A stretch of 64,000 nucleotides of DNA from contig DROS01000090.1 in the NCBI GenBank assembly GCA_011321815.1, positions 1-64,000 of the forward strand, given 5' to 3'. The translations under genes were made by a program, and so were the position numbers. This document shows positions 1-64,000 of this stretch, piece by piece. This DNA comes from Gammaproteobacteria bacterium. Lineage in GTDB: Bacteria; Pseudomonadota; Gammaproteobacteria; SZUA-152. Below the pieces are notes generated by a model. The model had not been told where the DNA came from and searched no databases. It was given only the letters and a program-made list of their open reading frames with translations. The number at the start of each line of letters is the position of its first letter. The stretch's first letter is position 1.

Positions 1-240
1 CGGCTTAGGCTCATCCAATAGCGCAAGGTCCCGAAAGATCCCCTGCTTTCCCCCGTAGGGCGTATGCGGTATTAGCTCCGGTTTCCCGGAGTTGTCCCCC
101 ACTACTGGGCAGATTCCTAAGCATTCCTCACCCGTCCGCCACTCGTCAGCCAGGAGCAAGCTCCTGCTGTTACCGTTCGACTTGCATGTGTTAGGCATGC
201 CGCCAGCGTTCAATCTGAGCCATGATCAAACTCTTCAATT
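1..240 (-). rRNA. rrs: 16S ribosomal RNA, 5' part (truncated by window edge)
   Basis: The reverse complement starts with the universal 16S 5' sequence (AATTGAAGAGTTTGATCATG at 221-240) followed by the V1/V2 region, and runs off the left edge of the window. Only the first ~240 nt are present. The sequence has the gammaproteobacterial character (GAATCTGCCCAGTAGTGGGG, then the CTTGCGCTATTGGATGAGCC helix). It is transcribed leftwards from the promoters at 555-696. The mature 5' end is placed by homology to the usual 16S start and could be off by a few bases. Confidence 0.96.
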
Positions 241-404
241 GCATTGCTTGTGGTCGCTTTGGTAGCAACCAAACCTTTTGCGATGAAGATGATCCAAAAC
301 TCAGTTAATTCTCATGAATTTACTGACTTGGTGTCACTCACATCAACAGTTTTTTGTACATCAAACTATCGGCGCAAGTGCCCACACAAATTACCTAATC
401 TTAC

Positions 405-416
405 TTGTTAAAGAGC
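405..416 (-). promoter_or_regulatory. rRNA leader boxA antitermination site
   Basis: On the minus strand this reads GCTCTTTAACAA, the boxA core used by the NusA/NusB/NusE antitermination complex in rRNA leaders. It is followed by the segment reading TTAGGTAATTTGTGTGGGCA that is typical of gammaproteobacterial rRNA leaders. It lies about 165 nt upstream of the 16S 5' end, the usual place for boxA. Confidence 0.85.
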
Positions 417-447
417 TACTTTGCTTGCCATGAAGCAAAGACGGACA

Positions 448-476
448 ATTGTGACATCATCCTGCGTTGTCGTCAA
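448..476 (-). promoter_or_regulatory. possible third, weaker rrn promoter
   Basis: On the minus strand a TTGACG -35 (471-476) is followed after 17 nt by CACAAT (448-453), a poor -10 that keeps the important second A and final T. It sits between the two strong promoters and boxA. It has none of the GC-rich discriminator seen at the other two, so it may be fortuitous. Confidence 0.3.
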
Positions 477-554
477 TAGACCGACAATTTGTTTCTCGCC
501 GTTTGGCTTGAAACGTTTGCTAAGCAACCTTGGCTGCTCAACAACGAGGCGCGC

Positions 555-582
555 ATTCTACGTTAACCCCGGCTGGCGTCAA
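555..582 (-). promoter_or_regulatory. rrn promoter, proximal
   Basis: On the minus strand: -35 TTGACG (577-582), a 16-bp spacer, -10 TAGAAT (555-560), then a GC-rich discriminator (GCGCGCC). An A/T-rich stretch upstream (583-605) fits an UP element. A 16-bp spacer and GC discriminator are the signature of stringently controlled, growth-rate regulated rRNA P1 promoters. Drives the 16S gene leftwards. Confidence 0.85.
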
Positions 583-668
583 GCTTTATTTTCAACTCAT
601 TTCAAACCGGGTTAAAAATGAACATTGCCGCCGTTCTGCATCACCGACCTCAGTCGAGCGAGGGGCGC

Positions 669-696
669 ATTATACACACCGATTTCAGCGGGTCAA
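669..696 (-). promoter_or_regulatory. rrn promoter, distal
   Basis: On the minus strand: -35 TTGACC (691-696), 16-bp spacer, perfect -10 TATAAT (669-674), then a GC-rich discriminator GCGCCCC. It has the same architecture as the proximal promoter 114 bp downstream, so the operon has tandem P1-type promoters. It is divergent from the large oxidoreductase gene starting at 817. Confidence 0.85.
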
Positions 697-816
697 CAAC
701 ATTTCGCACTGCTCTTCTCAGTGGCTGCCAGGCCTGTGCTAAACTCCGCGCTTCTTCTGAACTATGACGCCAATCTTGGCGTATCATTTTACATCCAGGA
801 ATGGCTTTTAAACCCC

Positions 817-3800
817 ATGACGACGCTCACTTCTTCTAACGTAAGCACCCGCGTGCGCGAGATCCCTTACAATTACACTTCTTTCTCTGACCGCGAAATC
901 ATTATCCGTTTCCTCGGCACCGAACGCTGGGAAACACTGAATCAGTTACGCGGCAGTCGCCGCACCGGCCGTTCGGCACGGATGTTATTTGAAGTGCTGG
1001 GTGACTTGTGGGCGGTCACCCGCAATCCCTTTATTCAGGACGACCTGTTACAAAACCCGAAACGCCGCGAATCATTGGTACATGCCCTGCACCATCGTCT
1101 GAACCAGATCATCGCCCGCGCCGAGGAAAACCCGCTTGCCCTGGAGTTGGTGGAGGCAACACAAACAGCCGTTGGTAATTTTGAAAACGACTTCGCCGCA
1201 GAACAGGATTTACGCCACAAAGCTCTGAAGCGGCTCTCGCGCATTACCCGGCGTGACAATATTGATTTCGGTGGTCTGGCCAAAGTCAGCCACGTCACCG
1301 ATGCTTCTGACTGGCGCGTGGAATACCCCTTTGTCGTGCTGACCCCGGACACCGAGGCACAAATGGCCAACGTGGTAAAAGCCTGCGTGGAATTGGGGCT
1401 GGGCATCATCCCTCGCGGTGGTGGCACCGGTTATACCGGCGGAGCGGTGCCCTTAAAAACACGTTGTGCAGTTATTAACACGGAAAAACTGGAGGCGCTC
1501 ACTCCCGTCAAACTGCGCCACATTGAGGGTGTTGATGACAAGGTTGCCACCATACAGGTCGAAGCTGGCGTGGTGACACGCCGCGTTGCGGAAGCCGCCG
1601 AAGCCAGCGGCTACGTGTTCGCGGTTGATCCAACATCACAGGATGCCTCCTGCATCGGCGGCAATATCGCCATGAATGCCGGTGGTAAAAAGGCCGTGTT
1701 ATGGGGAACCACGCTGGATAATCTGCTTTCCTGGCGCATGGTGATGCCTGATGGTCACTGGCTGGAAGTGGAACGCCTCAACCACAACCTCGGCAAGATT
1801 CACGAACAGGCTGAAGCCATATTCCGTATTAATCACTTTGAAGCCGATGGCAAAACACCCAAAGGCAAACCGGAAACCCTGCGCATTCCCGGCATAGAAT
1901 TACGCAAACAGGGCTTGGGCAAGGATGTCACCAACAAGTTTCTCGGCGGCTTGCCCGGCGTGCAAAAAGAGGGCTGCGACGGCCTTGTTACTTCCGCCGT
2001 TTTCATTCTGCATAAAATGCCGCCACACACCCGCACCGTATGCCTGGAATTTTTTGGTGATGACCTGCGTCGCGCGGTACCCGCCATCGTCGAGACAAAA
2101 GATTATCTCGACGCCCTGCCGGACGTAAAACTGGCAGGCATGGAGCACCTCGATGAACGCTATGTGCATGCTGTAAAATACAGCACCAAGGCACCGCGTC
2201 GTGAAATGCCAAAAATGATTTTGCTGGTGGATATCGTCGGCGACGATGCCGATCAGGTTGCTGAGGCGGCCTCCACTGTCGTGCGCATGGCCAACGCCCG
2301 CGATGCTGAAGGTTTTATCGCCGTCAGCCCCGAAGCCCGTCACCGCTTCTGGTCCGACCGCGCCCGTACTGCCGCCATTGCCGCCCACACCAATGCCTTT
2401 AAAATCAACGAAGACGTGGTCATTCCTTTGGACCGGCTGGCGGACTATAACGAAGCTATCGAACGCATCAATATCGAATACTCCACCCGCAACAAATTGC
2501 GCATGATTGATGCCGTACTCGACTACCTGGACAGTGACATACCGGAACATCAGCAAGTCACCCACTACGAACCCGGCGATGCGCCTTGCGAAGAAATCGA
2601 CACCATACTCGCCAACAAAAAAACGGCAGCATACGAACATCTTTCCACCATAAAATCCCGCTGGACAACAGTGCTGGATAATATTGACGCTGCCGCAAGC
2701 GACCACCCGGCGATTTTTGCGGATCAATCGCCTCCGCAGGGCACACAAAGCCTGTTCCGTTTGCTGCAACGCCGCGAACTGCGCATCTCCTATCGCAACG
2801 ATATTGAACAACCGCTGAAACAAATCTTCAATGGCCACGAACTCTCCGCCGTGCGCGAAAAACTCGATGCCATCCATCGGGAAATTCGCAGCTCCCGCCT
2901 GTTCGTCGCCACCCACATGCACGCCGGTGATGGCAATGTACACACCAACATCCCCGTACATTCCAACGACTACCACATGCTGCACGAAGCGGAAAACGTC
3001 GTAAAACGCATCATGGATATCGCACAAGAACTGGGCGGCGTCATTTCCGGCGAACACGGTATCGGCCTCACCAAAATGCAATTTCTGGATGAAGCCACCA
3101 TTGCCGCCTTTAGTGACTATAAAAAATCCGTCGATCCCGAAGAACGATTCAACCCCGGAAAATTGTTGGCCGGTTCCGGGCTGGATAATGCCTACACACC
3201 TTCGTTGCGTCTGTTGCAACAAGAGGCACTTATCCTTGAAGCCAGCGAACTGGGCGCACTCAACGACGATATTAAAGACTGTGTGCGCTGCGGAAAATGC
3301 AAACCGGTTTGCACCACGCATATTCCCCGCGCCAACCTGCTGTATTCCCCGCGCAATAAAATTCTCGCCACCGGACTTATTATCGAAGCCTTTTTATACG
3401 AAGAACAAACCCGGCGCGGCATTTCCCTGCGCCACTTCGATGAAATGAATGATGTCGCCGATCACTGCACCGTATGCCACAAATGCCTCACCCCCTGCCC
3501 GGTAGACATCGACTTCGGTGACGTATCCATACGCATGCGCAGCCTGCTCAAATCCTTCGGCAAAAAGCGCACCGGCATCAGCACCCGCGCCTCCATGGCC
3601 TACCTCAACGCCACCGATCCACGCACTGTTAACCTGATGTACAAAATGCTGCTGCAATGGGGTTTCCGTGGCCAGAACCTGGCGTACAGCTGGGCGAAAA
3701 AACTCGGACTGAGCCGGAAACAATCCCGCCCTGCGGCCACCACGGGTAAAATGACAACCACCACGCAAATTGTAAACTTCGTCAACAAACCTCTGCCCCG

Positions 3801-4689
3801 CAAGCTGCCGCCACAAACCTTGCGCCAACAACTGTCGCTGGAAGACGCCAAAAACGTACCCATTCTTCGCGACCCGAAAAAAGTTAACGAGCAAAGCGAC
3901 GCCGTTTTTTATTTTCCCGGCTGCGGATCAGAACGCCTGTTCAGCCAGATCGGCATGGCTACACTGGCCATGCTGCACGACATCGGTACGCAAACCGTAT
4001 TGCCCCCTGGCTACCTGTGTTGCGGCTACCCGCAAACCTCCGGTGGCGACGCCAAAAAAGGTCAGCAGATTTCGGTGAATAACCAGGTACTGTTTCATCG
4101 CATGGCCAACACCCTGAATTACATGGACATCAAAACCGTCATTGTCTCCTGCGGCACCTGCATGGACCAACTGCAAAAATATCGCTTCCAGCAAATATTT
4201 CCCGGCTGCCGGCTACTGGATATTCACGAATATCTGATGGAAAAAGGGGTGATTCTGGACAGCAGCAGTGGCACACAATACCTGTACCACGACCCCTGCC
4301 ACAGCCCGATGAAAACTTACGCGCCCATCAATGTTGCCTCCACACTGATGGGCTCGGAGGTCATGTCCTCAGACCGCTGCTGCGGCGAAGCCGGCACCTT
4401 TGCCGTATCGCGCCCCGACATCGCCACACAGATACGTTTTCGCAAACAGGAAGAACTGCACAACGGCATTAAACAACTCACAGGTGCAGACAAAGTAAAA
4501 GCCGGTAACGTCAAAATACTCACCGCCTGTCCCGCCTGCCAACAAGGTCTGGCACGTTACGCCGATGACACAGGGCTGGAAACCGACTACATCGTCGTCG
4601 AACTCGCCCGAGGTTTATTGGGCGAAAACTGGCAGGAACAGTTTATTGCCAATATTAATCAGGGCGGCATTGAGCAGGTGTTGTTATGA
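817..4689 (+). CDS. giant FAD-linked oxidase / Fe-S oxidoreductase fusion (DUF3683-GlcD-GlpC type)
   Basis: 1290 residues. After an N-terminal region of ~165 residues (DUF3683-like) comes a PCMH-type FAD-binding domain with the glycine-rich [12 protein letters not shown] near residue 197. The FAD-linked oxidase C-terminal domain follows, with [10 protein letters not shown] near residue 700. Two 4Fe-4S motifs follow ([11 protein letters not shown] near 822, [12 protein letters not shown] near 883), and then two cysteine-rich CCG-type domains ([29 protein letters not shown]). This fuses what are separate subunits in glycolate oxidase or D-lactate dehydrogenase, so oxidation of a 2-hydroxy acid with electrons passed through Fe-S centres is likely; the substrate is unknown. 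I chose ATG 817 because the homologous sequence begins there; the frame is open to 625 but that part lies in the rrn promoter region. No signal peptide. Its stop overlaps the next gene (ATGA). Confidence 0.88.
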
Positions 4690-5234
4690 AGAGAAACGTG
4701 AAAAAACAAACACCGACCATCGATGAGACCATTGCGGACACAGACGAAGAAAAAAGCAAATCCCAAATCAAACGGGAAATGCACGCACTGCAAGAACTGG
4801 GAAAAGAACTGGTCAACCTCCCCAAAGAACAATTTGCCAAGATAGCGCTTCCCGAAGCACTGTATGACGCCATTGTCGAAGCGCGGCATATTCATCAACA
4901 CGGCGCACTCAAACGCCAACTGCAATACATTGGCAAACGCATGCGCTCCGAAAATGCCAAAGACATTCGTGAACAACTGGACACCCTCACAGGACAATCC
5001 AAACAGGCCGTTGCCACCCTGCACCATATTGAACGCTGGCGTGACCGGTTACTGGAAGATGGTGATACGGCACTCGCCGAACTGGTCGCCGAATTTGCAA
5101 ATGCGGACCGGCAATACCTGCGGCAACTGATGCGTAATGCAAAAAAAGAAATACGGGGAAACAAACCGCCAAAATCGACACGGTTATTGTTTAAATACTT
5201 GCGGGAGCTCATGGAGCAAAATACCGAAGACTGA
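4686..5234 (+). CDS. darP: ribosome-associated protein YjgA/DarP
   Basis: 182 residues, charged and mostly helical, with the family features: the [20 protein letters not shown] segment near residue 25, then [15 protein letters not shown], and a C-terminal stretch ending in [11 protein letters not shown]. The family binds the 50S subunit and helps late ribosome maturation, acting at the peptidyl-transferase region. The start ATG overlaps the stop of the large oxidoreductase in an ATGA, so it is probably translated by coupling. The link between the two functions is not obvious. The usual length in Proteobacteria is 170-190 residues, so it looks intact. Confidence 0.87.
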
Positions 5235-5463
5235 TGCATACAACGCATAAACCAGAGATGAAAATTAGCCCTGCCTCATCCTGAAAACCAGCACCCGCCA
5301 GATTTTCACCGGACAATCAGACATGGCAACAGTTGGTCACATTAAAGCTTTGTTACCTTGGTAAGATTAATTTGCAAAATGGCGTTTGTGGAGCGCTTAC
5401 GGCAACGGGCAAGTATCCAACCAAGATCAAGCTGACAATGTTAAGTTGATTCTGGCTGGCTAC

Positions 5464-6450
5464 TTACAAGCGGGCTTCCGGGATATTTTCCTCATCCTCC
5501 TGGTGGTGAAAAGGGAAAAAAGGTAAAACCTCCTGGCCTATCTCTTCAAGCACATCAGCAGCGGGCCTTGTGCCATATTTAAGGTTTAAAACTACGTGAT
5601 TGACACCAGCCTCGCGCGATGCGCCGAGAAATTCAATCAAATGCTTGCGCCCTGATTTGAACCCAAGGTGTATCGCTTTAGGTGGCGCATTTGGATCTTC
5701 GACCAGATCAATATATAAAGATTGCGAAAAGGGCTTGAAACTGTCAGGCGCGTTTTTCGTAAGTTCTCGCCAATTGTTGACCATGCCTTTTTGCTGGTCG
5801 AGACTCCGTGGGTAGGTGATCCAGCCGTCACCGTTTTCTGCAATCCATTCGAGGCTTTGCTGGCTATGTCCGGTGATAAGCGCAGGAATGCGCTCACCAT
5901 AGGGCTTGGGAATCAGGTCTACTCCGCTTAAACGGCCTAAAGGGGAATCAATGGCTGGAAATGAATCGCTAAGCGCTGTTCTGAAGTAGCGCAGGGTTTC
6001 CCTAAAGCGTTCTCCACGAGTGGCAAAATCAACGTTGAAAGCCGGGTATTCGACAGGCCTGTCGCCAGAGGCAATACCTAACACCAAACGCCCCTCCGAT
6101 AGAGTGTCGATTGATGCCGCCGCTTTCGCAAGATGTATAGGATGCCTCAGCGGAAAAACAACGCTACCAGTTGCCAGCGCGATACTGGAAGTTTGTGCAG
6201 CGATGTAACCCAGATATACCCAGGTGTCATAAATCTGCCCAACATCCCCAAAGCTTGGGTCGTGCAAGGGCACATCCCGGAACCATAGTGCAGCAAAACC
6301 CAGTGCTTCAGCCCGTTTTGCCAGCGTGACCTGGTTTTCCATTTTGGGAATGCTGCCGGAGTAACTTTCGATGGCAAAAAAAACACCCAGCGTTAATTGG
6401 CTTGGCGCAAACATTTTTTCGTATCCCCGATTGAATTCCATTATTTTCAT
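5464..6450 (-). CDS. luciferase-like (LLM class) flavin-dependent oxidoreductase
   Basis: 328 residues with a bacterial-luciferase-like TIM barrel. Visible are the N-terminal LTLGVFFAIESY strand, ALGFAALWFRDVPL, the VVFPLRHPIHLAKAAASIDT segment and the SEGRLVLGIASGDRPVEY motif characteristic of the F420/FMN-dependent monooxygenase fold. The combination fits the TIGR03571-type oxidoreductases of unknown substrate. A start a few codons downstream (MEFNRGYEK or MFAPSQL) is equally possible. It stands alone, with no partner flavin reductase nearby, and is convergent with the darP gene. Confidence 0.8.
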   Translation of the reverse strand: MKIMEFNRGYEKMFAPSQLTLGVFFAIESYSGSIPKMENQVTLAKRAEALGFAALWFRDVPLHDPSFGDVGQIYDTWVYLGYIAAQTSSIALATGSVVFPLRHPIHLAKAAASIDTLSEGRLVLGIASGDRPVEYPAFNVDFATRGERFRETLRYFRTALSDSFPAIDSPLGRLSGVDLIPKPYGERIPALITGHSQQSLEWIAENGDGWITYPRSLDQQKGMVNNWRELTKNAPDSFKPFSQSLYIDLVEDPNAPPKAIHLGFKSGRKHLIEFLGASREAGVNHVVLNLKYGTRPAADVLEEIGQEVLPFFPFHHQEDEENIPEARL

Positions 6451-6555
6451 AAGCTTTCCTTTGTGTTTGACTTTTGAAGGGGTATTCCCAATTTTGCTGC
6501 GGCTCTTCTTTCAACAAACCCGTCAAGTGTCAACAATACCGGTAAATGTTTCAAC

Positions 6556-6722
6556 CTAGGAGCCTGTCGGACTTAGGGAATCGTCGCGAGAGAAAACCAT
6601 TTTGAGTCCATTTTTTTGATCGTTTGAGGCGAATATTGGACATATTCAACGAAAAGGATCGAGAAAATGGGCCGAAATGGTTTTCTCGCAGTAGATTCAC
6701 CCTAAGTCAGACAGACTCCTAG
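6556..6722. mobile_element. MITE-like element with 23-bp terminal inverted repeats
   Basis: Two ends of 23 bp are inverted copies of each other: CTAGGAGCCTGTCGGACTTA... at 6556-6578 and the complement of 6700-6722 (CTAGGAGTCTGTCTGACTTA...), 20 of 23 matching. A second, nested inverted repeat (GAGAAAACCATTT at 6590-6602, AAATGGTTTTCTC at 6675-6687) makes most of the ~167-bp element able to fold. It has no open reading frame. The outer CTAG at both ends could be a 4-bp target duplication. It lies between the LLM gene and soeA (6723-6957 is otherwise plain upstream sequence). Probably a non-autonomous transposon remnant; its parent transposase is not in the window. Confidence 0.6.
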
Positions 6723-6957
6723 AGTCCGCTTACCCGATACATGGGTAATTCAATTTACTTATTGCCGCCTCAAACACAGTAATTGGCTATATCAAAATAG
6801 GCTGACATATACTCGGTGACCGTTTGTGATTGTTAACAATCCCCACAGGATGAGGGTTCATGAATCAACGTCAGTGTAGCTCACCTTTCATCCCGGCCTT
6901 CTCTCCCCAGAGAGAAATGCCATAAAAACCACCTTCAACCATACAGGCTTGATCTTT

Positions 6958-9879
6958 ATGCCAATGACACACACTGCCCGCGAGCAGGAAACCGCTCTCG
7001 AAAAAGGCGTAGAGGTCAAAAATACCACCTGCTACATGTGTGCCTGTCGCTGTGGTATTCGCGTCACCCTGCGTGACGGCGAAGTGCGTTATATCCAGGG
7101 CAACCCGGACCACCCGCTCAACAAGGGCGTAATCTGCGCCAAGGGCAGTTCCGGCATCATGAAGCAGTATTCACCGGCGCGGCTCACCAAACCGCTGAAA
7201 CGCCGCGAAGGTGCGGAACGTGGTGCGTCGGATTTTGAGGTCATCTCCTGGGACGAGGCTTTCGACATGATGGAGACCCGCCTGCGTCACCTGCGTAAAA
7301 CCGACCCCAAAAAATTTGCTTTGTTTACCGGCCGTGACCAGATGCAGGCCTTAACCGGCATGTTCGCAAAAAACTTTGGCACACCCAATTACGCAGCCCA
7401 CGGCGGCTTCTGTTCGGTGAACATGGCCGCCGGCATGATTTACACTATTGGGGGTTCTTTCTGGGAATTCGGCGGCCCGGATCTGGAGCGTTCCAAATTA
7501 TTCCTGATGTTCGGCACAGCCGAAGATCACCATTCCAATCCCATGAAAATCGAGCTGTCCAAGTTCAAGCGTAATGGTGGGCGTTTTATCTCCGTCAACC
7601 CGGTGCGCACCGGTTACTCTGCCATTGCCGACGAGTGGGTGCCCATCAAGCCCGGCACCGACGGTGCGCTGTTGTTGGCGCTGATTCATGAAATCATCAA
7701 GACTGGCCTCTACGACCGCGACTTCCTGATTCAATATTCCAACAGCGCCCAACTCATTAACATCGACACAGACAGCGACGATTTCGGTCTGCTGATGCGT
7801 GGTGATAACTACGATGAAGGCAAAGCCGACCCCCACGATGAAATGTGGTGGGATCGCCATACGGACAAGGCCGTGCAAACACATACCGAAGGTGCTGATC
7901 CGGTGCTGCTGGGTGAATTTACCCTGGATGATGGCACTCCGGTAAAAACCGGTTTTCAGTTACTGGTGGAACGGGTCAAGGATCACACGCCGGAATGGGC
8001 CTCCGGTATTACCGGCATTCCGGTGGATACCATCCGCCGTCTGGCCCACGAAATGGGTATTACCGCCCGTGACAAAAAAATTGAATTACCCATCGCCTGG
8101 ACCGATGCCTGGGGCAAGGAACATGAATCTGTCACCGGCAACCCCGTGTCATTTCACGCCATGCGCGGCCTTGCGGCACATTCCAATGGCTTTCAAACCA
8201 TTCGCGCATTATCAATCCTGATGTCATTGCTCGGCACCATTGATCGTCCTGGCGGTTTCCGTCATAAAGCACCATTCCCGCGCCCTATTCCACCCTGTCC
8301 GAAAACCCCCAATGGCCCGCACGGAGTAAAACCTGACACACCGCTCGGTGGCATGCCCCTGGGCTGGCCTGCTGATCCCAACGATTTGTTTGTGGACGAT
8401 GACGGTGAGCCCATACGCCTGGACAAAGCCTTTTCCTGGGAGTATCCATTGTCGGTACACGGCATGATGCACAATGCCATTACCAACGCCCATCGCGGTG
8501 ATCCATACAAAATCGACACGCTGATGATTTTCATGGCCAACATGGCCTGGAACTCCACCATGAATACGGTGGCGGTACGCAAAATGCTTAACGACAAAGA
8601 TGAAAATGGTGAATATAAAATTCCCTTTCTCATCGTCTGCGATGCCTTCCAGTCCGAGATGATCGCCTTCGCCGATCTGGTATTACCGGACACCACTTAC
8701 CTGGAACGTCACGATGTGATGTCCATGCTCGACCGGCCCATTTCCGAGTTCGATGGCCCGGCGGACTCGGTGCGTATCCCGGTGCTGCCGCCCAAGGGTG
8801 AATGCAAACCATTTCAGGAGGTGCTCATTGAGCTGGGCTCACGCCTTGGCCTTCCCGCCTTCACCCACAAAGACGGCGCACGCAAATTTCGTGATTACCC
8901 GGACTTCATCACTAACTACGAAACCGAGCCCGACTCTGGCATCGGTTTTCTCGCTGGCTGGCGCGGCAAGCGCGGTGAAAAAATCATGAGCGGTGAACCC
9001 AATCCCGGTCAATGGGACATGTACGAAAAAAATAACTGCGTATTCCATTACGAGTTACCCAAATCGTATCAGTACATGCGTAACTGGAATCGGGGATACC
9101 TGGACTGGTCGCAATATCATCGCCTGACCCGTTACACAGACCCCATCAACATCCATATTTACAGCGAAGTGTTGCAAAAATTCCGCTTGAGCGCGCAGGG
9201 CAAATACGCAGGCAAACAGCCGCCGGATCATTTACGCAAACGCATCGAAACCTACTTTGATCCGCTGCCATTTTATTATGAACCACTGGAAAGCCAGTTG
9301 TCGGATAAACAAAAATACCCGCTCAACGCCATCACCCAGCGCCCCATGGCCATGTACCACAGCTGGGATTCGCAAAACGCCTGGCTGCGGCAGATTCACG
9401 CACACAATTATTTACACGTAAACCCCAGAACCGCACGCGCCGCGGATATCAACGACGGCGACTGGATATGGGTGGCATCACAATGGGGCAAGGTGCGTTG
9501 CATGTGTCGCTTTTCCGAGGCCGTGGAGCCCGGCACGGTATGGACCTGGAATGCCATCGGCAAGGCCAGCGGCGCATGGAACCTCACCCCCGATGCCAAC
9601 GAATCACAAAAAGGTTTTTTGCTCAATCATTTGATCTCAGAGGAACTGCCTGGCCACAAAGCCGGCGAACATATTTCCAACTCCGACCCCATCACCGGGC
9701 AAGCCGGTTGGTATGACGTGCAGGTGCGCATTTACAAGGCCGACGCCAACGAAACACCCGTAAGCTCGCCACAGTTTGACCCCATGCCATCTGTTCCCGG
9801 AGAAGCAAAGCGCACATCATGGCTGAGTTATTTTGCGGGCAAAAAACCCGCCGGGCTCAACATCGGCAAGAAAAAATGA
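6958..9879 (+). CDS. soeA: sulfite dehydrogenase (quinone), molybdopterin subunit SoeA
   Basis: 973 residues of the complex iron-sulfur molybdoenzyme (DMSO reductase) family. The N-terminal 4Fe-4S motif is CYMCACRC (C-x2-C-x3-C) with the fourth Cys in GVICAKG. Downstream are the molybdopterin-binding segments (FALFTGRDQMQA, AAHGGFCSVNMAAGM, the RGLAAHSNGFQTIRAL stretch) and the C-terminal molydopterin dinucleotide domain (NPRTARAADINDGDWIWV). With SoeB and SoeC it oxidises sulfite to sulfate on the cytoplasmic side and passes electrons to quinone; no Tat signal is present, consistent with a cytoplasmic catalytic subunit. Order and sequence of all three genes match Allochromatium-type soeABC. 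ATG 6958 is preferred; TTG 6949 or ATG 6964 are possible. Confidence 0.9.
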   Translation: MPMTHTAREQETALEKGVEVKNTTCYMCACRCGIRVTLRDGEVRYIQGNPDHPLNKGVICAKGSSGIMKQYSPARLTKPLKRREGAERGASDFEVISWDEAFDMMETRLRHLRKTDPKKFALFTGRDQMQALTGMFAKNFGTPNYAAHGGFCSVNMAAGMIYTIGGSFWEFGGPDLERSKLFLMFGTAEDHHSNPMKIELSKFKRNGGRFISVNPVRTGYSAIADEWVPIKPGTDGALLLALIHEIIKTGLYDRDFLIQYSNSAQLINIDTDSDDFGLLMRGDNYDEGKADPHDEMWWDRHTDKAVQTHTEGADPVLLGEFTLDDGTPVKTGFQLLVERVKDHTPEWASGITGIPVDTIRRLAHEMGITARDKKIELPIAWTDAWGKEHESVTGNPVSFHAMRGLAAHSNGFQTIRALSILMSLLGTIDRPGGFRHKAPFPRPIPPCPKTPNGPHGVKPDTPLGGMPLGWPADPNDLFVDDDGEPIRLDKAFSWEYPLSVHGMMHNAITNAHRGDPYKIDTLMIFMANMAWNSTMNTVAVRKMLNDKDENGEYKIPFLIVCDAFQSEMIAFADLVLPDTTYLERHDVMSMLDRPISEFDGPADSVRIPVLPPKGECKPFQEVLIELGSRLGLPAFTHKDGARKFRDYPDFITNYETEPDSGIGFLAGWRGKRGEKIMSGEPNPGQWDMYEKNNCVFHYELPKSYQYMRNWNRGYLDWSQYHRLTRYTDPINIHIYSEVLQKFRLSAQGKYAGKQPPDHLRKRIETYFDPLPFYYEPLESQLSDKQKYPLNAITQRPMAMYHSWDSQNAWLRQIHAHNYLHVNPRTARAADINDGDWIWVASQWGKVRCMCRFSEAVEPGTVWTWNAIGKASGAWNLTPDANESQKGFLLNHLISEELPGHKAGEHISNSDPITGQAGWYDVQVRIYKADANETPVSSPQFDPMPSVPGEAKRTSWLSYFAGKKPAGLNIGKKK

Positions 9880-9900
9880 ATGTTCAACAATTTCACACGT

Positions 9901-9967
9901 CATTCCGGCGTTGGCCGGAACCCAGTGGCTTCGACTATCTTCTGGATACCGGCCTGCGCCGGAATGG
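9901..9967. repeat. intergenic palindromic repeat between soeA and soeB
   Basis: The left arm CATTCCGGCGTTGGCCGG (9901-9918) and the right arm (9949-9966, complement CATTCCGGCGCAGGCCGG) match at 16 of 18 positions, flanking ~30 bp that contains CCAGTGGCTTCGACTATCTT. This form is typical of dispersed short palindromic repeats found in gaps of proteobacterial genomes. It would fold into a strong hairpin in the soeAB mRNA. The rest of the 180-bp soeA-soeB gap (9880-10061) holds no gene. Confidence 0.6.
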
Positions 9968-10061
9968 CGGATATACCATTAATGGGGAAACAACGATGAT
10001 CAGAGAAACTTTGCACCCTTCGCACCGCCGCGCCCGATCTTTTATTTGAGTAAATTGAACC

Positions 10062-10793
10062 ATGACCCAACTCGCTTTAGTGATCGATTTGAATGTGTGC
10101 GTCGGTTGCCATGCCTGCGTCACCAGCTGTAAGCAATGGAACACTTCCGGCGCCGCCGGCCCGTTGATGGATGATAATCCTTACGGCAAAGATCCCACCG
10201 GTACTTTTTTCAATCGTGTGCAAACCTACGAAGTGGGCGAGTTTCCTGACACCGAGACGGTGCATCTTCCCAAAAGTTGCCTGCATTGCGAGGAACCTCC
10301 CTGCGTGCCGGTGTGCCCCACCGGCGCCAGTTACAAACGCGCGGAAGACGGTATTGTGCTGGTGGATTACGACAAATGTATCGGCTGTAAATATTGCGCG
10401 TGGGCCTGCCCCTACGGCGCACGCGAGATTGACGAAAAACAAAAGGTGATGAAAAAATGCACTCTCTGTGTGGACCGCATTTATGACCAATCGCTGCCGG
10501 AAGCCGACCGCAAACCCGCCTGTGTGCTGGCCTGCCCCACCTCGGCGCGCCTGTTTGGTGACGTGCATGACCCCGAATCCGAAGTCTCCCGCGCCATTGG
10601 TGAAAACGGCGGTTATCCTCTGATGCCCGAATGGGGCACGCAGCCAGCCAACCATTATTTGCCGCGTCGCAAAACCCGGATCAAGTTTCACGAAGACGAA
10701 TTAACGCGCGTCGACAATCCTCTCAAAAAAGATGGACGATTGCCCCGGACCGACCCGGATGCACCGTTCCTGGAAGACAGCGTATCCTGGTAA
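10062..10793 (+). CDS. soeB: sulfite dehydrogenase, iron-sulfur subunit SoeB
   Basis: 243 residues, a four-cluster ferredoxin of the DmsB/NrfC type. Cysteine motifs appear in order: CVGCHACVTSC near residue 12, CLHCEEPPCVPVCP near 72, CIGCKYCAWACP near 107, and CTLCVDRI with CVLACP near 132-152. These carry electrons from the SoeA molybdenum site to the membrane subunit. The C-terminus PLMPEWGTQPANHYLPRR is characteristic of SoeB. It follows soeA after an unusually long gap filled by a palindromic repeat and precedes soeC by 18 bp. Confidence 0.92.
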   Translation: MTQLALVIDLNVCVGCHACVTSCKQWNTSGAAGPLMDDNPYGKDPTGTFFNRVQTYEVGEFPDTETVHLPKSCLHCEEPPCVPVCPTGASYKRAEDGIVLVDYDKCIGCKYCAWACPYGAREIDEKQKVMKKCTLCVDRIYDQSLPEADRKPACVLACPTSARLFGDVHDPESEVSRAIGENGGYPLMPEWGTQPANHYLPRRKTRIKFHEDELTRVDNPLKKDGRLPRTDPDAPFLEDSVSW

Positions 10794-10811
10794 GCCTCTG
10801 GAGAAAAATTT

Positions 10812-11786
10812 ATGCATCCCGCATTTTCAGTTATCTTTTTAACCACCCTCATCGGTGCCGGCCAGGGCCTGTTTCTGGCCCTGGTCACCGCCGAGGCTTT
10901 CAGCCATATGGGCGCACTGGCATCACAGGAACACCGCTTTTATGGCAATGGCAGTTTGTTATCGCTGGGTTTGCTCATCGCGGGACTGATTGCTTCATTT
11001 TTTCATTTAGGCCATCCGGAACGAGCCTGGCGCTCTGCTGCCATGTGGCGCACCTCATGGCTGTCACGCGAAGTCATCGCCCTGCCAGCCTTTATGGCTG
11101 TGGTTTTTATCTACGGCCTGCTGCACTATCTGGAATGGAACCCGAAAGTGTTTGGTTCAGCCGCACTGCCTGAAACAAACCTCACATTGATGGTGGGCAT
11201 CGTCGGTATCGTATTGTGTTTCACCCTGTTCATCTGCACCGGAATGATTTACGCCTGCCTGAAATTTTTACAGGAATGGCACACACCACTCACACCTGTT
11301 AATTACACCCTGCTGGGCATGAGCTCCGGCTTTACCCTGGCCACGGCCTTTGCCACACAGTACAGCCTGGCATTAACTGGCCTGTTTGGCACCTGGGCCA
11401 TCATCCTTACCTTTGCGGCCTTGCTCACCCGCACTGCGTCGCTACTGCGCAACCAACGCATCAAATACCACTCCACCCTGCGCACAGCGATTGGCGTGCG
11501 CCACAACAATATTCAACAAAAATCCCAAGGCTCCATGGGCGGCTCGTTTAATACCCGTGAATATTTCCATGGCATGAGCACGGTTTTTTTCAAGTCTGTT
11601 AAATGGATTTTCCTGCTGCTGGTTTTTCCACTTCCCCTGCTATTGCTCGGCATGGGCCTGAGCAATGGCGCAAGCGGATTGTTGGTATTGGCCTTTGCCG
11701 TGCAATACGCGGGACTCATTGCCGAACGATGGTTCTTTTTCGCACAGGCCAACCATCCGCAGAACCTGTATTACCAGACGATTTAG
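10812..11786 (+). CDS. soeC: sulfite dehydrogenase, membrane anchor SoeC (DmsC-like)
   Basis: 324 residues, almost entirely hydrophobic helices (about eight), of the DmsC/NrfD-like quinone-reacting anchor family. The first helix contains VIFLTTLIGAGQGLF, and the conserved FHLGHPERAWRSA loop follows the second helix. A GGAG 9 bp upstream of ATG 10812 supports the start. It should dock SoeAB to the cytoplasmic face of the inner membrane and reduce quinone. Its stop is 43 bp before moaA. Confidence 0.9.
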   Translation: MHPAFSVIFLTTLIGAGQGLFLALVTAEAFSHMGALASQEHRFYGNGSLLSLGLLIAGLIASFFHLGHPERAWRSAAMWRTSWLSREVIALPAFMAVVFIYGLLHYLEWNPKVFGSAALPETNLTLMVGIVGIVLCFTLFICTGMIYACLKFLQEWHTPLTPVNYTLLGMSSGFTLATAFATQYSLALTGLFGTWAIILTFAALLTRTASLLRNQRIKYHSTLRTAIGVRHNNIQQKSQGSMGGSFNTREYFHGMSTVFFKSVKWIFLLLVFPLPLLLLGMGLSNGASGLLVLAFAVQYAGLIAERWFFFAQANHPQNLYYQTI

Positions 11787-11814
11787 ACGATTATTTTACG
11801 CTGGACGACTGGGC

Positions 11815-11820
11815 TATAAT
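11815..11820 (+). promoter_or_regulatory. possible -10 box directly before moaA
   Basis: A perfect TATAAT lies only 9 bp before the moaA ATG (11830), with no good -35 and no Shine-Dalgarno between. If used, transcription would begin within a few bases of the start codon, giving a leaderless mRNA. It may instead be chance, with moaA read through from soeC. Confidence 0.3.
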
Positions 11821-11829
11821 GCCAAACAT

Positions 11830-12810
11830 ATGTCTCAGCTCATTGATCCCCACGGCCGCTCCATTGACTACATCCGCCTGTCGGTAACGGACCGCTGTGA
11901 CCTGCGCTGTTTTTACTGTTTGCCCAAAGGCTTTAAGGATTTTGAAGAACCGGAGCACTGGTTAAACTTTGATGAGATTGAACGGGTTATCCGCGCCTTT
12001 GCTGCATTGGGAACCCGACGGGTACGTATTACCGGTGGCGAACCGCTGGTGCGTAAAGACCTGCCCACGCTGACAACTCGCTTGCAAAACCTGCCGGGTA
12101 TCAACGACCTTTCACTGAGCACCAACGCCGTGCAACTGTCCCGCCATGCAGAAAATTTGTACGCTGGCGGTGTACGCCGACTCAATATCAGCCTGGACAG
12201 TCTGGACGAAAGACGCTTTCAGGAAATCACCGGTGGCAAACTGGAAAAGGTCATCAATGGATTAATGGCCGCCAAAGCCGCAGGCTTCGCTCCCATCAAA
12301 ATCAACATGGTGGTGATGAAGGGCATTAACGAAGACGAAGTGGAAGCCATGGTGAATTTTTGCATCAAGCATGACTTCACCCTGCGTTTTATCGAAACCA
12401 TGCCTATGGGCACCACAGGCCGCGATGCCGTCGATCATTATGTGGACCTGCAAACCGTGCGCAGCAAACTGGAGCAGCGCTTCGATTTGGTTCCCGGTGT
12501 CATGCCCGGCGGCGGGCCCGCGCGCTATCTGCAAGTAGCAGGCACAGACCTGCGCATCGGGTTTATCACACCCATTTCACAGCATTTCTGCGAAACCTGT
12601 AACCGTGTTCGGTTATCAGTGGACGGCACGCTTTACCTGTGCCTGGGTCAAGACCATAAATTCGAGTTACGCCCGTTGTTACGCGATGGCATTTCTGACC
12701 AGGAACTACAGACCGCCATTCGGCATGCCGTTACACTTAAACCTGAACGCCATGAGTTCACTGAGAAACCTTCACAAGTGGTGCGATTCATGTCGGCGAC
12801 AGGGGGTTAA
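11830..12810 (+). CDS. moaA: GTP 3',8-cyclase MoaA
   Basis: 326 residues. The radical-SAM motif CDLRCFYCLP (C-x3-C-x2-C) is near residue 24 and the C-terminal second cluster motif CETCNRVRLS...C near 257. TGGEPLVRKDL and FIETMPMG are standard MoaA landmarks. It catalyses the first step of molybdenum cofactor synthesis from GTP. Its place immediately after soeABC fits supply of cofactor to SoeA. It ends in GG after SATGG, the C-terminal double glycine common to MoaA. ATG 11830 gives the family's N-terminus (LIDPHGRSIDYIRLSVTDRC). Confidence 0.93.
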   Translation: MSQLIDPHGRSIDYIRLSVTDRCDLRCFYCLPKGFKDFEEPEHWLNFDEIERVIRAFAALGTRRVRITGGEPLVRKDLPTLTTRLQNLPGINDLSLSTNAVQLSRHAENLYAGGVRRLNISLDSLDERRFQEITGGKLEKVINGLMAAKAAGFAPIKINMVVMKGINEDEVEAMVNFCIKHDFTLRFIETMPMGTTGRDAVDHYVDLQTVRSKLEQRFDLVPGVMPGGGPARYLQVAGTDLRIGFITPISQHFCETCNRVRLSVDGTLYLCLGQDHKFELRPLLRDGISDQELQTAIRHAVTLKPERHEFTEKPSQVVRFMSATGG

Positions 12811-12847
12811 ACCTGGGGCGCGCGCACTCCTTGGCGGGACACTCGCC

Positions 12848-13384
12848 TCAAAGGCCACCACGCACGAGACGAACATTATCCGCATTGGACTTATTGCCGA
12901 CAAAGACGATGCCATAGTGGAAATAGACACCCCACACTTCCGCAGCAGAATCGGCACGTGGCGTTGACGACCAATAATACGAAGATGATGTATTGGGAAA
13001 CAGGTTCTCATTGATTGCAGGCAAATAGCACTGACGTTCCACCAGGGACGCCAGCTCATTGCGGTTTGGCAAGCGCCAGTCAGTGTAACTGGCAAAGCCA
13101 CCACTGTTGTTAAGCGTCTCCACCTGCTGCAAGGCCTGCTGCCAAGTGTACTTGGCCGCCGTACCGGTATCGCAAGCTGTGCTGCTGCTGCTCAGCCCCT
13201 CGGAACACTGCTTCCATGTAAGGCCGGTTTGCTTATCCGTCACTGTTCCATCACCGTTATCGGTATAGCGGCTGTCAGGGGCCATGGCGGTAAGATCGGT
13301 ATTGCAAAGCGCCAGACTCTCCAACGGTAACGCCAACCCCAGGCCAAGGGTTACAATCAACACGGTAAGATGCTTGTTATGCAT
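12848..13384 (-). CDS. exported DUF1566 (Lcl C-terminal-like) protein
   Basis: 178 residues with a signal peptide (MHNKHLTVLIVTLGLGLALP, cleavage probably after LESLA). The DUF1566 signatures are all visible: RYTDNGDGTVTDKQTGLTWK, DWRLPNRNELASLVE, YYWSSTP and the terminal VRLVRGGL. The domain belongs to a C-type-lectin-like group found on bacterial surface proteins; ligands are unknown. A good Shine-Dalgarno (AGGAGA) precedes ATG. It is the downstream paralogue of the next gene, 116 bp apart, same strand, and is convergent with moaA. Confidence 0.8.
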   Translation of the reverse strand: MHNKHLTVLIVTLGLGLALPLESLALCNTDLTAMAPDSRYTDNGDGTVTDKQTGLTWKQCSEGLSSSSTACDTGTAAKYTWQQALQQVETLNNSGGFASYTDWRLPNRNELASLVERQCYLPAINENLFPNTSSSYYWSSTPRADSAAEVWGVYFHYGIVFVGNKSNADNVRLVRGGL

Positions 13385-13500
13385 AATGATTTCTCCTGAT
13401 TCAATTCATCGCCAGAGACTGTGCTCAGGGCGTAATTCTGTTAGCAGGGAAAATGCAGCATCGTTTGCCTCAATCCCTGGCAGGTCCGCAAAGACCAAAC

Positions 13501-15285
13501 TCACTGGCCGCCGCGCACAAGGCGGACACTGAGAGCGTCAGACTTGCTGTCAAACCTGTCGTCCACAACGACGCCGCCATAACCGAAATAGACAAACCAC
13601 ACGCGGTCAGAAAGAGTGGCATATGGTAACGAAGACCAATAAGCCAAGAGCCCCGGACCTGTATTCGGGAAATAACCCGTGTCAATGGTGGGGCCTGGGA
13701 AAGCAATGGAACTGTCTATCAACGAGGCCAACTCGCCGACTGTAGGCAGACGCCAGTCTGTCTGTCCACACAAGCCGACAGCATTGACCGCAGCTACGTA
13801 TTTTTCAGTGTCGCAGTTGGCCGTGTCGACACACGTTCCACCATTGGCGGTGCCAGGATCACCCCCATCGCTGATGCCAGTCGAGTTGAACCAGGAATAC
13901 GTGTGACCGGCATCATGCAGACCGCCATCTGTCGATTTTACCTCCCAGGTCAGATTGGTGACGTTATCCTGTACACAGTTCCATGGCGTTGCGGCATACG
14001 CAGCAGCCTGATCAGCGAGCGGGGCGCCATTGCTGTCCAGTTTGATGAAATCAAACCCTACCCGGCCAGCACCAAACTTGAAAAGCGTCCCCGCCGCCAT
14101 CTGAGCGTCCCGACCGTATTCGGCATCCTGACCGGGATGGCTCGCCTGTGGGCAGGTCAGGTCGTTATTTGCGTTGTCCGAGCAGGTGGTGGTACCCGTG
14201 TCATTAAGGCCTCTGACACTACCGTCTGCATCATCATTAAAAATAATGCCTGTTGCTGTTTTGGAAGCACCCAACACGGCGTTGGCCGTGGTACTGGCCA
14301 GAGTAACCGTAAAGGTTTCATCACTTTCGACATTGGCATCCCCCAAAACACTGACGCGGATCACCGCCGAAGTGCTGGCAGCGGGAATAGTCACCGTGCC
14401 ACTACCCGCGGTGTAATCGCTGCCCGCCGTGGCGCTGCCTTCTGCCGGGCTGTTGTCGCTGGTGGCAAAATCCACATCCACATCGCTTTCGGACGCAGCA
14501 CTGAGAGTAACCGTGAAACTGAGATTAGTGGTGCCGCTGCGGCCTTCGATAATACTGGAATTGGTAATGCTGACAGTGGGCAAAGCCGGCGGTGCTGAAT
14601 CATCATTATTGATGGTGCCCGTGGCCACTGCCGCACCGAGAGTTGCACCTGTGGGATTGCTCAGTGTCAGCGTCAGCGTTTCATCGCTTTCGACAGTGAT
14701 GTCTCCGGTAACACTGACGGTTATCGTTCCCGAAGTATCACCTGCCGGGATCACCAGAGTGGTATTGCCAATGGCCGTGTAATCACTGTCTGCCGTGGCA
14801 CTGCCTTCTGCCGGGCTGTTGTCACTGGTGGCAAAGTCCACGCTCACGTCGCTATCGGACAAAGCACTGAGGGTGACGGTGAAAACAAGGTCAGAGGTAC
14901 CGCTGTCGCCCTCAGCAACGTTAGCATCCGTGATGCTGAGCGTCGGCAGACCGTCGCTGACAAAACTTGCCGTGACCGTGCAGTCCGCAGTAATGGCGCC
15001 GGTGGTAAAGGTGGCGTCAACAAGTGTTCCACCACAACCGGTGACCGTATTGACACTGTAACCACTGTCGGGCGCCACTGTGAAGCTGGTTGTTGATCCG
15101 CTATCAACTGTGGCGGTTTCCGGACTGATACTGCCGCCGGCTCCGGCATTGGCAGTAACGGTATAACTGGTACTGGTGGTATTTTCGCCTCCGCCTCCGC
15201 CGCCTCCACAAGAGGCCAGGGCCAAGGAAAAAAGAGCAATCAAAACAATTGCCCGATAATGGCTTACTCTAGAATTACAACGCAC
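13501..15285 (-). CDS. lipoprotein with Calx-beta-like repeats and C-terminal DUF1566
   Basis: 594 residues. A lipobox (LALASCGGGGGGG) is followed by a short domain ending near residue 110. Two ~105-residue Calx-beta-type repeats follow, each with LSFTVTLSA or LVFTVTLSA, then DFATSDNSPAEGSATA, and VESDETLTLTL or VESDETFTVTL. The C-terminal ~200 residues form a DUF1566 domain (NLTWEVKS, TDWRLPTVGELASLID, AYWSSLPYA, VRLVRGGQ). A surface-anchored binding or adhesion protein is likely. The glycine run after the lipobox and the nearly identical repeats give the gene internal DNA repetition at 14430-14500 and 14790-14850. Its C-terminal domain is a paralogue of the gene downstream. Confidence 0.82.
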   Translation of the reverse strand: MRCNSRVSHYRAIVLIALFSLALASCGGGGGGGENTTSTSYTVTANAGAGGSISPETATVDSGSTTSFTVAPDSGYSVNTVTGCGGTLVDATFTTGAITADCTVTASFVSDGLPTLSITDANVAEGDSGTSDLVFTVTLSALSDSDVSVDFATSDNSPAEGSATADSDYTAIGNTTLVIPAGDTSGTITVSVTGDITVESDETLTLTLSNPTGATLGAAVATGTINNDDSAPPALPTVSITNSSIIEGRSGTTNLSFTVTLSAASESDVDVDFATSDNSPAEGSATAGSDYTAGSGTVTIPAASTSAVIRVSVLGDANVESDETFTVTLASTTANAVLGASKTATGIIFNDDADGSVRGLNDTGTTTCSDNANNDLTCPQASHPGQDAEYGRDAQMAAGTLFKFGAGRVGFDFIKLDSNGAPLADQAAAYAATPWNCVQDNVTNLTWEVKSTDGGLHDAGHTYSWFNSTGISDGGDPGTANGGTCVDTANCDTEKYVAAVNAVGLCGQTDWRLPTVGELASLIDSSIAFPGPTIDTGYFPNTGPGLLAYWSSLPYATLSDRVWFVYFGYGGVVVDDRFDSKSDALSVRLVRGGQ

Positions 15286-15901
15286 AGTATCCCTCCAGCA
15301 CTAAAAAACTTATTTTTAGTTATATCCATATCTTATTTTCAGTTATGTCTGCAAACATAGTACCGATTTTTATGCCCTTTTCAAGAGGCTAAAAATTTAT
15401 ACCGGATGTTGACAACCCAAAACCAAAAAGAAAAACAAGGAAAGCCGAGCCAGGAAAAATCACAAAAGCTGCCACTATGGAAACGCCAGATTAAAACCAA
15501 TAGTTTCACCTATTGATTTAAAAATACTGGAACCCTCGCCGCGGAAATAACAACAATCTGTCAAACAAATGTGACTAATATCAGCATATCAGCCGGCATT
15601 TCGGGTAGCGAAACCCAACTGCGAAAAGGCAGCAATAACAAATTCAAGTTACGCTCTTCATCATACAACGTTATTCCCGCACAGGAATGACAAGTCACGA
15701 CTGCAAATTGCAATCAGACTCAAATCTGACACGGTGAATTGAGTGAAAAAAGTTTCGCCGGCGGTCATTTATATCGCCCACAAGTGAATAATCCCGTTTT
15801 ACGCGCGCAGGATACTCACCAAGCCCTTACTCTATTAGCAAACAACAATATACTTACTGTTATAAATTTCAGCGTAGCGGCGTAAAATTACTGCGCAAAC
15901 C
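15286..15901. other. 616-bp non-coding gap
   Basis: A/T-rich sequence upstream of the Calx-beta lipoprotein and downstream of the DUF2459 lipoprotein. No open frame of coding character. A short palindrome (ATTCCCGCACAGGAAT, 15673-15688) is the only structured element I see. It presumably holds the promoter for the lipoprotein gene. Confidence 0.5.
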
Positions 15902-16585
15902 TCAATTGCCATGGATATATACCCGTGGCGCTTGGGATTTATTTTGTGCTTGCAGATAATTCATGACGCTGTCAGCCGTCAGTGAAAAGGTTGTTCCAAT
16001 ACCCATTCCCGCACTCCTCAAGCCTTTCGCCGTCCATTTATTACAGGTATTCATTAAAAAATAATCTCCCTCTCCGGCATAAAACTGGCTGTTACCATAC
16101 AACCCCTTTTCAAGCTTGATTATTTCGCCCTTCTTATTCCGATAAAAACTGTTGGAAATATATTTTAAGAGCGAGGCATATTCTTCATCACTGAGATAAA
16201 CGGGCTCAATTTCACTGCCTGGAAAAAACCTGTGCACATTGTCCGAAACAGCAACAACATGCATAACAGAATCTGTTGGCCAGAATATGGCGCGGAGAAC
16301 CAAACCGGCTGTCATTTCCCCGGACAGGTAGAACCCTTTGTCGCCCCAGCCCAATTCGAGAAAATCAGCATTGCCAAACCGCTCTGCCAAGCCAGGAACA
16401 AGGCGCTGAATTCTATTTGCGGGTATGATAAACCCTGTATGCCAGTCATGACCCACCACATAAATTTTATTGGGTTTTTCCGATGAAATATTTTCAGCGG
16501 GTTTTATTATATACGGTTTTGTTGAGCACCCAGCGACCAGTAATGCCAAGACCCCGGATATTAATTTCACCAGATATTGCTTCAT
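15902..16585 (-). CDS. DUF2459/TIGR02117-family lipoprotein
   Basis: 227 residues from MKQYLVKLISGVLALLVAGC, a clear lipoprotein signal with lipobox LVAGC. The mature part has the family's VVGHDWHTGFIIPA, FLELGWGDKGFY and the conserved C-terminal TCNKWTAKGLRSAGMGI. The family is widespread in Proteobacteria and functionally uncharacterised; the Cys and His of TCNKW and HDWHTG look like a possible catalytic pair, but that is inference. A four-codon longer start (MWQVM) exists at 16597. It stands alone between two gaps. Confidence 0.78.
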   Translation of the reverse strand: MKQYLVKLISGVLALLVAGCSTKPYIIKPAENISSEKPNKIYVVGHDWHTGFIIPANRIQRLVPGLAERFGNADFLELGWGDKGFYLSGEMTAGLVLRAIFWPTDSVMHVVAVSDNVHRFFPGSEIEPVYLSDEEYASLLKYISNSFYRNKKGEIIKLEKGLYGNSQFYAGEGDYFLMNTCNKWTAKGLRSAGMGIGTTFSLTADSVMNYLQAQNKSQAPRVYIHGN

Positions 16586-16880
16586 AACCTGCCACAAACA
16601 GTATCAACCCTTGTTTTCTGACATTGATAAAACGTTTCAGCTCAAACAACCTGAAAAACGGCCTACGATGCCAATGCTCCACACACAGCGTTAATGAAAA
16701 AGCCCAATTATAAAAAATTGGAAAAACATTCCGCTACCGGGGCTGTCGTTATAAGACACCTTACAGGAAAAGAAAAACATACAGGAACAACCGGGTAAAT
16801 AATCATCGAAACTGCCAATCAGAGCAAAACACCCGCAACTGGCTCAATCATAACCGATAAATATTTTGACCTGACAAACA

Positions 16881-16924
16881 AGGGAGCCCCCATTCGCCGG
16901 TTTTTTACGGCGCGGGGACTCCCT
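16881..16924 (-). terminator. hairpin after the 77-residue gene
   Basis: AGGGAGCCCCC (16881-16891) pairs with GGGGACTCCCT (16914-16924), 10 of 11 positions, with a further small stem between. It lies just downstream of the stop at 16952 on the minus strand. No strong U-tract follows, so it may be a weak or rho-assisted terminator. The remaining gap up to 16951 holds nothing else I can identify. Confidence 0.4.
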
Positions 16925-16951
16925 CTGATTAAAATTTTATTGAAAATAAGA

Positions 16952-17185
16952 TTACAAAATATTGCAACGATCCGGGTGATGCGCCACATACGCATAAGCC
17001 GTATCATAAAGACGCTCTTTACCGCGGCGACTGCACTCCACGTACACCATATCCAGCGCCTCGCGGGATTCATCTGCTGCATCACCCACGCCCGGCAGGC
17101 TTCGGCATACACAACGTTTTACAAATTTCATTAATGCCTTATTCGACATATGACGTAATGCGCGCTCCAGTTTTTCCAGTTTCAC
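16952..17185 (-). CDS. small hypothetical protein, 77 residues
   Basis: Starts at GTG 17185 with CGGAG 9 bp upstream. The product is basic at its N-terminus (MKLEKLERALRHMSNKALMK) with FVKRCVCRSLPG and three further cysteines; no signal peptide or membrane segment. I do not recognise the family. The good ribosome site, a hairpin after the stop and compact gene-like composition favour a real gene. Confidence 0.5.
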   Translation of the reverse strand: MKLEKLERALRHMSNKALMKFVKRCVCRSLPGVGDAADESREALDMVYVECSRRGKERLYDTAYAYVAHHPDRCNIL

Positions 17186-17599
17186 TGTGATGTCTCCGTG
17201 TATGTTTACTGCAATCCCTACCCTGTAGACGTTATTTCCCGGTACCGGGTTTCCTGTACCAGAATCATCCTGTTCATTTTTTCTATCGGCGGATCATAAA
17301 ACCCGCATATGACAGAAATGTGAACTTCATCACAGAACAAGAGACAAACCGCTTGTCGACATACCCAGAACAACCGAGGCGCCAGTGTTAAATTTTCACC
17401 CTACTTTATTTCGAGGCGTCACATAAGAACAGATGCGTTTGGGCAAGACGCGCTAGCTCATAATCACTGCCTGATCCCCAGTCGCCACAGGGGTATGCTT
17501 GCGAAATAATGAAAGTACGGCCACAATCGAGGAGCGAATATTGATCAGTTTTATCGGTTTTATGTATACCCGACAACCCACTTACAGGAGAATCCAGTC
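17186..17599. other. 414-bp intergenic region with a possible promoter
   Basis: Between divergent genes. A candidate promoter for the 96-residue secreted protein is TTGATC (17541-17546), 18 bp, TATACC (17565-17570). Nothing else stands out. Confidence 0.35.
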
Positions 17600-17890
17600 A
17601 TGTATAAAAAAAGTTTATTGAGTGGTGTTTTGCTAGCAGGCGCCCTATTCACCTCCGGTGCAGTACTGGCTTGCGAATCCATGGGGCCAAGCACTCACAT
17701 GGGACAGCTTATGTCAGTAGATGCCACCAAACACACTTTCACCATTCGTGATGCCGAATCCCGCAGCCCGATTACTTTCGCCGCCACACAGGAAATCATC
17801 ACGGGCCTGAAGGGTTTTGCTGGCAGCCTGATGGTAAATTATGAAGAAAACGACAATGGCAGTTTGAATGCCGTAGGCGTCACCTTTTAA
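17600..17890 (+). CDS. small secreted protein, 96 residues
   Basis: A signal peptide (KKSLLSGVLLAGALFTSGAV, cleavage after LA before CESMG) leaves a ~71-residue mature protein. GQLMSVDATKHTFTIRDAES and ITGLKGFAGSLMVNYEE suggest a small beta-rich fold like other periplasmic proteins of unknown function. ACAGGAG precedes the ATG by 8 bp. A strong terminator follows at 17910, so it is a monocistronic unit. Confidence 0.7.
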   Translation: MYKKSLLSGVLLAGALFTSGAVLACESMGPSTHMGQLMSVDATKHTFTIRDAESRSPITFAATQEIITGLKGFAGSLMVNYEENDNGSLNAVGVTF

Positions 17891-17909
17891 AAAAAGCTTT
17901 CTTAAGGCA

Positions 17910-17940
17910 CAAAAAAGGCGGGATATCCCGCCTTTTTTGT
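17910..17940 (+). terminator. rho-independent terminator
   Basis: Perfect stem AAAAAAGGCGGGATATCCCGCCTTTTTT: a self-complementary GGCGGGATATCCCGCC preceded by A-tract and followed by T-tract, so it can work in both directions. It lies 20 bp after the secreted-protein stop. Confidence 0.9.
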
Positions 17941-18034
17941 GTCAGGAATATCCTGGCATACACCTACCTTAACGGTGGTATTCGAGATAGACTTTCGGGG
18001 TTCACACTTCCGGGATCAGCAACGCACAAAAAAC

Positions 18035-19210
18035 ATGCCCCAATTGCCGCCCTTTTCCCGCTGGTTTGCCCGGCAAACCGATCTCACGCATAGACGTATC
18101 CTGCTTTCAGCAAGTGCAGCCCTGGTGGCCATCGCTTTGGTGGGGCTGGCCAGTCAGCTCACTCTCAGCGGCCTCGACCTGCCCATGATGGTTGCCTCCA
18201 TGGGGGCCGCTGCTGTGTTGTTGTTTGTGGTGCCCAGCAGCAAACTGTCGACTCCCTGGGCCTTTGCCGGTGGCCATCTGGTATCGGCGGTCATCGGTGT
18301 CACCAGCGCCCTGTGGATACCACATATTGCATTGGCAACGGCTGTGGCAGTGGGCGGGGCCATCCTCGCCATGCATTATTTACGCTGCCTGCACCCCCCC
18401 GGCGGAGCCGCAGCATTGATGGCCGTGCTGGGAGGAGAGTCCATACACTCACTGGGTTACCAGTATGTGCTCACCCCGGTGCTGCTCAATGTTGTCATTA
18501 TGCTTGTCGTGACGCTCACCTACTGGCGTCTGGCAGGCATCAACCAGCAAAACGAAGACTATCAGCACACGCTGGACCACAACTGGCAGCGTAGCAACGA
18601 AGAATGGCTGGCCAGCAGCGCACCTTTTGATCAGGACGACCTTGCCCGCGCTATTTCCGAAATGGATACGTTTATCGACATTAGCCAACAGGACCTGCAC
18701 GAAATTTATACGCGCGCCCTGCAACAAGCGCACGGCCAGGGTTTTGGCGACATGCGCTGTGCCGAGGTAATGTCACAACCCGCCCTGTCTGTACAATACG
18801 GCACCGAATTGGAGGAAGTGTGGCAGTTGTTTGAACAACACAACATTCGCGGCGTACCGGTAGTGGATAATTTTCAACACGTTATTGGCATGGTCACGGT
18901 AAGCAACTTTGTGCATCTGGCCAGCGACAGCGCTGACACACCTTTGCCCGAGTCGCAGAGCATGGCCGAACGTCTCGCCCGGCTGCGCCAGCGTACGCCA
19001 GGGTTTGAATCAGATAAGGCAGAGGTGGCGGGGCAGATCATGAACAGCCCGGCAATTACCGCCCGGCAGGACGAACGTATTGCTGACAAGATTGACGTGT
19101 TCAACCAACACCATATCCATCATTTGCCGGTGGTGGATGACAAACGCAAACTGGTGGGCATGCTAACCCGGGAAGATATCATGGCCGCACGGGCCAGCCT
19201 GAAATGCTGA
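18035..19210 (+). CDS. HPP-family membrane protein with two CBS domains
   Basis: 391 residues from ATG 18035 (MPQLPPFSRW). The N-terminal half has four hydrophobic helices and the HPP signature LHPPGGAAALMAVLGG near residue 126. Two CBS domains fill the C-terminal half (MSQPALSVQYGTELEEVW...RGVPVVDNFQHVIGMVT and MNSPAITARQDERIADKI...HHLPVVDDKRKLVGMLT). CBS pairs bind adenine nucleotides, so nucleotide-gated transport is likely; some HPP proteins carry nitrite, but the substrate here is not known. The frame is open to 17939, but that extension crosses the preceding terminator. Confidence 0.82.
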   Translation: MPQLPPFSRWFARQTDLTHRRILLSASAALVAIALVGLASQLTLSGLDLPMMVASMGAAAVLLFVVPSSKLSTPWAFAGGHLVSAVIGVTSALWIPHIALATAVAVGGAILAMHYLRCLHPPGGAAALMAVLGGESIHSLGYQYVLTPVLLNVVIMLVVTLTYWRLAGINQQNEDYQHTLDHNWQRSNEEWLASSAPFDQDDLARAISEMDTFIDISQQDLHEIYTRALQQAHGQGFGDMRCAEVMSQPALSVQYGTELEEVWQLFEQHNIRGVPVVDNFQHVIGMVTVSNFVHLASDSADTPLPESQSMAERLARLRQRTPGFESDKAEVAGQIMNSPAITARQDERIADKIDVFNQHHIHHLPVVDDKRKLVGMLTREDIMAARASLKC

Positions 19211-19296
19211 AAGAAAAAGCCGGAACCTGACACGGGCAGCAGGTTGGCTACCCAGCCTTCGACCCGAAAAAAAACAATCGCTATTCCCGGGAAGTG

Positions 19297-20046
19297 TTAA
19301 CAAAACCCCAGGCCACAGCTTTCAGACGCAGCACACATATTGCCGCAACTTCCGCAATTTTCATCATCCTTCATCAAGTCCGCCTCACAGCCATTGGCCA
19401 CTTGTCCGTCACAATCACTGTATCCGTTTGCGCACTGCGCAATTGATATCCTGCCAGCATCACAGGTACCCATGCCATGTTTTACCAATACGGAGACATT
19501 ATCGTCGACCGTGCCACTGCAATTGTTGTCGATACCATCACAAACCTCGATGGCACCCGGATAAATTTTGGCATTGGCATCATCACAATCCAATGCTGCA
19601 ACCACGCCATCACCGTCGGCATCCCTGCATTGCAGATCATCACTGGCTGCGGTGCATGGTGGTCGCGCAGGCGCCGTGACAGCTGGTGTACTCCCGGCCC
19701 CTGAAGCCATGCCTTTACGGTCACAAAAGGCAATAACACCCAGATCAGAGACCTGCCCTGCCAATACCTGAATATCCCTGTTCTGATTCAGCAAGCGGTC
19801 TCCCTTGCGATAAAACAAGGTATAACTTCCCGCACTCAGACCATCAAACTGAAACTGGCCACTCTCATCCGTGATGACCGTAAACATTTTTCCTGGCACG
19901 TAAACCTGCATGCCATCCAGCCCACCCAGACCGCAATAATCAACCGTACCACGAATGCCCCCCTGCGCCTCGTCTGCCAAGACCACGGCGGCGGAAAACA
20001 AAAACAACATGGCAACACAAAGCAATTGAGAAAATAAACGCATCAT
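19297..20046 (-). CDS. secreted protein with carboxypeptidase-regulatory-like and MopE-type metal-binding motifs
   Basis: 249 residues with an N-terminal signal peptide (cleavage after VVLA). Residues ~28-105 resemble a carboxypeptidase regulatory-like beta-sandwich (GIRGTVDY, FTVITDESGQFQFDGL, SAGSYTLFYRKGD). Then comes the calcium-binding-like DADGDGVVAALDCDDANAKI followed by EVCDGIDNNCSGTVDD, the 'putative metal-binding motif' of MopE-type proteins. The last 60 residues are cysteine-rich (CANGYSDCDGQ, CGSCGNMCAASESCG). MopE of Methylococcus binds copper; metal specificity here is not shown. Confidence 0.75.
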   Translation of the reverse strand: MMRLFSQLLCVAMLFLFSAAVVLADEAQGGIRGTVDYCGLGGLDGMQVYVPGKMFTVITDESGQFQFDGLSAGSYTLFYRKGDRLLNQNRDIQVLAGQVSDLGVIAFCDRKGMASGAGSTPAVTAPARPPCTAASDDLQCRDADGDGVVAALDCDDANAKIYPGAIEVCDGIDNNCSGTVDDNVSVLVKHGMGTCDAGRISIAQCANGYSDCDGQVANGCEADLMKDDENCGSCGNMCAASESCGLGFC

Positions 20047-20215
20047 ATATTGATCTTCTTGAACACCATTTGAAAAACGGAAAAAATAAACGGGGGCATG
20101 TCATTGTGGCTGCCGGACTATAACAAACTCGCCTGATACTGTCTCGCGCCCCTGCATTGAGCACAGACTTTGGCTATACTTGGACGTGACCAGTCAAAGC
20201 CGCAAGGGGGCTCAC

Positions 20216-20536
20216 ATGACCTCAGTGACCATGGTGACCAGCGATGACGCTGCCCTTCACACGCGTAAAACCAACAGCCGTAACGTCAAGGAAACTCAAG
20301 CCTATCCGACGTCACAGCCTGTAAAGGCGCATGAGAATGCGCCTCACACACCCCAGCAAAAAATAAAACGGAACCAGCGTCAGAGAAGAAAACAGGAACG
20401 CCGCCAACAACAAAAATCTGTGCTGCTTGATACCCGCAGTGGCCACGACCGGCGCAATATCAAAAATACCGAAACGGTCACGACCGAAAATAACAGCAAT
20501 GAGCAACCTGCTGCCGGTATTGATATTTACGTTTGA
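20216..20536 (+). CDS. small hydrophilic protein, 106 residues
   Basis: Starts at ATG 20216 with AAGGGGG 6 bp upstream. The product is very polar: a KRNQRQRRKQERRQQQK stretch in the middle and LDTRSGHDRRN after it, probably disordered, with no membrane segment. The RSGxDRR pattern occurs in many short proteobacterial proteins of unknown function. A longer frame to 20180 lacks a ribosome site. Confidence 0.5.
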   Translation: MTSVTMVTSDDAALHTRKTNSRNVKETQAYPTSQPVKAHENAPHTPQQKIKRNQRQRRKQERRQQQKSVLLDTRSGHDRRNIKNTETVTTENNSNEQPAAGIDIYV

Positions 20537-20577
20537 TCAGAGGACTCGGGGCGCAGCACTGCAAAGAAGGTTTCCAT

Positions 20578-20964
20578 TTACTTTTTACGTGTTGAAACAT
20601 ACAAACCCGGAATCCAGGTTTTGTGGATTTTAGTGGTGGCCGCCAGGTCATCATTTGCGTCATCAACAAAACGAAAATGATTAATACCGAAACGAATCAC
20701 GTCGCCATTTTTCAGCTGGCAGGCTTCAATGCGCTGGTCATTGACAAATGTGCCGTTGGTGCTGCCACAATCTTCGATAAAATATTCAAATATATCGGCT
20801 TTGTCGGCCACATGCCGCACCTCAATCAGCGCATGGTGCTTGCTGACCAGTTCGTCATGGATCGTAATATCATTTTCCGTGCCGCGGCCGATGCGTGACA
20901 CCAGACTCTCCAGTCGCAGCGTCACACCCTGCGCATTGCCCTTGAATTGTATGAGAGCCGCCAT
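20578..20964 (-). CDS. FHA domain protein
   Basis: 128 residues consisting of one forkhead-associated domain. The phosphothreonine-binding motifs are visible: SRIGRGTENDITI near residue 25, SKHHALIE near 41, and GSTNGTFVNDQRI near 67. A ~20-residue tail follows. FHA domains bind pThr in partner proteins; no Ser/Thr kinase is adjacent. It is a single gene, convergent with the small gene at 20216. Confidence 0.85.
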   Translation of the reverse strand: MAALIQFKGNAQGVTLRLESLVSRIGRGTENDITIHDELVSKHHALIEVRHVADKADIFEYFIEDCGSTNGTFVNDQRIEACQLKNGDVIRFGINHFRFVDDANDDLAATTKIHKTWIPGLYVSTRKK

Positions 20965-21082
20965 ACCATCACTCCTGTTACCCAGACCACAAGGCTACAC
21001 GCAATATCGACAAATTTCACGTCAGTGACTGTTACACTGGTACCGGAACAACTCATCACCCACCCAACAGCGGGAGCAATTC

Positions 21083-21292
21083 ATGTCAAGCCACACCTAC
21101 AAACTTATCGAACTGGTCGGTTCATCCCCCAAAAGCAGCGATGATGCCATTCACAATGCCATTGAACGCGCATCCAAAACATTGCGTAACATGGATTGGT
21201 TCGAGGTCACCGAAACCCGCGGCCATTTACAGAATGGCAAGATTGCACATTTCCAGGTCAAACTAAAAGTAGGCATTCGGTTGGACGACTGA
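21083..21292 (+). CDS. dodecin flavin-binding protein
   Basis: 69 residues, the full length of the family. YKLIELVGSSPKSSDDAIHNA, then ASKTLRNMDWFEVTETRGHL with the flavin-stacking Trp (W39), and FQVKLKVGIRLDD at the end are the dodecin pattern. Dodecins form hollow dodecamers that bind riboflavin/FMN, buffering free flavin. The ATG follows GGGAGCAATTC. Monocistronic. Confidence 0.9.
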   Translation: MSSHTYKLIELVGSSPKSSDDAIHNAIERASKTLRNMDWFEVTETRGHLQNGKIAHFQVKLKVGIRLDD

Positions 21293-21313
21293 CCTTTTGC
21301 GTTTCCGTTGTTT

Positions 21314-21392
21314 GTAGCCCGACAACGGCTTTCCTTACAAACCCTGGTTTTTGTTTGCCGCTCGCCGGAAACCGTTGAGCTAGTGGGGCTAC
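21314..21392. repeat. imperfect inverted repeat upstream of topA
   Basis: GTAGCCCGACAACGG (21314-21328) is partly mirrored by CCGTTGAGC...GGGGCTAC ending at 21392. The arms agree at their ends (GTAGCCC/GGGCTAC, CAACGG/CCGTTG). It could form a long hairpin downstream of dodecin but lacks a T-tract. Confidence 0.35.
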
Positions 21393-21542
21393 GGCAAAGT
21401 AAATAGCATCAAAACCTAAAAATTATTGTCATACTGCCGAACTTCCCCACTTGACAGCAGGGGGAGACTCCAAGTATTTCTAATAAAGGGCTGCGGCCAA
21501 ATCATCAAAAATTACATTAACTTACTGAAAGAAAAAGAAATT

Positions 21543-24251
21543 ATGGGCAAATCACTGGTCATCGTCGAATCACCGGCCAAGGCAAAAACCATCAACAAGT
21601 ACCTGGGCAAGGATTTTATTGTGAAATCCAGCGTGGGTCATATTCGTGATTTGCCCACCAGTGGCAGCGCCGCCAGCAAGTCCAAAATGGACCCCAAAGC
21701 GCGCGCCAAACTTGCTGCCGAGTCACGCAAACTGGCCCCGGAGGAACGTGAAAAACGCAAACGCGAGCGCGCCACCAAAACGCTGGTGAATCGCATGGGC
21801 GTCGATCCGGAAAACAACTGGAATGCGCACTATGAGATCATGCCTGGTAAAGAAAAAGTGGTGGCAGAGTTACAAAAACTGGCAAAAAATGCCGACACCA
21901 TTTACCTCGCCACTGACCGGGATCGTGAAGGGGAAGCCATCGCCTGGCACCTGACCCAGGCCATCGGTGACAAAATACCGTACAAGCGTGTCGTGTTTAA
22001 CGAGATCACCCAAAATGCGATCCGGGAAGCCTTTGCCGCCCCCTCCACGCTGGATTTCAACCAGGTCAACGCACAACAGGCCCGGCGTTTTCTTGATCGC
22101 GTGGTAGGCTACATGCTGTCACCCCTGCTCTGGAAAAAACTGGCGCGTGGCCTTTCCGCCGGGCGTGTGCAATCCGTGGCCACCAAACTGGTGGTGGAAC
22201 GGGAGCGTGAAATTCACGCCTTTGACCCGGAAGAATACTGGGAAGTCTTTGCCGACCTGCGCACCGCCAAAAGCGAAGCATTGCGCATGCAGGTGGTCAA
22301 ACAGAATAACCATAATTTCCGCCCGCCGAACAAGGGACTCACCGATGCCGCGCTGGCCATTCTGGAACGCGCCGATTACAACGTGGTCAAGCGTGAGGTG
22401 CGACCATCGTCGAGCAAACCCAAAGCGCCGTTTATTACCTCCACCCTGCAACAGGCCGCCAGCACACGACTGGGCTTTGGCGTGAAAAAAACCATGATGA
22501 TGGCGCAACGGCTTTACGAAGCCGGTTACATCACTTACATGCGAACCGATTCCACCAACCTCAGCAATGAAGCCGTGGCAGCAGTACGTGACTACATCGG
22601 CAACAAATACGGCAAAAAATATTTACCGGAAAAAGCCATTTCCTACAGCAGTCGTGAAGGTGCGCAAGAGGCGCATGAAGCCATTCGGCCCTCGGATGTG
22701 CATACCATGATGTCGGACCTGAAAAACGTCGACAAAGATGCCGTACGCCTATACGAACTTATCTGGCGACAGTTTGTGGCCTGCCAGATGCCGCCTGCAA
22801 AATTTGATGTCACCACCCTCAAAGTGGATGCCGCCGGTTTTGAACTGCGCGCCAAAGGTCGCGTGGTGGTGTTTGACGGCTGGACCAAGGTACAGCCGCC
22901 ACAACAAAAAAACAGTGATGACATTCTCCTGCCCGCCGTAGCAGAAGGGGATGTGATGTCACTGGTGAAACTCGACCCGTCGCAGCATTTCACCAAACCA
23001 CCGGCACGCTACAGCGAGGCATCGCTGGTGAAAGAACTGGAAAAGCGCGGCATTGGCCGGCCATCCACCTACGCCTCCATTATTTCCACGATCCAGGATC
23101 GTGGTTATGTCACCGTGAAAAACCGGCGTTTTTACGCGGAAAAAATCGGCGACATCGTCACCGAGCGGCTGGCGGAAAATTTCAAGGATCTCATGGATTA
23201 CAGCTTCACAGCCAACATGGAAGAAAAACTGGATTCCATTGCCACCGGTGAAAGCAATTGGCTGAACGTGCTTGACGCATTTTATGAAGACTTCAAATCC
23301 AAGCTGGAAACCGCCGATCAGGACGAAGGAGGCATGCGTGGCAACGACCCTATCACCACAGACATCCCCTGTACCAATTGTGGTCGCCCCATGCAGATTC
23401 GCGCCGGTTCCACCGGCGTATTTCTGGGCTGTTCCGGCTACGCGCTACCCCCCAAAGAGCGCTGCAAATCCACCATGAACCTCATTCCCGGCGATGAAGC
23501 CGTGGATGTGGATGCCGATGAAGAAAGTGAAGCACGTGCATTAATGCAACGTCATCGCTGCCCGAAATGTGGCACCGCCATGGACAGCTATCTGATCGAC
23601 GAGCAACGCAAATTCCACATCTGTGGCAACAGCCCCGACTGCACCGGCTACGAAGTGGAAACCGGCAAATTCCGCATCAAAGGCTACGACGGGCCACTTA
23701 TCGAGTGCGACAAGTGCGGTGCCAACATGCAACTCAAAACCGGACGTTTTGGCAAATATTTTGGCTGCACCAATGAAGAATGCAAAAATACACGCAAGCT
23801 TTTACGTAACGGGGAAGTCGCGCCACCCAAAGCCGACCCTGTGCACATGAAGGAATTGCCCTGTGAAAAATCCGATGGTTATTTTGTATTGCGTGATGGT
23901 GCCGCGGGCATATTCCTCGCTTCCAGCGCCTTCCCACGCTCCCGCGAAACCCGCGCGCCACGCGTCAAAGAACTGATCCCGCATAAATCCGAACTTGACC
24001 CCAAGCACCTGTATCTGTGTGACGCCCCACTGGAAGACAACCAAGGCAACGACACGATCATCCGCTTCAGCCGCAAAAACAAAGAACAGTATGTAATGAC
24101 CGAAGTCGATGGCAAGGCCACCGGCTGGACGGCCCATTACATCGACAAAAACTGGGTCGTCAGCGAGGCGTCAAAGAAAACCGTCAAAAAGAAGGCCGCG
24201 AAAAAGAAAACAGCAAAGAAAAAAGCAGCGAAAAAAAAGGCCGCCAAATAA
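21543..24251 (+). CDS. topA: DNA topoisomerase I
   Basis: 902 residues. The TOPRIM domain starts at [19 protein letters not shown]; the acidic [12 protein letters not shown] loop is near residue 122. The catalytic Tyr is in [10 protein letters not shown] (Tyr332 by count). Zinc-ribbon modules follow ([39 protein letters not shown]). The protein ends in a lysine/alanine-rich tail of ~30 residues ([12 protein letters not shown]), a DNA-binding extension seen in many proteobacterial TopA. It relaxes negative supercoils. I chose ATG 21543 because the family begins [14 protein letters not shown]; the frame is open to 21426. Confidence 0.95.
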
Positions 24252-24273
24252 TCAGGGAGCGCGCATGAGTCCG

Positions 24274-24840
24274 TTAATTCTGTTGCACGGATTGCGCGGA
24301 AAGCGCCGTCAAAAACCGCAGATATTCGTCCTCATCCCAAGGCCGTCCGCCCAGCACCTGATAACGCACAACGCCTGCCGGATCAACCAGGTAGGTTGAA
24401 GGCAGGCCACGAGGTTTCCAGGCCTCGGTAACCATACCGTCAAGATCCATGAGCGGCACAATATCCGGCGCCAGCAGCCCCAGAAAAGTGAATACGGCGT
24501 CTTCATTTTCCGCCGTATTCACGATGGCAAATGCCAGCGGCAGTGTTTTAAGTTTCTCCACCATTTGCTGAATCGCTGGCATTTCACGTCGACAGGGGCC
24601 GCACCAGCTTGCCCAAAAATGCACGAAAACCCAACGGCCTTTCTGCTTCACCAGACTGAAGCGGTTGCCGTCAATATCGTTTAACACCAAAGGCGGAGCA
24701 GGATAAGCCGCAATAGATAAAATCCCCCTGGGGGCGGGCGGCGCCGAAAGAGAAGCATCTGCCCATGTGGGCCCACTGATCGACGTGCCTATCAGCAACG
24801 CACACAAAACCATACTGAATCTGTCTTGTAGCCACTTCAT
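24274..24840 (-). CDS. TlpA/ResA-like periplasmic thioredoxin
   Basis: 188 residues from MKWLQDRFSMVLCALLIG, a signal peptide. The thioredoxin-fold active site is WASWCGPCRREMP near residue 86, followed by GLPSTYLVDPAGVVRYQ with the cis-proline. TlpA-like proteins reduce disulfides in apocytochromes or other periplasmic partners. Its ATG overlaps the stop of the upstream gene in an ATGA, so the two are translationally coupled. Convergent with topA. Confidence 0.85.
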   Translation of the reverse strand: MKWLQDRFSMVLCALLIGTSISGPTWADASLSAPPAPRGILSIAAYPAPPLVLNDIDGNRFSLVKQKGRWVFVHFWASWCGPCRREMPAIQQMVEKLKTLPLAFAIVNTAENEDAVFTFLGLLAPDIVPLMDLDGMVTEAWKPRGLPSTYLVDPAGVVRYQVLGGRPWDEDEYLRFLTALSAQSVQQN

Positions 24841-25445
24841 GGTGATTTTATTGCCCCTGCTGCATCTGCGCATTGTAAATTGTCCACTGTCACCATCACG
24901 GGCTCAGTGTTTTCCCCCAGCCCAAACCGGGCACGCAAGGAAAAAACGGCCGTTGTTTTTTTCAGGACAACATTACCACCTTCTTTTTCATGTGCATAAA
25001 AATCCAATCTCTCAGGTAATAGCATCCAGCGAAACGTGGACTGAGAGGCCAATGGAATATCCATCTCTTTCCATAACGGCGGCCATTGCGAACGCGGTAT
25101 CCTCTGAAGCCGCTGACCCTGAGACGTAAACACCCAATTAGACAGGTCCAGCTGTAACACATCATTACGTTTATTTTTGACGCTTGCCGTGAAAAAACAA
25201 TACGCCGACAGTTCCTCAATCATCACCTTTGGAAACCCCCGCGCCTCAAAAAAAGCAGCCATTTGTTCCGTACTCCAGGGAAACAGCTGTAGCCGTAACT
25301 GTGCATTCTCAAACCCTGATGGTGGTTTTTCATCCGCAGCATGCAACGCATCCGCAGGAAACAAAACAAACCCCAGGGCCGCCGTCAGAAGCACCCTGAC
25401 CACAAACCGTTGGGCAAAAAACACCTGACTTTGTTGAGTATTCAT
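24837..25445 (-). CDS. exported hypothetical protein
   Basis: 202 residues from MNTQQSQVFFAQR, with a signal peptide (VLLTAALGFVLFPADALHA). The mature part has FENAQLRLQLFPWSTEQMAAFFEARGFP and ends with a short cysteine-containing tail (NLQCADAAG). I do not recognise the family. It is coupled to the TlpA-like gene by an ATGA overlap, so it may be a substrate or partner of that thiol-disulfide oxidoreductase. A longer frame to 25508 lacks a better start. Confidence 0.6.
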   Translation of the reverse strand: MNTQQSQVFFAQRFVVRVLLTAALGFVLFPADALHAADEKPPSGFENAQLRLQLFPWSTEQMAAFFEARGFPKVMIEELSAYCFFTASVKNKRNDVLQLDLSNWVFTSQGQRLQRIPRSQWPPLWKEMDIPLASQSTFRWMLLPERLDFYAHEKEGGNVVLKKTTAVFSLRARFGLGENTEPVMVTVDNLQCADAAGAIKSP

Positions 25446-25786
25446 AATTATCGTTAACCACGGAACTTGGACTTCACCAGACGAGTCGAACCCTGCGGTT
25501 GGTTGCAAACGGCTGCAAGGAAACAGCGCCAGTATAACGTCAAAATATTCTTTGATTTGCCCGAATTTTGACAGCTGTTTCCATCAAAAGGACGAATTCA
25601 CAGCGTATCAGACCCATAATATCTGGCATACGGTTTGCATCAACAATAACGAACGAGATTCAATTTTATCAAACTGAACCTATACTAAAAGCAGTGTTTT
25701 ACCGTTTGTGGCGTTGGCCGGCAGATACACCCAACCCGGTCACCATACAAAGCACAGACCCATAAAAAGTCAATATTAATGCGGGC

Positions 25787-25816
25787 TTTCAATAGCCCAA
25801 TGGCGTCCGATATAAA
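25787..25816 (+). promoter_or_regulatory. candidate promoter of the prkA operon
   Basis: TTTCAA (25787-25792), 18 bp, TATAAA (25811-25816), ending 35 bp before the prkA ATG. No sigma-54 type GG-N10-GC site is seen in the 25446-25851 gap, although related operons elsewhere can be sigma-S or NtrC/sigma-54 controlled. The rest of this 406-bp gap is A/T-rich and gene-free. Confidence 0.35.
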
Positions 25817-25851
25817 TAGCGGACACTGCAATTTCTTGAGAGGACAAGATC

Positions 25852-27774
25852 ATGCCTATTTTTGAGCACTACCAGTCCCGGTACGAGCAGGCACAGGAAG
25901 AGGAAATGTCACTTCAGGAATACCTGGATCTGTGCAAAAAAGAGCCGACAACTTACGCCACTGCTGCCGAACGCATACTCACAGCCATTGGCGAACCAGA
26001 AATGGTAGATACCCGGCAAGACCCACGCCTGAGCCGCCTCTTTTTCAATAAACTCATCAAAATTTATCCGGCCTTTAAAGATTTTTATGGCATGGAAGAC
26101 ACTGTTGAACAGATCGTTTCGTTCTTCCGCCATGCCGCACAAGGCCTGGAGGAGAAAAAACAGATTCTGTATTTGCTGGGGCCAGTGGGCGGCGGCAAAT
26201 CATCTTTAGCGGAAAAACTGAAATCACTGATGGAACAACAACCTTTTTATGCCATAAAAGGTTCGCCTATCAACGAATCACCGCTGGGCCTTTTTTCGCC
26301 CGAAGAAGATGCACAGATTCTGGAAGAAGACTATGGCATCGCAAAGCGTTATCTTAATGGCATCATGTCTCCCTGGGCCGTAAAGCGCCGCCATGAATTT
26401 AACGGTGATATCACACAATTTCGGGTCGTCAAACTCTATCCTTCGATACAACGGCAGATCGCCATCTCCAAAACCGAGCCCGGCGATGAAAACAATCAGG
26501 ATATTTCATCATTGGTGGGCAAGGTGGATATTCGCATGCTGGAAAAATTCAGCCAGGATGACCCTGATGCCTACTCCTATTCTGGTGGGCTTTGCCAGGC
26601 CAACCAAGGACTCCTGGAATTTGTTGAAATGTTCAAGGCGCCCATCAAGGTGCTGCACCCTCTGCTTACCGCCACCCAGGAAGGTAACTACATGGGGACC
26701 GAAGGCATTTCTGCATTGCCTTTTAGTGGCATTATTCTCGCACACTCCAATGAGTCTGAATGGCTCAGCTTCAAAAACAACCGAAATAACGAAGCCTTTC
26801 TTGATCGCATTTTTATCGTCAAAGTACCTTACTGCCTGCGTGTCTCCGAAGAAATAAAAATCTACGAAAAACTGCTGGCTAACAGCTCACTTTCCAAATC
26901 CGCCTGCGCGCCTGGCACACTGAACATGATGGCGCAATTTGCCATTTTGTCACGACTGAAAGAACCGGAAAATTCAAACATTGAATCCAAAATGCGTATT
27001 TATGACGGGGAAACATTAAAAGATGTTGATCCCAAAGCAAAATCCTATCAGGAGTATCGTGACTTCGCCGGCGTCGATGAAGGCATGACCGGGTTATCCA
27101 CTCGCTTCGCCTTCAAAATTCTCTCCCGTGTATTTAACTACGACCACACCGAAGTTGCTGCTAATCCCGTACACCTGCTTTATGTACTGGAACAACAAAT
27201 CGAACAGGAACAATTTCCACCAGAAGTCGCGGAAAAATATATGTCATTCCTGAAGGGAATACTGGCAACACGTTACGCAGAATTTATTGGCAAGGAAATA
27301 CAAACATCCTATCTGGAATCCTATTCAGAATACGGCCAGAATATTTTTGACCGTTATGTAACTTATGCTGATTACTGGATTCAAAATGAAGAATACCGCG
27401 ACCCGGATACCGGTGAAATTTTTGACCGGGCCGCACTCAACGAAGAACTGGAAAAAATTGAAAAACCTGCGGGCATCAGCAATCCCAAGGATTTTCGTAA
27501 CGAAATCGTCACCTTTGTATTACGCGCCCGCGCCCGTAACAATGGCAGTAACCCGCACTGGACCAGTTATGAGAAACTACGGGAAGTCATTGAGAAAAAA
27601 ATGTTCTCCACCACCGAAGACCTGCTTCCCGTTATTTCATTCAACGCCAAGGCATCTAATGAAGAACAGGGGAAACATCAGGATTTTGTCAATCGCATGA
27701 CCCAAAAGGGCTATACCGAAAAACAAGTCAGGCTGTTATCCGAATGGTATTTGCGTGTACGCAAAGCCTCCTAG
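25852..27774 (+). CDS. prkA: PrkA family serine protein kinase (YeaG-like)
   Basis: 640 residues, the full family length. The N-terminal AAA-type domain has Walker A GPVGGGKS at residues 110-117. The C-terminal domain carries the kinase-like part (YIQNEEYRD... with the conserved FLRARARNN-like segment, here FVLRARARNNG). PrkA/YeaG is a stress-induced ATPase or kinase acting with YeaH and SpoVR, in E. coli under nitrogen limitation and stationary phase. GAGAGGA precedes the ATG by 8 bp. First gene of a three-gene operon. Confidence 0.93.
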   Translation: MPIFEHYQSRYEQAQEEEMSLQEYLDLCKKEPTTYATAAERILTAIGEPEMVDTRQDPRLSRLFFNKLIKIYPAFKDFYGMEDTVEQIVSFFRHAAQGLEEKKQILYLLGPVGGGKSSLAEKLKSLMEQQPFYAIKGSPINESPLGLFSPEEDAQILEEDYGIAKRYLNGIMSPWAVKRRHEFNGDITQFRVVKLYPSIQRQIAISKTEPGDENNQDISSLVGKVDIRMLEKFSQDDPDAYSYSGGLCQANQGLLEFVEMFKAPIKVLHPLLTATQEGNYMGTEGISALPFSGIILAHSNESEWLSFKNNRNNEAFLDRIFIVKVPYCLRVSEEIKIYEKLLANSSLSKSACAPGTLNMMAQFAILSRLKEPENSNIESKMRIYDGETLKDVDPKAKSYQEYRDFAGVDEGMTGLSTRFAFKILSRVFNYDHTEVAANPVHLLYVLEQQIEQEQFPPEVAEKYMSFLKGILATRYAEFIGKEIQTSYLESYSEYGQNIFDRYVTYADYWIQNEEYRDPDTGEIFDRAALNEELEKIEKPAGISNPKDFRNEIVTFVLRARARNNGSNPHWTSYEKLREVIEKKMFSTTEDLLPVISFNAKASNEEQGKHQDFVNRMTQKGYTEKQVRLLSEWYLRVRKAS

Positions 27775-27782
27775 AGACGGGA

Positions 27783-27834
27783 AAAAGGGAAAAGGAAATT
27801 ATGAACAATAAAAGTCATTTACCTTTTCCCTTTC
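27783..27834 (+). other. intercistronic hairpin between prkA and yeaH
   Basis: AAAAAGGGAAAAGGAAAT (about 27783-27799) pairs with ATTTACCTTTTCCCTTT (about 27818-27834), one bulged base, loop of ~18 nt. The left arm contains the Shine-Dalgarno of the short frame at 27801 and the right arm lies where yeaH should have its own ribosome site. It could act as an mRNA-stability element or as a translational switch between prkA and yeaH. Confidence 0.55.
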
Positions 27835-27848
27835 CTTTACAATTATGA
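27801..27848 (+). CDS. possible 15-residue leader peptide coupled to yeaH
   Basis: ATG 27801 is preceded by AAGGAAATT, a better ribosome site than yeaH has. The frame encodes MNNKSHLPFPFPLQL and its TGA (27846-27848) overlaps the yeaH ATG (27845-27847) in an ATGA. The coding segment is also the loop and right arm of the intercistronic hairpin. Translation through it would melt the hairpin and deliver ribosomes to yeaH. This is inference from layout; the low-complexity purine/pyrimidine arms could also produce such a frame by chance. Confidence 0.4.
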   Translation: MNNKSHLPFPFPLQL

Positions 27849-29104
27849 CTCAGATAATTGACAGAAGGATAAACGGCAAACACAAAAGTGCCGTCAACCG
27901 ACAACGGTTTCTTCGTCGGTTTCGGCAACAAATCAAAAAAGCGGTTTCTGACGCCATTGACTCACGCTCAATCACCGAAGTTGACCAGGGCGAAAAAATC
28001 AATATCCCCAGCAAGGACACACACGAGCCTGTATTCGGCCATGGCCCTGGCGGGCGGCGTGACGCTGTTCATCCCGGCAACAGGGAATTTGTCAGTGGTG
28101 ACCGTATTGCACGCCCACCCAACAGCGGAGGAGGCGGTGGAAGCGAAGCCAGTGATCAGGGCGAAGGTGAAGATGAATTCGCCTTCCAGCTGTCGCGCGA
28201 AGAATTCTTGGAGTTTTTCTTTGAAGACCTGGAATTACCTGACCTGGTCAAAACCCAACTGACTAAAATCACCAACTTCAAATCTGTACGCGCCGGCTAC
28301 AGTACTACCGGTGTGCCTTCCAATATTGATATTGTTCGTTCATTAACCGGTGCTCTCGCCCGTCGCATCGCGCTTCGCGCACCGTACTCCGTCGAGCTGA
28401 AAGAAGCCCAGACAGAATTATTCGCACTGCAAAATACTGGTGAGCACACCACCCGCATTGAAGAGTTAGAAGAAGAAATACGCCGATTAGAAGACAAAAT
28501 TGCCACCATCCCTTTTGTCGATACTTTTGACCTGCGTTACCGAAACCGTATTCAAAAGCCCACACCCACGACACAAGCCGTTATGTTTTGTCTAATGGAT
28601 GTTTCCGGGTCCATGGATGAAGCCCGCAAGGAAATGGCCAAGCGCTTTTTCATTTTGCTTTATATGTTTCTCACCAAAACCTACGAAAACATCCAGGTGG
28701 TTTTTATCCGCCATCACACCACCGCAAAAGAAGTCAATGAAGAGGATTTTTTCTACTCACGGGAAACCGGTGGCACTGTGGTATCCAGCGCACTGGAATT
28801 AATGTTGAAGATCATTAAAGAACGCTTCCCAACCAATGACTGGAACATTTATGCCGCACAGGCCTCCGATGGTGATAACTGGGATGGCGACTCCCCCAAT
28901 TGCAGCGCCCTGTTAAACAACAGTATCATGCCACTGTTACAATATTTTGCTTACATAGAAATCATGCCTCACAACCATCAAAGTCTGTGGCGTCATTATG
29001 AGAGTGTAAAAACACAACATCGTAATTTTGATATGCAATCCATCGACAGCAACAATGAAATCTATCCTGTATTTCGTAAATTATTTGCCCGGAAACCGGC
29101 ATGA
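27845..29104 (+). CDS. yeaH: YeaH/YhbH family protein (DUF444, VWA-like)
   Basis: 419 residues. The N-terminal third is charged and basic (KHKSAVNRQRFLRRFRQQIK), then a glycine-rich linker (NSGGGGGSE), and the C-terminal part is a von Willebrand A-like domain with the metal-site motif MDVSGSMDEARKEMAKRFF near residue 250. It is the constant partner of PrkA and SpoVR; the biochemical role is not settled. No Shine-Dalgarno is visible before ATG 27845, which lies in the pyrimidine-rich arm of the hairpin. It ends with an ATGA overlap into spoVR. Confidence 0.92.
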   Translation: MTQIIDRRINGKHKSAVNRQRFLRRFRQQIKKAVSDAIDSRSITEVDQGEKINIPSKDTHEPVFGHGPGGRRDAVHPGNREFVSGDRIARPPNSGGGGGSEASDQGEGEDEFAFQLSREEFLEFFFEDLELPDLVKTQLTKITNFKSVRAGYSTTGVPSNIDIVRSLTGALARRIALRAPYSVELKEAQTELFALQNTGEHTTRIEELEEEIRRLEDKIATIPFVDTFDLRYRNRIQKPTPTTQAVMFCLMDVSGSMDEARKEMAKRFFILLYMFLTKTYENIQVVFIRHHTTAKEVNEEDFFYSRETGGTVVSSALELMLKIIKERFPTNDWNIYAAQASDGDNWDGDSPNCSALLNNSIMPLLQYFAYIEIMPHNHQSLWRHYESVKTQHRNFDMQSIDSNNEIYPVFRKLFARKPA

Positions 29105-30597
29105 ACATAACTGAAAACATCATCAGCGACACTTCAGACTGGAGCAGTGACCTTATCCAGCGTTACGACGCCGAAATTTCCCGTATCGCCGCCGATTACG
29201 GCCTCGATACCTATCCCAATCAAATAGAAATCATCAACAGCGAACAAATGATGGACGCCTACTCTTCGGTAGGCATGCCATTGGGGTATCACCATTGGTC
29301 TTTTGGCAAACAATTTCTGGAAACCGAACAGCGTTATCGACGCGGCCAAATGGGCCTGGCCTATGAAATCGTCATCAACTCCAACCCCTGTATTTCTTAT
29401 TTAATGGAAGAAAACAGTATGCCCATGCAGGCACTGGTAATCGCCCACGCCTGTTATGGTCACAATTCTTTTTTCAAGAACAATTACCTGTTCCAAACCT
29501 GGACCAATGCCGACGCCATTATTGACTACCTGTTATTCGCCAAAAAATATGTGTCCGACTGTGAACAACAACACGGTATCGAAGAAGTGGAAGCGGTGCT
29601 GGATTCTTGCCATGCGTTGATGAATTACGGGGTTGATCGTTATAAGCACCCGCCGGGTTTGTCGGCACAGGAAGAAAGTGGCCGCCAAAAAGAACGGGAG
29701 GAATACTTACAGACACAAGTCAATCATCTATGGAGCACAATTCCCGTTAAAGAAAATGCAGATGATACGCCGGAGGAGACTCGCTTCCCCACTGAACCAG
29801 AAGAAAACCTGCTGTATTTTGTCGAAAAAAATGCACCGCTAATGGAGCCATGGAAACGCGAACTGGTGCGCATCGTCAGAAAAATTGCCCAGTATTTTTA
29901 TCCGCAGCGACAAACACAGGTAATGAATGAAGGTTGGGCAACTTTTTGGCACTACACCATTTTAAATACCCTTTATGACGAGGGCTTTGTTACTGACGGC
30001 TTCATGATGGAGTTTTTGCAATCGCACACCAACGTTATCGCCCAGCCTGCGTTTGACAGCCCGTACTACTCCGGTATTAACCCGTACACACTTGGCTTTA
30101 ACATGTTCAAGGATTTGCGCCGTGTTTGTGAAAACCCCAGCGATGAAGACAGAAGCTGGTTTCCGGATATTGCCGGCAATGACTGGCAAAAAACCCTGGA
30201 CTTCGCCATGCGCAATTTCAAGGATGAAAGTTTTATCCGTCAGTTTTTGTCTCCCCGGCTGATTCGTGAGCTGAGGTTGTTTTCCGTACTGGACGATGAC
30301 GAACAGGATGAACTCGAAATAAGCGCTATTCACGATGAAAGTGGCTACCGGCATATTCGTGCTGCACTCGCCAAACAATATGATCTGTCCATGCGCGAGC
30401 CCAATATTCAGATTTACAATGTGGATTTACGCGGTGACAGGTCTCTGACCCTGCGACATATTCCGCAAGCACGCCGTCCATTGAACCGAGACACCAACGA
30501 GGTTATACGACACTTGTCACGCCTCTGGGGATTCCCGGTTCACATTGAAACGATAAACGAAACCGGGGCAGAAAATATTACGGCGTCTGGTTATTAG
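29101..30597 (+). CDS. ycgB: SpoVR family protein (YcgB-like)
   Basis: 498 residues, typical for the family. Landmarks: QRYRRGQMGLAYEIVINSNPC near residue 78, VIAHACYGHNSFFKNNYLF near 122, and MNEGWATFWHYTILN near 275, the last having the metal-protease-like EGWAxxxH arrangement found in all SpoVR proteins. It follows yeaH with an ATGA overlap. PrkA, YeaH and SpoVR form a conserved stress module. Third and last gene of the operon; the next gene is convergent. Confidence 0.93.
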   Translation: MNITENIISDTSDWSSDLIQRYDAEISRIAADYGLDTYPNQIEIINSEQMMDAYSSVGMPLGYHHWSFGKQFLETEQRYRRGQMGLAYEIVINSNPCISYLMEENSMPMQALVIAHACYGHNSFFKNNYLFQTWTNADAIIDYLLFAKKYVSDCEQQHGIEEVEAVLDSCHALMNYGVDRYKHPPGLSAQEESGRQKEREEYLQTQVNHLWSTIPVKENADDTPEETRFPTEPEENLLYFVEKNAPLMEPWKRELVRIVRKIAQYFYPQRQTQVMNEGWATFWHYTILNTLYDEGFVTDGFMMEFLQSHTNVIAQPAFDSPYYSGINPYTLGFNMFKDLRRVCENPSDEDRSWFPDIAGNDWQKTLDFAMRNFKDESFIRQFLSPRLIRELRLFSVLDDDEQDELEISAIHDESGYRHIRAALAKQYDLSMREPNIQIYNVDLRGDRSLTLRHIPQARRPLNRDTNEVIRHLSRLWGFPVHIETINETGAENITASGY

Positions 30598-30627
30598 AGG
30601 CTATTAAGATTTAATCCTCCACAAGCC

Positions 30628-31212
30628 TTAAACCCCCAGCTTGGCTTCAAGTTTTTTAATCTTACGCCCCATTTCCACCGAGATTTTTGCCAGCTCCTGG
30701 CGCAGAAATATGTTCTCGATATTCATTTCCAGTTGAAAGGCCAGCCGTTCCAGAATATCGCGGTCGGCATCATTAAAATTGCCATGCCCCTTGTTCAACA
30801 TTTGAATCGCACCCACCACCTTTTTGGTAGTAACACCATGTACCGGTACACACAGAGCATTGCGTGTCACAAAACCGGTTTTTACTGCGACAATATCATG
30901 CGCTCCCACCTGATCTTCCAGATCATCCTCGATAACAAATTCACCCTTGGACATCACCCGGCCAACAATGGAGTTTTTGGTGGGCACTTGTAATTGTTTT
31001 TCGCTCAATCCCGTGCCGCATTGCAACCAGGCTTTTTCATCTACCGGGTCGAGAATAAAAATACTGCACCGTTCCGCGCCCAATGCTCTGGGCATAATGT
31101 CAACAAAAAACTGTAACAGCTGCCGGTTACCCGCCTCACGCCAAGCCTTTTCCATGAGCTGCTGCTTTTTGCGCAACTGCCCAAGTTTTTTCTCCATGAG
31201 TGCTCTATCCAT
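30628..31212 (-). CDS. GAF domain protein
   Basis: 194 residues. A helical N-terminus (LGQLRKKQQLMEKAWREAGN) leads into a GAF domain: RALGAERCSIFILDP, SIVGRVMSKGEFVIEDD, TRNALCVPVHG and VVGAIQMLNKG. The C-terminal coiled helix (LAKISVEMGRKIKKLEAKLG) suggests dimerisation. No output domain is present, so it is probably a ligand-sensing adaptor. It could be involved in signalling with neighbours of unknown type. The start might be MEKKLG, five codons in. Confidence 0.8.
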   Translation of the reverse strand: MDRALMEKKLGQLRKKQQLMEKAWREAGNRQLLQFFVDIMPRALGAERCSIFILDPVDEKAWLQCGTGLSEKQLQVPTKNSIVGRVMSKGEFVIEDDLEDQVGAHDIVAVKTGFVTRNALCVPVHGVTTKKVVGAIQMLNKGHGNFNDADRDILERLAFQLEMNIENIFLRQELAKISVEMGRKIKKLEAKLGV

Positions 31213-31865
31213 TTTTGTATGCCTTCATCATTTCAAGACCTCCTGCTAAAGCCAGAGCGGAAAAAAACTGAAACGCTTAAAAGTGGCCAGAATATAGTGC
31301 CTATCGGCAACATCAGCCAACAACTAAAGTGTGGTATTTTTCACAAAACACATGTGACGTTGACAATACTGCCTGTTGGATTGTGCTGCACCCGTAACGC
31401 CTGGGATTCAGATCTGATGTACGCTCTGTTCGCCTCATGGCGGCATGGAAACTCCTTGCAACAGGGTGGCGACTCGCACCATTTCGCTTCGCCATGAAAC
31501 AAATATACGATCTGAACGATTTGCCAAAAACTGCCAAAAAACCGGCGCACACGGCTCTGACTGTCATGCCGGAAAATAATCCTAAATTAACCAGCCACCG
31601 CTGAAGCCTGCCAAATCCAGGCATATGCCCTCTGGCCGCATCACCATTTCGCAAAACTCATAAGCTGGTACGTATCTTGTATCTGTCTGGGCGAACAGGC
31701 ACAAATACGTTTGGGTCACGAAGTAATGTCACAGTCAGATTGATTGACCATCATCCCGGTCTGACCCTGGCACACCATTCCCGGCCATCGTTTCAATTTC
31801 CCATTGCCTGCACCAGCACCCGAGGCGGCTCACAATGGGCTCGCCCACGATCAGGAGGACACACC
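31213..31865. other. 653-bp region without a convincing gene
   Basis: Several short open frames occur on both strands (e.g. 31313-31654 minus) but none has a plausible ribosome site with a recognisable product. No terminator, tRNA or repeat is seen. Confidence 0.4.
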
Positions 31866-32057
31866 ATGATGGCATTTATGGTTGAAATAGTGATTACCGC
31901 ATTCGCCTTCGGCGGCATCCTGGGAGCAGTGGTTGCATTGCATCTCAGCACCCACCTGAAACAGACGGAAGATGCCCGCAAGCCCACGGAACTCAATCCG
32001 GTTCCCGTGGACATCACTTCGCGCCGGGCAGTCAGCAGAAAAAAACACCATCACTGA
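31866..32057 (+). CDS. small single-pass membrane protein, 63 residues
   Basis: ATG 31866 is preceded by AGGAGG (31853-31858), a near-perfect ribosome site at 7-bp spacing, which decides this start against a longer in-frame one at 31677. The product has one membrane helix (VEIVITAFAFGGILGAVVAL) and a basic cytoplasmic-type tail ending in RKKHHH. Function unknown. A symmetric terminator follows directly. Confidence 0.65.
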   Translation: MMAFMVEIVITAFAFGGILGAVVALHLSTHLKQTEDARKPTELNPVPVDITSRRAVSRKKHHH

Positions 32058-32070
32058 AACCATCGCACAA

Positions 32071-32106
32071 AATAGAAAGGGCGACCAAACGGCCGCCCTT
32101 TCTATT
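32071..32106. terminator. bidirectional rho-independent terminator
   Basis: AATAGAAAGGGCG (32071-32083) and CGCCCTTTCTATT (32094-32106) are perfect complements, with A- and T-rich flanks. It separates the small membrane protein gene from the convergent PilZ gene. Confidence 0.8.
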
Positions 32107-32136
32107 TCGACATGTTCGGCTGTATGCCCACCTGCA

Positions 32137-32403
32137 TCAATCATCCGTCAAAAAACGCAGCCCCACACCATCAGGCTCAACACGCACCACTTCCATTTGT
32201 ACCCGGGGCGGGTCTTCCATTTCCCCTTGTACCTGACCTTCCACGACGGAGCCTATCGGTGGTAATGCCGCACCATCCGTTACCACAAAAACACCACTTT
32301 CGGAGATGTCTCGCGTCAACAGCACCACAGACGCCATGGCAGGGTGGCTGATTTTTACTTCAAGAACCAGCGCAGTACGTGGATGCTTGCGTTGTTCGTT
32401 CAT
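32137..32403 (-). CDS. PilZ domain protein
   Basis: 88 residues. The c-di-GMP-binding motif RKHPRTALVLEV (RxxxR) near the N-terminus and DISESGVFV (D/NxSxxG) near residue 32 are both present, so it can bind c-di-GMP. A stand-alone PilZ of this size usually acts as an adaptor for motility or secretion. Its start is 19 bp after the VOC gene stop on the same strand, so the two may be cotranscribed. Confidence 0.87.
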   Translation of the reverse strand: MNEQRKHPRTALVLEVKISHPAMASVVLLTRDISESGVFVVTDGAALPPIGSVVEGQVQGEMEDPPRVQMEVVRVEPDGVGLRFLTDD

Positions 32404-32422
32404 TTATTTCCCATCCCGCGTT

Positions 32423-32851
32423 CTATTCCGGCAGCCAAATAAACTCCACCCGGATGCCACTGGGCTCGTAACACATCATGTGCACCATGGGCCCGTCACG
32501 CAACAGTTCCGGGGGGAATTCGATGCGTGCTCCCGATGCCTGCACCCGTGCAAATACCGACGCCAGCGCAGCACGACTCGCCACCCGAAAAGCCACATGG
32601 TGCAAACCAACATTATGTTGGTGATCAAACGACTGGGCCGACTCAGCGCCAACAGCCTGCCACAGGGTCACCATCACTGTGCCATCGCTGACAAAAACCG
32701 CCGGGTACTCTGGTACCCGGCGCACTTCCTGCCAACCCAGCACTTCAATAAAAAAAGCCGCTGATTCTGCCAAATGGCTTACCGTCAACCCAAGGTGGTG
32801 CACACCCTGGGTCACCACCGGGTCTGAATCCGCTGTATTGTCGCCGACCAT
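32423..32851 (-). CDS. VOC family (glyoxalase/bleomycin-resistance-like) protein
   Basis: 142 residues with two beta-alpha-beta-beta-beta modules: VHHLGLTVSHLAESAAFFIEVLGW at the start, HHVAFRVASRAALASVFARVQ in the second, and IRVEFIWLPE at the end. The metal ligands (His at HHLGL, Glu in VEF) are present. Substrate unknown. The N-terminus MVGDNTADSDPV is unusual but has an AGGAGA (minus strand) before ATG. Confidence 0.78.
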   Translation of the reverse strand: MVGDNTADSDPVVTQGVHHLGLTVSHLAESAAFFIEVLGWQEVRRVPEYPAVFVSDGTVMVTLWQAVGAESAQSFDHQHNVGLHHVAFRVASRAALASVFARVQASGARIEFPPELLRDGPMVHMMCYEPSGIRVEFIWLPE

Positions 32852-33123
32852 ATGCCTCTCCTGTCAATAATGCCCCCTATGCACCTGATATTCACCCATA
32901 AATGACAGGAAAATAACGGTTGGCATGTACTGGGGGATCAGCTACTCTTCTTTATGTACAGTCTCATTACGGCAGATCAGGCCGCTCTGTTTAGCCCTGC
33001 TTGAACCACAGTTGGACCTTGGCTTTAAATTCCCCGCTAACTGCTCGCCCCATCTACCTCCTGACACTCTGCAACACCACACTATATTGATCAAGCAAGA
33101 TGAAAAAAAGGTAGGACAACATT

Positions 33124-33327
33124 ATGGCTACAGGCACAGTAAAATGGTTTAACGAATCCAAAGGTTTCGGTTTCATCGCACAAGACGATGGCGGCGAAGA
33201 CGTTTTTGTACATTACAGCGCCATCAGTGGCGGCGGCTTCAAAACGCTGACGGAAAACCAGAAAGTGACGTTTGAATTGCAACAGGGCCCTAAAGGCCCA
33301 CAGGCTGCTGAAGTGGTTCCTGAATAG
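33124..33327 (+). CDS. CspA-family cold shock protein (first copy)
   Basis: 67 residues: [28 protein letters not shown] with the RNP1/RNP2 aromatic residues, and ending EVVPE. Binds single-stranded RNA/DNA and melts secondary structure. It is close to but distinct from the second copy at 35227 (differences mainly after residue 20). A long 5' region (32852-33123) would give a long leader as in cspA, and a terminator follows at 33375. Confidence 0.93.
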
Positions 33328-33374
33328 GCTGTCGCACCACTGTTCGGCTTCCGCCGCGCGTAAATATCCGCTTA

Positions 33375-33402
33375 AAAACCCCGGCCTGTTCGGGGTTTTT
33401 TA
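33375..33402 (+). terminator. rho-independent terminator after the first csp gene
   Basis: AAACCCCGGCCTGTTCGGGGTTTTTT: an AACCCCG/CGGGGTT stem and a T6 run, about 50 bp after the cold-shock protein stop. Confidence 0.85.
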
Positions 33403-33515
33403 TTGGCCGCCACAAACCCACCCGCTCCGCGCCTAAAGTCTCGATCTGTTTGCGCCGAAAGTTCCTGAAGAGCCCGCCATTTCTACTGGGGCACGAAAAG
33501 GAAACAGAATAAACT

Positions 33516-35075
33516 GTGAGCACCAATGCCACCATTTCCATCGAGAAACTGACCGCCCAGCCTCTCCCCATCTTTGAGCACTCGGCACGTGCTTTTCGCA
33601 AAGTGGGCAGCGAAGGGGGTAATACCTTTGAGAACTACGGCGACATTATTCTTAAGGACCCGGGGCTGGCGCTGCATACATTGAACCAACTGCGGAGCGG
33701 CGCAAACAAATCCCTGCATGCAGAAATATCCAGCATGGCGCAGGCAACAATGCTGTTGGGTGTAAACCGCAGCAAACGACTCACTGTAGGCCACCCCCAA
33801 CTGGAACGCACGCTCAGTGGCTTTGCAAAAACGGGTTATATCCGCACCGCCTGCCGCGCCTTTCATGCCGCCTTTCAAGCCTGGGACTGGGCACATATCA
33901 AAAATGACCATGCCCCCGATGAAATATTGCTGGCCACCCTGTTGCACGATGTGGCGGAAATGGCCCTGTGGGTCGCCGCACCGGAGCAAATGCACCAATT
34001 CCGCAAACTGATGCTCAAGGATGGCCTGCCCACCGATGAAGCCCAATACATTGCGTTCGGTGCAAGTCTGGAACATTTCAGCCGTGAAATTGCCGCCCGC
34101 TGGCATTTACCCGGGCTGGTGAATGATGCGCTACGACCGGAAAATGCCCATCAGCCACGGGTGCGCGGTGTCATGTTGGCCGTGCAACTGGCCCGCAGTA
34201 CTGAGCGTGGCTGGTACTGGGAAAAAACCGAGCGCGTGCTGCCGCAAATTGCCGATTACCTCTGTGCACCACTGGAGGAAGTCATTTCACATGTGCATCA
34301 AAATGCCGTGCGAGCCGCCCGTGAGGCACCGTTTTACAGTGCGCGACACGCTGCCGCTCTGCTTCCCATGCTGCCCGGCGGAGAAGCACTCATCATTGAA
34401 GATGAGTTCCCCGAAGCAGAGGCCGAAATCGAAGCCGCGAAAAAACCGACTGTGGACGAAATTGTGGCGCCATCGGGACCAGCCACTGAAAAACAGCCCC
34501 CACCATCAGACATCCGCCAAAACAGCGGTCCCACCGCATCAGAACCTATGGCGCAGGTATGCCTGCTCCCCCAGGCCGGTATTTTCACCCAGACCCTGCA
34601 CGACTTGCACAAAGGCATGGGCAAAATGACGCTCAACGAATTGATGCGTAAAACTGTACACGGCATGCACGACGGCATCGGCCTTAACCGCGTGGTGTTT
34701 TGTGTGCTGAGTCAGAAACGTGAAAAACTCGTCTCGCGTTACATGCTGGGCAGTGACAATGACCCGGCATTCAGCCGTTTTGAAATTCTCCTGGACAAAC
34801 CCCACTTGTTCACCCGGTTGATGGAAAAGCAGGTCAGCCTGTGGATCAACGATGATAATCGTAAAAAATTCTGGCCATTGATGCCCGATGACGTTAAAAC
34901 ATTGATCAAAACCAACAGTTTTTTCGCTATGTCCATCCATGTACGCGAAAAACCGGTCGGCCTGTTTTACGCTGATCGGCGCAGTCTGAATTGCAAATTG
35001 GATGAACAAGCCTATAAACAATTCCGTAAATTGTGCCAATTTGCGGCTAAAGGCCTTGCAAACCTCGCAAAATGA
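33516..35075 (+). CDS. HDOD domain protein with C-terminal GAF-like domain
   Basis: 519 residues from GTG 33516 (GGAA 14 bp upstream is a weak ribosome site). Residues ~10-260 are an HDOD domain (IILKDPGLALHTLNQL, EISSMAQATMLLGV, EILLATLLHDVAEMALW). Then a proline/acid-rich linker (~270-345) and a C-terminal ~150-residue segment with GIGLNRVVFCVLSQKREKL and FAMSIHVREKPVGLFYADRR, typical of GAF sensors. HDOD proteins connect second-messenger or stress signalling to output; this one has no catalytic HD residues visible. Flanked by two cold-shock protein genes, which may be coincidental. Confidence 0.8.
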   Translation: MSTNATISIEKLTAQPLPIFEHSARAFRKVGSEGGNTFENYGDIILKDPGLALHTLNQLRSGANKSLHAEISSMAQATMLLGVNRSKRLTVGHPQLERTLSGFAKTGYIRTACRAFHAAFQAWDWAHIKNDHAPDEILLATLLHDVAEMALWVAAPEQMHQFRKLMLKDGLPTDEAQYIAFGASLEHFSREIAARWHLPGLVNDALRPENAHQPRVRGVMLAVQLARSTERGWYWEKTERVLPQIADYLCAPLEEVISHVHQNAVRAAREAPFYSARHAAALLPMLPGGEALIIEDEFPEAEAEIEAAKKPTVDEIVAPSGPATEKQPPPSDIRQNSGPTASEPMAQVCLLPQAGIFTQTLHDLHKGMGKMTLNELMRKTVHGMHDGIGLNRVVFCVLSQKREKLVSRYMLGSDNDPAFSRFEILLDKPHLFTRLMEKQVSLWINDDNRKKFWPLMPDDVKTLIKTNSFFAMSIHVREKPVGLFYADRRSLNCKLDEQAYKQFRKLCQFAAKGLANLAK

Positions 35076-35226
35076 GGCATTTATCCGAAATTAGCGCTAT
35101 ACTCCGGGCCAAGCAGTGGTAATGGTGCCGCATCGTATGATGCATCTACACCGTACGATGCTTGGAAGGACGTTTAAAAGTACGTTTGAAATTTTGCAAG
35201 TACAGAGAAAACAAAGGTAAAAAGTT

Positions 35227-35430
35227 ATGGCTACAGGCACAGTAAAATGGTTCAACGAAAGCAAGGGCTTCGGCTTTATCGCGCCCGATGATGGTGGTGA
35301 CGACTTGTTCGTACACTTCAGCGCAATCCAGGGTGGCGGTTTCAAAACCCTGAACGAAGGCCAAAAGGTGAGCTTCGAAACCGAACAAGGCCCGAAAGGT
35401 CCCGCAGCAGGTAACGTTGTTCCCGAATAA
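35227..35430 (+). CDS. CspA-family cold shock protein (second copy)
   Basis: 67 residues, [20 protein letters not shown]..., [13 protein letters not shown], ending NVVPE. Aromatic RNA-binding residues are intact. It shares its first 19 residues with the copy at 33124 and about 70% overall. A ~130-bp upstream region with short repeats (GTACGATG twice, GTACGTTT) and a terminator after the stop suggest an independent unit. Confidence 0.93.
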
Positions 35431-35455
35431 CGCCTGTCGCACAGTTGACCCAAGG

Positions 35456-35484
35456 AACCCTGCCACCCGGCGGGGTTTTTTTAT
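35456..35484 (+). terminator. rho-independent terminator after the second csp gene
   Basis: AACCCTGCC and GGCGGGGTT form a stem (one G-U pair) followed by T7. 25 bp after the cold-shock gene stop. Confidence 0.85.
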
Positions 35485-35558
35485 TTTTACACGGTGGAAT
35501 TTACACAACAACCCTCGCACCGCTCAGCATAAACCCGCAGAAAATACACAAAGGAAAA

Positions 35559-35843
35559 ATGATGCTGGATGTAAATGAATACTTTGATGGCAAAGTCAAA
35601 TCCATTGCCTTTCAAACCACAACGCTGCCCGCCACAGTTGGTGTGATGCAAGCGGGTGAGTATGAATTTAATACCGCAAAAAAAGAAACCGTATCCGTTA
35701 TCACCGGTGCGCTCACCGTAAAATTACCCAACAACGCTGAATGGCAGACCTTTTACCCAGGTGACCGTTTCATCGTCGATGCACAACAGCAATTTCAGCT
35801 TAAAGTCGATAGTGATACCGCCTATCTTTGCACCTACGAGTAA
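35559..35843 (+). CDS. ppnP: pyrimidine/purine nucleoside phosphorylase (PpnP/YaiE)
   Basis: 94 residues, the family length. [55 protein letters not shown] and the terminal YLCTYE are the conserved cupin-fold segments of this family, which phosphorolyses diverse nucleosides. AAGGAAAA precedes two adjacent ATGs (35559 and 35562); I chose the first. Confidence 0.9.
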
Positions 35844-35925
35844 ATGCCTTCGGGGTTATTGCGCTGAGGGTTTCCGAACAAGAGTGAAACACTTATGGTG
35901 TTCCCCGCACGAAAACAGCCCAAAA

Positions 35926-36615
35926 TCAACAAGGAACGATTTTAAACTCATATACATCTTCCATACCCATCAGGCTTTGCGCCAACTGACGGAAGTCATT
36001 TTGGTTTTTTGAGCGGATAGTCATCTCATATTCGAAATTTTTGCCCTCATTGTCCAGTGTATAGCTGGACTCAAAGGCGAGGATATTGTGCTGGGAAATC
36101 AGCTGGCGTAATGCGTCTTCGTCCAGACTGTGTTTTGAACGGATAAACCGCACCGTAAACTTGGCATACATCTGCGAAGGCAGCCGGTTTTCAACCCAGC
36201 GGAAAAATGACAGCGTCACCACCGTTATTATCACGGCCAGAAATGCCGGGTAATAAAGCCCCAGGCCGATGACGATGCCAATGGAAGCCGTCATCCAGAT
36301 TGATGCCGCCGTGGTCAGGCCACGTACCGTCAAGCCTTCTTTAATGATCACTCCGGCACCTAAAAACCCGATACCGGTCATAATGCCCTGTGCCATGCGC
36401 GAAGGATCAGCCCGCACCGTATCCAGAAATTGCGCGGGCACCAACGCCCATTGGTACACCATTAAAATCATCAGCAAGCTCGATGAAACACAAACCAGGG
36501 CATGTGTACGAAACCCCGCTTCACGGCCATGCAATGCCCGTTCTATGCCAATAATGCCGCCCGCCAACAAGGCCAGAAACAAACGTGATGTCATCAAGGT
36601 GTAATCAAATTCCAT
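35926..36615 (-). CDS. MgtC/SapB family membrane protein
   Basis: 229 residues. Four to five hydrophobic helices at the N-terminus with the MgtC signature GGIIGIERALHGREAGFRTHALVC near residue 18 and GIGFLGAGVIIKEG near 77. A cytoplasmic C-terminal ACT-like domain (FTVRFIRSKHSLDEDALRQLI, YEMTIRSKNQNDFRQLAQSL) follows. MgtC-type proteins act in magnesium limitation and virulence. A GGGGAGG three bases before ATG 36615 decides that start over 36663. Confidence 0.88.
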   Translation of the reverse strand: MEFDYTLMTSRLFLALLAGGIIGIERALHGREAGFRTHALVCVSSSLLMILMVYQWALVPAQFLDTVRADPSRMAQGIMTGIGFLGAGVIIKEGLTVRGLTTAASIWMTASIGIVIGLGLYYPAFLAVIITVVTLSFFRWVENRLPSQMYAKFTVRFIRSKHSLDEDALRQLISQHNILAFESSYTLDNEGKNFEYEMTIRSKNQNDFRQLAQSLMGMEDVYEFKIVPC

Positions 36616-36775
36616 AAACCTCCCCACCCCCTGAATGATTTTCCTGTAATCAGGCAACGTCACCCACTGACGTTAACCGACTCCCCTACATTACAGAATA
36701 GCGGCTGCAAGCGCTTAATAATGACAACAGGTGGACGAAATATTAATATCGGGTACATCACCGGCCACAAAAACC

Positions 36776-37294
36776 ATGCCCACCCAATCATTTTATATAA
36801 TAAAAATCATTTTCTACACATTGTTGATTGGTATTACGCTTGGCGTGAGCGGATGCTCCTCCACGTCGGTCAAACGCACAAGCGCTTCAGACATCACTGT
36901 CTTCGGCAAGCCCGGTAGCCAAACCCGACAGCAAGCCGCATTGTCCAGACACTACTCAGCCTGGAAAAGCACGCCTTACAAACTGGGCGGCCTCAGCAAG
37001 ACGGGCGTCGATTGCTCCGGGTTTGTGCATGTAACCTTTCGTGACGTATTCAATAAACAAACACCGCGCTCCACCGAACAACTTGCCCAATCCGGAAAAG
37101 CGGTCACCCAAAAATCCCTGACATTTGGGGACCTGGTTTTTTTCAAGACCGGCCGTACGCAACGTCATGTCGGAATATACATCAAAGACGGGAAATTCAT
37201 CCACGCCTCAAGCTCCCGGGGCGTCATACAATCATCACTAAACTCTGCTTACTGGTCACGACATTATTGGAAAGCACGACGCATTTCCAAATGA
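36776..37294 (+). CDS. NlpC/P60 family lipoprotein peptidase
   Basis: 172 residues from MPTQSFYIIKIIFYT. Signal with lipobox LGVSGC. The catalytic Cys is in VDCSGFVHVTF and the His in RHVGIYIKDGKFIHAS. The family cleaves D-glutamyl-meso-DAP bonds in peptidoglycan. YKLGGLSKTG precedes the Cys, as in NlpC/Spr. A longer frame from GTG 36731 has no better start. Convergent with ChaN. Confidence 0.88.
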   Translation: MPTQSFYIIKIIFYTLLIGITLGVSGCSSTSVKRTSASDITVFGKPGSQTRQQAALSRHYSAWKSTPYKLGGLSKTGVDCSGFVHVTFRDVFNKQTPRSTEQLAQSGKAVTQKSLTFGDLVFFKTGRTQRHVGIYIKDGKFIHASSSRGVIQSSLNSAYWSRHYWKARRISK

Positions 37295-37323
37295 GTTGAT
37301 GCGCTTACGGACAGCATGCCCGG

Positions 37324-38295
37324 CTATTTTTTGGATTTCATATGTTGTCTGAATCGCTCACAAGGGTCCGGGCGATCGGCCCGTGGCGTAAACCACACAT
37401 AATCAAACGGCAATTTATCTGCGCCCCATTGTGCGGCATAGGCCTCGACATCGGTGATGTCCGCCTGCACTTCCACCCAGGCAATCGCCAGTAGATTATT
37501 TTGCGCATTCGACGGCAAATAAAACGGCGCTCCACGGTCCTTGCGCACATGGCCTGATCCCGCCACCAGCACATGCGTTTCCACATTATCCTGACCAGCA
37601 AATGCCTGAACCATTTGTGCATCTTTGGCGCGCTGCATCAGCATCATGGCTTCGGTCATTTTTTCATTGATCATGCCACAATGTGAGCCTTCAATTTCTT
37701 TGCGGGAGGCAGCCACCTGGTCTGCGGGCAAGATGTTGTCATCCAGCATGGTTTTAATTTCGGGAGGCAACGCGGATTCACCCTCACGGATAATCAGCAT
37801 GATTTTCTGCCGGTCAAAATTAGCGGGCAGTATGGTATAGCCCACCTTTATTACCGCATCAAAAATGTCAGCATAAAACTGTTGGTATCCCCAACGGGTT
37901 TTAATGTGGTCCAGGCCGGCAATCAGTGATTCTGCGGAATCATGCTTTTTTCCGGCAATAATCTGGCCCTGTTGTTGCGAGATCATTTCAAAAGCAACCA
38001 CTGCTGAGCGTTGGTGGTCACGCAATACATCAATTGCCCAGACTTGGTTTTGATGGTGTACCTGGTTGTCATGGGTTTCGCCCAACATCAGATAACGGCT
38101 CCTGACAATACGTTCGGCAAGTTGCTGTTTACTGACAAACTGCCCGGCATTCACATCCCATATTTTTCCCACCAATGGGTGATTCGTTAACAGCATTTTT
38201 TTGGCGATACCGGTTTTTTTCTGCGGCGGTTCCGGTAACAGACTGCACGCCGCCAGCGCCAAAGCGCCGAACACCATCAGCAAAAGACGTTTCAT
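37324..38295 (-). CDS. ChaN-family haem-binding lipoprotein
   Basis: 323 residues with a lipobox (ALALAACSLL). Core ChaN segments: YLMLGETHDNQVHH, VAFEMISQQQGQ, GYTILPANFDRQKI, SHCGMINEKMTEAMM and HVLVAGSGHVRKDRG. ChaN (Campylobacter) binds haem at the membrane surface. First-line alternative: a DUF399 erythromycin-esterase-like fold. It ends 29 bp from the convergent NlpC gene. Confidence 0.85.
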   Translation of the reverse strand: MKRLLLMVFGALALAACSLLPEPPQKKTGIAKKMLLTNHPLVGKIWDVNAGQFVSKQQLAERIVRSRYLMLGETHDNQVHHQNQVWAIDVLRDHQRSAVVAFEMISQQQGQIIAGKKHDSAESLIAGLDHIKTRWGYQQFYADIFDAVIKVGYTILPANFDRQKIMLIIREGESALPPEIKTMLDDNILPADQVAASRKEIEGSHCGMINEKMTEAMMLMQRAKDAQMVQAFAGQDNVETHVLVAGSGHVRKDRGAPFYLPSNAQNNLLAIAWVEVQADITDVEAYAAQWGADKLPFDYVWFTPRADRPDPCERFRQHMKSKK

Positions 38296-38308
38296 ATCAT
38301 GTTCATCA

Positions 38309-38764
38309 TCAAGTCATGACATAGTGTAAAATTTCCACCACCTGCTCCGGCGTCTGGCACACGGCATTAGCCGCAGCATCCACCTCTTTGAGCGCGTGAT
38401 TTATCTCAGGATCATGCAAAGTGATTATCGACTTGCCCAGCGCCGCCGCAAACCCTGCATCAAAGGCAGCATTCCATTGCCGGTATTTATCACCAAAACG
38501 CACCACCACGATATCTGCACGCTCGATCAAGGTGCGGGTACGAATGGCATTCATGCGCGCGCCTTTTTGGTCGTGCCAGAAACTGTTTTCTTCTGCACCC
38601 AGGATCGTCACACCACAATCATCACTTTTGGCATGATCGGTCACTGGCGCAACAAATGATACGTTCAAATCCGCCTCTTGCGCACCATTCTGGATACGTT
38701 CCCGCCAGTCGCTGTGAATCTCACCAGAAAGATAAACCACCCATTGCTTTTGCTGATTTGTCAT
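38309..38764 (-). CDS. YtoQ family protein
   Basis: 151 residues. WVVYLSGEIHSDWRERI, VSFVAPVTDHAKSDDCGV, ILGAEENSFWHDQKGA, DIVVVRFGDKYRQWNAAFDAG and GKSIITLHDPEINHALKEVD match the nucleoside-2-deoxyribosyltransferase-like YtoQ group. Biochemical function is not known. Its start is two bases from the thiC stop, so it is probably in the thiC transcript and under the TPP riboswitch. Confidence 0.85.
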   Translation of the reverse strand: MTNQQKQWVVYLSGEIHSDWRERIQNGAQEADLNVSFVAPVTDHAKSDDCGVTILGAEENSFWHDQKGARMNAIRTRTLIERADIVVVRFGDKYRQWNAAFDAGFAAALGKSIITLHDPEINHALKEVDAAANAVCQTPEQVVEILHYVMT

Positions 38765-38766
38765 GA

Positions 38767-40674
<1,908 letters not shown>

Positions 40675-40746
40675 TCACATCAAACAGACGTTATCGAAAA
40701 AACCGGCAAAGTAAGGATGCAAAGAGACGCGGCAAGGCGCATGACT

Positions 40747-40838
40747 TGCTTCCCTACGCCGGTACAAACCGGATCAGGTTCAAAGGGTTAGTCTCAGTTT
40801 CGTACCTGCTTCACCATGGCACAAAACACCCCTAGCTC
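40747..40838 (-). promoter_or_regulatory. TPP riboswitch
   Basis: The minus strand reads TAGGGGTGTTTTGTGCC..., CTGAGACTAACCCTTTGAACCTGATCCGG and CGTAGGGAAGCA in order, the hallmark elements of the THI box, ending 80 bp before thiC. Binding of thiamine pyrophosphate would shut down thiC and the downstream ytoQ. Confidence 0.95.
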
Positions 40839-40861
40839 AGAAAGCCGCATTATACCGGCAT

Positions 40862-40905
40862 TTAGGGTCTGTTGACATCAGAGGGGTGTTAACTCCCCTG
40901 TCATC
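40862..40905. repeat. repeat related to the 44354 and 47381 elements
   Basis: TTAGGGTCTGTTGACATCA matches the left part of the 44354 palindrome (TTAGGGGGTGTTAACGTCA) at 15 of 19 positions and is followed by a second small hairpin (AGGGGTGTTAACTCCCCT). It lies between the riboswitch and hldE. Confidence 0.4.
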
Positions 40906-40986
40906 CCCACCAGGCTCAGCAGTTTTGGTGTAAGTGGCATGTGATACGATGAGCGTCATTTTGTTGCGGCAAGCGGATACAATTTT

Positions 40987-42414
40987 ATGAAACAACATCT
41001 TTCAGCCTTGGCGGCAGCGCGCGTGGTCGTGGTCGGGGACTTGATGCTGGACCGTTATTGGTCAGGCAGCACCGGGCGGATTTCACCCGAAGCGCCGGTA
41101 CCCGTGGTACGTGTTGATGATTTGCAGGAACGGGCAGGGGGTGCAGCCAATGTGGTATTGAATATTACCGCTCTGGGGGGGAAGGCTCTCATTGCGGGAG
41201 TGATTGGCAGCGACGAGGCCGGTGACACCCTGGAACGCCTGTTGCAAAAAGAAACCGGAGTAGAGCAATTATTAGTGCGCACCGCCAAAGCGCCCACCAT
41301 CACCAAATTAAGGGTGCTCAGCCGCCACCAGCAGCTTATCCGGCTTGATTTTGAAAGCGGCGCTGCGGAACATTATCACCTGGATAGCATATCCGCTCTC
41401 CAGCAGCACTTGACCAAGGCCCATGTGGTGGTGCTGTCTGACTATGGCAAAGGTGTTCTGGCCACACCACAAAAAATCATCCAGGCGGCCCGCGCCGCCG
41501 GCAAACCTGTTCTGGTAGACCCCAAACGTTACGATTTCGAGGCTTATGCCGGCGCCAGCCTGATCACACCCAATATGAGTGAATTCGAGGCAGTCGTCGG
41601 GCCTTGCCGCAATGAGCAGGATATTGCCACCAAGGCCTCAACCTTGATGCAAACCCATAATATTGAAGCGCTGCTGGTCACCCGTAGCGAGAAAGGCATG
41701 AGCCTGCTCCGGCGCGACAGCGCACCGGTGCACATTCCCGCCCAGACACGTGACGTCTTCGACGTCACTGGTGCTGGGGATACAGTGGTCGCCACCATGG
41801 CCGTGGCCATTGCCAGCGGCCTGGATTGGCACGACGCCGCACACTTGGCCAACTTTGCTGCAGGCATTGTGGTGGGCAAGCTGGGTACCGCCACAGCCTC
41901 GGTGGCGGAACTGCGTCACACCCTGGCCGGGCTGGGTGAAAACCAACGCGGTGTGCTGGATGAGCCCGCCCTGTTACAAGCGGTAACGGATGCACGCGCC
42001 CAAGGTGAAAGCGTCGTCATGACCAACGGCTGTTTTGATATTCTTCATGCCGGTCATGTGGCTTATCTTGAACAGGCGGCACGCCTTGGTGACCGGCTTA
42101 TCGTAGCCGTCAACGACGATGCCTCAGTGGAACGCCTCAAAGGCGCCAGGCGGCCAATACTGCCACTGGCGCAACGCATGGCGGTGCTGGCAGGACTGGC
42201 CGCCGTAGACTGGGTGGTGCCATTCAGTGAAGACACCCCTGAACGCCTCATCTGCGCCGTGCGCCCCGATTGCCTGGTAAAAGGCGGTGATTACACTCCC
42301 GATGCCATCGCCGGCCACCAATGTGCCGGGGAAGTACAAGTGCTGAGTTTCGTGCCAGGGCATTCCACCAGCCACATTATTGAACGCATTCGCCAGCTCG
42401 GGGAGGACGCCTGA
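40987..42414 (+). CDS. hldE: bifunctional heptose-7-phosphate kinase / heptose-1-phosphate adenylyltransferase
   Basis: 475 residues. The N-terminal ribokinase-like domain has VVVVGDLMLDRYWSGSTGRISP and DVFDVTGAGDTVVATMAVAIASG (catalytic GAGD). The C-terminal nucleotidyltransferase starts near residue 340 with TNGCFDILHAGHVAYLEQA (HxGH). It makes ADP-heptose precursor for the LPS inner core. A gammaproteobacterial-type fused gene. Convergent with the next gene. Confidence 0.95.
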   Translation: MKQHLSALAAARVVVVGDLMLDRYWSGSTGRISPEAPVPVVRVDDLQERAGGAANVVLNITALGGKALIAGVIGSDEAGDTLERLLQKETGVEQLLVRTAKAPTITKLRVLSRHQQLIRLDFESGAAEHYHLDSISALQQHLTKAHVVVLSDYGKGVLATPQKIIQAARAAGKPVLVDPKRYDFEAYAGASLITPNMSEFEAVVGPCRNEQDIATKASTLMQTHNIEALLVTRSEKGMSLLRRDSAPVHIPAQTRDVFDVTGAGDTVVATMAVAIASGLDWHDAAHLANFAAGIVVGKLGTATASVAELRHTLAGLGENQRGVLDEPALLQAVTDARAQGESVVMTNGCFDILHAGHVAYLEQAARLGDRLIVAVNDDASVERLKGARRPILPLAQRMAVLAGLAAVDWVVPFSEDTPERLICAVRPDCLVKGGDYTPDAIAGHQCAGEVQVLSFVPGHSTSHIIERIRQLGEDA

Positions 42415-42425
42415 CAGTCCGCCAC

Positions 42426-42839
42426 TCACTCTTTGGGCATGGGATCAGCTAATATCGTCCCTGTGGCAATCACCAGCCCCCGGGCCAGTAAAATACCCAC
42501 ACCCTGCGCACGGTGGTCACGACGCACTGCCGCCAGGTCTTCCGCAGTGGGCTTTGGCGAACGCAACATTTTCAACGCCGTCTGCACCTGGATCACATAC
42601 AGCACGTACAGGGTAACAATCAGCCCAAAGTGCATCCACACACCAAATGAAAGAATGTCACCATTATCAATCAACCGCGCCTTCCAATCCCGCGTAGCCA
42701 CCAGATAAAAAGGCATCGCCACATCAAAGCAGATGATAAAAATCATTACTGACATATGAAAACGCCGTAAATGCTGCCATTTAAACGCCACCAGCATCAG
42801 AAGATAGGTTAGAACAGCAGCAATAATCGGGCCGGTCAT
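42426..42839 (-). CDS. small integral membrane protein
   Basis: 137 residues with about four hydrophobic helices (AAVLTYLLMLVAF, MSVMIFIICFDVAMPFYLV, MHFGLIVTLYVLYVIQ, GILLARGLVIATGTIL). The polar loop between helices 3 and 4 has KMLRSPKPTAEDLAAVRRDHRAQG. Family not recognised; the arrangement resembles DUF420-like small membrane proteins, but I cannot assign it. Convergent with hldE, stop 11 bp away. Confidence 0.65.
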   Translation of the reverse strand: MTGPIIAAVLTYLLMLVAFKWQHLRRFHMSVMIFIICFDVAMPFYLVATRDWKARLIDNGDILSFGVWMHFGLIVTLYVLYVIQVQTALKMLRSPKPTAEDLAAVRRDHRAQGVGILLARGLVIATGTILADPMPKE

Positions 42840-43084
42840 TTCAGAACTCGCTCAAGTAGTCAGGACGCCCACGCAGTCTACCACCTTGGCAGTGATAATG
42901 AGCCAGTGACGTGTAAAGCCGGTCTATGGCAAAAACAACAACATAGTCATGAGACAAATAAGGCGTACAATCAGAGCTTCACAAGCATACATGCGGCTCA
43001 TAACCAAATTTGTTGGCACTGACGGGAGAAAGGAGCCACTGACCTGTGTTGGAAATACAGGCATATAACTTATTTGATGTTAGA

Positions 43085-43160
43085 TGGTGGCCGGAGGTGG
43101 AATCGAACCACCGACACGAGGATTTTCAATCCACTGCTCTACCGACTGAGCTATCCGGCC
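43085..43160 (-). tRNA. tRNA-Phe (GAA)
   Basis: 76 nt on the minus strand with all arms: acceptor GGCCGGA/TCCGGCC, D-arm GCTCAGTCGGTAGAGC, anticodon arm GGATTGAAAATCC with anticodon GAA, TTCGATT T-loop, and encoded CCA. Close to E. coli tRNA-Phe. Nothing integrated next to it is seen. Confidence 0.97.
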
Positions 43161-43290
43161 ATCCAGGGGTGCGTATTAAAGCGGCTGGCCCTCGCCGAGT
43201 CAAGCCCGAAGCACACCAATTCAGGCGACCAACACCAACAAAACACTCTATAATCGCCAAACCACCCACTAACAACGAAAATACTGACGA

Positions 43291-44355
43291 ATGACGCGCA
43301 AAATCCACGACCAATACCGGTTGGTCGAAACCAGATTACAAACCCGCCACATCAATGGCACCACCCAGTGTGATCTGTGCCTGTGGCGCTGCAAGCTGGC
43401 ACACGGCCAGCGCGGCTTCTGCCAAGCCCACGTCAATCGTCATGGCACACTTTACAACCTCAGCTACGGTATTCTCTCCGCCGTTGATATCGGCCCCATC
43501 GAGGACAAGCCGGTGAGGCATTTCCAGCCTGGCACACAGGTGATGTCAGTGGGCAGTTACGGTTGTAATTTCCGCTGCGGCGGCTGCCACAACCTGGAGA
43601 TTTCCTGGGGGGTCAGTGCCCTGGACGAGCTGGCACAAGGACAATCCACCGCCGCATATGTCAGCCCTCAACGACTTGTTGAAGCCGCTTTGCGTCACAA
43701 TGTGGACGGCATCGCCTTCACTTATTCGGAACCAGCCGTATGGCTGGAGTATGTCATTGATGTGGCAGAACTCGCGCACGCTGCCGGTTTATACACGCTG
43801 TATGTCTCCAACAGCTTTGTCACCGATGAAGCACTGGAAGCAATGTCGGCGCACATTGATGTATTGTGCTCCGACATAAAAAGTCTTAGTGATGACTTTT
43901 ACAAAGACATCTGTCCAGTCGCCAGCGTTGCGGATGTGCTGGGCAGTATCAAAAAAGCCCGACAACTGGGCATGCACGTGGAAGTACGCACCAACGTTAT
44001 CCCCGGCAAAAATGATGGGCCTGACGAACTGACACGTATCGCCGCATGGATTCGTGACCAACTGGGGGCAGACAGCCCCTGGCATATCACCAAATTTTTC
44101 CCTGCCTATAAATTGTCAGACCTGTCGCCCACGCCCACTGACACCCTGCACACCGCCGCCGAACTGGGACGCCGCGCAGGCCTGCAAAACGTCTATCTTT
44201 ACGATGACAAGGGCTGCGACTGCGCCGACAGCAACCTGCCTGTCGCGGCCTATCTCGACAGTGACCCGCTGGCGGTACACACAGTAAAAAAATGCGTCGC
44301 AGACTGTTGTGGCGACGAAGGTATATTGCTCAAAAAATATGAGCATAGCAATTAG
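43291..44355 (+). CDS. amrS: AmmeMemoRadiSam-type radical SAM enzyme (AmrS-like)
   Basis: 354 residues. An N-terminal cysteine cluster (CDLCLWRC near residue 27, GFCQAH) precedes the radical-SAM motif GCNFRCGGCHN (C92, C96, C99). GIAFTYSEPAVWLEY, VDVLCSDIKS-like (here IDVLCSDIKSLSDDFY) and VEVRTNVIPGKNDG are PflA/AmrS landmarks. The C-terminus has GLQNVYLYDDKGCDC and a cysteine pair CVADCC. It belongs to the AmmeMemoRadiSam system by sequence; the Memo and AMMECR1 partners are not in the window. A palindrome overlaps its stop. Confidence 0.82.
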   Translation: MTRKIHDQYRLVETRLQTRHINGTTQCDLCLWRCKLAHGQRGFCQAHVNRHGTLYNLSYGILSAVDIGPIEDKPVRHFQPGTQVMSVGSYGCNFRCGGCHNLEISWGVSALDELAQGQSTAAYVSPQRLVEAALRHNVDGIAFTYSEPAVWLEYVIDVAELAHAAGLYTLYVSNSFVTDEALEAMSAHIDVLCSDIKSLSDDFYKDICPVASVADVLGSIKKARQLGMHVEVRTNVIPGKNDGPDELTRIAAWIRDQLGADSPWHITKFFPAYKLSDLSPTPTDTLHTAAELGRRAGLQNVYLYDDKGCDCADSNLPVAAYLDSDPLAVHTVKKCVADCCGDEGILLKKYEHSN

Positions 44356-44385
44356 GGGGTGTTAACGTCATTGTTAACACCCCCT
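44354..44385. repeat. palindrome overlapping the amrS stop codon
   Basis: AGGGGGTGTTAAC (44354-44366) and GTTAACACCCCCT (44373-44385) are perfect 13-bp complements with a 6-base loop (GTCATT). It begins inside the amrS TAG. No T-tract follows, so it is more a repeat or rho-dependent hairpin than a classical terminator. Half-copies occur at 40862 and 47381. Confidence 0.6.
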
Positions 44386-44420
44386 GGATTCACGACTTTT
44401 GATCAGGTAAAACCAGGCAA

Positions 44421-44990
44421 ATGAAACAGACACCGCGACCAGTGACGTTATTACTGTGCATCTTCATATTATGTATCGCCATGGAGCCGGCCCACGCCGG
44501 AGTTTATCGCTGGAAAGACGATAATGGAAAAATTGTGTTTGGTGATACACCGCCCAAAGACAAAACCGCCACGGCTGTCAACATCGACAACACTGAAAAT
44601 TCCGGCACACAGTTTGCCACACCTGAACAGACAAAAGACATTGAACGTGACGCAAAAAAACGCCGGTATAAAACGTCATCGACTTCCCGCCAGCCCCGCA
44701 ACAAAATCGACTCACACTGCCGCCGATACATCAGCGAACTGAACAAAGTTGACATTTACCTGGAACACACCGACACCCCCCGTGATCATCTCAAAGCCCG
44801 CGACCTGCGCAAACTGATCAAAAAAGAATGTGGTAACAAGGTGCTGACGCAGAAATTTGATGATGGAAGATGTGCCAGTTACCGCAGAAAGCTGAGCAAA
44901 ACAGAAATTTTTCTCGAACACACCCCCAACCCACGCGATGAACAGCAGGTCAAAGACCTGAAAAAACAGATTGCCCGTGAATGCCGGTAA
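44421..44990 (+). CDS. DUF4124 exported protein with an internal cysteine-bounded duplication
   Basis: 189 residues with a signal peptide (VTLLLCIFILCIAMEPAHA). The DUF4124 segment GVYRWKDDNGKIVFGDTPP follows. After a basic linker, two 38-residue repeats bounded by cysteines appear: C100-C137 and C151-C188, identical at 18 of 38 positions (IYLEHTDTPRD versus IFLEHTPNPRD). Each probably forms one disulfide-closed helical hairpin. Function unknown. Confidence 0.72.
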   Translation: MKQTPRPVTLLLCIFILCIAMEPAHAGVYRWKDDNGKIVFGDTPPKDKTATAVNIDNTENSGTQFATPEQTKDIERDAKKRRYKTSSTSRQPRNKIDSHCRRYISELNKVDIYLEHTDTPRDHLKARDLRKLIKKECGNKVLTQKFDDGRCASYRRKLSKTEIFLEHTPNPRDEQQVKDLKKQIARECR

Positions 44991-45013
44991 AACCGGTAAC
45001 CGACATATACGGA

Positions 45014-45286
45014 TTACTGGGTCGGCGGCGTAAACCCCTCCGGTACCTCGCTGCCACCACCGAATAAAAATGTTTCCATCTCGGCCTCCAGAAATTCACG
45101 CGCCTTTGGATCAATCAATGACAAACGGTTTTCGTTGATCAAAATCGTTTGGTGCTGCATCCATAGCTTCCAGCCTTCTTTTGACACATTGTTTAGAATG
45201 CGCTGACCGAGTTCACCGGGCAACGGCGCACGATCCAGGCCTTCAGCCTCTTTGCCTAATTTGACACAGTTAACCATTTTACCCAT
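45014..45286 (-). CDS. yggX: oxidative damage protection protein YggX
   Basis: 90 residues, [40 protein letters not shown], and [21 protein letters not shown]. The conserved cysteine (C7) is present. It protects iron-sulfur proteins and may traffic Fe(II). It lies 71 bp downstream of mutY on the same strand, the usual mutY-yggX pair. Confidence 0.93.
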
Positions 45287-45357
45287 TGCTGCTTCCTTTG
45301 TTGTTCGTGCTGTTCAATTTTTGAAGCCCTTTATAAAGACGAATCAGGAAAAATCAT

Positions 45358-46446
45358 TTAAACAGAAACCTCCTTCATTTTCGCCAACAATTGTGTAACC
45401 GGTGCAGGCAATCCACCAACATCAGCGCAGCCTTTATACCAGACCCATTCCGCTCCCTCCATCGCTGACATTGCATGAATATTATCGCCTGTGGTGCGCG
45501 CCGGGGTAACCTGCACGGGACTGATATCCAGATGAAAATGACTAAATGTATGCCGTACCACCGGCCAACGGGTTTGTGCTTCGATCACAAAGCCCAGATG
45601 CTTTTTACACCATAGCGACACATCGTCATCCATGGGCATTTCCGGCAGACTCAACAAACCTCCCCAGATACCCACTGGTGGACGACGCTGCAACAACACT
45701 TCATTACTGGCATTGCACAACAACAGCATTTGTGTCTCACGTACCGGCATTGCTTTTTTGGGTTTTTTACCGGGATACTCTGTTTGGCGCTGTTGCGCAA
45801 AGGCAAGGCAGTCCTGCTGCAATGGACAAAGTTCACACTGGGGCCGGGATCTTGTACAAACCCCTGCACCCAAGTCCATCATTGCCTGATTAAAGTCAGC
45901 CACACGTTTTTGGGGTGTCAATTGTTCTGCGTACTGCCACAACAGCTCGGCCACCGTTGACTTTCCCGGCCATCCATCTATCGCAAACACCCGCGCCAAC
46001 ACACGTTTCACATTACCATCCAGGATGGCATGGTGTTGATCCAGCGCCAGCGATAAAATCGCTCCGGCAGTGGAACGACCGATACCCGGCAGTGCCAGCA
46101 CGTCGACGAAGTCCGTGGGGAAAATACCATTGTATTGATCACGCACCGTCTGTGCTGCCTTGTGTAAATTGCGTGCACGGGCGTAATAACCCAGCCCCGA
46201 CCAGCGTGCCAGCACATTGTCCAGAGGCGCATCGGCCAAATCACTCAGCCGCGGGAAACGTGTCATAAATGCTTCAAAATAAGGGATGACTGTTGCTACC
46301 TGCGTCTGTTGCAGCATGATCTCTGACACCCACACCCGGTACAGCGAGCGATCCTGTTGCCAGGGCAAATGTGTTCGACCATGCGCATCAAACCACGTTA
46401 ATACGGAACGGGAAAAAGCGAGCGCTTTCGATGCGGCTTTTGACAT
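45358..46446 (-). CDS. mutY: A/G-specific adenine glycosylase MutY
   Basis: 362 residues. Catalytic Glu in [11 protein letters not shown] (E42), the HhH motif [12 protein letters not shown] followed by the catalytic Asp in [15 protein letters not shown], and the 4Fe-4S motif [17 protein letters not shown] (C-x6-C-x2-C-x5-C). A C-terminal NUDIX-like domain recognises 8-oxoG. Removes adenine opposite 8-oxoguanine. It sits upstream of yggX as in E. coli. Confidence 0.95.
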
Positions 46447-46830
46447 TAGCGCAACATACCATCAGGTTCTTCTTTTAACTTTTTTTCCACTTTTTTATTG
46501 ACTCTGGCTTTTTATTGGCTGGCTGGCGCCGGAGGCAGCCAGAGAAACCGCGACATGGTTAAGCCACCCTCAGCGCACAACTCACAACCCGTTGCATCCT
46601 GTACTGCGATGGTAATATCATCCCGGTAATCACCGGGGTCCACCAGCAGCAACAGGCCCCATAAGATCAAAACTGGTTATTTTCAGAACGTAGCGTATCA
46701 TTTTTTGCGCAGGGCCCGTATTCCCTGCTTTACAACGCTCAACCACATCATCAACAACCCAAAGTGAATAAACCAATTTTCCACACGAACAGTTGATTTC
46801 AGCCAGTCACAAAGTCAAACTGATATCACT
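46447..46830. other. 384-bp intergenic region
   Basis: Between divergent genes. Contains a GC-rich hairpin-forming stretch (CTGGCTTTTTATTGGCTGGC...GGCAGCCAG, about 46505-46541) but no open frame of coding character. Confidence 0.35.
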
Positions 46831-47229
46831 ATGCCCAATATCGAAAACACCCCGGCATCCATCAAAAGCAACGATGGCAAAGCCACTATCGGTCAAATGC
46901 AAACCACTTGGTTCGAGCATCGTGACCGCGTTACGCGCGCCCTGCAACGGCTGGGCTTCTTCTGGTTGCTGGCAGGCATCACCGTTTTCATCCCCATCGC
47001 CCATTTCGTACTGGTACCAGGCTTCTTCATCGCCGGACCAGTGGTCGCCTACATGACCTATCAAATGAACTGGATGCGCGATCATGTCAGCGGCACCTGT
47101 CCTGCCTGCAATGAAAAAGTCATCATCAAACTGGAAAGCAAAGACAAATTACCCAAATGGACTTACTGCCCGGCCTGCAACACCCCTTTGCACATCACTC
47201 AACCTGACAACCATTCCGACAACAGCTAA
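46831..47229 (+). CDS. membrane protein with a C-terminal zinc-ribbon-like motif
   Basis: 132 residues. Two membrane helices (LGFFWLLAGITVFIPIA, VLVPGFFIAGPVVAYMTYQ) and then CPACNEKVIIKLE and YCPACNTPLHI, a CxxC...CxxC zinc-ribbon. Unknown function. A 32-codon frame follows 9 bp after its stop and may be cotranscribed. Confidence 0.7.
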   Translation: MPNIENTPASIKSNDGKATIGQMQTTWFEHRDRVTRALQRLGFFWLLAGITVFIPIAHFVLVPGFFIAGPVVAYMTYQMNWMRDHVSGTCPACNEKVIIKLESKDKLPKWTYCPACNTPLHITQPDNHSDNS

Positions 47230-47238
47230 AACTCCACT

Positions 47239-47337
47239 ATGCGCCCCATTATTGCCCTGTTAATCGTCACCATCATGATCGGCTCTGCGCTCACTGCCGT
47301 AGGCTTGTTACTGTTTCAGATGGGCGTGTTTGGCTGA
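47239..47337 (+). CDS. possible 32-residue membrane peptide
   Basis: MRPIIALLIVTIMIGSALTA followed by VGLLLFQMGVFG: a single hydrophobic helix, initiating 9 bp after the preceding gene with no clear ribosome site. The composition is typical of small membrane peptides, and the frame stays open precisely over a hydrophobic segment. Expression is not shown. Confidence 0.4.
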   Translation: MRPIIALLIVTIMIGSALTAVGLLLFQMGVFG

Positions 47338-47380
47338 CCGCAACGCCGCCAGCGCGGAAAAGGGCCAGAAGCGCGCCACG

Positions 47381-47403
47381 AACGTCATTGTTAACACTCC
47401 CTA
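47381..47403. repeat. half copy of the TTAGGGGGTGTTAAC repeat at the rdgB stop
   Basis: The minus strand reads TAGGGAGTGTTAACAATGACGTT, matching 44354-44385 at all but one position over this length, and begins at the rdgB TAG. The mirrored second arm is missing. Confidence 0.5.
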
Positions 47404-48015
47404 ATGGGCGGTTTTTAATGCTGACAGTAATTGCTGCAAAGCCTGACCACGATGACTGAGGCGGTTTTTCACCTCCGATGATAATTCCGCCGAGGTACAC
47501 TGTTCACCGGGTACCCAGAACAGCGGGTCATAACCAAAACCATTTTCACCCTGCGGCGCAAATAATATCCGGCCTTCCCAGCTGCCCTGACAAATCAGTG
47601 GCGTCGGATCTTCGGCATGCGTCATAAACACCATCAGACATTGAAAACGCGCTGTACGCTGTTCTTCAGGCACCGCTTTTAGTTCTGTCAGCAATTTCTG
47701 CAAATTGTCAGCATCACTGGCGCCCACGCCGGCAAAGCGGGCGGAATAAATACCGGGCGCACCATCAAGCACATCCACTTCCAGCCCGGAATCATCAGCA
47801 ATGGCGGGCAACCCGGTCAGCAGGGCCGCATGACGCGCCTTGAGAATGGCATTTTCCACAAATGTCAGGCCCGTCTCATCAGCGTCGGGCACGCCAAAAT
47901 CAGTCTGCGGTAGCGCTTCCATGCCCAAACCACCGATAAGCTGATTGATCTCGCGCAACTTGCCCGCATTACTGCTGGCCAGCACCACTTTTCCGGGCAG
48001 CATTTTACTGTTCAC
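47401..48015 (-). CDS. rdgB: XTP/dITP pyrophosphatase RdgB (HAM1)
   Basis: 204 residues. [18 protein letters not shown] at the start, [33 protein letters not shown] and the C-terminal LSHRGQAL are canonical. Hydrolyses non-canonical purine triphosphates to keep them out of DNA. Its start overlaps the rph stop by four bases (ATGA), so it is coupled with rph, the common rph-rdgB pair. Confidence 0.94.
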
Positions 48016-48728
48016 GCCGGTGGCACATCTTTCTGTTGATTGATAAGTTGCGCAATACCCGATTTGGCCAGATTCAACATGGCATCCAATTCCTCCTGGC
48101 GGAAAGCATGCCCCTCGGCGGTACCCTGCACTTCGATAAAGGCGCCCGCATCATTCATCACCACATTCATATCCGTTTCGGCATTGGAGTCTTCGTCATA
48201 ATCCAGGTCCAGCACCGGGATACCGTTGTAGATACCCACGGAAACCGAAGCCACCTGACCAATAATGGGGTTTTTCTTGATTTTGCCCGCGTCCACCAAA
48301 TGCTGCATAGCATCGGCCAGGGCCACAAAGCCACCAGTAATGGACGCAGTACGGGTACCGCCATCAGCCTGAATAACATCGCAATCCACGATGACATTAC
48401 GCTCACCCAGGGCCTCCAGGTTCACCACCGCACGCAGTGAACGGGCGATAAGACGCTGAATTTCCATAGTGCGCCCACCCTGCTTGCCCCGTGCAGCCTC
48501 ACGACCCATGCGACTGCCGGTAGAACGAGGCAGCATGCCGTACTCGGCAGTGACCCAACCCTGGCCTTTGCCTTTCAGCCAGCGAGGAATGCGGTCTTCC
48601 ACTGTCGCAGTACACAGCACCTTGGTGTCACCGAACTCCACCAGCACTGAGCCCTCGGCATGTTTGGTGTAATTACGGGTAAATTTAATCAGGCGAAGCT
48701 GATCAGGGGAACGTCCGCTGGGGCGCAT
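48012..48728 (-). CDS. rph: ribonuclease PH
   Basis: 238 residues from [20 protein letters not shown], the family N-terminus; the ORF is open further upstream but that part has no homology character. Landmarks: [53 protein letters not shown] and [16 protein letters not shown] with its metal-binding Asp residues. Trims tRNA 3' ends using phosphate. AGAGGA precedes ATG 48728. Coupled with rdgB. Confidence 0.95.
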
Positions 48729-48930
48729 AAAAAATCCTCTACTGAAAATCAATGGGCACGCATTATACCCTCCCCGACACACTGGGCGACAGCGTGTGAT
48801 CTGTGCAAAAAACTGGACTCGTTGACCCAAATCTGCTCTAATGCGCCGTTCTCGCGACCGGGCAGCTGCCCGCATGGCGCGAATTTTACTCAAAATTTGC
48901 TGAATTTTACGATTTTTTTGGAGACCGATC

Positions 48931-49167
48931 ATGGCCAAAGTCTGTCAGGTGACGGGTAAACGCCCCACCACTGGCAACAACGTTTCGCACGCGCACAACA
49001 AAACGCGTCGCCGTTTCCTGCCTAACCTGCATTCCCATCGTTTTTGGGTGGAAAGCGAAAACCGTTTCGTGAAGCTGCGTGTTACCGCCAGCGGCATGCG
49101 CATCATTGATAAAAAAGGCATCGATAGCGTATTGGCTGAAATGCGTAATCGTGGTGAAAAGGTCTAG
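48931..49167 (+). CDS. rpmB: 50S ribosomal protein L28
   Basis: 78 residues: [40 protein letters not shown] and [20 protein letters not shown] are L28. Followed by rpmG, the standard order. TTGGAGACC precedes the ATG. Confidence 0.97.
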
Positions 49168-49179
49168 GGAGAAAATACT

Positions 49180-49335
49180 ATGCGCGACAAAATCAGACTC
49201 GTTTCCAGTGCCGGTACCGGTCACTTTTACACCACCGACAAAAACAAGCGCACCATGCCTGAAAAAATGGAAATCAAGAAATTTGATCCCGTGGTACGCA
49301 AGCATGTGATGTACAAGGAAGCCAAGATCAAATAA
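49180..49335 (+). CDS. rpmG: 50S ribosomal protein L33
   Basis: 51 residues: [53 protein letters not shown] precedes the ATG by 9 bp; the gene starts 13 bp after rpmB. No cysteines, so it is the zinc-independent form. A rho-independent terminator follows. Confidence 0.97.
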
Positions 49336-49371
49336 TCCTGCCCCTGGCTTTTGCGCTAAAAAGCCGCACTT

Positions 49372-49400
49372 GAAAAAGCCCGGAACTCCCGGGCTTTTTT
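49372..49400 (+). terminator. rho-independent terminator after rpmBG
   Basis: AAAAGCCCGG and CCGGGCTTTT with an AACT loop and T6: 36 bp after rpmG. Confidence 0.9.
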
Positions 49401-49549
49401 GGGTTCTGTAGTAGCACATAACTGACGTATACTACGGCACCTGAAAATCACGAAGACGTCCCACACGGAACTCTCGTCAGGGCGTGTACGTCAATAAACA
49501 AGCTGTTTGTCATCAACACAATTCTTTCAAACATAAAAAGGAGCCGCCC

Positions 49550-50122
49550 GTGTCCGCACGCATCCTGGCCACATTTTTACTCATTCTGCTCAGCACCACT
49601 GCCAGCGCCCAACGCATCGACATCAACCTGAAACAGGACAGCGCTCGCTTTTCCTATGTCACGCTTGTCGGTGGTTCCACCTTTGGTCGCACAGAAATGA
49701 CAGCCGGCATCCTGTACAACGAAGACGGTAACCAGGTGGCAAATGTTGACTTACAGGTTATCGACGTCGCTGGCAGCAAAACCCCGGGGCTGGAGCTGGG
49801 CGTGGGTCCGCGCTTCTATTACCTGAAACACGATAATACAAACTCCAGTGGCGCAGCTGTGGCTCTGGGTGGCCAGCTACGCTACAAACTGCCCAATGTG
49901 CAGCGCACATCCCTCATCGGCAATCTCTTTTATGCACCAAGCATTACCACCACCCTGGATGCCGAAAACATGTATGAATTCGGCCTGGGTGTGAGCTACG
50001 AATTACTGCCCACAGCAAATGTTTATCTGAAGTACCGACGGATTCGCGCCAATTTCACCAAAGGAATCGGCGTGGAAAATATCGACAGCGGCACAGTGGT
50101 GGGGATGACTTTTACTTTTTGA
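49550..50122 (+). CDS. YfaZ-like outer membrane protein
   Basis: 190 residues from GTG 49550; AAGGAG at 49538-49543 fixes this start over the longer frame from 49484. Signal peptide (ILATFLLILLSTTASA). Alternating beta-strand pattern and a C-terminal phenylalanine (VVGMTFTF) point to an 8-strand outer membrane barrel like YfaZ. Function unknown. A hairpin (CCGGAGCC/GGCTCCGG at 50156-50177) follows. Confidence 0.75.
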   Translation: MSARILATFLLILLSTTASAQRIDINLKQDSARFSYVTLVGGSTFGRTEMTAGILYNEDGNQVANVDLQVIDVAGSKTPGLELGVGPRFYYLKHDNTNSSGAAVALGGQLRYKLPNVQRTSLIGNLFYAPSITTTLDAENMYEFGLGVSYELLPTANVYLKYRRIRANFTKGIGVENIDSGTVVGMTFTF

Positions 50123-50155
50123 CACAAACGCACACGCCACCTTTTACCTGAGAAA

Positions 50156-50177
50156 CCGGAGCCGTTAGAGGCTCCGG
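50156..50177. terminator. symmetric hairpin between convergent genes
   Basis: CCGGAGCC, GTTAGA loop, GGCTCCGG. Perfect 8-bp stem between the YfaZ-like and HbpS-like genes. It has only a weak T-run on the minus side, so termination efficiency is uncertain. Confidence 0.4.
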
Positions 50178-50255
50178 CACGCTTTCCGCGCGCCCACCGT
50201 TCAGCACCAACCTCACCCCCCTCGGATTACATGACAGATAATAAGAGGTTTGTGA

Positions 50256-50756
50256 CTATTCGACAGACATTTCCAAATCATCCAGAATTGCATCCAGCCC
50301 CGCCTGCGCACACTGTTCATCAATTTCACCTGACGAACCGGATACACCGATGCCACCAAACATAGTGCCGGCCGCCGCAATGGGCAAACCACCGCGGGCA
50401 ATCAAAATACCGTCAGTTTTCGGCACGTTGTAAGCGCCTTCAAAACGGCCCTGCAAACTGCTGGTAGGTGAATTAAAAGACATGGCTGTATAGGCTTTGT
50501 CGCGGCTGACAGAAATAGAAATATCCATGGCCAGCACATCACGCAATACCACCTGGGGATGACCAGCGCGGTCAACAATAGTCACGGTGACTTGTGCACC
50601 TTTTTGGCGGCATGCCGCAATGCTGGCCTGAGCAGCCGTCAGCGCAGTATCCAGTGACATGCGGGCAATACTGACAGTAACAGGCTGCTCGTCAGCAAAA
50701 CTGTTGCCCACGAAAAACATAAACAATACAAACAGCAAACTATGGCGGGGTCTCAT
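50256..50756 (-). CDS. exported GlcG/HbpS-family protein
   Basis: 166 residues with a signal peptide (LLFVLFMFFVGNSFADEQP). The mature part is the GlcG/HbpS fold: MSLDTALTAAQASIAACRQK, VTVTIVDRAGHPQVVLRD, DKAYTAMSFNSPTSSL, IARGGLPIAAAGTMFGGIGVSGSSGEIDEQCA. HbpS in Streptomyces binds haem and senses redox; binding here is not shown. 57 bp downstream of the anti-sigma-factor-like gene, probably in the same transcript. Confidence 0.82.
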   Translation of the reverse strand: MRPRHSLLFVLFMFFVGNSFADEQPVTVSIARMSLDTALTAAQASIAACRQKGAQVTVTIVDRAGHPQVVLRDVLAMDISISVSRDKAYTAMSFNSPTSSLQGRFEGAYNVPKTDGILIARGGLPIAAAGTMFGGIGVSGSSGEIDEQCAQAGLDAILDDLEMSVE

Positions 50757-50813
50757 GGGTTTGTTCTCTCTCAGCTAAACAACAATTCGGTAATGATGCC
50801 TGCCTATACTACT

Positions 50814-51455
50814 CTATTTTTTACCGGGACCATCACCACGACTGACGAGAGCAGCGTCCGTTGCCAAACCAAAAAACCTCCCCTGCTGTTGCCACAAATG
50901 GATATCCACACGGCCTTGCAGTACATGCTGTTCTTTAATGCGCGCCAGTTTTTCCGTCAGCGTTGTCACATAAAGAGTCGAAACCGCTCCGTTAACACGG
51001 TTGCGTACTTTCAGTTGTGCGGCAAGCCCTCCCTGAATAGAGCAATAACGCCCGCCAATCAATTGAAAGTTACGCTGAATATCAGCAGGCAGGTCCAGTG
51101 AAAAATCCAGGCGCTGCATGGCCGCTCGTAACGCCTCCGGACGCGTTTCCACATATTCCGCATCCAGTTTTTTGTTGTGATTCATGGCGATTTCTTCCAG
51201 CACCAAGGTTGTCAGATTACTCTGATGGGACTGCTGGTGATAAAAGAACTGAGCCATCATTACCACCACAAACAATGAAGCAACCCATGCCAACCCCGCC
51301 ATTGGACGACGAAACCATGGCGCTATAGGGGGTGTTGCCGGTTTTAACTCACCAGCCTGCGCGAGCAGGCGCTCCACACTATCCGCCGACAGCACCTTGC
51401 GCTGATAGTATTCTTTGAGGCCTGCACTGAGTTTATCGTTACTCTGTGTGTTCAT
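50814..51455 (-). CDS. probable anti-sigma factor (membrane)
   Basis: 213 residues from MNTQSNDKLS. A cytoplasmic N-terminal ~65 residues (YYQRKVLSADSVERLLAQAG), one membrane helix (MAGLAWVASLFVVVMMAQFF), then an extracytoplasmic domain ending in a lysine pair. It starts four bases after the sigma factor stop, the standard arrangement of ECF sigma with its membrane anti-sigma. No zinc-binding HxxxCxxC is evident, so it is not the ZAS type. The frame is open upstream to 51533 but that overlaps the sigma gene. Confidence 0.7.
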   Translation of the reverse strand: MNTQSNDKLSAGLKEYYQRKVLSADSVERLLAQAGELKPATPPIAPWFRRPMAGLAWVASLFVVVMMAQFFYHQQSHQSNLTTLVLEEIAMNHNKKLDAEYVETRPEALRAAMQRLDFSLDLPADIQRNFQLIGGRYCSIQGGLAAQLKVRNRVNGAVSTLYVTTLTEKLARIKEQHVLQGRVDIHLWQQQGRFFGLATDAALVSRGDGPGKK

Positions 51456-51459
51456 GGCA

Positions 51460-52002
51460 TCATTCACTTTGCCTGGATGATGAGTTGCAGCGTTTGCTTT
51501 CTGGCGCAGTAGCACCATCCTGATGCAAGGCATTCATCAGTTTTTTCCGGCCACGTTGAATCAGGCTCAACACGGTGTTGCGCGAGCGCTCCGTCAACTC
51601 AGCAACTTCTGCTGCGGTATAACCTTCGACCAGGTGCAGATATATTGCTTCACGCTCCTCCACTCTAAGCATGGACAGGCTGCGTTCCAGCCATTGAATA
51701 TCCATGGCAATTTCCTGTTCATTACCCGGTATATCACGCAAGCCGGACCTGGCCGATGACTCATCCAACGGCTCCAGCACCACCAGGCGGTTGCGCCGAT
51801 AACGATCAATATACAAATTACGCAGGGTCACAAAAAACAGGGATTTGGTCCATGGCTGATCGCGCTCGGACTGTTTGCGGCGCGTCAGTTTGAGCCAGGC
51901 TTCCTGCACTAGGTCTTCTGCTTCGGCATGCTGATGTGTCAATGAACACGCATAACGAAACCCACTCTGTAGCAAGGCTTCAAGGTTGTTATCCGTGTCC
52001 AC
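51460..52002 (-). CDS. ECF-type RNA polymerase sigma factor
   Basis: 180 residues. Region 2: QHAEAEDLVQEAWLKLTRR; region 4: REAIYLHLVEGYTAAEVAELTERSRNTVLSLIQRGRKKL with the helix-turn-helix. A linker contains FFVTLRNLYIDRYRRNRL. Followed at 4 bases by the anti-sigma gene and then by the HbpS-like gene, suggesting a regulon for an envelope or redox signal. The C-terminal tail (SKRCNSSSRQSE) is short. Confidence 0.88.
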   Translation of the reverse strand: MDTDNNLEALLQSGFRYACSLTHQHAEAEDLVQEAWLKLTRRKQSERDQPWTKSLFFVTLRNLYIDRYRRNRLVVLEPLDESSARSGLRDIPGNEQEIAMDIQWLERSLSMLRVEEREAIYLHLVEGYTAAEVAELTERSRNTVLSLIQRGRKKLMNALHQDGATAPESKRCNSSSRQSE

Positions 52003-52155
52003 TGTTTGCAGTAAGCCTTATTTATCCACTGTATTCATCTTCCAGACAATAACCTCAATCCCAAACGCCACGGGTATAGAAGCACCCTGCCTGTTATGGG
52101 GCAGCCCTTATACCGTGGAACGAATGGCGTACCCCGCTGATTGCATACCGGGAAA

Positions 52156-55089
52156 TTAAATTTTCTGCTGGATGGCTCGTAGATAACGGCGCTCGATATC
52201 ACTGACATCCGCATTATTGTCTACAAGGCGGCTCAGCACTTCGTCATATAGCGGTTTATCCTTAAGCATGGCGGCATTCACGGCCAAAGCGCGAATAATG
52301 ACCACACCTGGTTTTTGTCCGCCAAGACTTTGCAGGACACCACGAATAATCGGCCCGTTTTGCGCAAAACGGTTTTGCGCAACATTATCCATGAAGCGGA
52401 AAAACAACTGTGTCTTTTCCGGTGGCGTGCCGTTGGCGACATGTTGACGGAACTGGTTAACCACTTCCAGCCGCAACCAAAGATCACGCAGGATGGGGGC
52501 TGGCATCAGTTGATACAACATACCTTCCAGCTGGCTCCAGTTACTGCGCCGGTCAGCATTGGCCAATTGTGCGGCAAGCCGTCCCAACAGCCGTTGATCC
52601 GGCCGATAGCCTCGATAATAGGCATAGCGTTCACGCAGAATTTGCGGGTAGCTTTCCGGCTCAGTCAGCTCCTGATAGGCGACGATGGAATTAGTCAGCG
52701 GATCAAACAAATCAACTTTCTGGCGCAGGAAAAATGCCTTTTCTGCGCCAGTATCCACCAATGGTATGTAGTCAGAGTTCGGCCGCACATCCTCGCTCAG
52801 TAATTTCAGGGTGTTGATATTCGCGATATAATTACGGTTAGCGTAGTAACCCGCAGGCTTACGCATGCGACGAAAATCCGCCGCTATATTTTCACTGTTG
52901 TAAAAGCGCGGGTATTTGTCAGCGTTAAAATCCTGGTTACTGGCCACCATCAGCACATCATTTTCTGCATAGGGCGAGTAATACACTTTAACGTGTGGAA
53001 ATGTATTGTTGAGCGCCTTGATAATAGTCAGCATCAGCTGGCTGTTAAATTCCGGCAAATGCATCCACTGCACTAAAATTCCGCCAGGTTTCAGATAGTG
53101 TTTGCTATGCGCATAAAACTCCTGACTAAATAAACTTGAAACACCACTCACCCACGGGTTCGAGGGCTCAGAGACAATCACATCATATTGTTTTCCAGAG
53201 GTGCTGAAAAAAGTACGCGCATCATCAATAACCATATTGAGGCGCGGGTCTTCGTAAACCCGGCGATTATGCGGCATCATACCGCGCGCCAGATTTACCA
53301 CCTCTTCTTCAATTTCGATGAGATCCATCGTTTGCAACAGCGAATCGCCTAACATGTAGTGGGCCGTCATGCCGCTACCCAAACCAATAATCGCTGCATC
53401 GTAGGGTCGATCAATCATGGACATAGGCAAAAAAGCCAACGCCGCCTGGGTTTCTTCACTTTTGGTGCCGCCCACCGCAGCATCGGTTTTTCCATTGGTT
53501 TTGATCAGTTTGATATCACCGACTTCGTGCAGGGAGATGGTCGCCGTTTTACCATCACGCACGGTGACTTTTTCATCTGGCATCACAAAGGCGGTACGGC
53601 GAAAATATCCGGCAGCAATCACGTTGGGATTAAAACTGACAAACAGCAAAGGCGTGATCATCAATACAGAAACGATGGCTGCCGTTATCAGTGGGGCTTG
53701 TGAGCTTTGCTGGCGTGATTGCTGATACAGCCACAGCAAAAACAAACCAATACCAATGTCGATAAACGCACCGCTGGCGATGGTCATCTTCAGCTGCAAC
53801 AGCGGCAGCAAAACCAGTCCGGCAATAATGGCGCCCAAAATGGCTCCGATGGTGTTATAACCATAAACTGCGCCCACGTATTTTTCGTTGCGGGTTACAT
53901 TCATTAAATAATAGGTAATGATGGGCAGCGTCATGCCGGCAATAAACGTCGTGGGAAACATCAGAAACAGACTCAAGCCATACTTCAGCAGCGAAAACAT
54001 CCAATAACCCTGCTCAGTTTTATCGAGAAACTCTTTTGAGTGCTCCATGGTACTGAACGCGAATTCGTAGAAATAAATGCTGGTCAGCGCAAGCGCGCCC
54101 ATTACCAACTGTGCGATGGCCAATAACATCACCACATGTTTGGTTTTTTGCAGCAGTTTTTTTGCCGCCAGTCCGCCACAGGCCAGCCCCAACACAAAAG
54201 CCGATACCATAATATCGAAAGAGTGCGTGGAGGCCCCCAACAACAGGCTCAACAAACGAATCCAGCTGATTTCATAAATAAAGGAAGCGAAACCGGTCAA
54301 CAGACTCAGGGCAAGAAACAATTTGACTGGAAGCAGAATTTTCTGATGGTCACCCTCCTGCAACAGCGGTGGCGCTTCCACGGCACGAAAACGTTCACCA
54401 CTTTGCTCAAGCGCATGTTGCTGCTGTTTACCAATAAGATAAAAACCGAGGGCAATCACCACATTACCCAAGGCTGCCAGATGTAATGAACCTTCGGTGC
54501 CCAGCTGTGGAATCAAAATATACGATGCCAGCATAATACCCACAGCGGCACCAATGGAATTGGTGAAATACAACAATGGAAAGGCGCTCTGCCCACCATC
54601 ACGGCTGATGCGAATCATCGCGACCCCCAACAGCGGGAACGTCGTGCCCAGCAAAATCGCCATAGGGGCCGTAATCAACACAGAAATGATGACTTTCAGC
54701 GACTCCGCCAGCGGCGCGGCCATGCCGCTGGCGTTGTCATAGAATACGGCCGTGCTGAATTCATAAATATCGTGGTAAAAAAAGCCTCCGATACCAATAA
54801 CCAGCTCCACTAGCCCATAAATTAAAAAAGGGTTTTTCAGTTGCTTTGTATAGCGTGCGGCAAGCAATGCACCCAGACCAATACCACCCATGAAAATACA
54901 CAGGGTGAGAATCTGCCCATAGGAGGAATGGCCAAGAAACAGTTTCAGATAGCGCGCCCAGATGCCCTCATAAATCAGCGCCACAAAACCAGACAGGGAA
55001 AACAGGAAATAAATAGCCAGCAGAGTGGCTTTATTATGGGGATTCAGGTCACTGGAGCGGGCAGCCGTGACAGTGTTAGACGTTGACAT
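52156..55089 (-). CDS. MFS-like membrane / spermidine synthase-like fusion protein
   Basis: 977 residues. The first ~490 residues contain two blocks of hydrophobic helices, each opening with a similar motif (GFVALIYEGIWARYLKLFLG and GFASFIYEISWIRLLSLLLG), so this half is internally duplicated. The middle part is a spermidine-synthase-like methyltransferase-fold domain: AAIIGLGSGMTAHYMLG, MDLIEIEEEVVNLARGM, DVIVSEPSNPWVSGVSSLFSQEFY. A ~200-residue helical tail follows. Such fusions occur in many bacteria; substrate unknown (polyamine or glycan-related transfer possible). Upstream of the sigma gene by 150 bp. Confidence 0.82.
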   Translation of the reverse strand: MSTSNTVTAARSSDLNPHNKATLLAIYFLFSLSGFVALIYEGIWARYLKLFLGHSSYGQILTLCIFMGGIGLGALLAARYTKQLKNPFLIYGLVELVIGIGGFFYHDIYEFSTAVFYDNASGMAAPLAESLKVIISVLITAPMAILLGTTFPLLGVAMIRISRDGGQSAFPLLYFTNSIGAAVGIMLASYILIPQLGTEGSLHLAALGNVVIALGFYLIGKQQQHALEQSGERFRAVEAPPLLQEGDHQKILLPVKLFLALSLLTGFASFIYEISWIRLLSLLLGASTHSFDIMVSAFVLGLACGGLAAKKLLQKTKHVVMLLAIAQLVMGALALTSIYFYEFAFSTMEHSKEFLDKTEQGYWMFSLLKYGLSLFLMFPTTFIAGMTLPIITYYLMNVTRNEKYVGAVYGYNTIGAILGAIIAGLVLLPLLQLKMTIASGAFIDIGIGLFLLWLYQQSRQQSSQAPLITAAIVSVLMITPLLFVSFNPNVIAAGYFRRTAFVMPDEKVTVRDGKTATISLHEVGDIKLIKTNGKTDAAVGGTKSEETQAALAFLPMSMIDRPYDAAIIGLGSGMTAHYMLGDSLLQTMDLIEIEEEVVNLARGMMPHNRRVYEDPRLNMVIDDARTFFSTSGKQYDVIVSEPSNPWVSGVSSLFSQEFYAHSKHYLKPGGILVQWMHLPEFNSQLMLTIIKALNNTFPHVKVYYSPYAENDVLMVASNQDFNADKYPRFYNSENIAADFRRMRKPAGYYANRNYIANINTLKLLSEDVRPNSDYIPLVDTGAEKAFFLRQKVDLFDPLTNSIVAYQELTEPESYPQILRERYAYYRGYRPDQRLLGRLAAQLANADRRSNWSQLEGMLYQLMPAPILRDLWLRLEVVNQFRQHVANGTPPEKTQLFFRFMDNVAQNRFAQNGPIIRGVLQSLGGQKPGVVIIRALAVNAAMLKDKPLYDEVLSRLVDNNADVSDIERRYLRAIQQKI

Positions 55090-55234
55090 TTTTTCAGGAA
55101 AACCTCGTTTTTTTGCACATCATACCTGAAGGCGCCCCCTGGGGGTGTGCGAGTTCCAGACGACGCCTGAATTTCCCTCAATTCAGCCATATTTTCCGAT
55201 GTCTATTTCCCCTCACGTCACTCACGCCGCCCCA

Positions 55235-55254
55235 TGAATTAGAATGATTCTCAC
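55235..55254. promoter_or_regulatory. possible Fur-box-like palindrome
   Basis: GAATTAGAATGATTCTCAC resembles half a Fur box (AGAATGATTCT is a near-palindrome). It lies in the 349-bp gap between the bacterioferritin genes and the spermidine-synthase-like gene, 145 bp upstream of the latter. Moderate match only. The gap also has a GCGCCCCC/GGGGGTGTGC hairpin (55130-55150). Confidence 0.3.
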
Positions 55255-55438
55255 CACTGTCAGGCGGTGTAAGAGCGTGCGCCCTCTTGGTGGAACGCCA
55301 GCACAACCCGGGATGGCTTAAAGCAACAAAGCACCTCCGCCAGATTCAGCCAGGTTGATATATACCCGGAAACCAAAAAAGTGATTTTGCTAATCTATAT
55401 GATGGGTGTCCAGCTGGAGCAGGAAGTCCTCTGACTTT

Positions 55439-55906
55439 TTATATCTGTGACTGTAGATAATTCTGCAAGCCTGTTTTATCAATCAACCCTAACTGGGTTT
55501 CCAGCCAGTAGGTATGATCCTCCTCCGTATCAGCCAGCATTACACCAAGAATTTCGCGGGTTTGATAGTCTTGCTCCTCTTCACAACAGGCAATGGCTTT
55601 TTTGAGGGCAGCGATAACGGAGTACTCCAATGCCAGATCATTTTTCAGCATTTCAGGCACGTCTTTTCCAACATTAAGCTCACTGCGCCGGGCAAGATCG
55701 GGAATCCCCTCTAAAAACAATATACGTTTTATCAAATCATCTGCATGTTTTTTTTCATCATCCATTTCATGATCAATACGCTCAAAAAGCTTGTTGAAAC
55801 CCCACTCATCAAACATCCGCGAATGAATAAAATATTGATCAATGGCCGTCAGCTCGCCGGCAAGAAGCTCGTTCAGGGTATCGATAATTTTTTTATTGCC
55901 TTTCAT
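55439..55906 (-). CDS. bfr: bacterioferritin, ferroxidase-competent subunit
   Basis: 155 residues. All ferroxidase ligands are present: E18, E51, H54, E94, and E128/H131 (one residue shifted from the E. coli numbering 127/130). The haem-ligating Met52 is replaced by Lys52 (DEKKHADDL). Such subunits oxidise Fe(II) but bind no haem themselves. Its start is 12 bp after the stop of the other subunit gene. Last gene of a bfd-bfr-bfr run. Confidence 0.92.
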   Translation of the reverse strand: MKGNKKIIDTLNELLAGELTAIDQYFIHSRMFDEWGFNKLFERIDHEMDDEKKHADDLIKRILFLEGIPDLARRSELNVGKDVPEMLKNDLALEYSVIAALKKAIACCEEEQDYQTREILGVMLADTEEDHTYWLETQLGLIDKTGLQNYLQSQI

Positions 55907-55918
55907 CAGCTGTTCTCC

Positions 55919-56383
55919 TCAGATTTTCGATTGCAAATAATTTTCGATACCGGTTTTTTCCACCAGCGATAATTGCGTTTCCAGCCAATCCAGGTGGTCT
56001 TCAGTATGTACCAGGATATTTTCCAATAATTCACGGCTGACATAGTCAGCTGCTGACTCACACTGGGCAATGGCCGCTAATAACTGTTCTCTCCCGGCAA
56101 TTATCAGCTTCAGATCACTTTGCAACATCTCCTGGGGGGCTTCACCAATCAACAGCTTGCCAAGGTCCTGTAAATTAGGCAGCCCCTCCAAAAAAAGCAC
56201 TCGCTCCATTAGCTGATCAGCCTGCTTCATTGCCTTAATGGAAGCCTTGTAGACAGGCTCATTTAAGCCGCCCAGCCCCCAGTGTTTGTACATACGGGCA
56301 TGGAGAAAAAACTGATTGGTCGCAGTGAGTTCATTCTTCAAAACATGATTAAGAGACTGTACCGCAGGTTGGTCACCTTTCAT
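55919..56383 (-). CDS. bfr: bacterioferritin, haem-binding subunit without ferroxidase centre
   Basis: 154 residues. Met52 is retained (IKAMKQADQL), but E51 is Ala, H54 is Gln, E94 is Ile and E127 is Thr, so the dinuclear iron site cannot form. The pattern matches the two-subunit bacterioferritins of Pseudomonas, Neisseria and Magnetospirillum, in which the haem subunit and the ferroxidase subunit co-assemble. Upstream is bfd, 154 bp away. Confidence 0.92.
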   Translation of the reverse strand: MKGDQPAVQSLNHVLKNELTATNQFFLHARMYKHWGLGGLNEPVYKASIKAMKQADQLMERVLFLEGLPNLQDLGKLLIGEAPQEMLQSDLKLIIAGREQLLAAIAQCESAADYVSRELLENILVHTEDHLDWLETQLSLVEKTGIENYLQSKI

Positions 56384-56537
56384 TGTGGGTTCCTTATGAT
56401 TGGCACTAAAAATGGTGGGCGAAATATCCGAACAGACTGGCCAGCCGAGGCCCGCACAGGCTCGATCTGATTCTGCCTGATTATTGGTCTAAAGCCGGGA
56501 GGCGTCAAACTTAGGAGGTGATTTAAATCAAAAAATA

Positions 56538-56753
56538 CTAATCGGCCGCAAACATGATTTTGCTGAACAGTGGAAAAGCCTCTCGCGGAGTCTGTGCATG
56601 CTCTTTTAACATCGCCTTGGCACAACGACCACATTGCCCACATTGGTTAGCAATATCCAACTCATTCCGTAAATCCCGCATTGATGTCGCCCCATTCTCA
56701 ATGGCGGTTTTAATCTGTCTGTCGGTAACCTGCTTGCAAATACATACATACAT
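56538..56753 (-). CDS. bfd: bacterioferritin-associated ferredoxin Bfd
   Basis: 71 residues from MYVCICKQVTDRQIKTAIEN. The 2Fe-2S cysteines are C4, C6, C38 and C41 (CQC...CGQCGRC pattern). Bfd reduces the haem in bacterioferritin to release iron. The frame is open upstream to 56882 but MYVCIC is the family start. A Fur-box-like site lies 55 bp upstream, so the operon is probably repressed when iron is plentiful. Confidence 0.93.
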   Translation of the reverse strand: MYVCICKQVTDRQIKTAIENGATSMRDLRNELDIANQCGQCGRCAKAMLKEHAQTPREAFPLFSKIMFAAD

Positions 56754-56807
56754 GGCTTTGGATCGCTGCGTAGTGTCTATTGGTCGAAAACTCAGTAAAT
56801 CACAAAT

Positions 56808-56826
56808 ACGAATGATTATCAATAAG
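56808..56826 (-). promoter_or_regulatory. Fur box upstream of bfd
   Basis: On the minus strand CTTATTGATAATCATTCGT: the central TGATAATCATT matches the consensus GATAATGATAATCATTATC exactly over 11 bases, 13 of 19 overall. Position 55-73 bp before the bfd start is right for repression by iron-loaded Fur. Confidence 0.6.
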
Positions 56827-56960
56827 AGTATCGACTGTATCTTGCTTACTCTTGAGGCAGGCCCGCCAAGCCCGGCAGCCATTAACCATACAAAGGGAAG
56901 TGGTATTTTATCCGTGCAACAAGAAAGCAGAAGGCCACTGCCGGCTTTTTCGCTATCGCT

Positions 56961-57086
56961 TCAATATCCACCCTTACGGCATGACTCCGGCAACCCGGCG
57001 ATATACCCACCTTGTTTGCTGGGGTCTTTAGGGAACAATTCATACAAATCTTTTTGGCTGGGTTTTGAACCCCATTTTTCCGCCAT
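56961..57086 (-). CDS. small conserved-looking protein, 41 residues
   Basis: MAEKWGSKPSQKDLYELFPK, then DPSKQGGYIAGLPESCRKGG and Y: a compact, charged frame ending in a stop, with no membrane segment. The segment KWGSKPSQKDLYELFPKDP and YIAGLPE-RKGGY has the look of a conserved short protein seen in other proteobacteria, from memory only. No good ribosome site is seen. An overlapping frame (56882-57103) lacks coding character. Confidence 0.5.
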   Translation of the reverse strand: MAEKWGSKPSQKDLYELFPKDPSKQGGYIAGLPESCRKGGY

Positions 57087-57121
57087 GGTTTTAATTCAGA
57101 CATGGAAAATTTCCATCGATG

Positions 57122-58273
57122 TTATTCCTTTTCACCATGCTGAGAAAAGACCAGAATATAATCTCTGAAATAAAATATTCGATTACGTCGTTTTCCAGTC
57201 AGCTCATATAAAACGCCAAATTTAACAAAATCATTGACCAGCATGGATGCCGTATTTATCTGTATTCCCAGCAGCCTGGCCACCATTTTTATATCAATCG
57301 TCGGCGACTTATACAGTTGTTGCATGAGTATCTGTGCATTTTCCTGCCTGCGTGTACTGAAACGCGGTAAAACTTCACGCTCAAGTTTTTCTTTCAGTTG
57401 CAGAATATCCTTAAATACCTGTATTGAGTTCCGTGCTGTTTCAGCCACGCCATACAAGAAAAAAATCAGCCACTCCTTCAACTCATTACCCACTCTTACT
57501 GCCATTAAGCGGTCAATATATTCCGTTTTATTGCGTTCAAAATAGTCAGATAAATACAAAGCAGGTTTATGCAGCAGACCAAAGTTGGCCAGATAGATCG
57601 CAATCATCAAACGGCCAAGCCTTCCATTACCATCAAGAAACGGGTGTATCGTTTCAAACTGGTAATGGGCAATGGCAATTTTAATCAGGTGCGGCACATG
57701 CACGTCGTCATTGTGAATAAATTTTTCCAGATCACTCATCAGCTCCGGAACTTCGTCACAGTGTGGCGGCACAAAAATCGCATTTTTCAAACTCACCCCA
57801 ATCCAGTTCTGACTGCGGCGAAACTCACCGGGTTGTTTGCTTTCCCCACGCACACCCTGCATTAAAATTTTGTGGGTATTTTTCAACAGGCGATTAGATA
57901 ATGGCAATATCTCCAGTTGCTCAATGGCAGCATTAATTGCCTGAATATAATTTTGCACCTCAAGCCAGTCATCACGTTTTTCCGGATCGATATCCCGCTC
58001 ATCCAATAGCGCCTCTTCCATATTGGTACGGGTGCCCTCAATACGGCTGGACTGCGTCGCTTCCTTGGTGATGTGCATGCGAATAAAAAATGCAACATTG
58101 GGTACCAGTTGAGAAAAGGCATTCAACTCCCCGAGGGCGCGGTCTGCATCACTGAGCAATTGCTGAATTTGTCCATCGGCAATTTCCCAGGCACGATTGA
58201 TTTTCTCTGGCGAAAAGCTTTTGTATTCATACTGCTGCTGGTATTGACCGGCTTTATAGTGACGGATATCCAT
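57122..58273 (-). CDS. Fic family protein (AMP-transferase) with winged-helix tail
   Basis: 383 residues. Complete Fic core motif HPFLDGNGRLGR (H210). The inhibitory motif SSRIEG (S75-x3-E79-G80) lies N-terminal to it, so it is a class II Fic that self-inhibits. The C-terminal ~70 residues (SPTIDIKMVARLLGIQINTASMLVNDFVKFGVL) form a winged-helix DNA-binding domain, so it may regulate its own gene. Fic proteins transfer AMP to target proteins. The upstream region has repeated operator-like sites. Confidence 0.9.
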   Translation of the reverse strand: MDIRHYKAGQYQQQYEYKSFSPEKINRAWEIADGQIQQLLSDADRALGELNAFSQLVPNVAFFIRMHITKEATQSSRIEGTRTNMEEALLDERDIDPEKRDDWLEVQNYIQAINAAIEQLEILPLSNRLLKNTHKILMQGVRGESKQPGEFRRSQNWIGVSLKNAIFVPPHCDEVPELMSDLEKFIHNDDVHVPHLIKIAIAHYQFETIHPFLDGNGRLGRLMIAIYLANFGLLHKPALYLSDYFERNKTEYIDRLMAVRVGNELKEWLIFFLYGVAETARNSIQVFKDILQLKEKLEREVLPRFSTRRQENAQILMQQLYKSPTIDIKMVARLLGIQINTASMLVNDFVKFGVLYELTGKRRNRIFYFRDYILVFSQHGEKE

Positions 58274-58274
58274 T

Positions 58275-58378
58275 TAATGTCAATTTCACCCCAGGTTTTC
58301 GATATAACGGGTTTCTTATATCAGAACTTAGCGTTCTAATAACGTAATGTCAAATGCCTAGTGTGTTTTCGACATAAC
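58275..58378 (-). promoter_or_regulatory. fic promoter with two direct-repeat operator units
   Basis: Two 34-nt units (58275-58308 and 58345-58378; 24 of 34 identical) each carry TAATGTCAA at one end and GTTTTCGAYATAAC at the other. TTATGTCGA and TTGACATTA within a unit are themselves inverted copies. On the minus strand the upstream unit contains the TTGACA -35 (58348-58353), followed after 17 nt by TAAGTT (58325-58330). The second unit ends at the start codon. Probable operators for autoregulation by the Fic protein's winged helix. Confidence 0.5.
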
Positions 58379-58443
58379 AATAATCTAATATCCAAAATAC
58401 CTGAAACTAATGAAAGCGATTGGAAATACAGGCTATCCACTTC

Positions 58444-59150
58444 TCAAATGAGAGTGCTCATTTCCCTTGGCACCGTTATCAGGTAGTTTTTGTCCAGTTT
58501 TCCACCTTTCACGATAGCCCGTTTGCCGCTGCCCAAGTTGACAGCCTCAAGCTCAAGTCGCTTAAACCAAGCAAAGTTATGGCGTTCGGCAAACCATAGG
58601 AACAGGCGCTTGGCCTTCACATGGTGGCAGGCTTTAAGCAGCTTCATCAGCAACTGGGGGCGCAACGATGTGGCGGACTCAAACAACTTGTCCAACACAT
58701 CAAAGTCTGAATTTTGCTTGACCTCGGATGCCAGCTCCAACAGTGCCAGCTCAGGCGTGGCATAGCGCAGTGGCCAGTCCCAGTGCCCAAAGGGCTTCGT
58801 GGTTACAGCCTCGGCCACAGGCGCATCAAACAACTGAGCTTTGTGCAGGGTAAAGCGGTATGACGCATCGAACTTGCTGACCCAGCCCGGCAGCTTATCT
58901 GCGCCGTAGAGGTGTATCTGCTGCACACCCTGCATGGAGAGGTAATGGGCAAAGCCCTGTAGCTCCAGCGCAGATCGTCCACCCACATGGATGGAATAAC
59001 CCAGCTCTTGCAGGGAGTAGGCCACATGCTCCCATTTCAGTGGGGGGCCGGGGCGACGGTAGGGCACCACGGGCTACCGCCAGAACGCAGGTAATAGTCC
59101 ACCAGCGGGCGTTTAAAGCCACGATCTGCCAGCCAGGCAGGGTCAAAGTC
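58444..59150 (-). pseudogene. decayed AbiEi-type antitoxin (type IV toxin-antitoxin)
   Basis: The frame 58444-59070 encodes a typical AbiEi C-terminal part (YSIHVGGRSALELQGFAHYL, KPFGHWDWPLRYATPELALLEL, VNLGSGKRAIVKGG). The preceding part (DFDPAWLADRGFKRPLVDYY, ending LRSGGSP) is in a different frame near 59065-59145, with a stop codon immediately upstream, so both a deletion-type frameshift and loss of the N-terminus are evident. The 34-codon frame after its stop (58336-58440, VDSLYFQSLSLVSGILD) may be the start of a lost AbiEii toxin; that is a weak suggestion. Confidence 0.75.
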
Positions 59151-59429
59151 GCTCTTCTAAGGGTTCTCTTGTAGGCTGAGGCTTCACTGGTTTTAAATGT
59201 TTGTGTTTTGCATAGTAATACTATGCAAAATATGGCATATGCAAACCTCTATTTATATCAAGAAGCTACAATGCTTACGGGACTGGCTTGCTAATAGCCT
59301 ACGCCCGATTCAATGGTTAATAATTTGGCGTATACATTTAAGAAATTAAACCTGGTAAATGACTGTTTGTTTTTATAACCTGGCAAGAACTTAGCCCTGA
59401 TTTTGGTTGGAAAGAACAAAAACTCAAAT

Positions 59430-60419
59430 ATGTTGAAATTTATTGATCTTTTTTGTGGTGGGGGATTTGGCGCGCGTGGCGCTGTACGTGGTGGTGGACA
59501 GCCACTGCTGGCAGTGGATGCCTGGGATCTGGCAACAAAAACATATAGCTCGAACTTTCCAGGTGCCATCATTGTGCAGGAAAAGATCGAGGATATTGAT
59601 CCACACAAATACAAAAATGAACTTTACCCTGATGTATTGCTCACTTCACCTGAATGCACATCACATTCAATTGCTCGTGGTGCCAAACCAGGAAATGAGA
59701 AAAGCAGAGAAACAGCCATTGGCATTTTCCCCTGGATTGACGCATTTAATCCAAGATGGGTGATTGTGGAAAATGTAAATCGAATGAAGAAATGGGAGCG
59801 GCATGAGGAATTGATTGTGACCCTCGAGGAGTATGGTTACACAGTCAGCCAACTTTTATTGGATTCTGCTGAATTCGGCACACCCCAGTCGCGTAAGCGA
59901 CTGTTCCTTATATGTGATCGTTATGGAACAGAAATTACAAAAAAGGAATTACTGGCATCACATCAGAAACAACGAAAATCAGCCAGGGATATTCTTGACC
60001 CTCCAGGAACATATAAAAGCAGTCCCCTATACAAACCTGGGCGTGCAGAAGCAACGATTGAACGTGCGAAAAGGGCAATGCGTACTTTAGGAAAGGGGGT
60101 ACCTTTTTTGATTGTTTATTACGGGTCAGACTATGCTGGCGGCTGGCAGATGCTGGATGCCCCGCTACGCACTGTTACCACAATTGACCGGTTTGGGTTG
60201 GTTACATGGCACAATAAGGAGCCCATGCTGCGCATGTTACAACCGCAAGAACTGCTGCGTGCCATGGGAGCAGGAACTGGGCACAAGCTTCCACATGGTA
60301 CCCGGCGGGACAAGGTTAGACTTTGCGGTAACGGTGTATGTTCTCCGGTTATGGAAGTTATTTTCCGCAAAATCAACAAAATAAATGGAATGAGTGACTG
60401 TCTCCCAGAGGCCGTCTGA
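59430..60419 (+). CDS. DNA (cytosine-5-)-methyltransferase
   Basis: 329 residues from ATG 59430. Motif I FIDLFCGGGFGARG near the start, motif IV as TSPECTSHS with catalytic Cys76 (usual PCQ is replaced by PEC), motif VI VENV (E114), motif VIII QSRKR (Q153, R155, R157), and motif X GNGVCSPVMEV. The target-recognition segment between is short (~YYGSDYAGGWQMLDAPL), so the recognition site is probably short. The gene overlaps the next by TGATG. A TTG frame start at 59403 is possible but lacks a ribosome site. Confidence 0.85.
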   Translation: MLKFIDLFCGGGFGARGAVRGGGQPLLAVDAWDLATKTYSSNFPGAIIVQEKIEDIDPHKYKNELYPDVLLTSPECTSHSIARGAKPGNEKSRETAIGIFPWIDAFNPRWVIVENVNRMKKWERHEELIVTLEEYGYTVSQLLLDSAEFGTPQSRKRLFLICDRYGTEITKKELLASHQKQRKSARDILDPPGTYKSSPLYKPGRAEATIERAKRAMRTLGKGVPFLIVYYGSDYAGGWQMLDAPLRTVTTIDRFGLVTWHNKEPMLRMLQPQELLRAMGAGTGHKLPHGTRRDKVRLCGNGVCSPVMEVIFRKINKINGMSDCLPEAV

Positions 60420-60709
60420 TGACAGACTGTAACAATCTGATTATTGACCGGGTTTATCGCGGGTCACGCCATGGAAATGCTGCTGATGATCCACTTCCAC
60501 AGCTTGTCGGGGTCTCTGGTGGGGGCGGTTTTCGTTATATCGGGGATCGAACAGCTCTCAACAAGCTGCACCTGATTACCCTGAAATCCAACTTTAATGA
60601 CCCGGACTGGCCCGATCACCTGGATCATGAAACCGGGACCAAGTTGAGAAATGGCTCACCAGTATTGTCTAGGTGTCTGCCGTTTGAAATGCTTGTAACA
60701 CGCACTTGA
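60419..60709 (+). pseudogene. N-terminal fragment like an AspBHI-type endonuclease
   Basis: 96 residues. DRVYRGSRHGNAADDPLPQL, GVSGGGGFRYIGDR and NFNDPDWPDHLDHETGTK match, from memory of the family, the start of AspBHI-like endonuclease N-terminal domains (several hundred residues are normal); identity then breaks off. ATG overlaps the methyltransferase stop (TGATG). The last ~40 bases overlap the convergent vsr gene. Probably the remainder of a deleted restriction gene, or a shortened accessory peptide. Confidence in the family is moderate. Confidence 0.5.
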
Positions 60710-61082
60710 CACATCCATGCAGGTCATTTTTGACTTCGTGTTCCCAGAAGCGAAGTACACGCCAATCTTCCTGTTCAAGCAAACGATTTACCTCCTTGTC
60801 CCGTGCCATGTTTTTCGAGAGCTTTTTTTCCCAGAAAGCCCGGTTTGTTGCGGGCATCTGGCAATGTTCAGGACATACATGCCAAAAACAGCCATCCACA
60901 AAAATGGCAAGTCTGCGCCCTGGGAAAACAATATCCGGTCGACCGGGTAGTTTGTTCTTCAGCCGGTAACGCAGCCCAGTTTCCCAAAGTGCCTTGCGTA
61001 AAAGAACCTCTGGTTTTGTATTTTTTCCCCGTATCCGGGACATGCAATAACTGCGTTGAGAAGGGTTCAGAATATCGATCAC
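60669..61082 (-). CDS. vsr: very short patch repair endonuclease (Vsr)
   Basis: 137 residues from GTG 61082. RSYCMSRIRGKNTKPEVLLR, YRLKNKLPGRPDIVFPGRRL with the catalytic Asp (D50), and FVDGCFWHVCPEHC with the zinc-like ligands. Vsr nicks at T:G mismatches that come from deamination of 5-methylcytosine, so it matches the convergent cytosine methyltransferase. Third gene of the GHKL kinase - response regulator - vsr run, 8 bp after the regulator's stop. Confidence 0.9.
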   Translation of the reverse strand: MIDILNPSQRSYCMSRIRGKNTKPEVLLRKALWETGLRYRLKNKLPGRPDIVFPGRRLAIFVDGCFWHVCPEHCQMPATNRAFWEKKLSKNMARDKEVNRLLEQEDWRVLRFWEHEVKNDLHGCVKCVLQAFQTADT

Positions 61083-61090
61083 AGTAATAT

Positions 61091-62203
61091 TCAGTTCTCC
61101 GGTGAAAGAAGCCCCTTGTACTTATTTAGCAATTCTGCTTTATCCATATCAGGCTGTCCCTGGCGACCAAAATACGCAGAAAATCTTGACTGGATATCTT
61201 TCAGAAACGGACTGGATATTGTAGCCAGACGATTAAATTCTGAAAATTCTTTGAAATCGACTGTATGCAAATTTTGCAAATCAACTACCGCAGCAAACAG
61301 CTCTTTGTACCCAGGAATAAAAATATATTTTTCCCTTTGGCCTTTTATTATTTTGTCAAGAGCAGATTTTTTTGATTTTGAACTATCATCATTGGCAAAG
61401 ATTCCATGGTTAACGAAAGATTCCCGATTGACTTTGATAAGTGGCGCCAGTGTTATTCTGGCAGCATTTATTTTTGGTGCGTTATTATCAATTCCTCGTA
61501 CAGCTACATCACAAGGCGGTGACAAGACAATAAACCTACCCCCGTCTCGCTCAACAATATCACCTGTCGCGATATGCTCCCGAATAGTTGGTTTTATATA
61601 GAATTCTGCCTCATGATAATACCTTTGTTTACCATCAGGAATATCAAGATACTCCGCGAGGTGGCTGACCGTATACCGTAACAGTGTCCGCTCGGACTCT
61701 TCTTCTTTTGATGTCCATACATCAAAAGAAGAAGCAAGATGCTTCCAGAAGATTTCACCCAGTCTCTCTTCAATTTGCCCACGACCGCCAAGAATTCGGG
61801 TGATACCCGTTAAATAAATTTTTACAAGTTTTTCAAAGATTTCATTGTTTGGTTTTCCCCTGTCATGAAAATCCAGAAACTCAGATTTTTTACTCCTGAT
61901 ACCTTCGTCTAAATTCCCGAGGTTTCCTGACACCACATAAACGGGAAATCTGTGGCGTTCAATAATTTCAGACAACACGTCATTTCCAGACGCATCTTGC
62001 GGATTCCCCGGCACAAGATTCAAATCGACAATTGCACCATCAAAATTATTCGATAAAAGTGCTTCCTTGGCATTGCCAGCCGACTTTTTGCGTTCCAACT
62101 CGATCTTCAAGTTATCGTTGCTTATTTCGTCAGCGGCATCTTCATATGCCTCATACTGATCATCATTATCCTCTACTATAAGAATCCTAATGGTCTTGCT
62201 CAT
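61091..62203 (-). CDS. response regulator with an unrecognised C-terminal domain
   Basis: 370 residues. Receiver domain with acidic pair (E11, D12), phosphoacceptor D60 (GAIVDLNLVP) and the switch Ser in VYVVSGN. Residues ~140-370 have no DNA-binding signature I know. They contain SPPCDV near residue 228, HEAEFYIKPTIREHIATGD and EKYIFIPGYKELFAAVVDLQ. Its ATG overlaps the kinase stop (TAATG), so the two are a coupled pair. Composition is AT-rich, unlike the core. I do not know the output. Confidence 0.75.
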   Translation of the reverse strand: MSKTIRILIVEDNDDQYEAYEDAADEISNDNLKIELERKKSAGNAKEALLSNNFDGAIVDLNLVPGNPQDASGNDVLSEIIERHRFPVYVVSGNLGNLDEGIRSKKSEFLDFHDRGKPNNEIFEKLVKIYLTGITRILGGRGQIEERLGEIFWKHLASSFDVWTSKEEESERTLLRYTVSHLAEYLDIPDGKQRYYHEAEFYIKPTIREHIATGDIVERDGGRFIVLSPPCDVAVRGIDNNAPKINAARITLAPLIKVNRESFVNHGIFANDDSSKSKKSALDKIIKGQREKYIFIPGYKELFAAVVDLQNLHTVDFKEFSEFNRLATISSPFLKDIQSRFSAYFGRQGQPDMDKAELLNKYKGLLSPEN

Positions 62204-64000
62204 TATTTATTATCCTCAAAGAGGATCTCGAACATAGCACCATGCTCGGAATGTTTTGCCTCAATTCTTCCACCAATTCTGCTCATGGCCTCACCAGCTA
62301 ATGCCAGCCCAAGTCCTGTCCCGTCGGGTTTCATACTGTATCCAGGTTCAAACATCAGACTTAGGTTGTCCCCTTGGAAGCCTGGACCGTTATCTTTATA
62401 CTCCACGATCAATTGTGAATTCTCCTTATAGATAGATATATCAATCTTTCTTATGCCATCTCGGGCATGACTAAGCCAGTAAACACTGTTTTCAATCAGG
62501 TTGGAGAATACAGTTATTAAGTCCATCTCATTGGCAGTAACTGATGCAGTAGTCATGTCAAAATGTATCTCACGCGATATGCTAAGAGCCTGCATTTCAG
62601 AGGAAAAAATACCCAATGTATTTTCGATAATACTATTAAGATCAAACTTACGTTTTGGTGATCGTCGAGTCCGAGCAAGCGGCTCAATCTTCTTAAACAA
62701 ATAGGATAAGCCTTTGGAATGAGACACCACCTTTCCGCTGCGATCCTCTAGTTTTTTTTCAAGTTCAGAATCTACGTGCGTGGAAAGTTGCTTTGCCCAC
62801 TTAATAACTCTAGGAACGGTTTCTGAAATATATTTGATATGCTTCCTTCCCTCATGAAGAAGCACATGAGTAATTTTTCCGAGCGTGGCCTGCCCTTGAT
62901 ATATAGCAATGGTATCCCGTATTTTTTTTGCTACATGGGATTTTTTCTGTTTCTCACTCTCAAGAACTTGGTCGACAATACTATCAACGGTATCCCTCTG
63001 TTTACGTGGTATACCTATTTCATCAAGCTCATGTGAGATTTTCTTCCTGGCACTGTCAAAATCAAATAACAGATTTATTTCATCATCAAGGCTTCTGTTT
63101 CGCCCACCCTTTAATGCCTTCTGACGATATTTGACTCGCCTGACTTCCATCTCGTTAATTGTGCGAGAAATAACAGTTAACAAACCAAAGTAGGCTTTGT
63201 TTTCCATCAAACCATCCCGGGCACTTTTCTCGGTAAGACCAGACTCTTCCTCAGAACGAACATAAACAAACCCGATAATCTGATTGTGGCCTATCTTGTA
63301 TGATGGGTTTTGAACTCTTTTCTTATCCAAATCGAGCCAGTCAAATGACTGCTCACCGTATGGCCTGATTCGGAACTGCTCCCGATATACTCCAACACCA
63401 TAATATTCATCAAGAATGCGCCTAGCTTCCAGCTTTCCTACGTATTCACCTGTATCCGGATCCTTCAAGCCTCTCTTGATGATGTTTTCAATGCTATCAG
63501 GATCACGGTCATATACACGAAGATCAATATATACTTCTCCCGGGTAGCGGAGAGAGTTCTCTGCATCAAGTGTTATCTTCAGCGTCAGTTCTTCTGGTGG
63601 CAGACCTGGAATATTCTGATTTTCGAATCTCAAATTTGCCTTGCCGCTTTCATCGATGGTGCCGGATATTTTATAGTCATATAGGTCAAGAACCGGGAAT
63701 GGTCGAATATCTATTTCCCTGCTCGAATATTCCTCGACAGGAAATTGTTCAAAAATCAACTTGATATCGAAAGAGTCATGGTTGATTTCATATCCTTGCT
63801 CCGATGCTGCCTTATAAACCTCTTCCGGTGAAATCAAGCTTCGTAGCTCCACAAAAAGCTTATGTAGCTGCTTGGATGTCCAGATTTCCCGGATATGACC
63901 AGATGAAACTTCATCTTTTTCTATTTCTATGATTGTTCCGTTATCTTTCCCGGTATCCTCAATCGAAACATCCAATTCTAACTGGTCAAGGTATTCAACA
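62203..64000 (-). CDS. GHKL ATPase / histidine kinase (N-terminus beyond window edge)
   Basis: At least 598 residues are in the window and the frame stays open to the edge (VEYLDQLELDVSIEDT...), so the start lies outside. The first part, with GTIIEIEKDEVSSGHIREIW and FVELRSLISP, resembles the end of a paraMORC/MutL-type GHKL ATPase. The C-terminal part is a full histidine kinase: H-box-like LLHEGRKHIKYI, N-box SNLIENSVYW, G1 YKDNGPGFQG, G2 GTGLGLALAGEAMSRIGG. No membrane helix is seen, so it is a soluble sensor. Its stop overlaps the response regulator start. Confidence 0.75.
   Translation of the reverse strand, partial: VEYLDQLELDVSIEDTGKDNGTIIEIEKDEVSSGHIREIWTSKQLHKLFVELRSLISPEEVYKAASEQGYEINHDSFDIKLIFEQFPVEEYSSREIDIRPFPVLDLYDYKISGTIDESGKANLRFENQNIPGLPPEELTLKITLDAENSLRYPGEVYIDLRVYDRDPDSIENIIKRGLKDPDTGEYVGKLEARRILDEYYGVGVYREQFRIRPYGEQSFDWLDLDKKRVQNPSYKIGHNQIIGFVYVRSEEESGLTEKSARDGLMENKAYFGLLTVISRTINEMEVRRVKYRQKALKGGRNRSLDDEINLLFDFDSARKKISHELDEIGIPRKQRDTVDSIVDQVLESEKQKKSHVAKKIRDTIAIYQGQATLGKITHVLLHEGRKHIKYISETVPRVIKWAKQLSTHVDSELEKKLEDRSGKVVSHSKGLSYLFKKIEPLARTRRSPKRKFDLNSIIENTLGIFSSEMQALSISREIHFDMTTASVTANEMDLITVFSNLIENSVYWLSHARDGIRKIDISIYKENSQLIVEYKDNGPGFQGDNLSLMFEPGYSMKPDGTGLGLALAGEAMSRIGGRIEAKHSEHGAMFEILFEDNK

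What the first reader, a model, noticed from the sequence alone, without database searches (positions are those of the whole stretch)
59430..64000. Soluble GHKL histidine kinase, novel response regulator and Vsr facing a cytosine methyltransferase
On the minus strand three tightly packed genes (TAATG overlap, then 8 bp) encode a soluble GHKL ATPase that carries a complete histidine kinase end, a receiver-domain protein, and Vsr. Facing them are a 5mC methyltransferase and a fused or broken restriction fragment. GHKL ATPases of the MORC/paraMORC type are known partners of restriction-modification and Vsr genes. What is unusual is that the ATPase looks like a true phosphodonor with H, N and G boxes, and is paired with a phosphorylatable regulator. 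It suggests a restriction or repair response switched by a phosphorelay. AT-rich composition marks the island as transferred.
Basis: partly seen in the sequence, partly recalled or inferred. Interest (0 to 1): 0.88.

Follow-up and report, generated by a model that had tools for sequence, protein, structure and literature searches.

The report
DNA-methylation-linked two-component phosphorelay cassette
Next to a DNA-marking enzyme and its repair partner, this bacterium carries a switch that looks built to read DNA and pass a phosphate to a toxin-like partner; similar cassettes occur across bacteria and some archaea, often with no DNA-cutting enzyme identified nearby, which suggests a form of DNA self/non-self defence that works by signalling.

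Summary
Extending the contig past 64000 completes the kinase (740 aa): a MORC/MutL-like GHKL+S5 ATPase fused to a full histidine kinase, followed by a receiver protein, Vsr and a facing C5-methyltransferase (MTase). The facing 'restriction fragment' is a truncated AspBHI-type nuclease.

The kind is known: Bellieny-Rabelo 2021 (PMC8011034) described HATPase_c_3+HEF_HK+HATPase_c / Response_reg_2 pairs beside MTases and Vsr. This pair is a sister branch that neither Pfam model detects.

New here:
(1) Kinase and regulator are adjacent in 66 of 66 loci, in bacteria and archaea. Histidine and receiver aspartate are invariant (55/55, 54/54). Of 36 loci with full flanks, 31 have a MTase and 20 have Vsr within 4 kb.
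(2) The regulator carries an unnamed output domain with invariant Cys, predicted to have a PemK/MazF-like fold; structure-only evidence, no sequence support.
(3) Three kinases carry a fused EcoRII-N DNA-reading domain, one beside a Dcm-type MTase and Vsr.
(4) The cassette persists where the nuclease is broken or absent.

Best reading: a DNA-reading phosphorelay that fires a toxin-like output when MTase-marked sites are unmarked. The phosphorelay is well supported; trigger and output activity are inferred.

The parts
62203..64000 (-). Kinase (HK), residues ~142-740 of 740; gene continues to contig position 64425 (L002 5203-7425). S5-like middle region, DHp helices with His524 in LHEGR (codon 62856-62854), CA domain with N, G1, F and G2 boxes (residues 632-736).
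61091..62203 (-). Receiver/regulator protein (RR), 370 aa: REC domain (~3-131; Asp60 at codon 62026-62024), helical linker, C-terminal barrel domain.
61151..61618 (-). C-terminal output domain of the regulator (residues 196-351): no Pfam family; invariant Cys231, near-invariant Asp232; PemK/MazF-like fold suggested by structure search only.
60669..61082 (-). Vsr mismatch endonuclease, 137 aa
   Evidence: Pfam Vsr E 1.2e-29; TIGR00632 over cut-off
59430..60419 (+). C5-cytosine DNA methyltransferase, 329 aa from ATG 59430 (upstream TTG at 59403)
   Evidence: Pfam DNA_methylase E 1.4e-35; best PADLOC model DrmMII E 1.5e-69
60419..60709 (+). Truncated AspBHI-type restriction gene; homologous part 60428-60637
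   Evidence: RE_AspBHI_N E 8.8e-12; tblastn with intact relatives

Best explanation
This is a mobile cassette that couples a DNA self-mark to a signalling response. Shown or strongly supported: the kinase joins a MORC/MutL-type ATPase to a complete histidine kinase, and is built with a cognate receiver protein as one conserved unit beside a C5-MTase and usually Vsr. Inferred: the MTase marks the host's sites and Vsr repairs the deamination damage that 5mC causes. The ATP-driven N-terminal module engages DNA; when target sites are unmarked (incoming phage or plasmid DNA, or loss of the MTase), ATP-dependent rearrangement triggers autophosphorylation of His524, the phosphate passes to Asp60, and the phosphorylated regulator releases a toxin-like PemK/MazF-fold output that stops growth or blocks the invader. 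A nuclease is an optional partner.
For: Kinase: GHKL-1, H, N, G1, F and G2 motif residues invariant in 55/55 (either the GHKL-1 or the N-box stretch of a given row was a search seed, but H520, D64, G66, G68, G100, K102, G676, G700 and G702 were not). Fold: HK853 kinases for the C half; MORC2, MORC3, SMCHD1 and a MutL-family protein for the N half. Regulator: Asp60 54/54, acidic pair, Ser/Thr92 54/54, Lys/Arg115 54/54; REC fold. Unit: 66/66 adjacent, 42 overlapping. Context: MTase 31/36, Vsr 20/36. DNA reading: EcoRII-N fused to three kinases at separate places in the tree; in Duganella guangzhouensis (L040) with an MTase over the PRK10458 (Dcm) cut-off, Vsr and an EcoRII-C gene; G353 has MTase-Vsr-EcoRII facing HK-RR. 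Nuclease optional: truncated here, frameshifted in L022, no homologue found in L015, L021 or L024; cassettes with non-R-M flanking genes in L006, L017, L021, L034. Output: PemK/MazF-family hits for the regulator model, e.g. E 2.4e-3, prob 1.00, TM 0.63 by target length.
Against: No experiment. The PemK/MazF similarity has no sequence support, rests on predicted viral structures with modest E-values, and the conserved Arg that I recall for MazF enzymes is not conserved, so activity cannot be inferred. Most kinases, this one included, have no recognisable sequence-specific DNA-binding domain. Intact nucleases do occur in part of the family, so regulation of an R-M system is not excluded. Undetected nucleases may exist in the loci called nuclease-free.
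Confidence: 0.45

Rival explanations
1. Regulatory role: the kinase/regulator pair monitors DNA methylation state or damage and tunes expression or activity of the neighbouring MTase, Vsr and (where present) nuclease, protecting the host from its own R-M system rather than attacking invaders.
For: Varied nucleases accompany the pair: AspBHI-type, EcoRII-C, EcoRII, type I. The 2021 paper proposes signalling that controls R-M.
Against: The output domain matches no DNA-binding family; the pair persists where the nuclease is broken or not found, leaving little to regulate except the MTase.
Confidence: 0.3
2. DNA-repair or maintenance role: the MORC/MutL-like ATPase works with Vsr, as MutL does in very-short-patch repair, and the phosphorelay signals damage at 5mC sites.
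For: MutL-family fold hit; Vsr within 4 kb in 20 of 36 loci.
Against: Vsr is absent from many cassettes that keep HK, RR and MTase (L005, L006, L017, L018); sporadic distribution (1 of 12 genomes of the genus) is unlike housekeeping repair.
Confidence: 0.12
3. Passenger: an ordinary cytoplasmic two-component system carried along in a defence island.
For: Defence-type genes nearby in the window: Fic, AbiEi, orphan HsdM, Cas6.
Against: MTase in 31 of 36 full-flank loci across unrelated hosts; MORC-like N-terminus and EcoRII-N fusions.
Confidence: 0.05

Closest known systems
HEF_HK / Response_reg_2 two-component-like system (PF19191/PF19192; Bellieny-Rabelo et al. 2021, PMC8011034)
   Same: HATPase_c_3 + DHp-like + HATPase_c kinase, adjacent receiver gene, C5-MTase and Vsr neighbours; homologous DHp+CA region (hhalign prob 99.6%); one Response_reg_2 protein hits this family's C-terminal domain HMM (L020, E 9e-6).
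   Different: Neither Pfam model matches any of 55 kinases or 54 regulators at E 0.01; H-box LHEGR rather than HHEF in the L019 example; many PF19191 hits lie in frames of ~1000 aa against ~740 here; EcoRII-N fusions and the output-domain fold are not described in the text I read.
MORC / paraMORC ATPases of restriction-modification operons (Iyer et al. 2008, PMC2292703)
   Same: N-terminal GHKL plus S5-like module; R-M, MTase and Vsr neighbourhood.
   Different: Carries a full histidine kinase end and a receiver partner; 'receiver' does not occur in that paper. Not assigned to paraMORC1-5.
VcSduA / type I-D Shedu, a GHKL ATPase with DUF4263 nuclease (PMC12137116)
   Same: GHKL ATPase as presumed controller of an anti-phage effector.
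   Different: There the effector is a fused PD-(D/E)xK nuclease; here a separate receiver protein, no nuclease domain.
Detocs (two-component-like anti-phage system; own knowledge)
   Same: Kinase-to-receiver phosphorelay driving an effector.
   Different: No MORC module, MTase or Vsr as far as I recall; not tested here.
Dcm/Vsr and EcoRII R-M systems
   Same: MTase + Vsr pair, EcoRII-N and EcoRII-C parts in some relatives.
   Different: Classical systems lack the kinase and regulator; here the nuclease is truncated.

Membership tests
Two-component system (HK + RR) | Kinase H, N, G1, F and G2 boxes; receiver acidic pair, Asp, Ser/Thr, Lys | tested here: met
   Invariant or nearly so in 55 HKs / 54 RRs; own receiver has Arg at the Lys position; folds of both
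Two-component system (HK + RR) | Phosphotransfer His to Asp | not testable with these tools
   needs biochemistry
HEF_HK / Response_reg_2 | Match to PF19191 and PF19192 | tested here: not met
HEF_HK / Response_reg_2 | HATPase_c_3 + HATPase_c architecture with adjacent receiver gene, C5-MTase/Vsr context | tested here: met
HEF_HK / Response_reg_2 | Homology of regulator C-terminal part | tested here: inconclusive
   L020 protein hits the HMM at 9e-6; L019 protein does not
MORC / paraMORC | N-terminal GHKL with ATPase motifs followed by S5 domain | tested here: met
   motifs 55/55; fold match to MORC2/MORC3/SMCHD1/MutL-family over ~440-500 columns; test made on the 70%-identical Thiobius protein
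MORC / paraMORC | Membership of a named paraMORC1-5 family | not tested
   reference sequences not available here
PemK/MazF toxins | Fold | tested here: inconclusive
   Foldseek BFVD: two hits at E 2.0-2.4e-3, prob 0.98-1.00, three weaker; PDB top 50 all REC-led
PemK/MazF toxins | Sequence-profile match to PF02452 | tested here: not met
PemK/MazF toxins | Conserved Arg of the RPxxVLS strand (recalled) | tested here: not met
   position not conserved; Cys-Asp instead
Type II restriction-modification | Intact cognate endonuclease | tested here: not met
   truncated ORF 60419-60709

The most novel reading that the evidence does not exclude
The phosphorelay replaces the restriction enzyme: a kinase that reads the same site class that the cassette's MTase marks fires a toxin-fold response regulator when the mark is missing, i.e. 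restriction by signalling instead of by cutting.
Probability: 0.3. Interest if true: 0.88.

Novelty: new variant of a known kind. Interest (0 to 1): 0.62.

Why it matters
Restriction-modification is understood as direct reading and cutting. A widespread cassette that keeps the self-mark and its repair enzyme but puts a kinase and a toxin-like response regulator in the place of the nuclease would be a different logic for DNA self/non-self discrimination, and would give a bacterial MORC-like ATPase a concrete, testable job. The EcoRII-N kinase fusions supply a ready hypothesis for the trigger (unmethylated CCWGG-type sites).

Tried and rejected
A profile of nine regulators was too divergent as a search seed; the kinase alignment was used instead. 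MazF/PemK link by sequence: hhalign with 8 and with 47 PemK sequences gave p 0.12 and 0.035 over the last strands and helix, no better than controls (REC versus PemK p 0.01); rejected as sequence evidence. The output-domain profile against PDB sequences and Pfam: nothing. A scan for more EcoRII-N kinase fusions in 399 genomes of the phylum found none; mostly frames of EcoRII length (404-435 aa) and some shorter or divergent ones, one of them (G353) with HK-RR adjacent. L044's long kinase N-terminus overlaps the antisense MTase and was discarded as a false extension. PADLOC PDC-M60C hit on the regulator covers only residues 5-75. Literature: no paper found on receiver + MazF proteins or EcoRII-N kinases in the open library; this does not cover subscription journals.

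Full report
OBSERVATION. The window is contig C90, bases 1-64000, of a 3.58-Mb draft genome; the contig is 86487 bases long. Beyond 64000 the kinase gains its first ~142 residues, 740 aa in all. Pfam places HATPase_c_3 at 32-151 and HATPase_c at 632-736; the receiver protein gives only a sub-threshold Response_reg hit; Vsr and DNA_methylase are clear. The small ORF carries the first part of an AspBHI-type restriction enzyme and then ends against the Vsr gene. Sixty bases upstream of the kinase, outside the window, lies an HsdM gene with no HsdS or HsdR among the ORFs listed in the next 10 kb.

THE KINASE. Nine relatives (34-70% identity) and then 55 show all GHKL motifs of the N-terminal ATPase and the H, N, G1, F and G2 boxes. 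Caution: relatives were found with two peptide patterns, ELxKNxYD and NxxxNSxxW, so each row was chosen for one of those two stretches; the His, the DxGxG and GxKGxG motifs of the first ATPase and the G1/G2 glycines were not seeds and are still invariant. The AlphaFold model (made on the 70%-identical Candidatus Thiobius protein, pLDDT 85.8) matches HK853-type kinases with its C-terminal half and MORC2, MORC3, SMCHD1 and a MutL-family DNA-repair protein over ~440-500 columns. Three relatives carry an extra N-terminal EcoRII-N domain, the DNA-reading part of the EcoRII restriction enzyme: L037 (E 2.8e-13), L080 (2.8e-16) and, weakly by Pfam but clearly by BLAST to L037 (E 5e-8), L040. They sit in separate parts of the tree. 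In L040 the MTase passes the curated cut-off of the PRK10458 subfamily (DNA cytosine methylase; I read this as Dcm), Vsr is present, and a separate gene has the EcoRII-C nuclease domain. That the kinase and the MTase read the same site class there is inference from family membership.

THE REGULATOR. Asp60 is invariant in 54, with the acidic pair, Ser/Thr92 and Lys/Arg115 (own: Arg). The own model has pLDDT 93.7. PDB matches are led by receivers. The C-terminal ~155 residues form a domain with no Pfam match, with Cys231 invariant and the motif TPxCD. From the sequence pattern I suspected a PemK/MazF-type barrel before the viral-library search; that search then returned two PemK/MazF-family proteins (E 2.0e-3 and 2.4e-3, probability 0.98 and 1.00, TM 0.63 by target length for the 108-residue one) and three weaker ones. 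Sequence profiles do not support it. I treat it as a fold hint, not an activity.

THE UNIT AND ITS SURROUNDINGS. The regulator follows the kinase at -80 to +39 nt in 66 of 66 loci, 42 overlapping (the most negative values partly reflect upstream start choice). Of 36 loci with 4 kb on both sides, 31 have a C5-MTase and 20 Vsr within 4 kb. Hosts span Pseudomonadota, Bacteroidota, Actinomycetota, Bacillota, Chloroflexota, Verrucomicrobiota, Nitrospirota and archaea; conjugative Campylobacter plasmids carry it. No control rate for random loci was computed here; the 2021 study did this for the sister family.

THE NUCLEASE. In the six-member clade around the window, Marinobacter (L023) has an intact AspBHI-type gene next to its MTase, Microbulbifer (L022) a frameshifted one, the window a truncated one, and L015, L021 and L024 give no hit. 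If the MTase-nuclease pair is ancestral, as its shared position suggests, at least two independent losses occurred while kinase, regulator and MTase were kept. Cassettes flanked by genes unrelated to R-M: L021 (Cu-oxidase_4; a HisKA_3 sensor), L006 (AraC-type; O-methyltransferase), L017 (amino-acid kinase; Slam), L034 (Hsp20; resolvase). At the other end, G353 has MTase-Vsr-EcoRII facing HK-RR. So the pair joins varied R-M sets and also stands without a recognised nuclease.

MOBILITY. The regulator is found in the window genome and in none of 11 other genomes of its genus. In Microbulbifer the cassette lies behind an intact gyrB, and a 136-aa, 97% identical copy of the gyrB end lies beyond it, as after an insertion.

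KNOWN OR NEW. The layout was published in 2021 as HEF_HK/Response_reg_2. The kinases here share the DHp+CA region with that family but match neither Pfam model, and the H-box reads LHEGR instead of HHEF. One Response_reg_2 protein hits the output-domain HMM (E 9e-6), so the two are probably branches of one larger family. Hence 'new variant of a known kind'.

MECHANISM. Supported: a phosphorelay, MORC-like ATP-driven input, link to 5mC. Inferred: input is DNA lacking the cassette's mark; output is a toxin-like domain. The main alternative is regulation of the neighbouring R-M genes. The scores reflect strong anatomy, no experiment, and a prior publication on the sister family.

Noticed in passing
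L022 5351-7771 and 14493-14900: In Microbulbifer thermotolerans the cassette lies between an intact gyrB and a 97%-identical 136-aa copy of the gyrB 3' end: apparent insertion at gyrB. In Duganella margarita (L066) gyrB also lies near the cassette.
   Followed up: partly
contig C90 64485-66455 (L002 7485-9455): Orphan HsdM 60 bp upstream of the kinase, same strand, no HsdS/HsdR seen in the next 10 kb; its middle holds an in-frame stretch (HSGEDRNPE / VIPAKTETQ in another frame) that looks like a dispersed repeat insertion.
   Followed up: no
contig C90 67194-67889 (L002 10194-10889): Cas6/Cmx6 (type I-MYXAN) gene with no other cas gene evident among the neighbouring ORFs listed.
   Followed up: no
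window 58444-59070 and 57122-58273: AbiEi-type antitoxin matching only the end of its N-terminal domain (possibly truncated), no AbiEii partner seen, next to a Fic/DOC protein.
   Followed up: no
L078 3090-10960; L090 1343-7418: In a sister kinase branch the receiver gene is replaced by a very large helicase directly downstream (with an MrfA Zn-binding domain in L078).
   Followed up: partly
L051, L097: The kinase-regulator pair with an MTase occurs in contigs binned as Methanoregulaceae and Heimdallarchaeota archaea.
   Followed up: no
L002 15160-17683: Two adjacent genes that look like DsrA/DsrB sulfite reductase subunits followed by small Tus-like genes (read by eye), suggesting a sulfur-oxidising host.
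   Followed up: no
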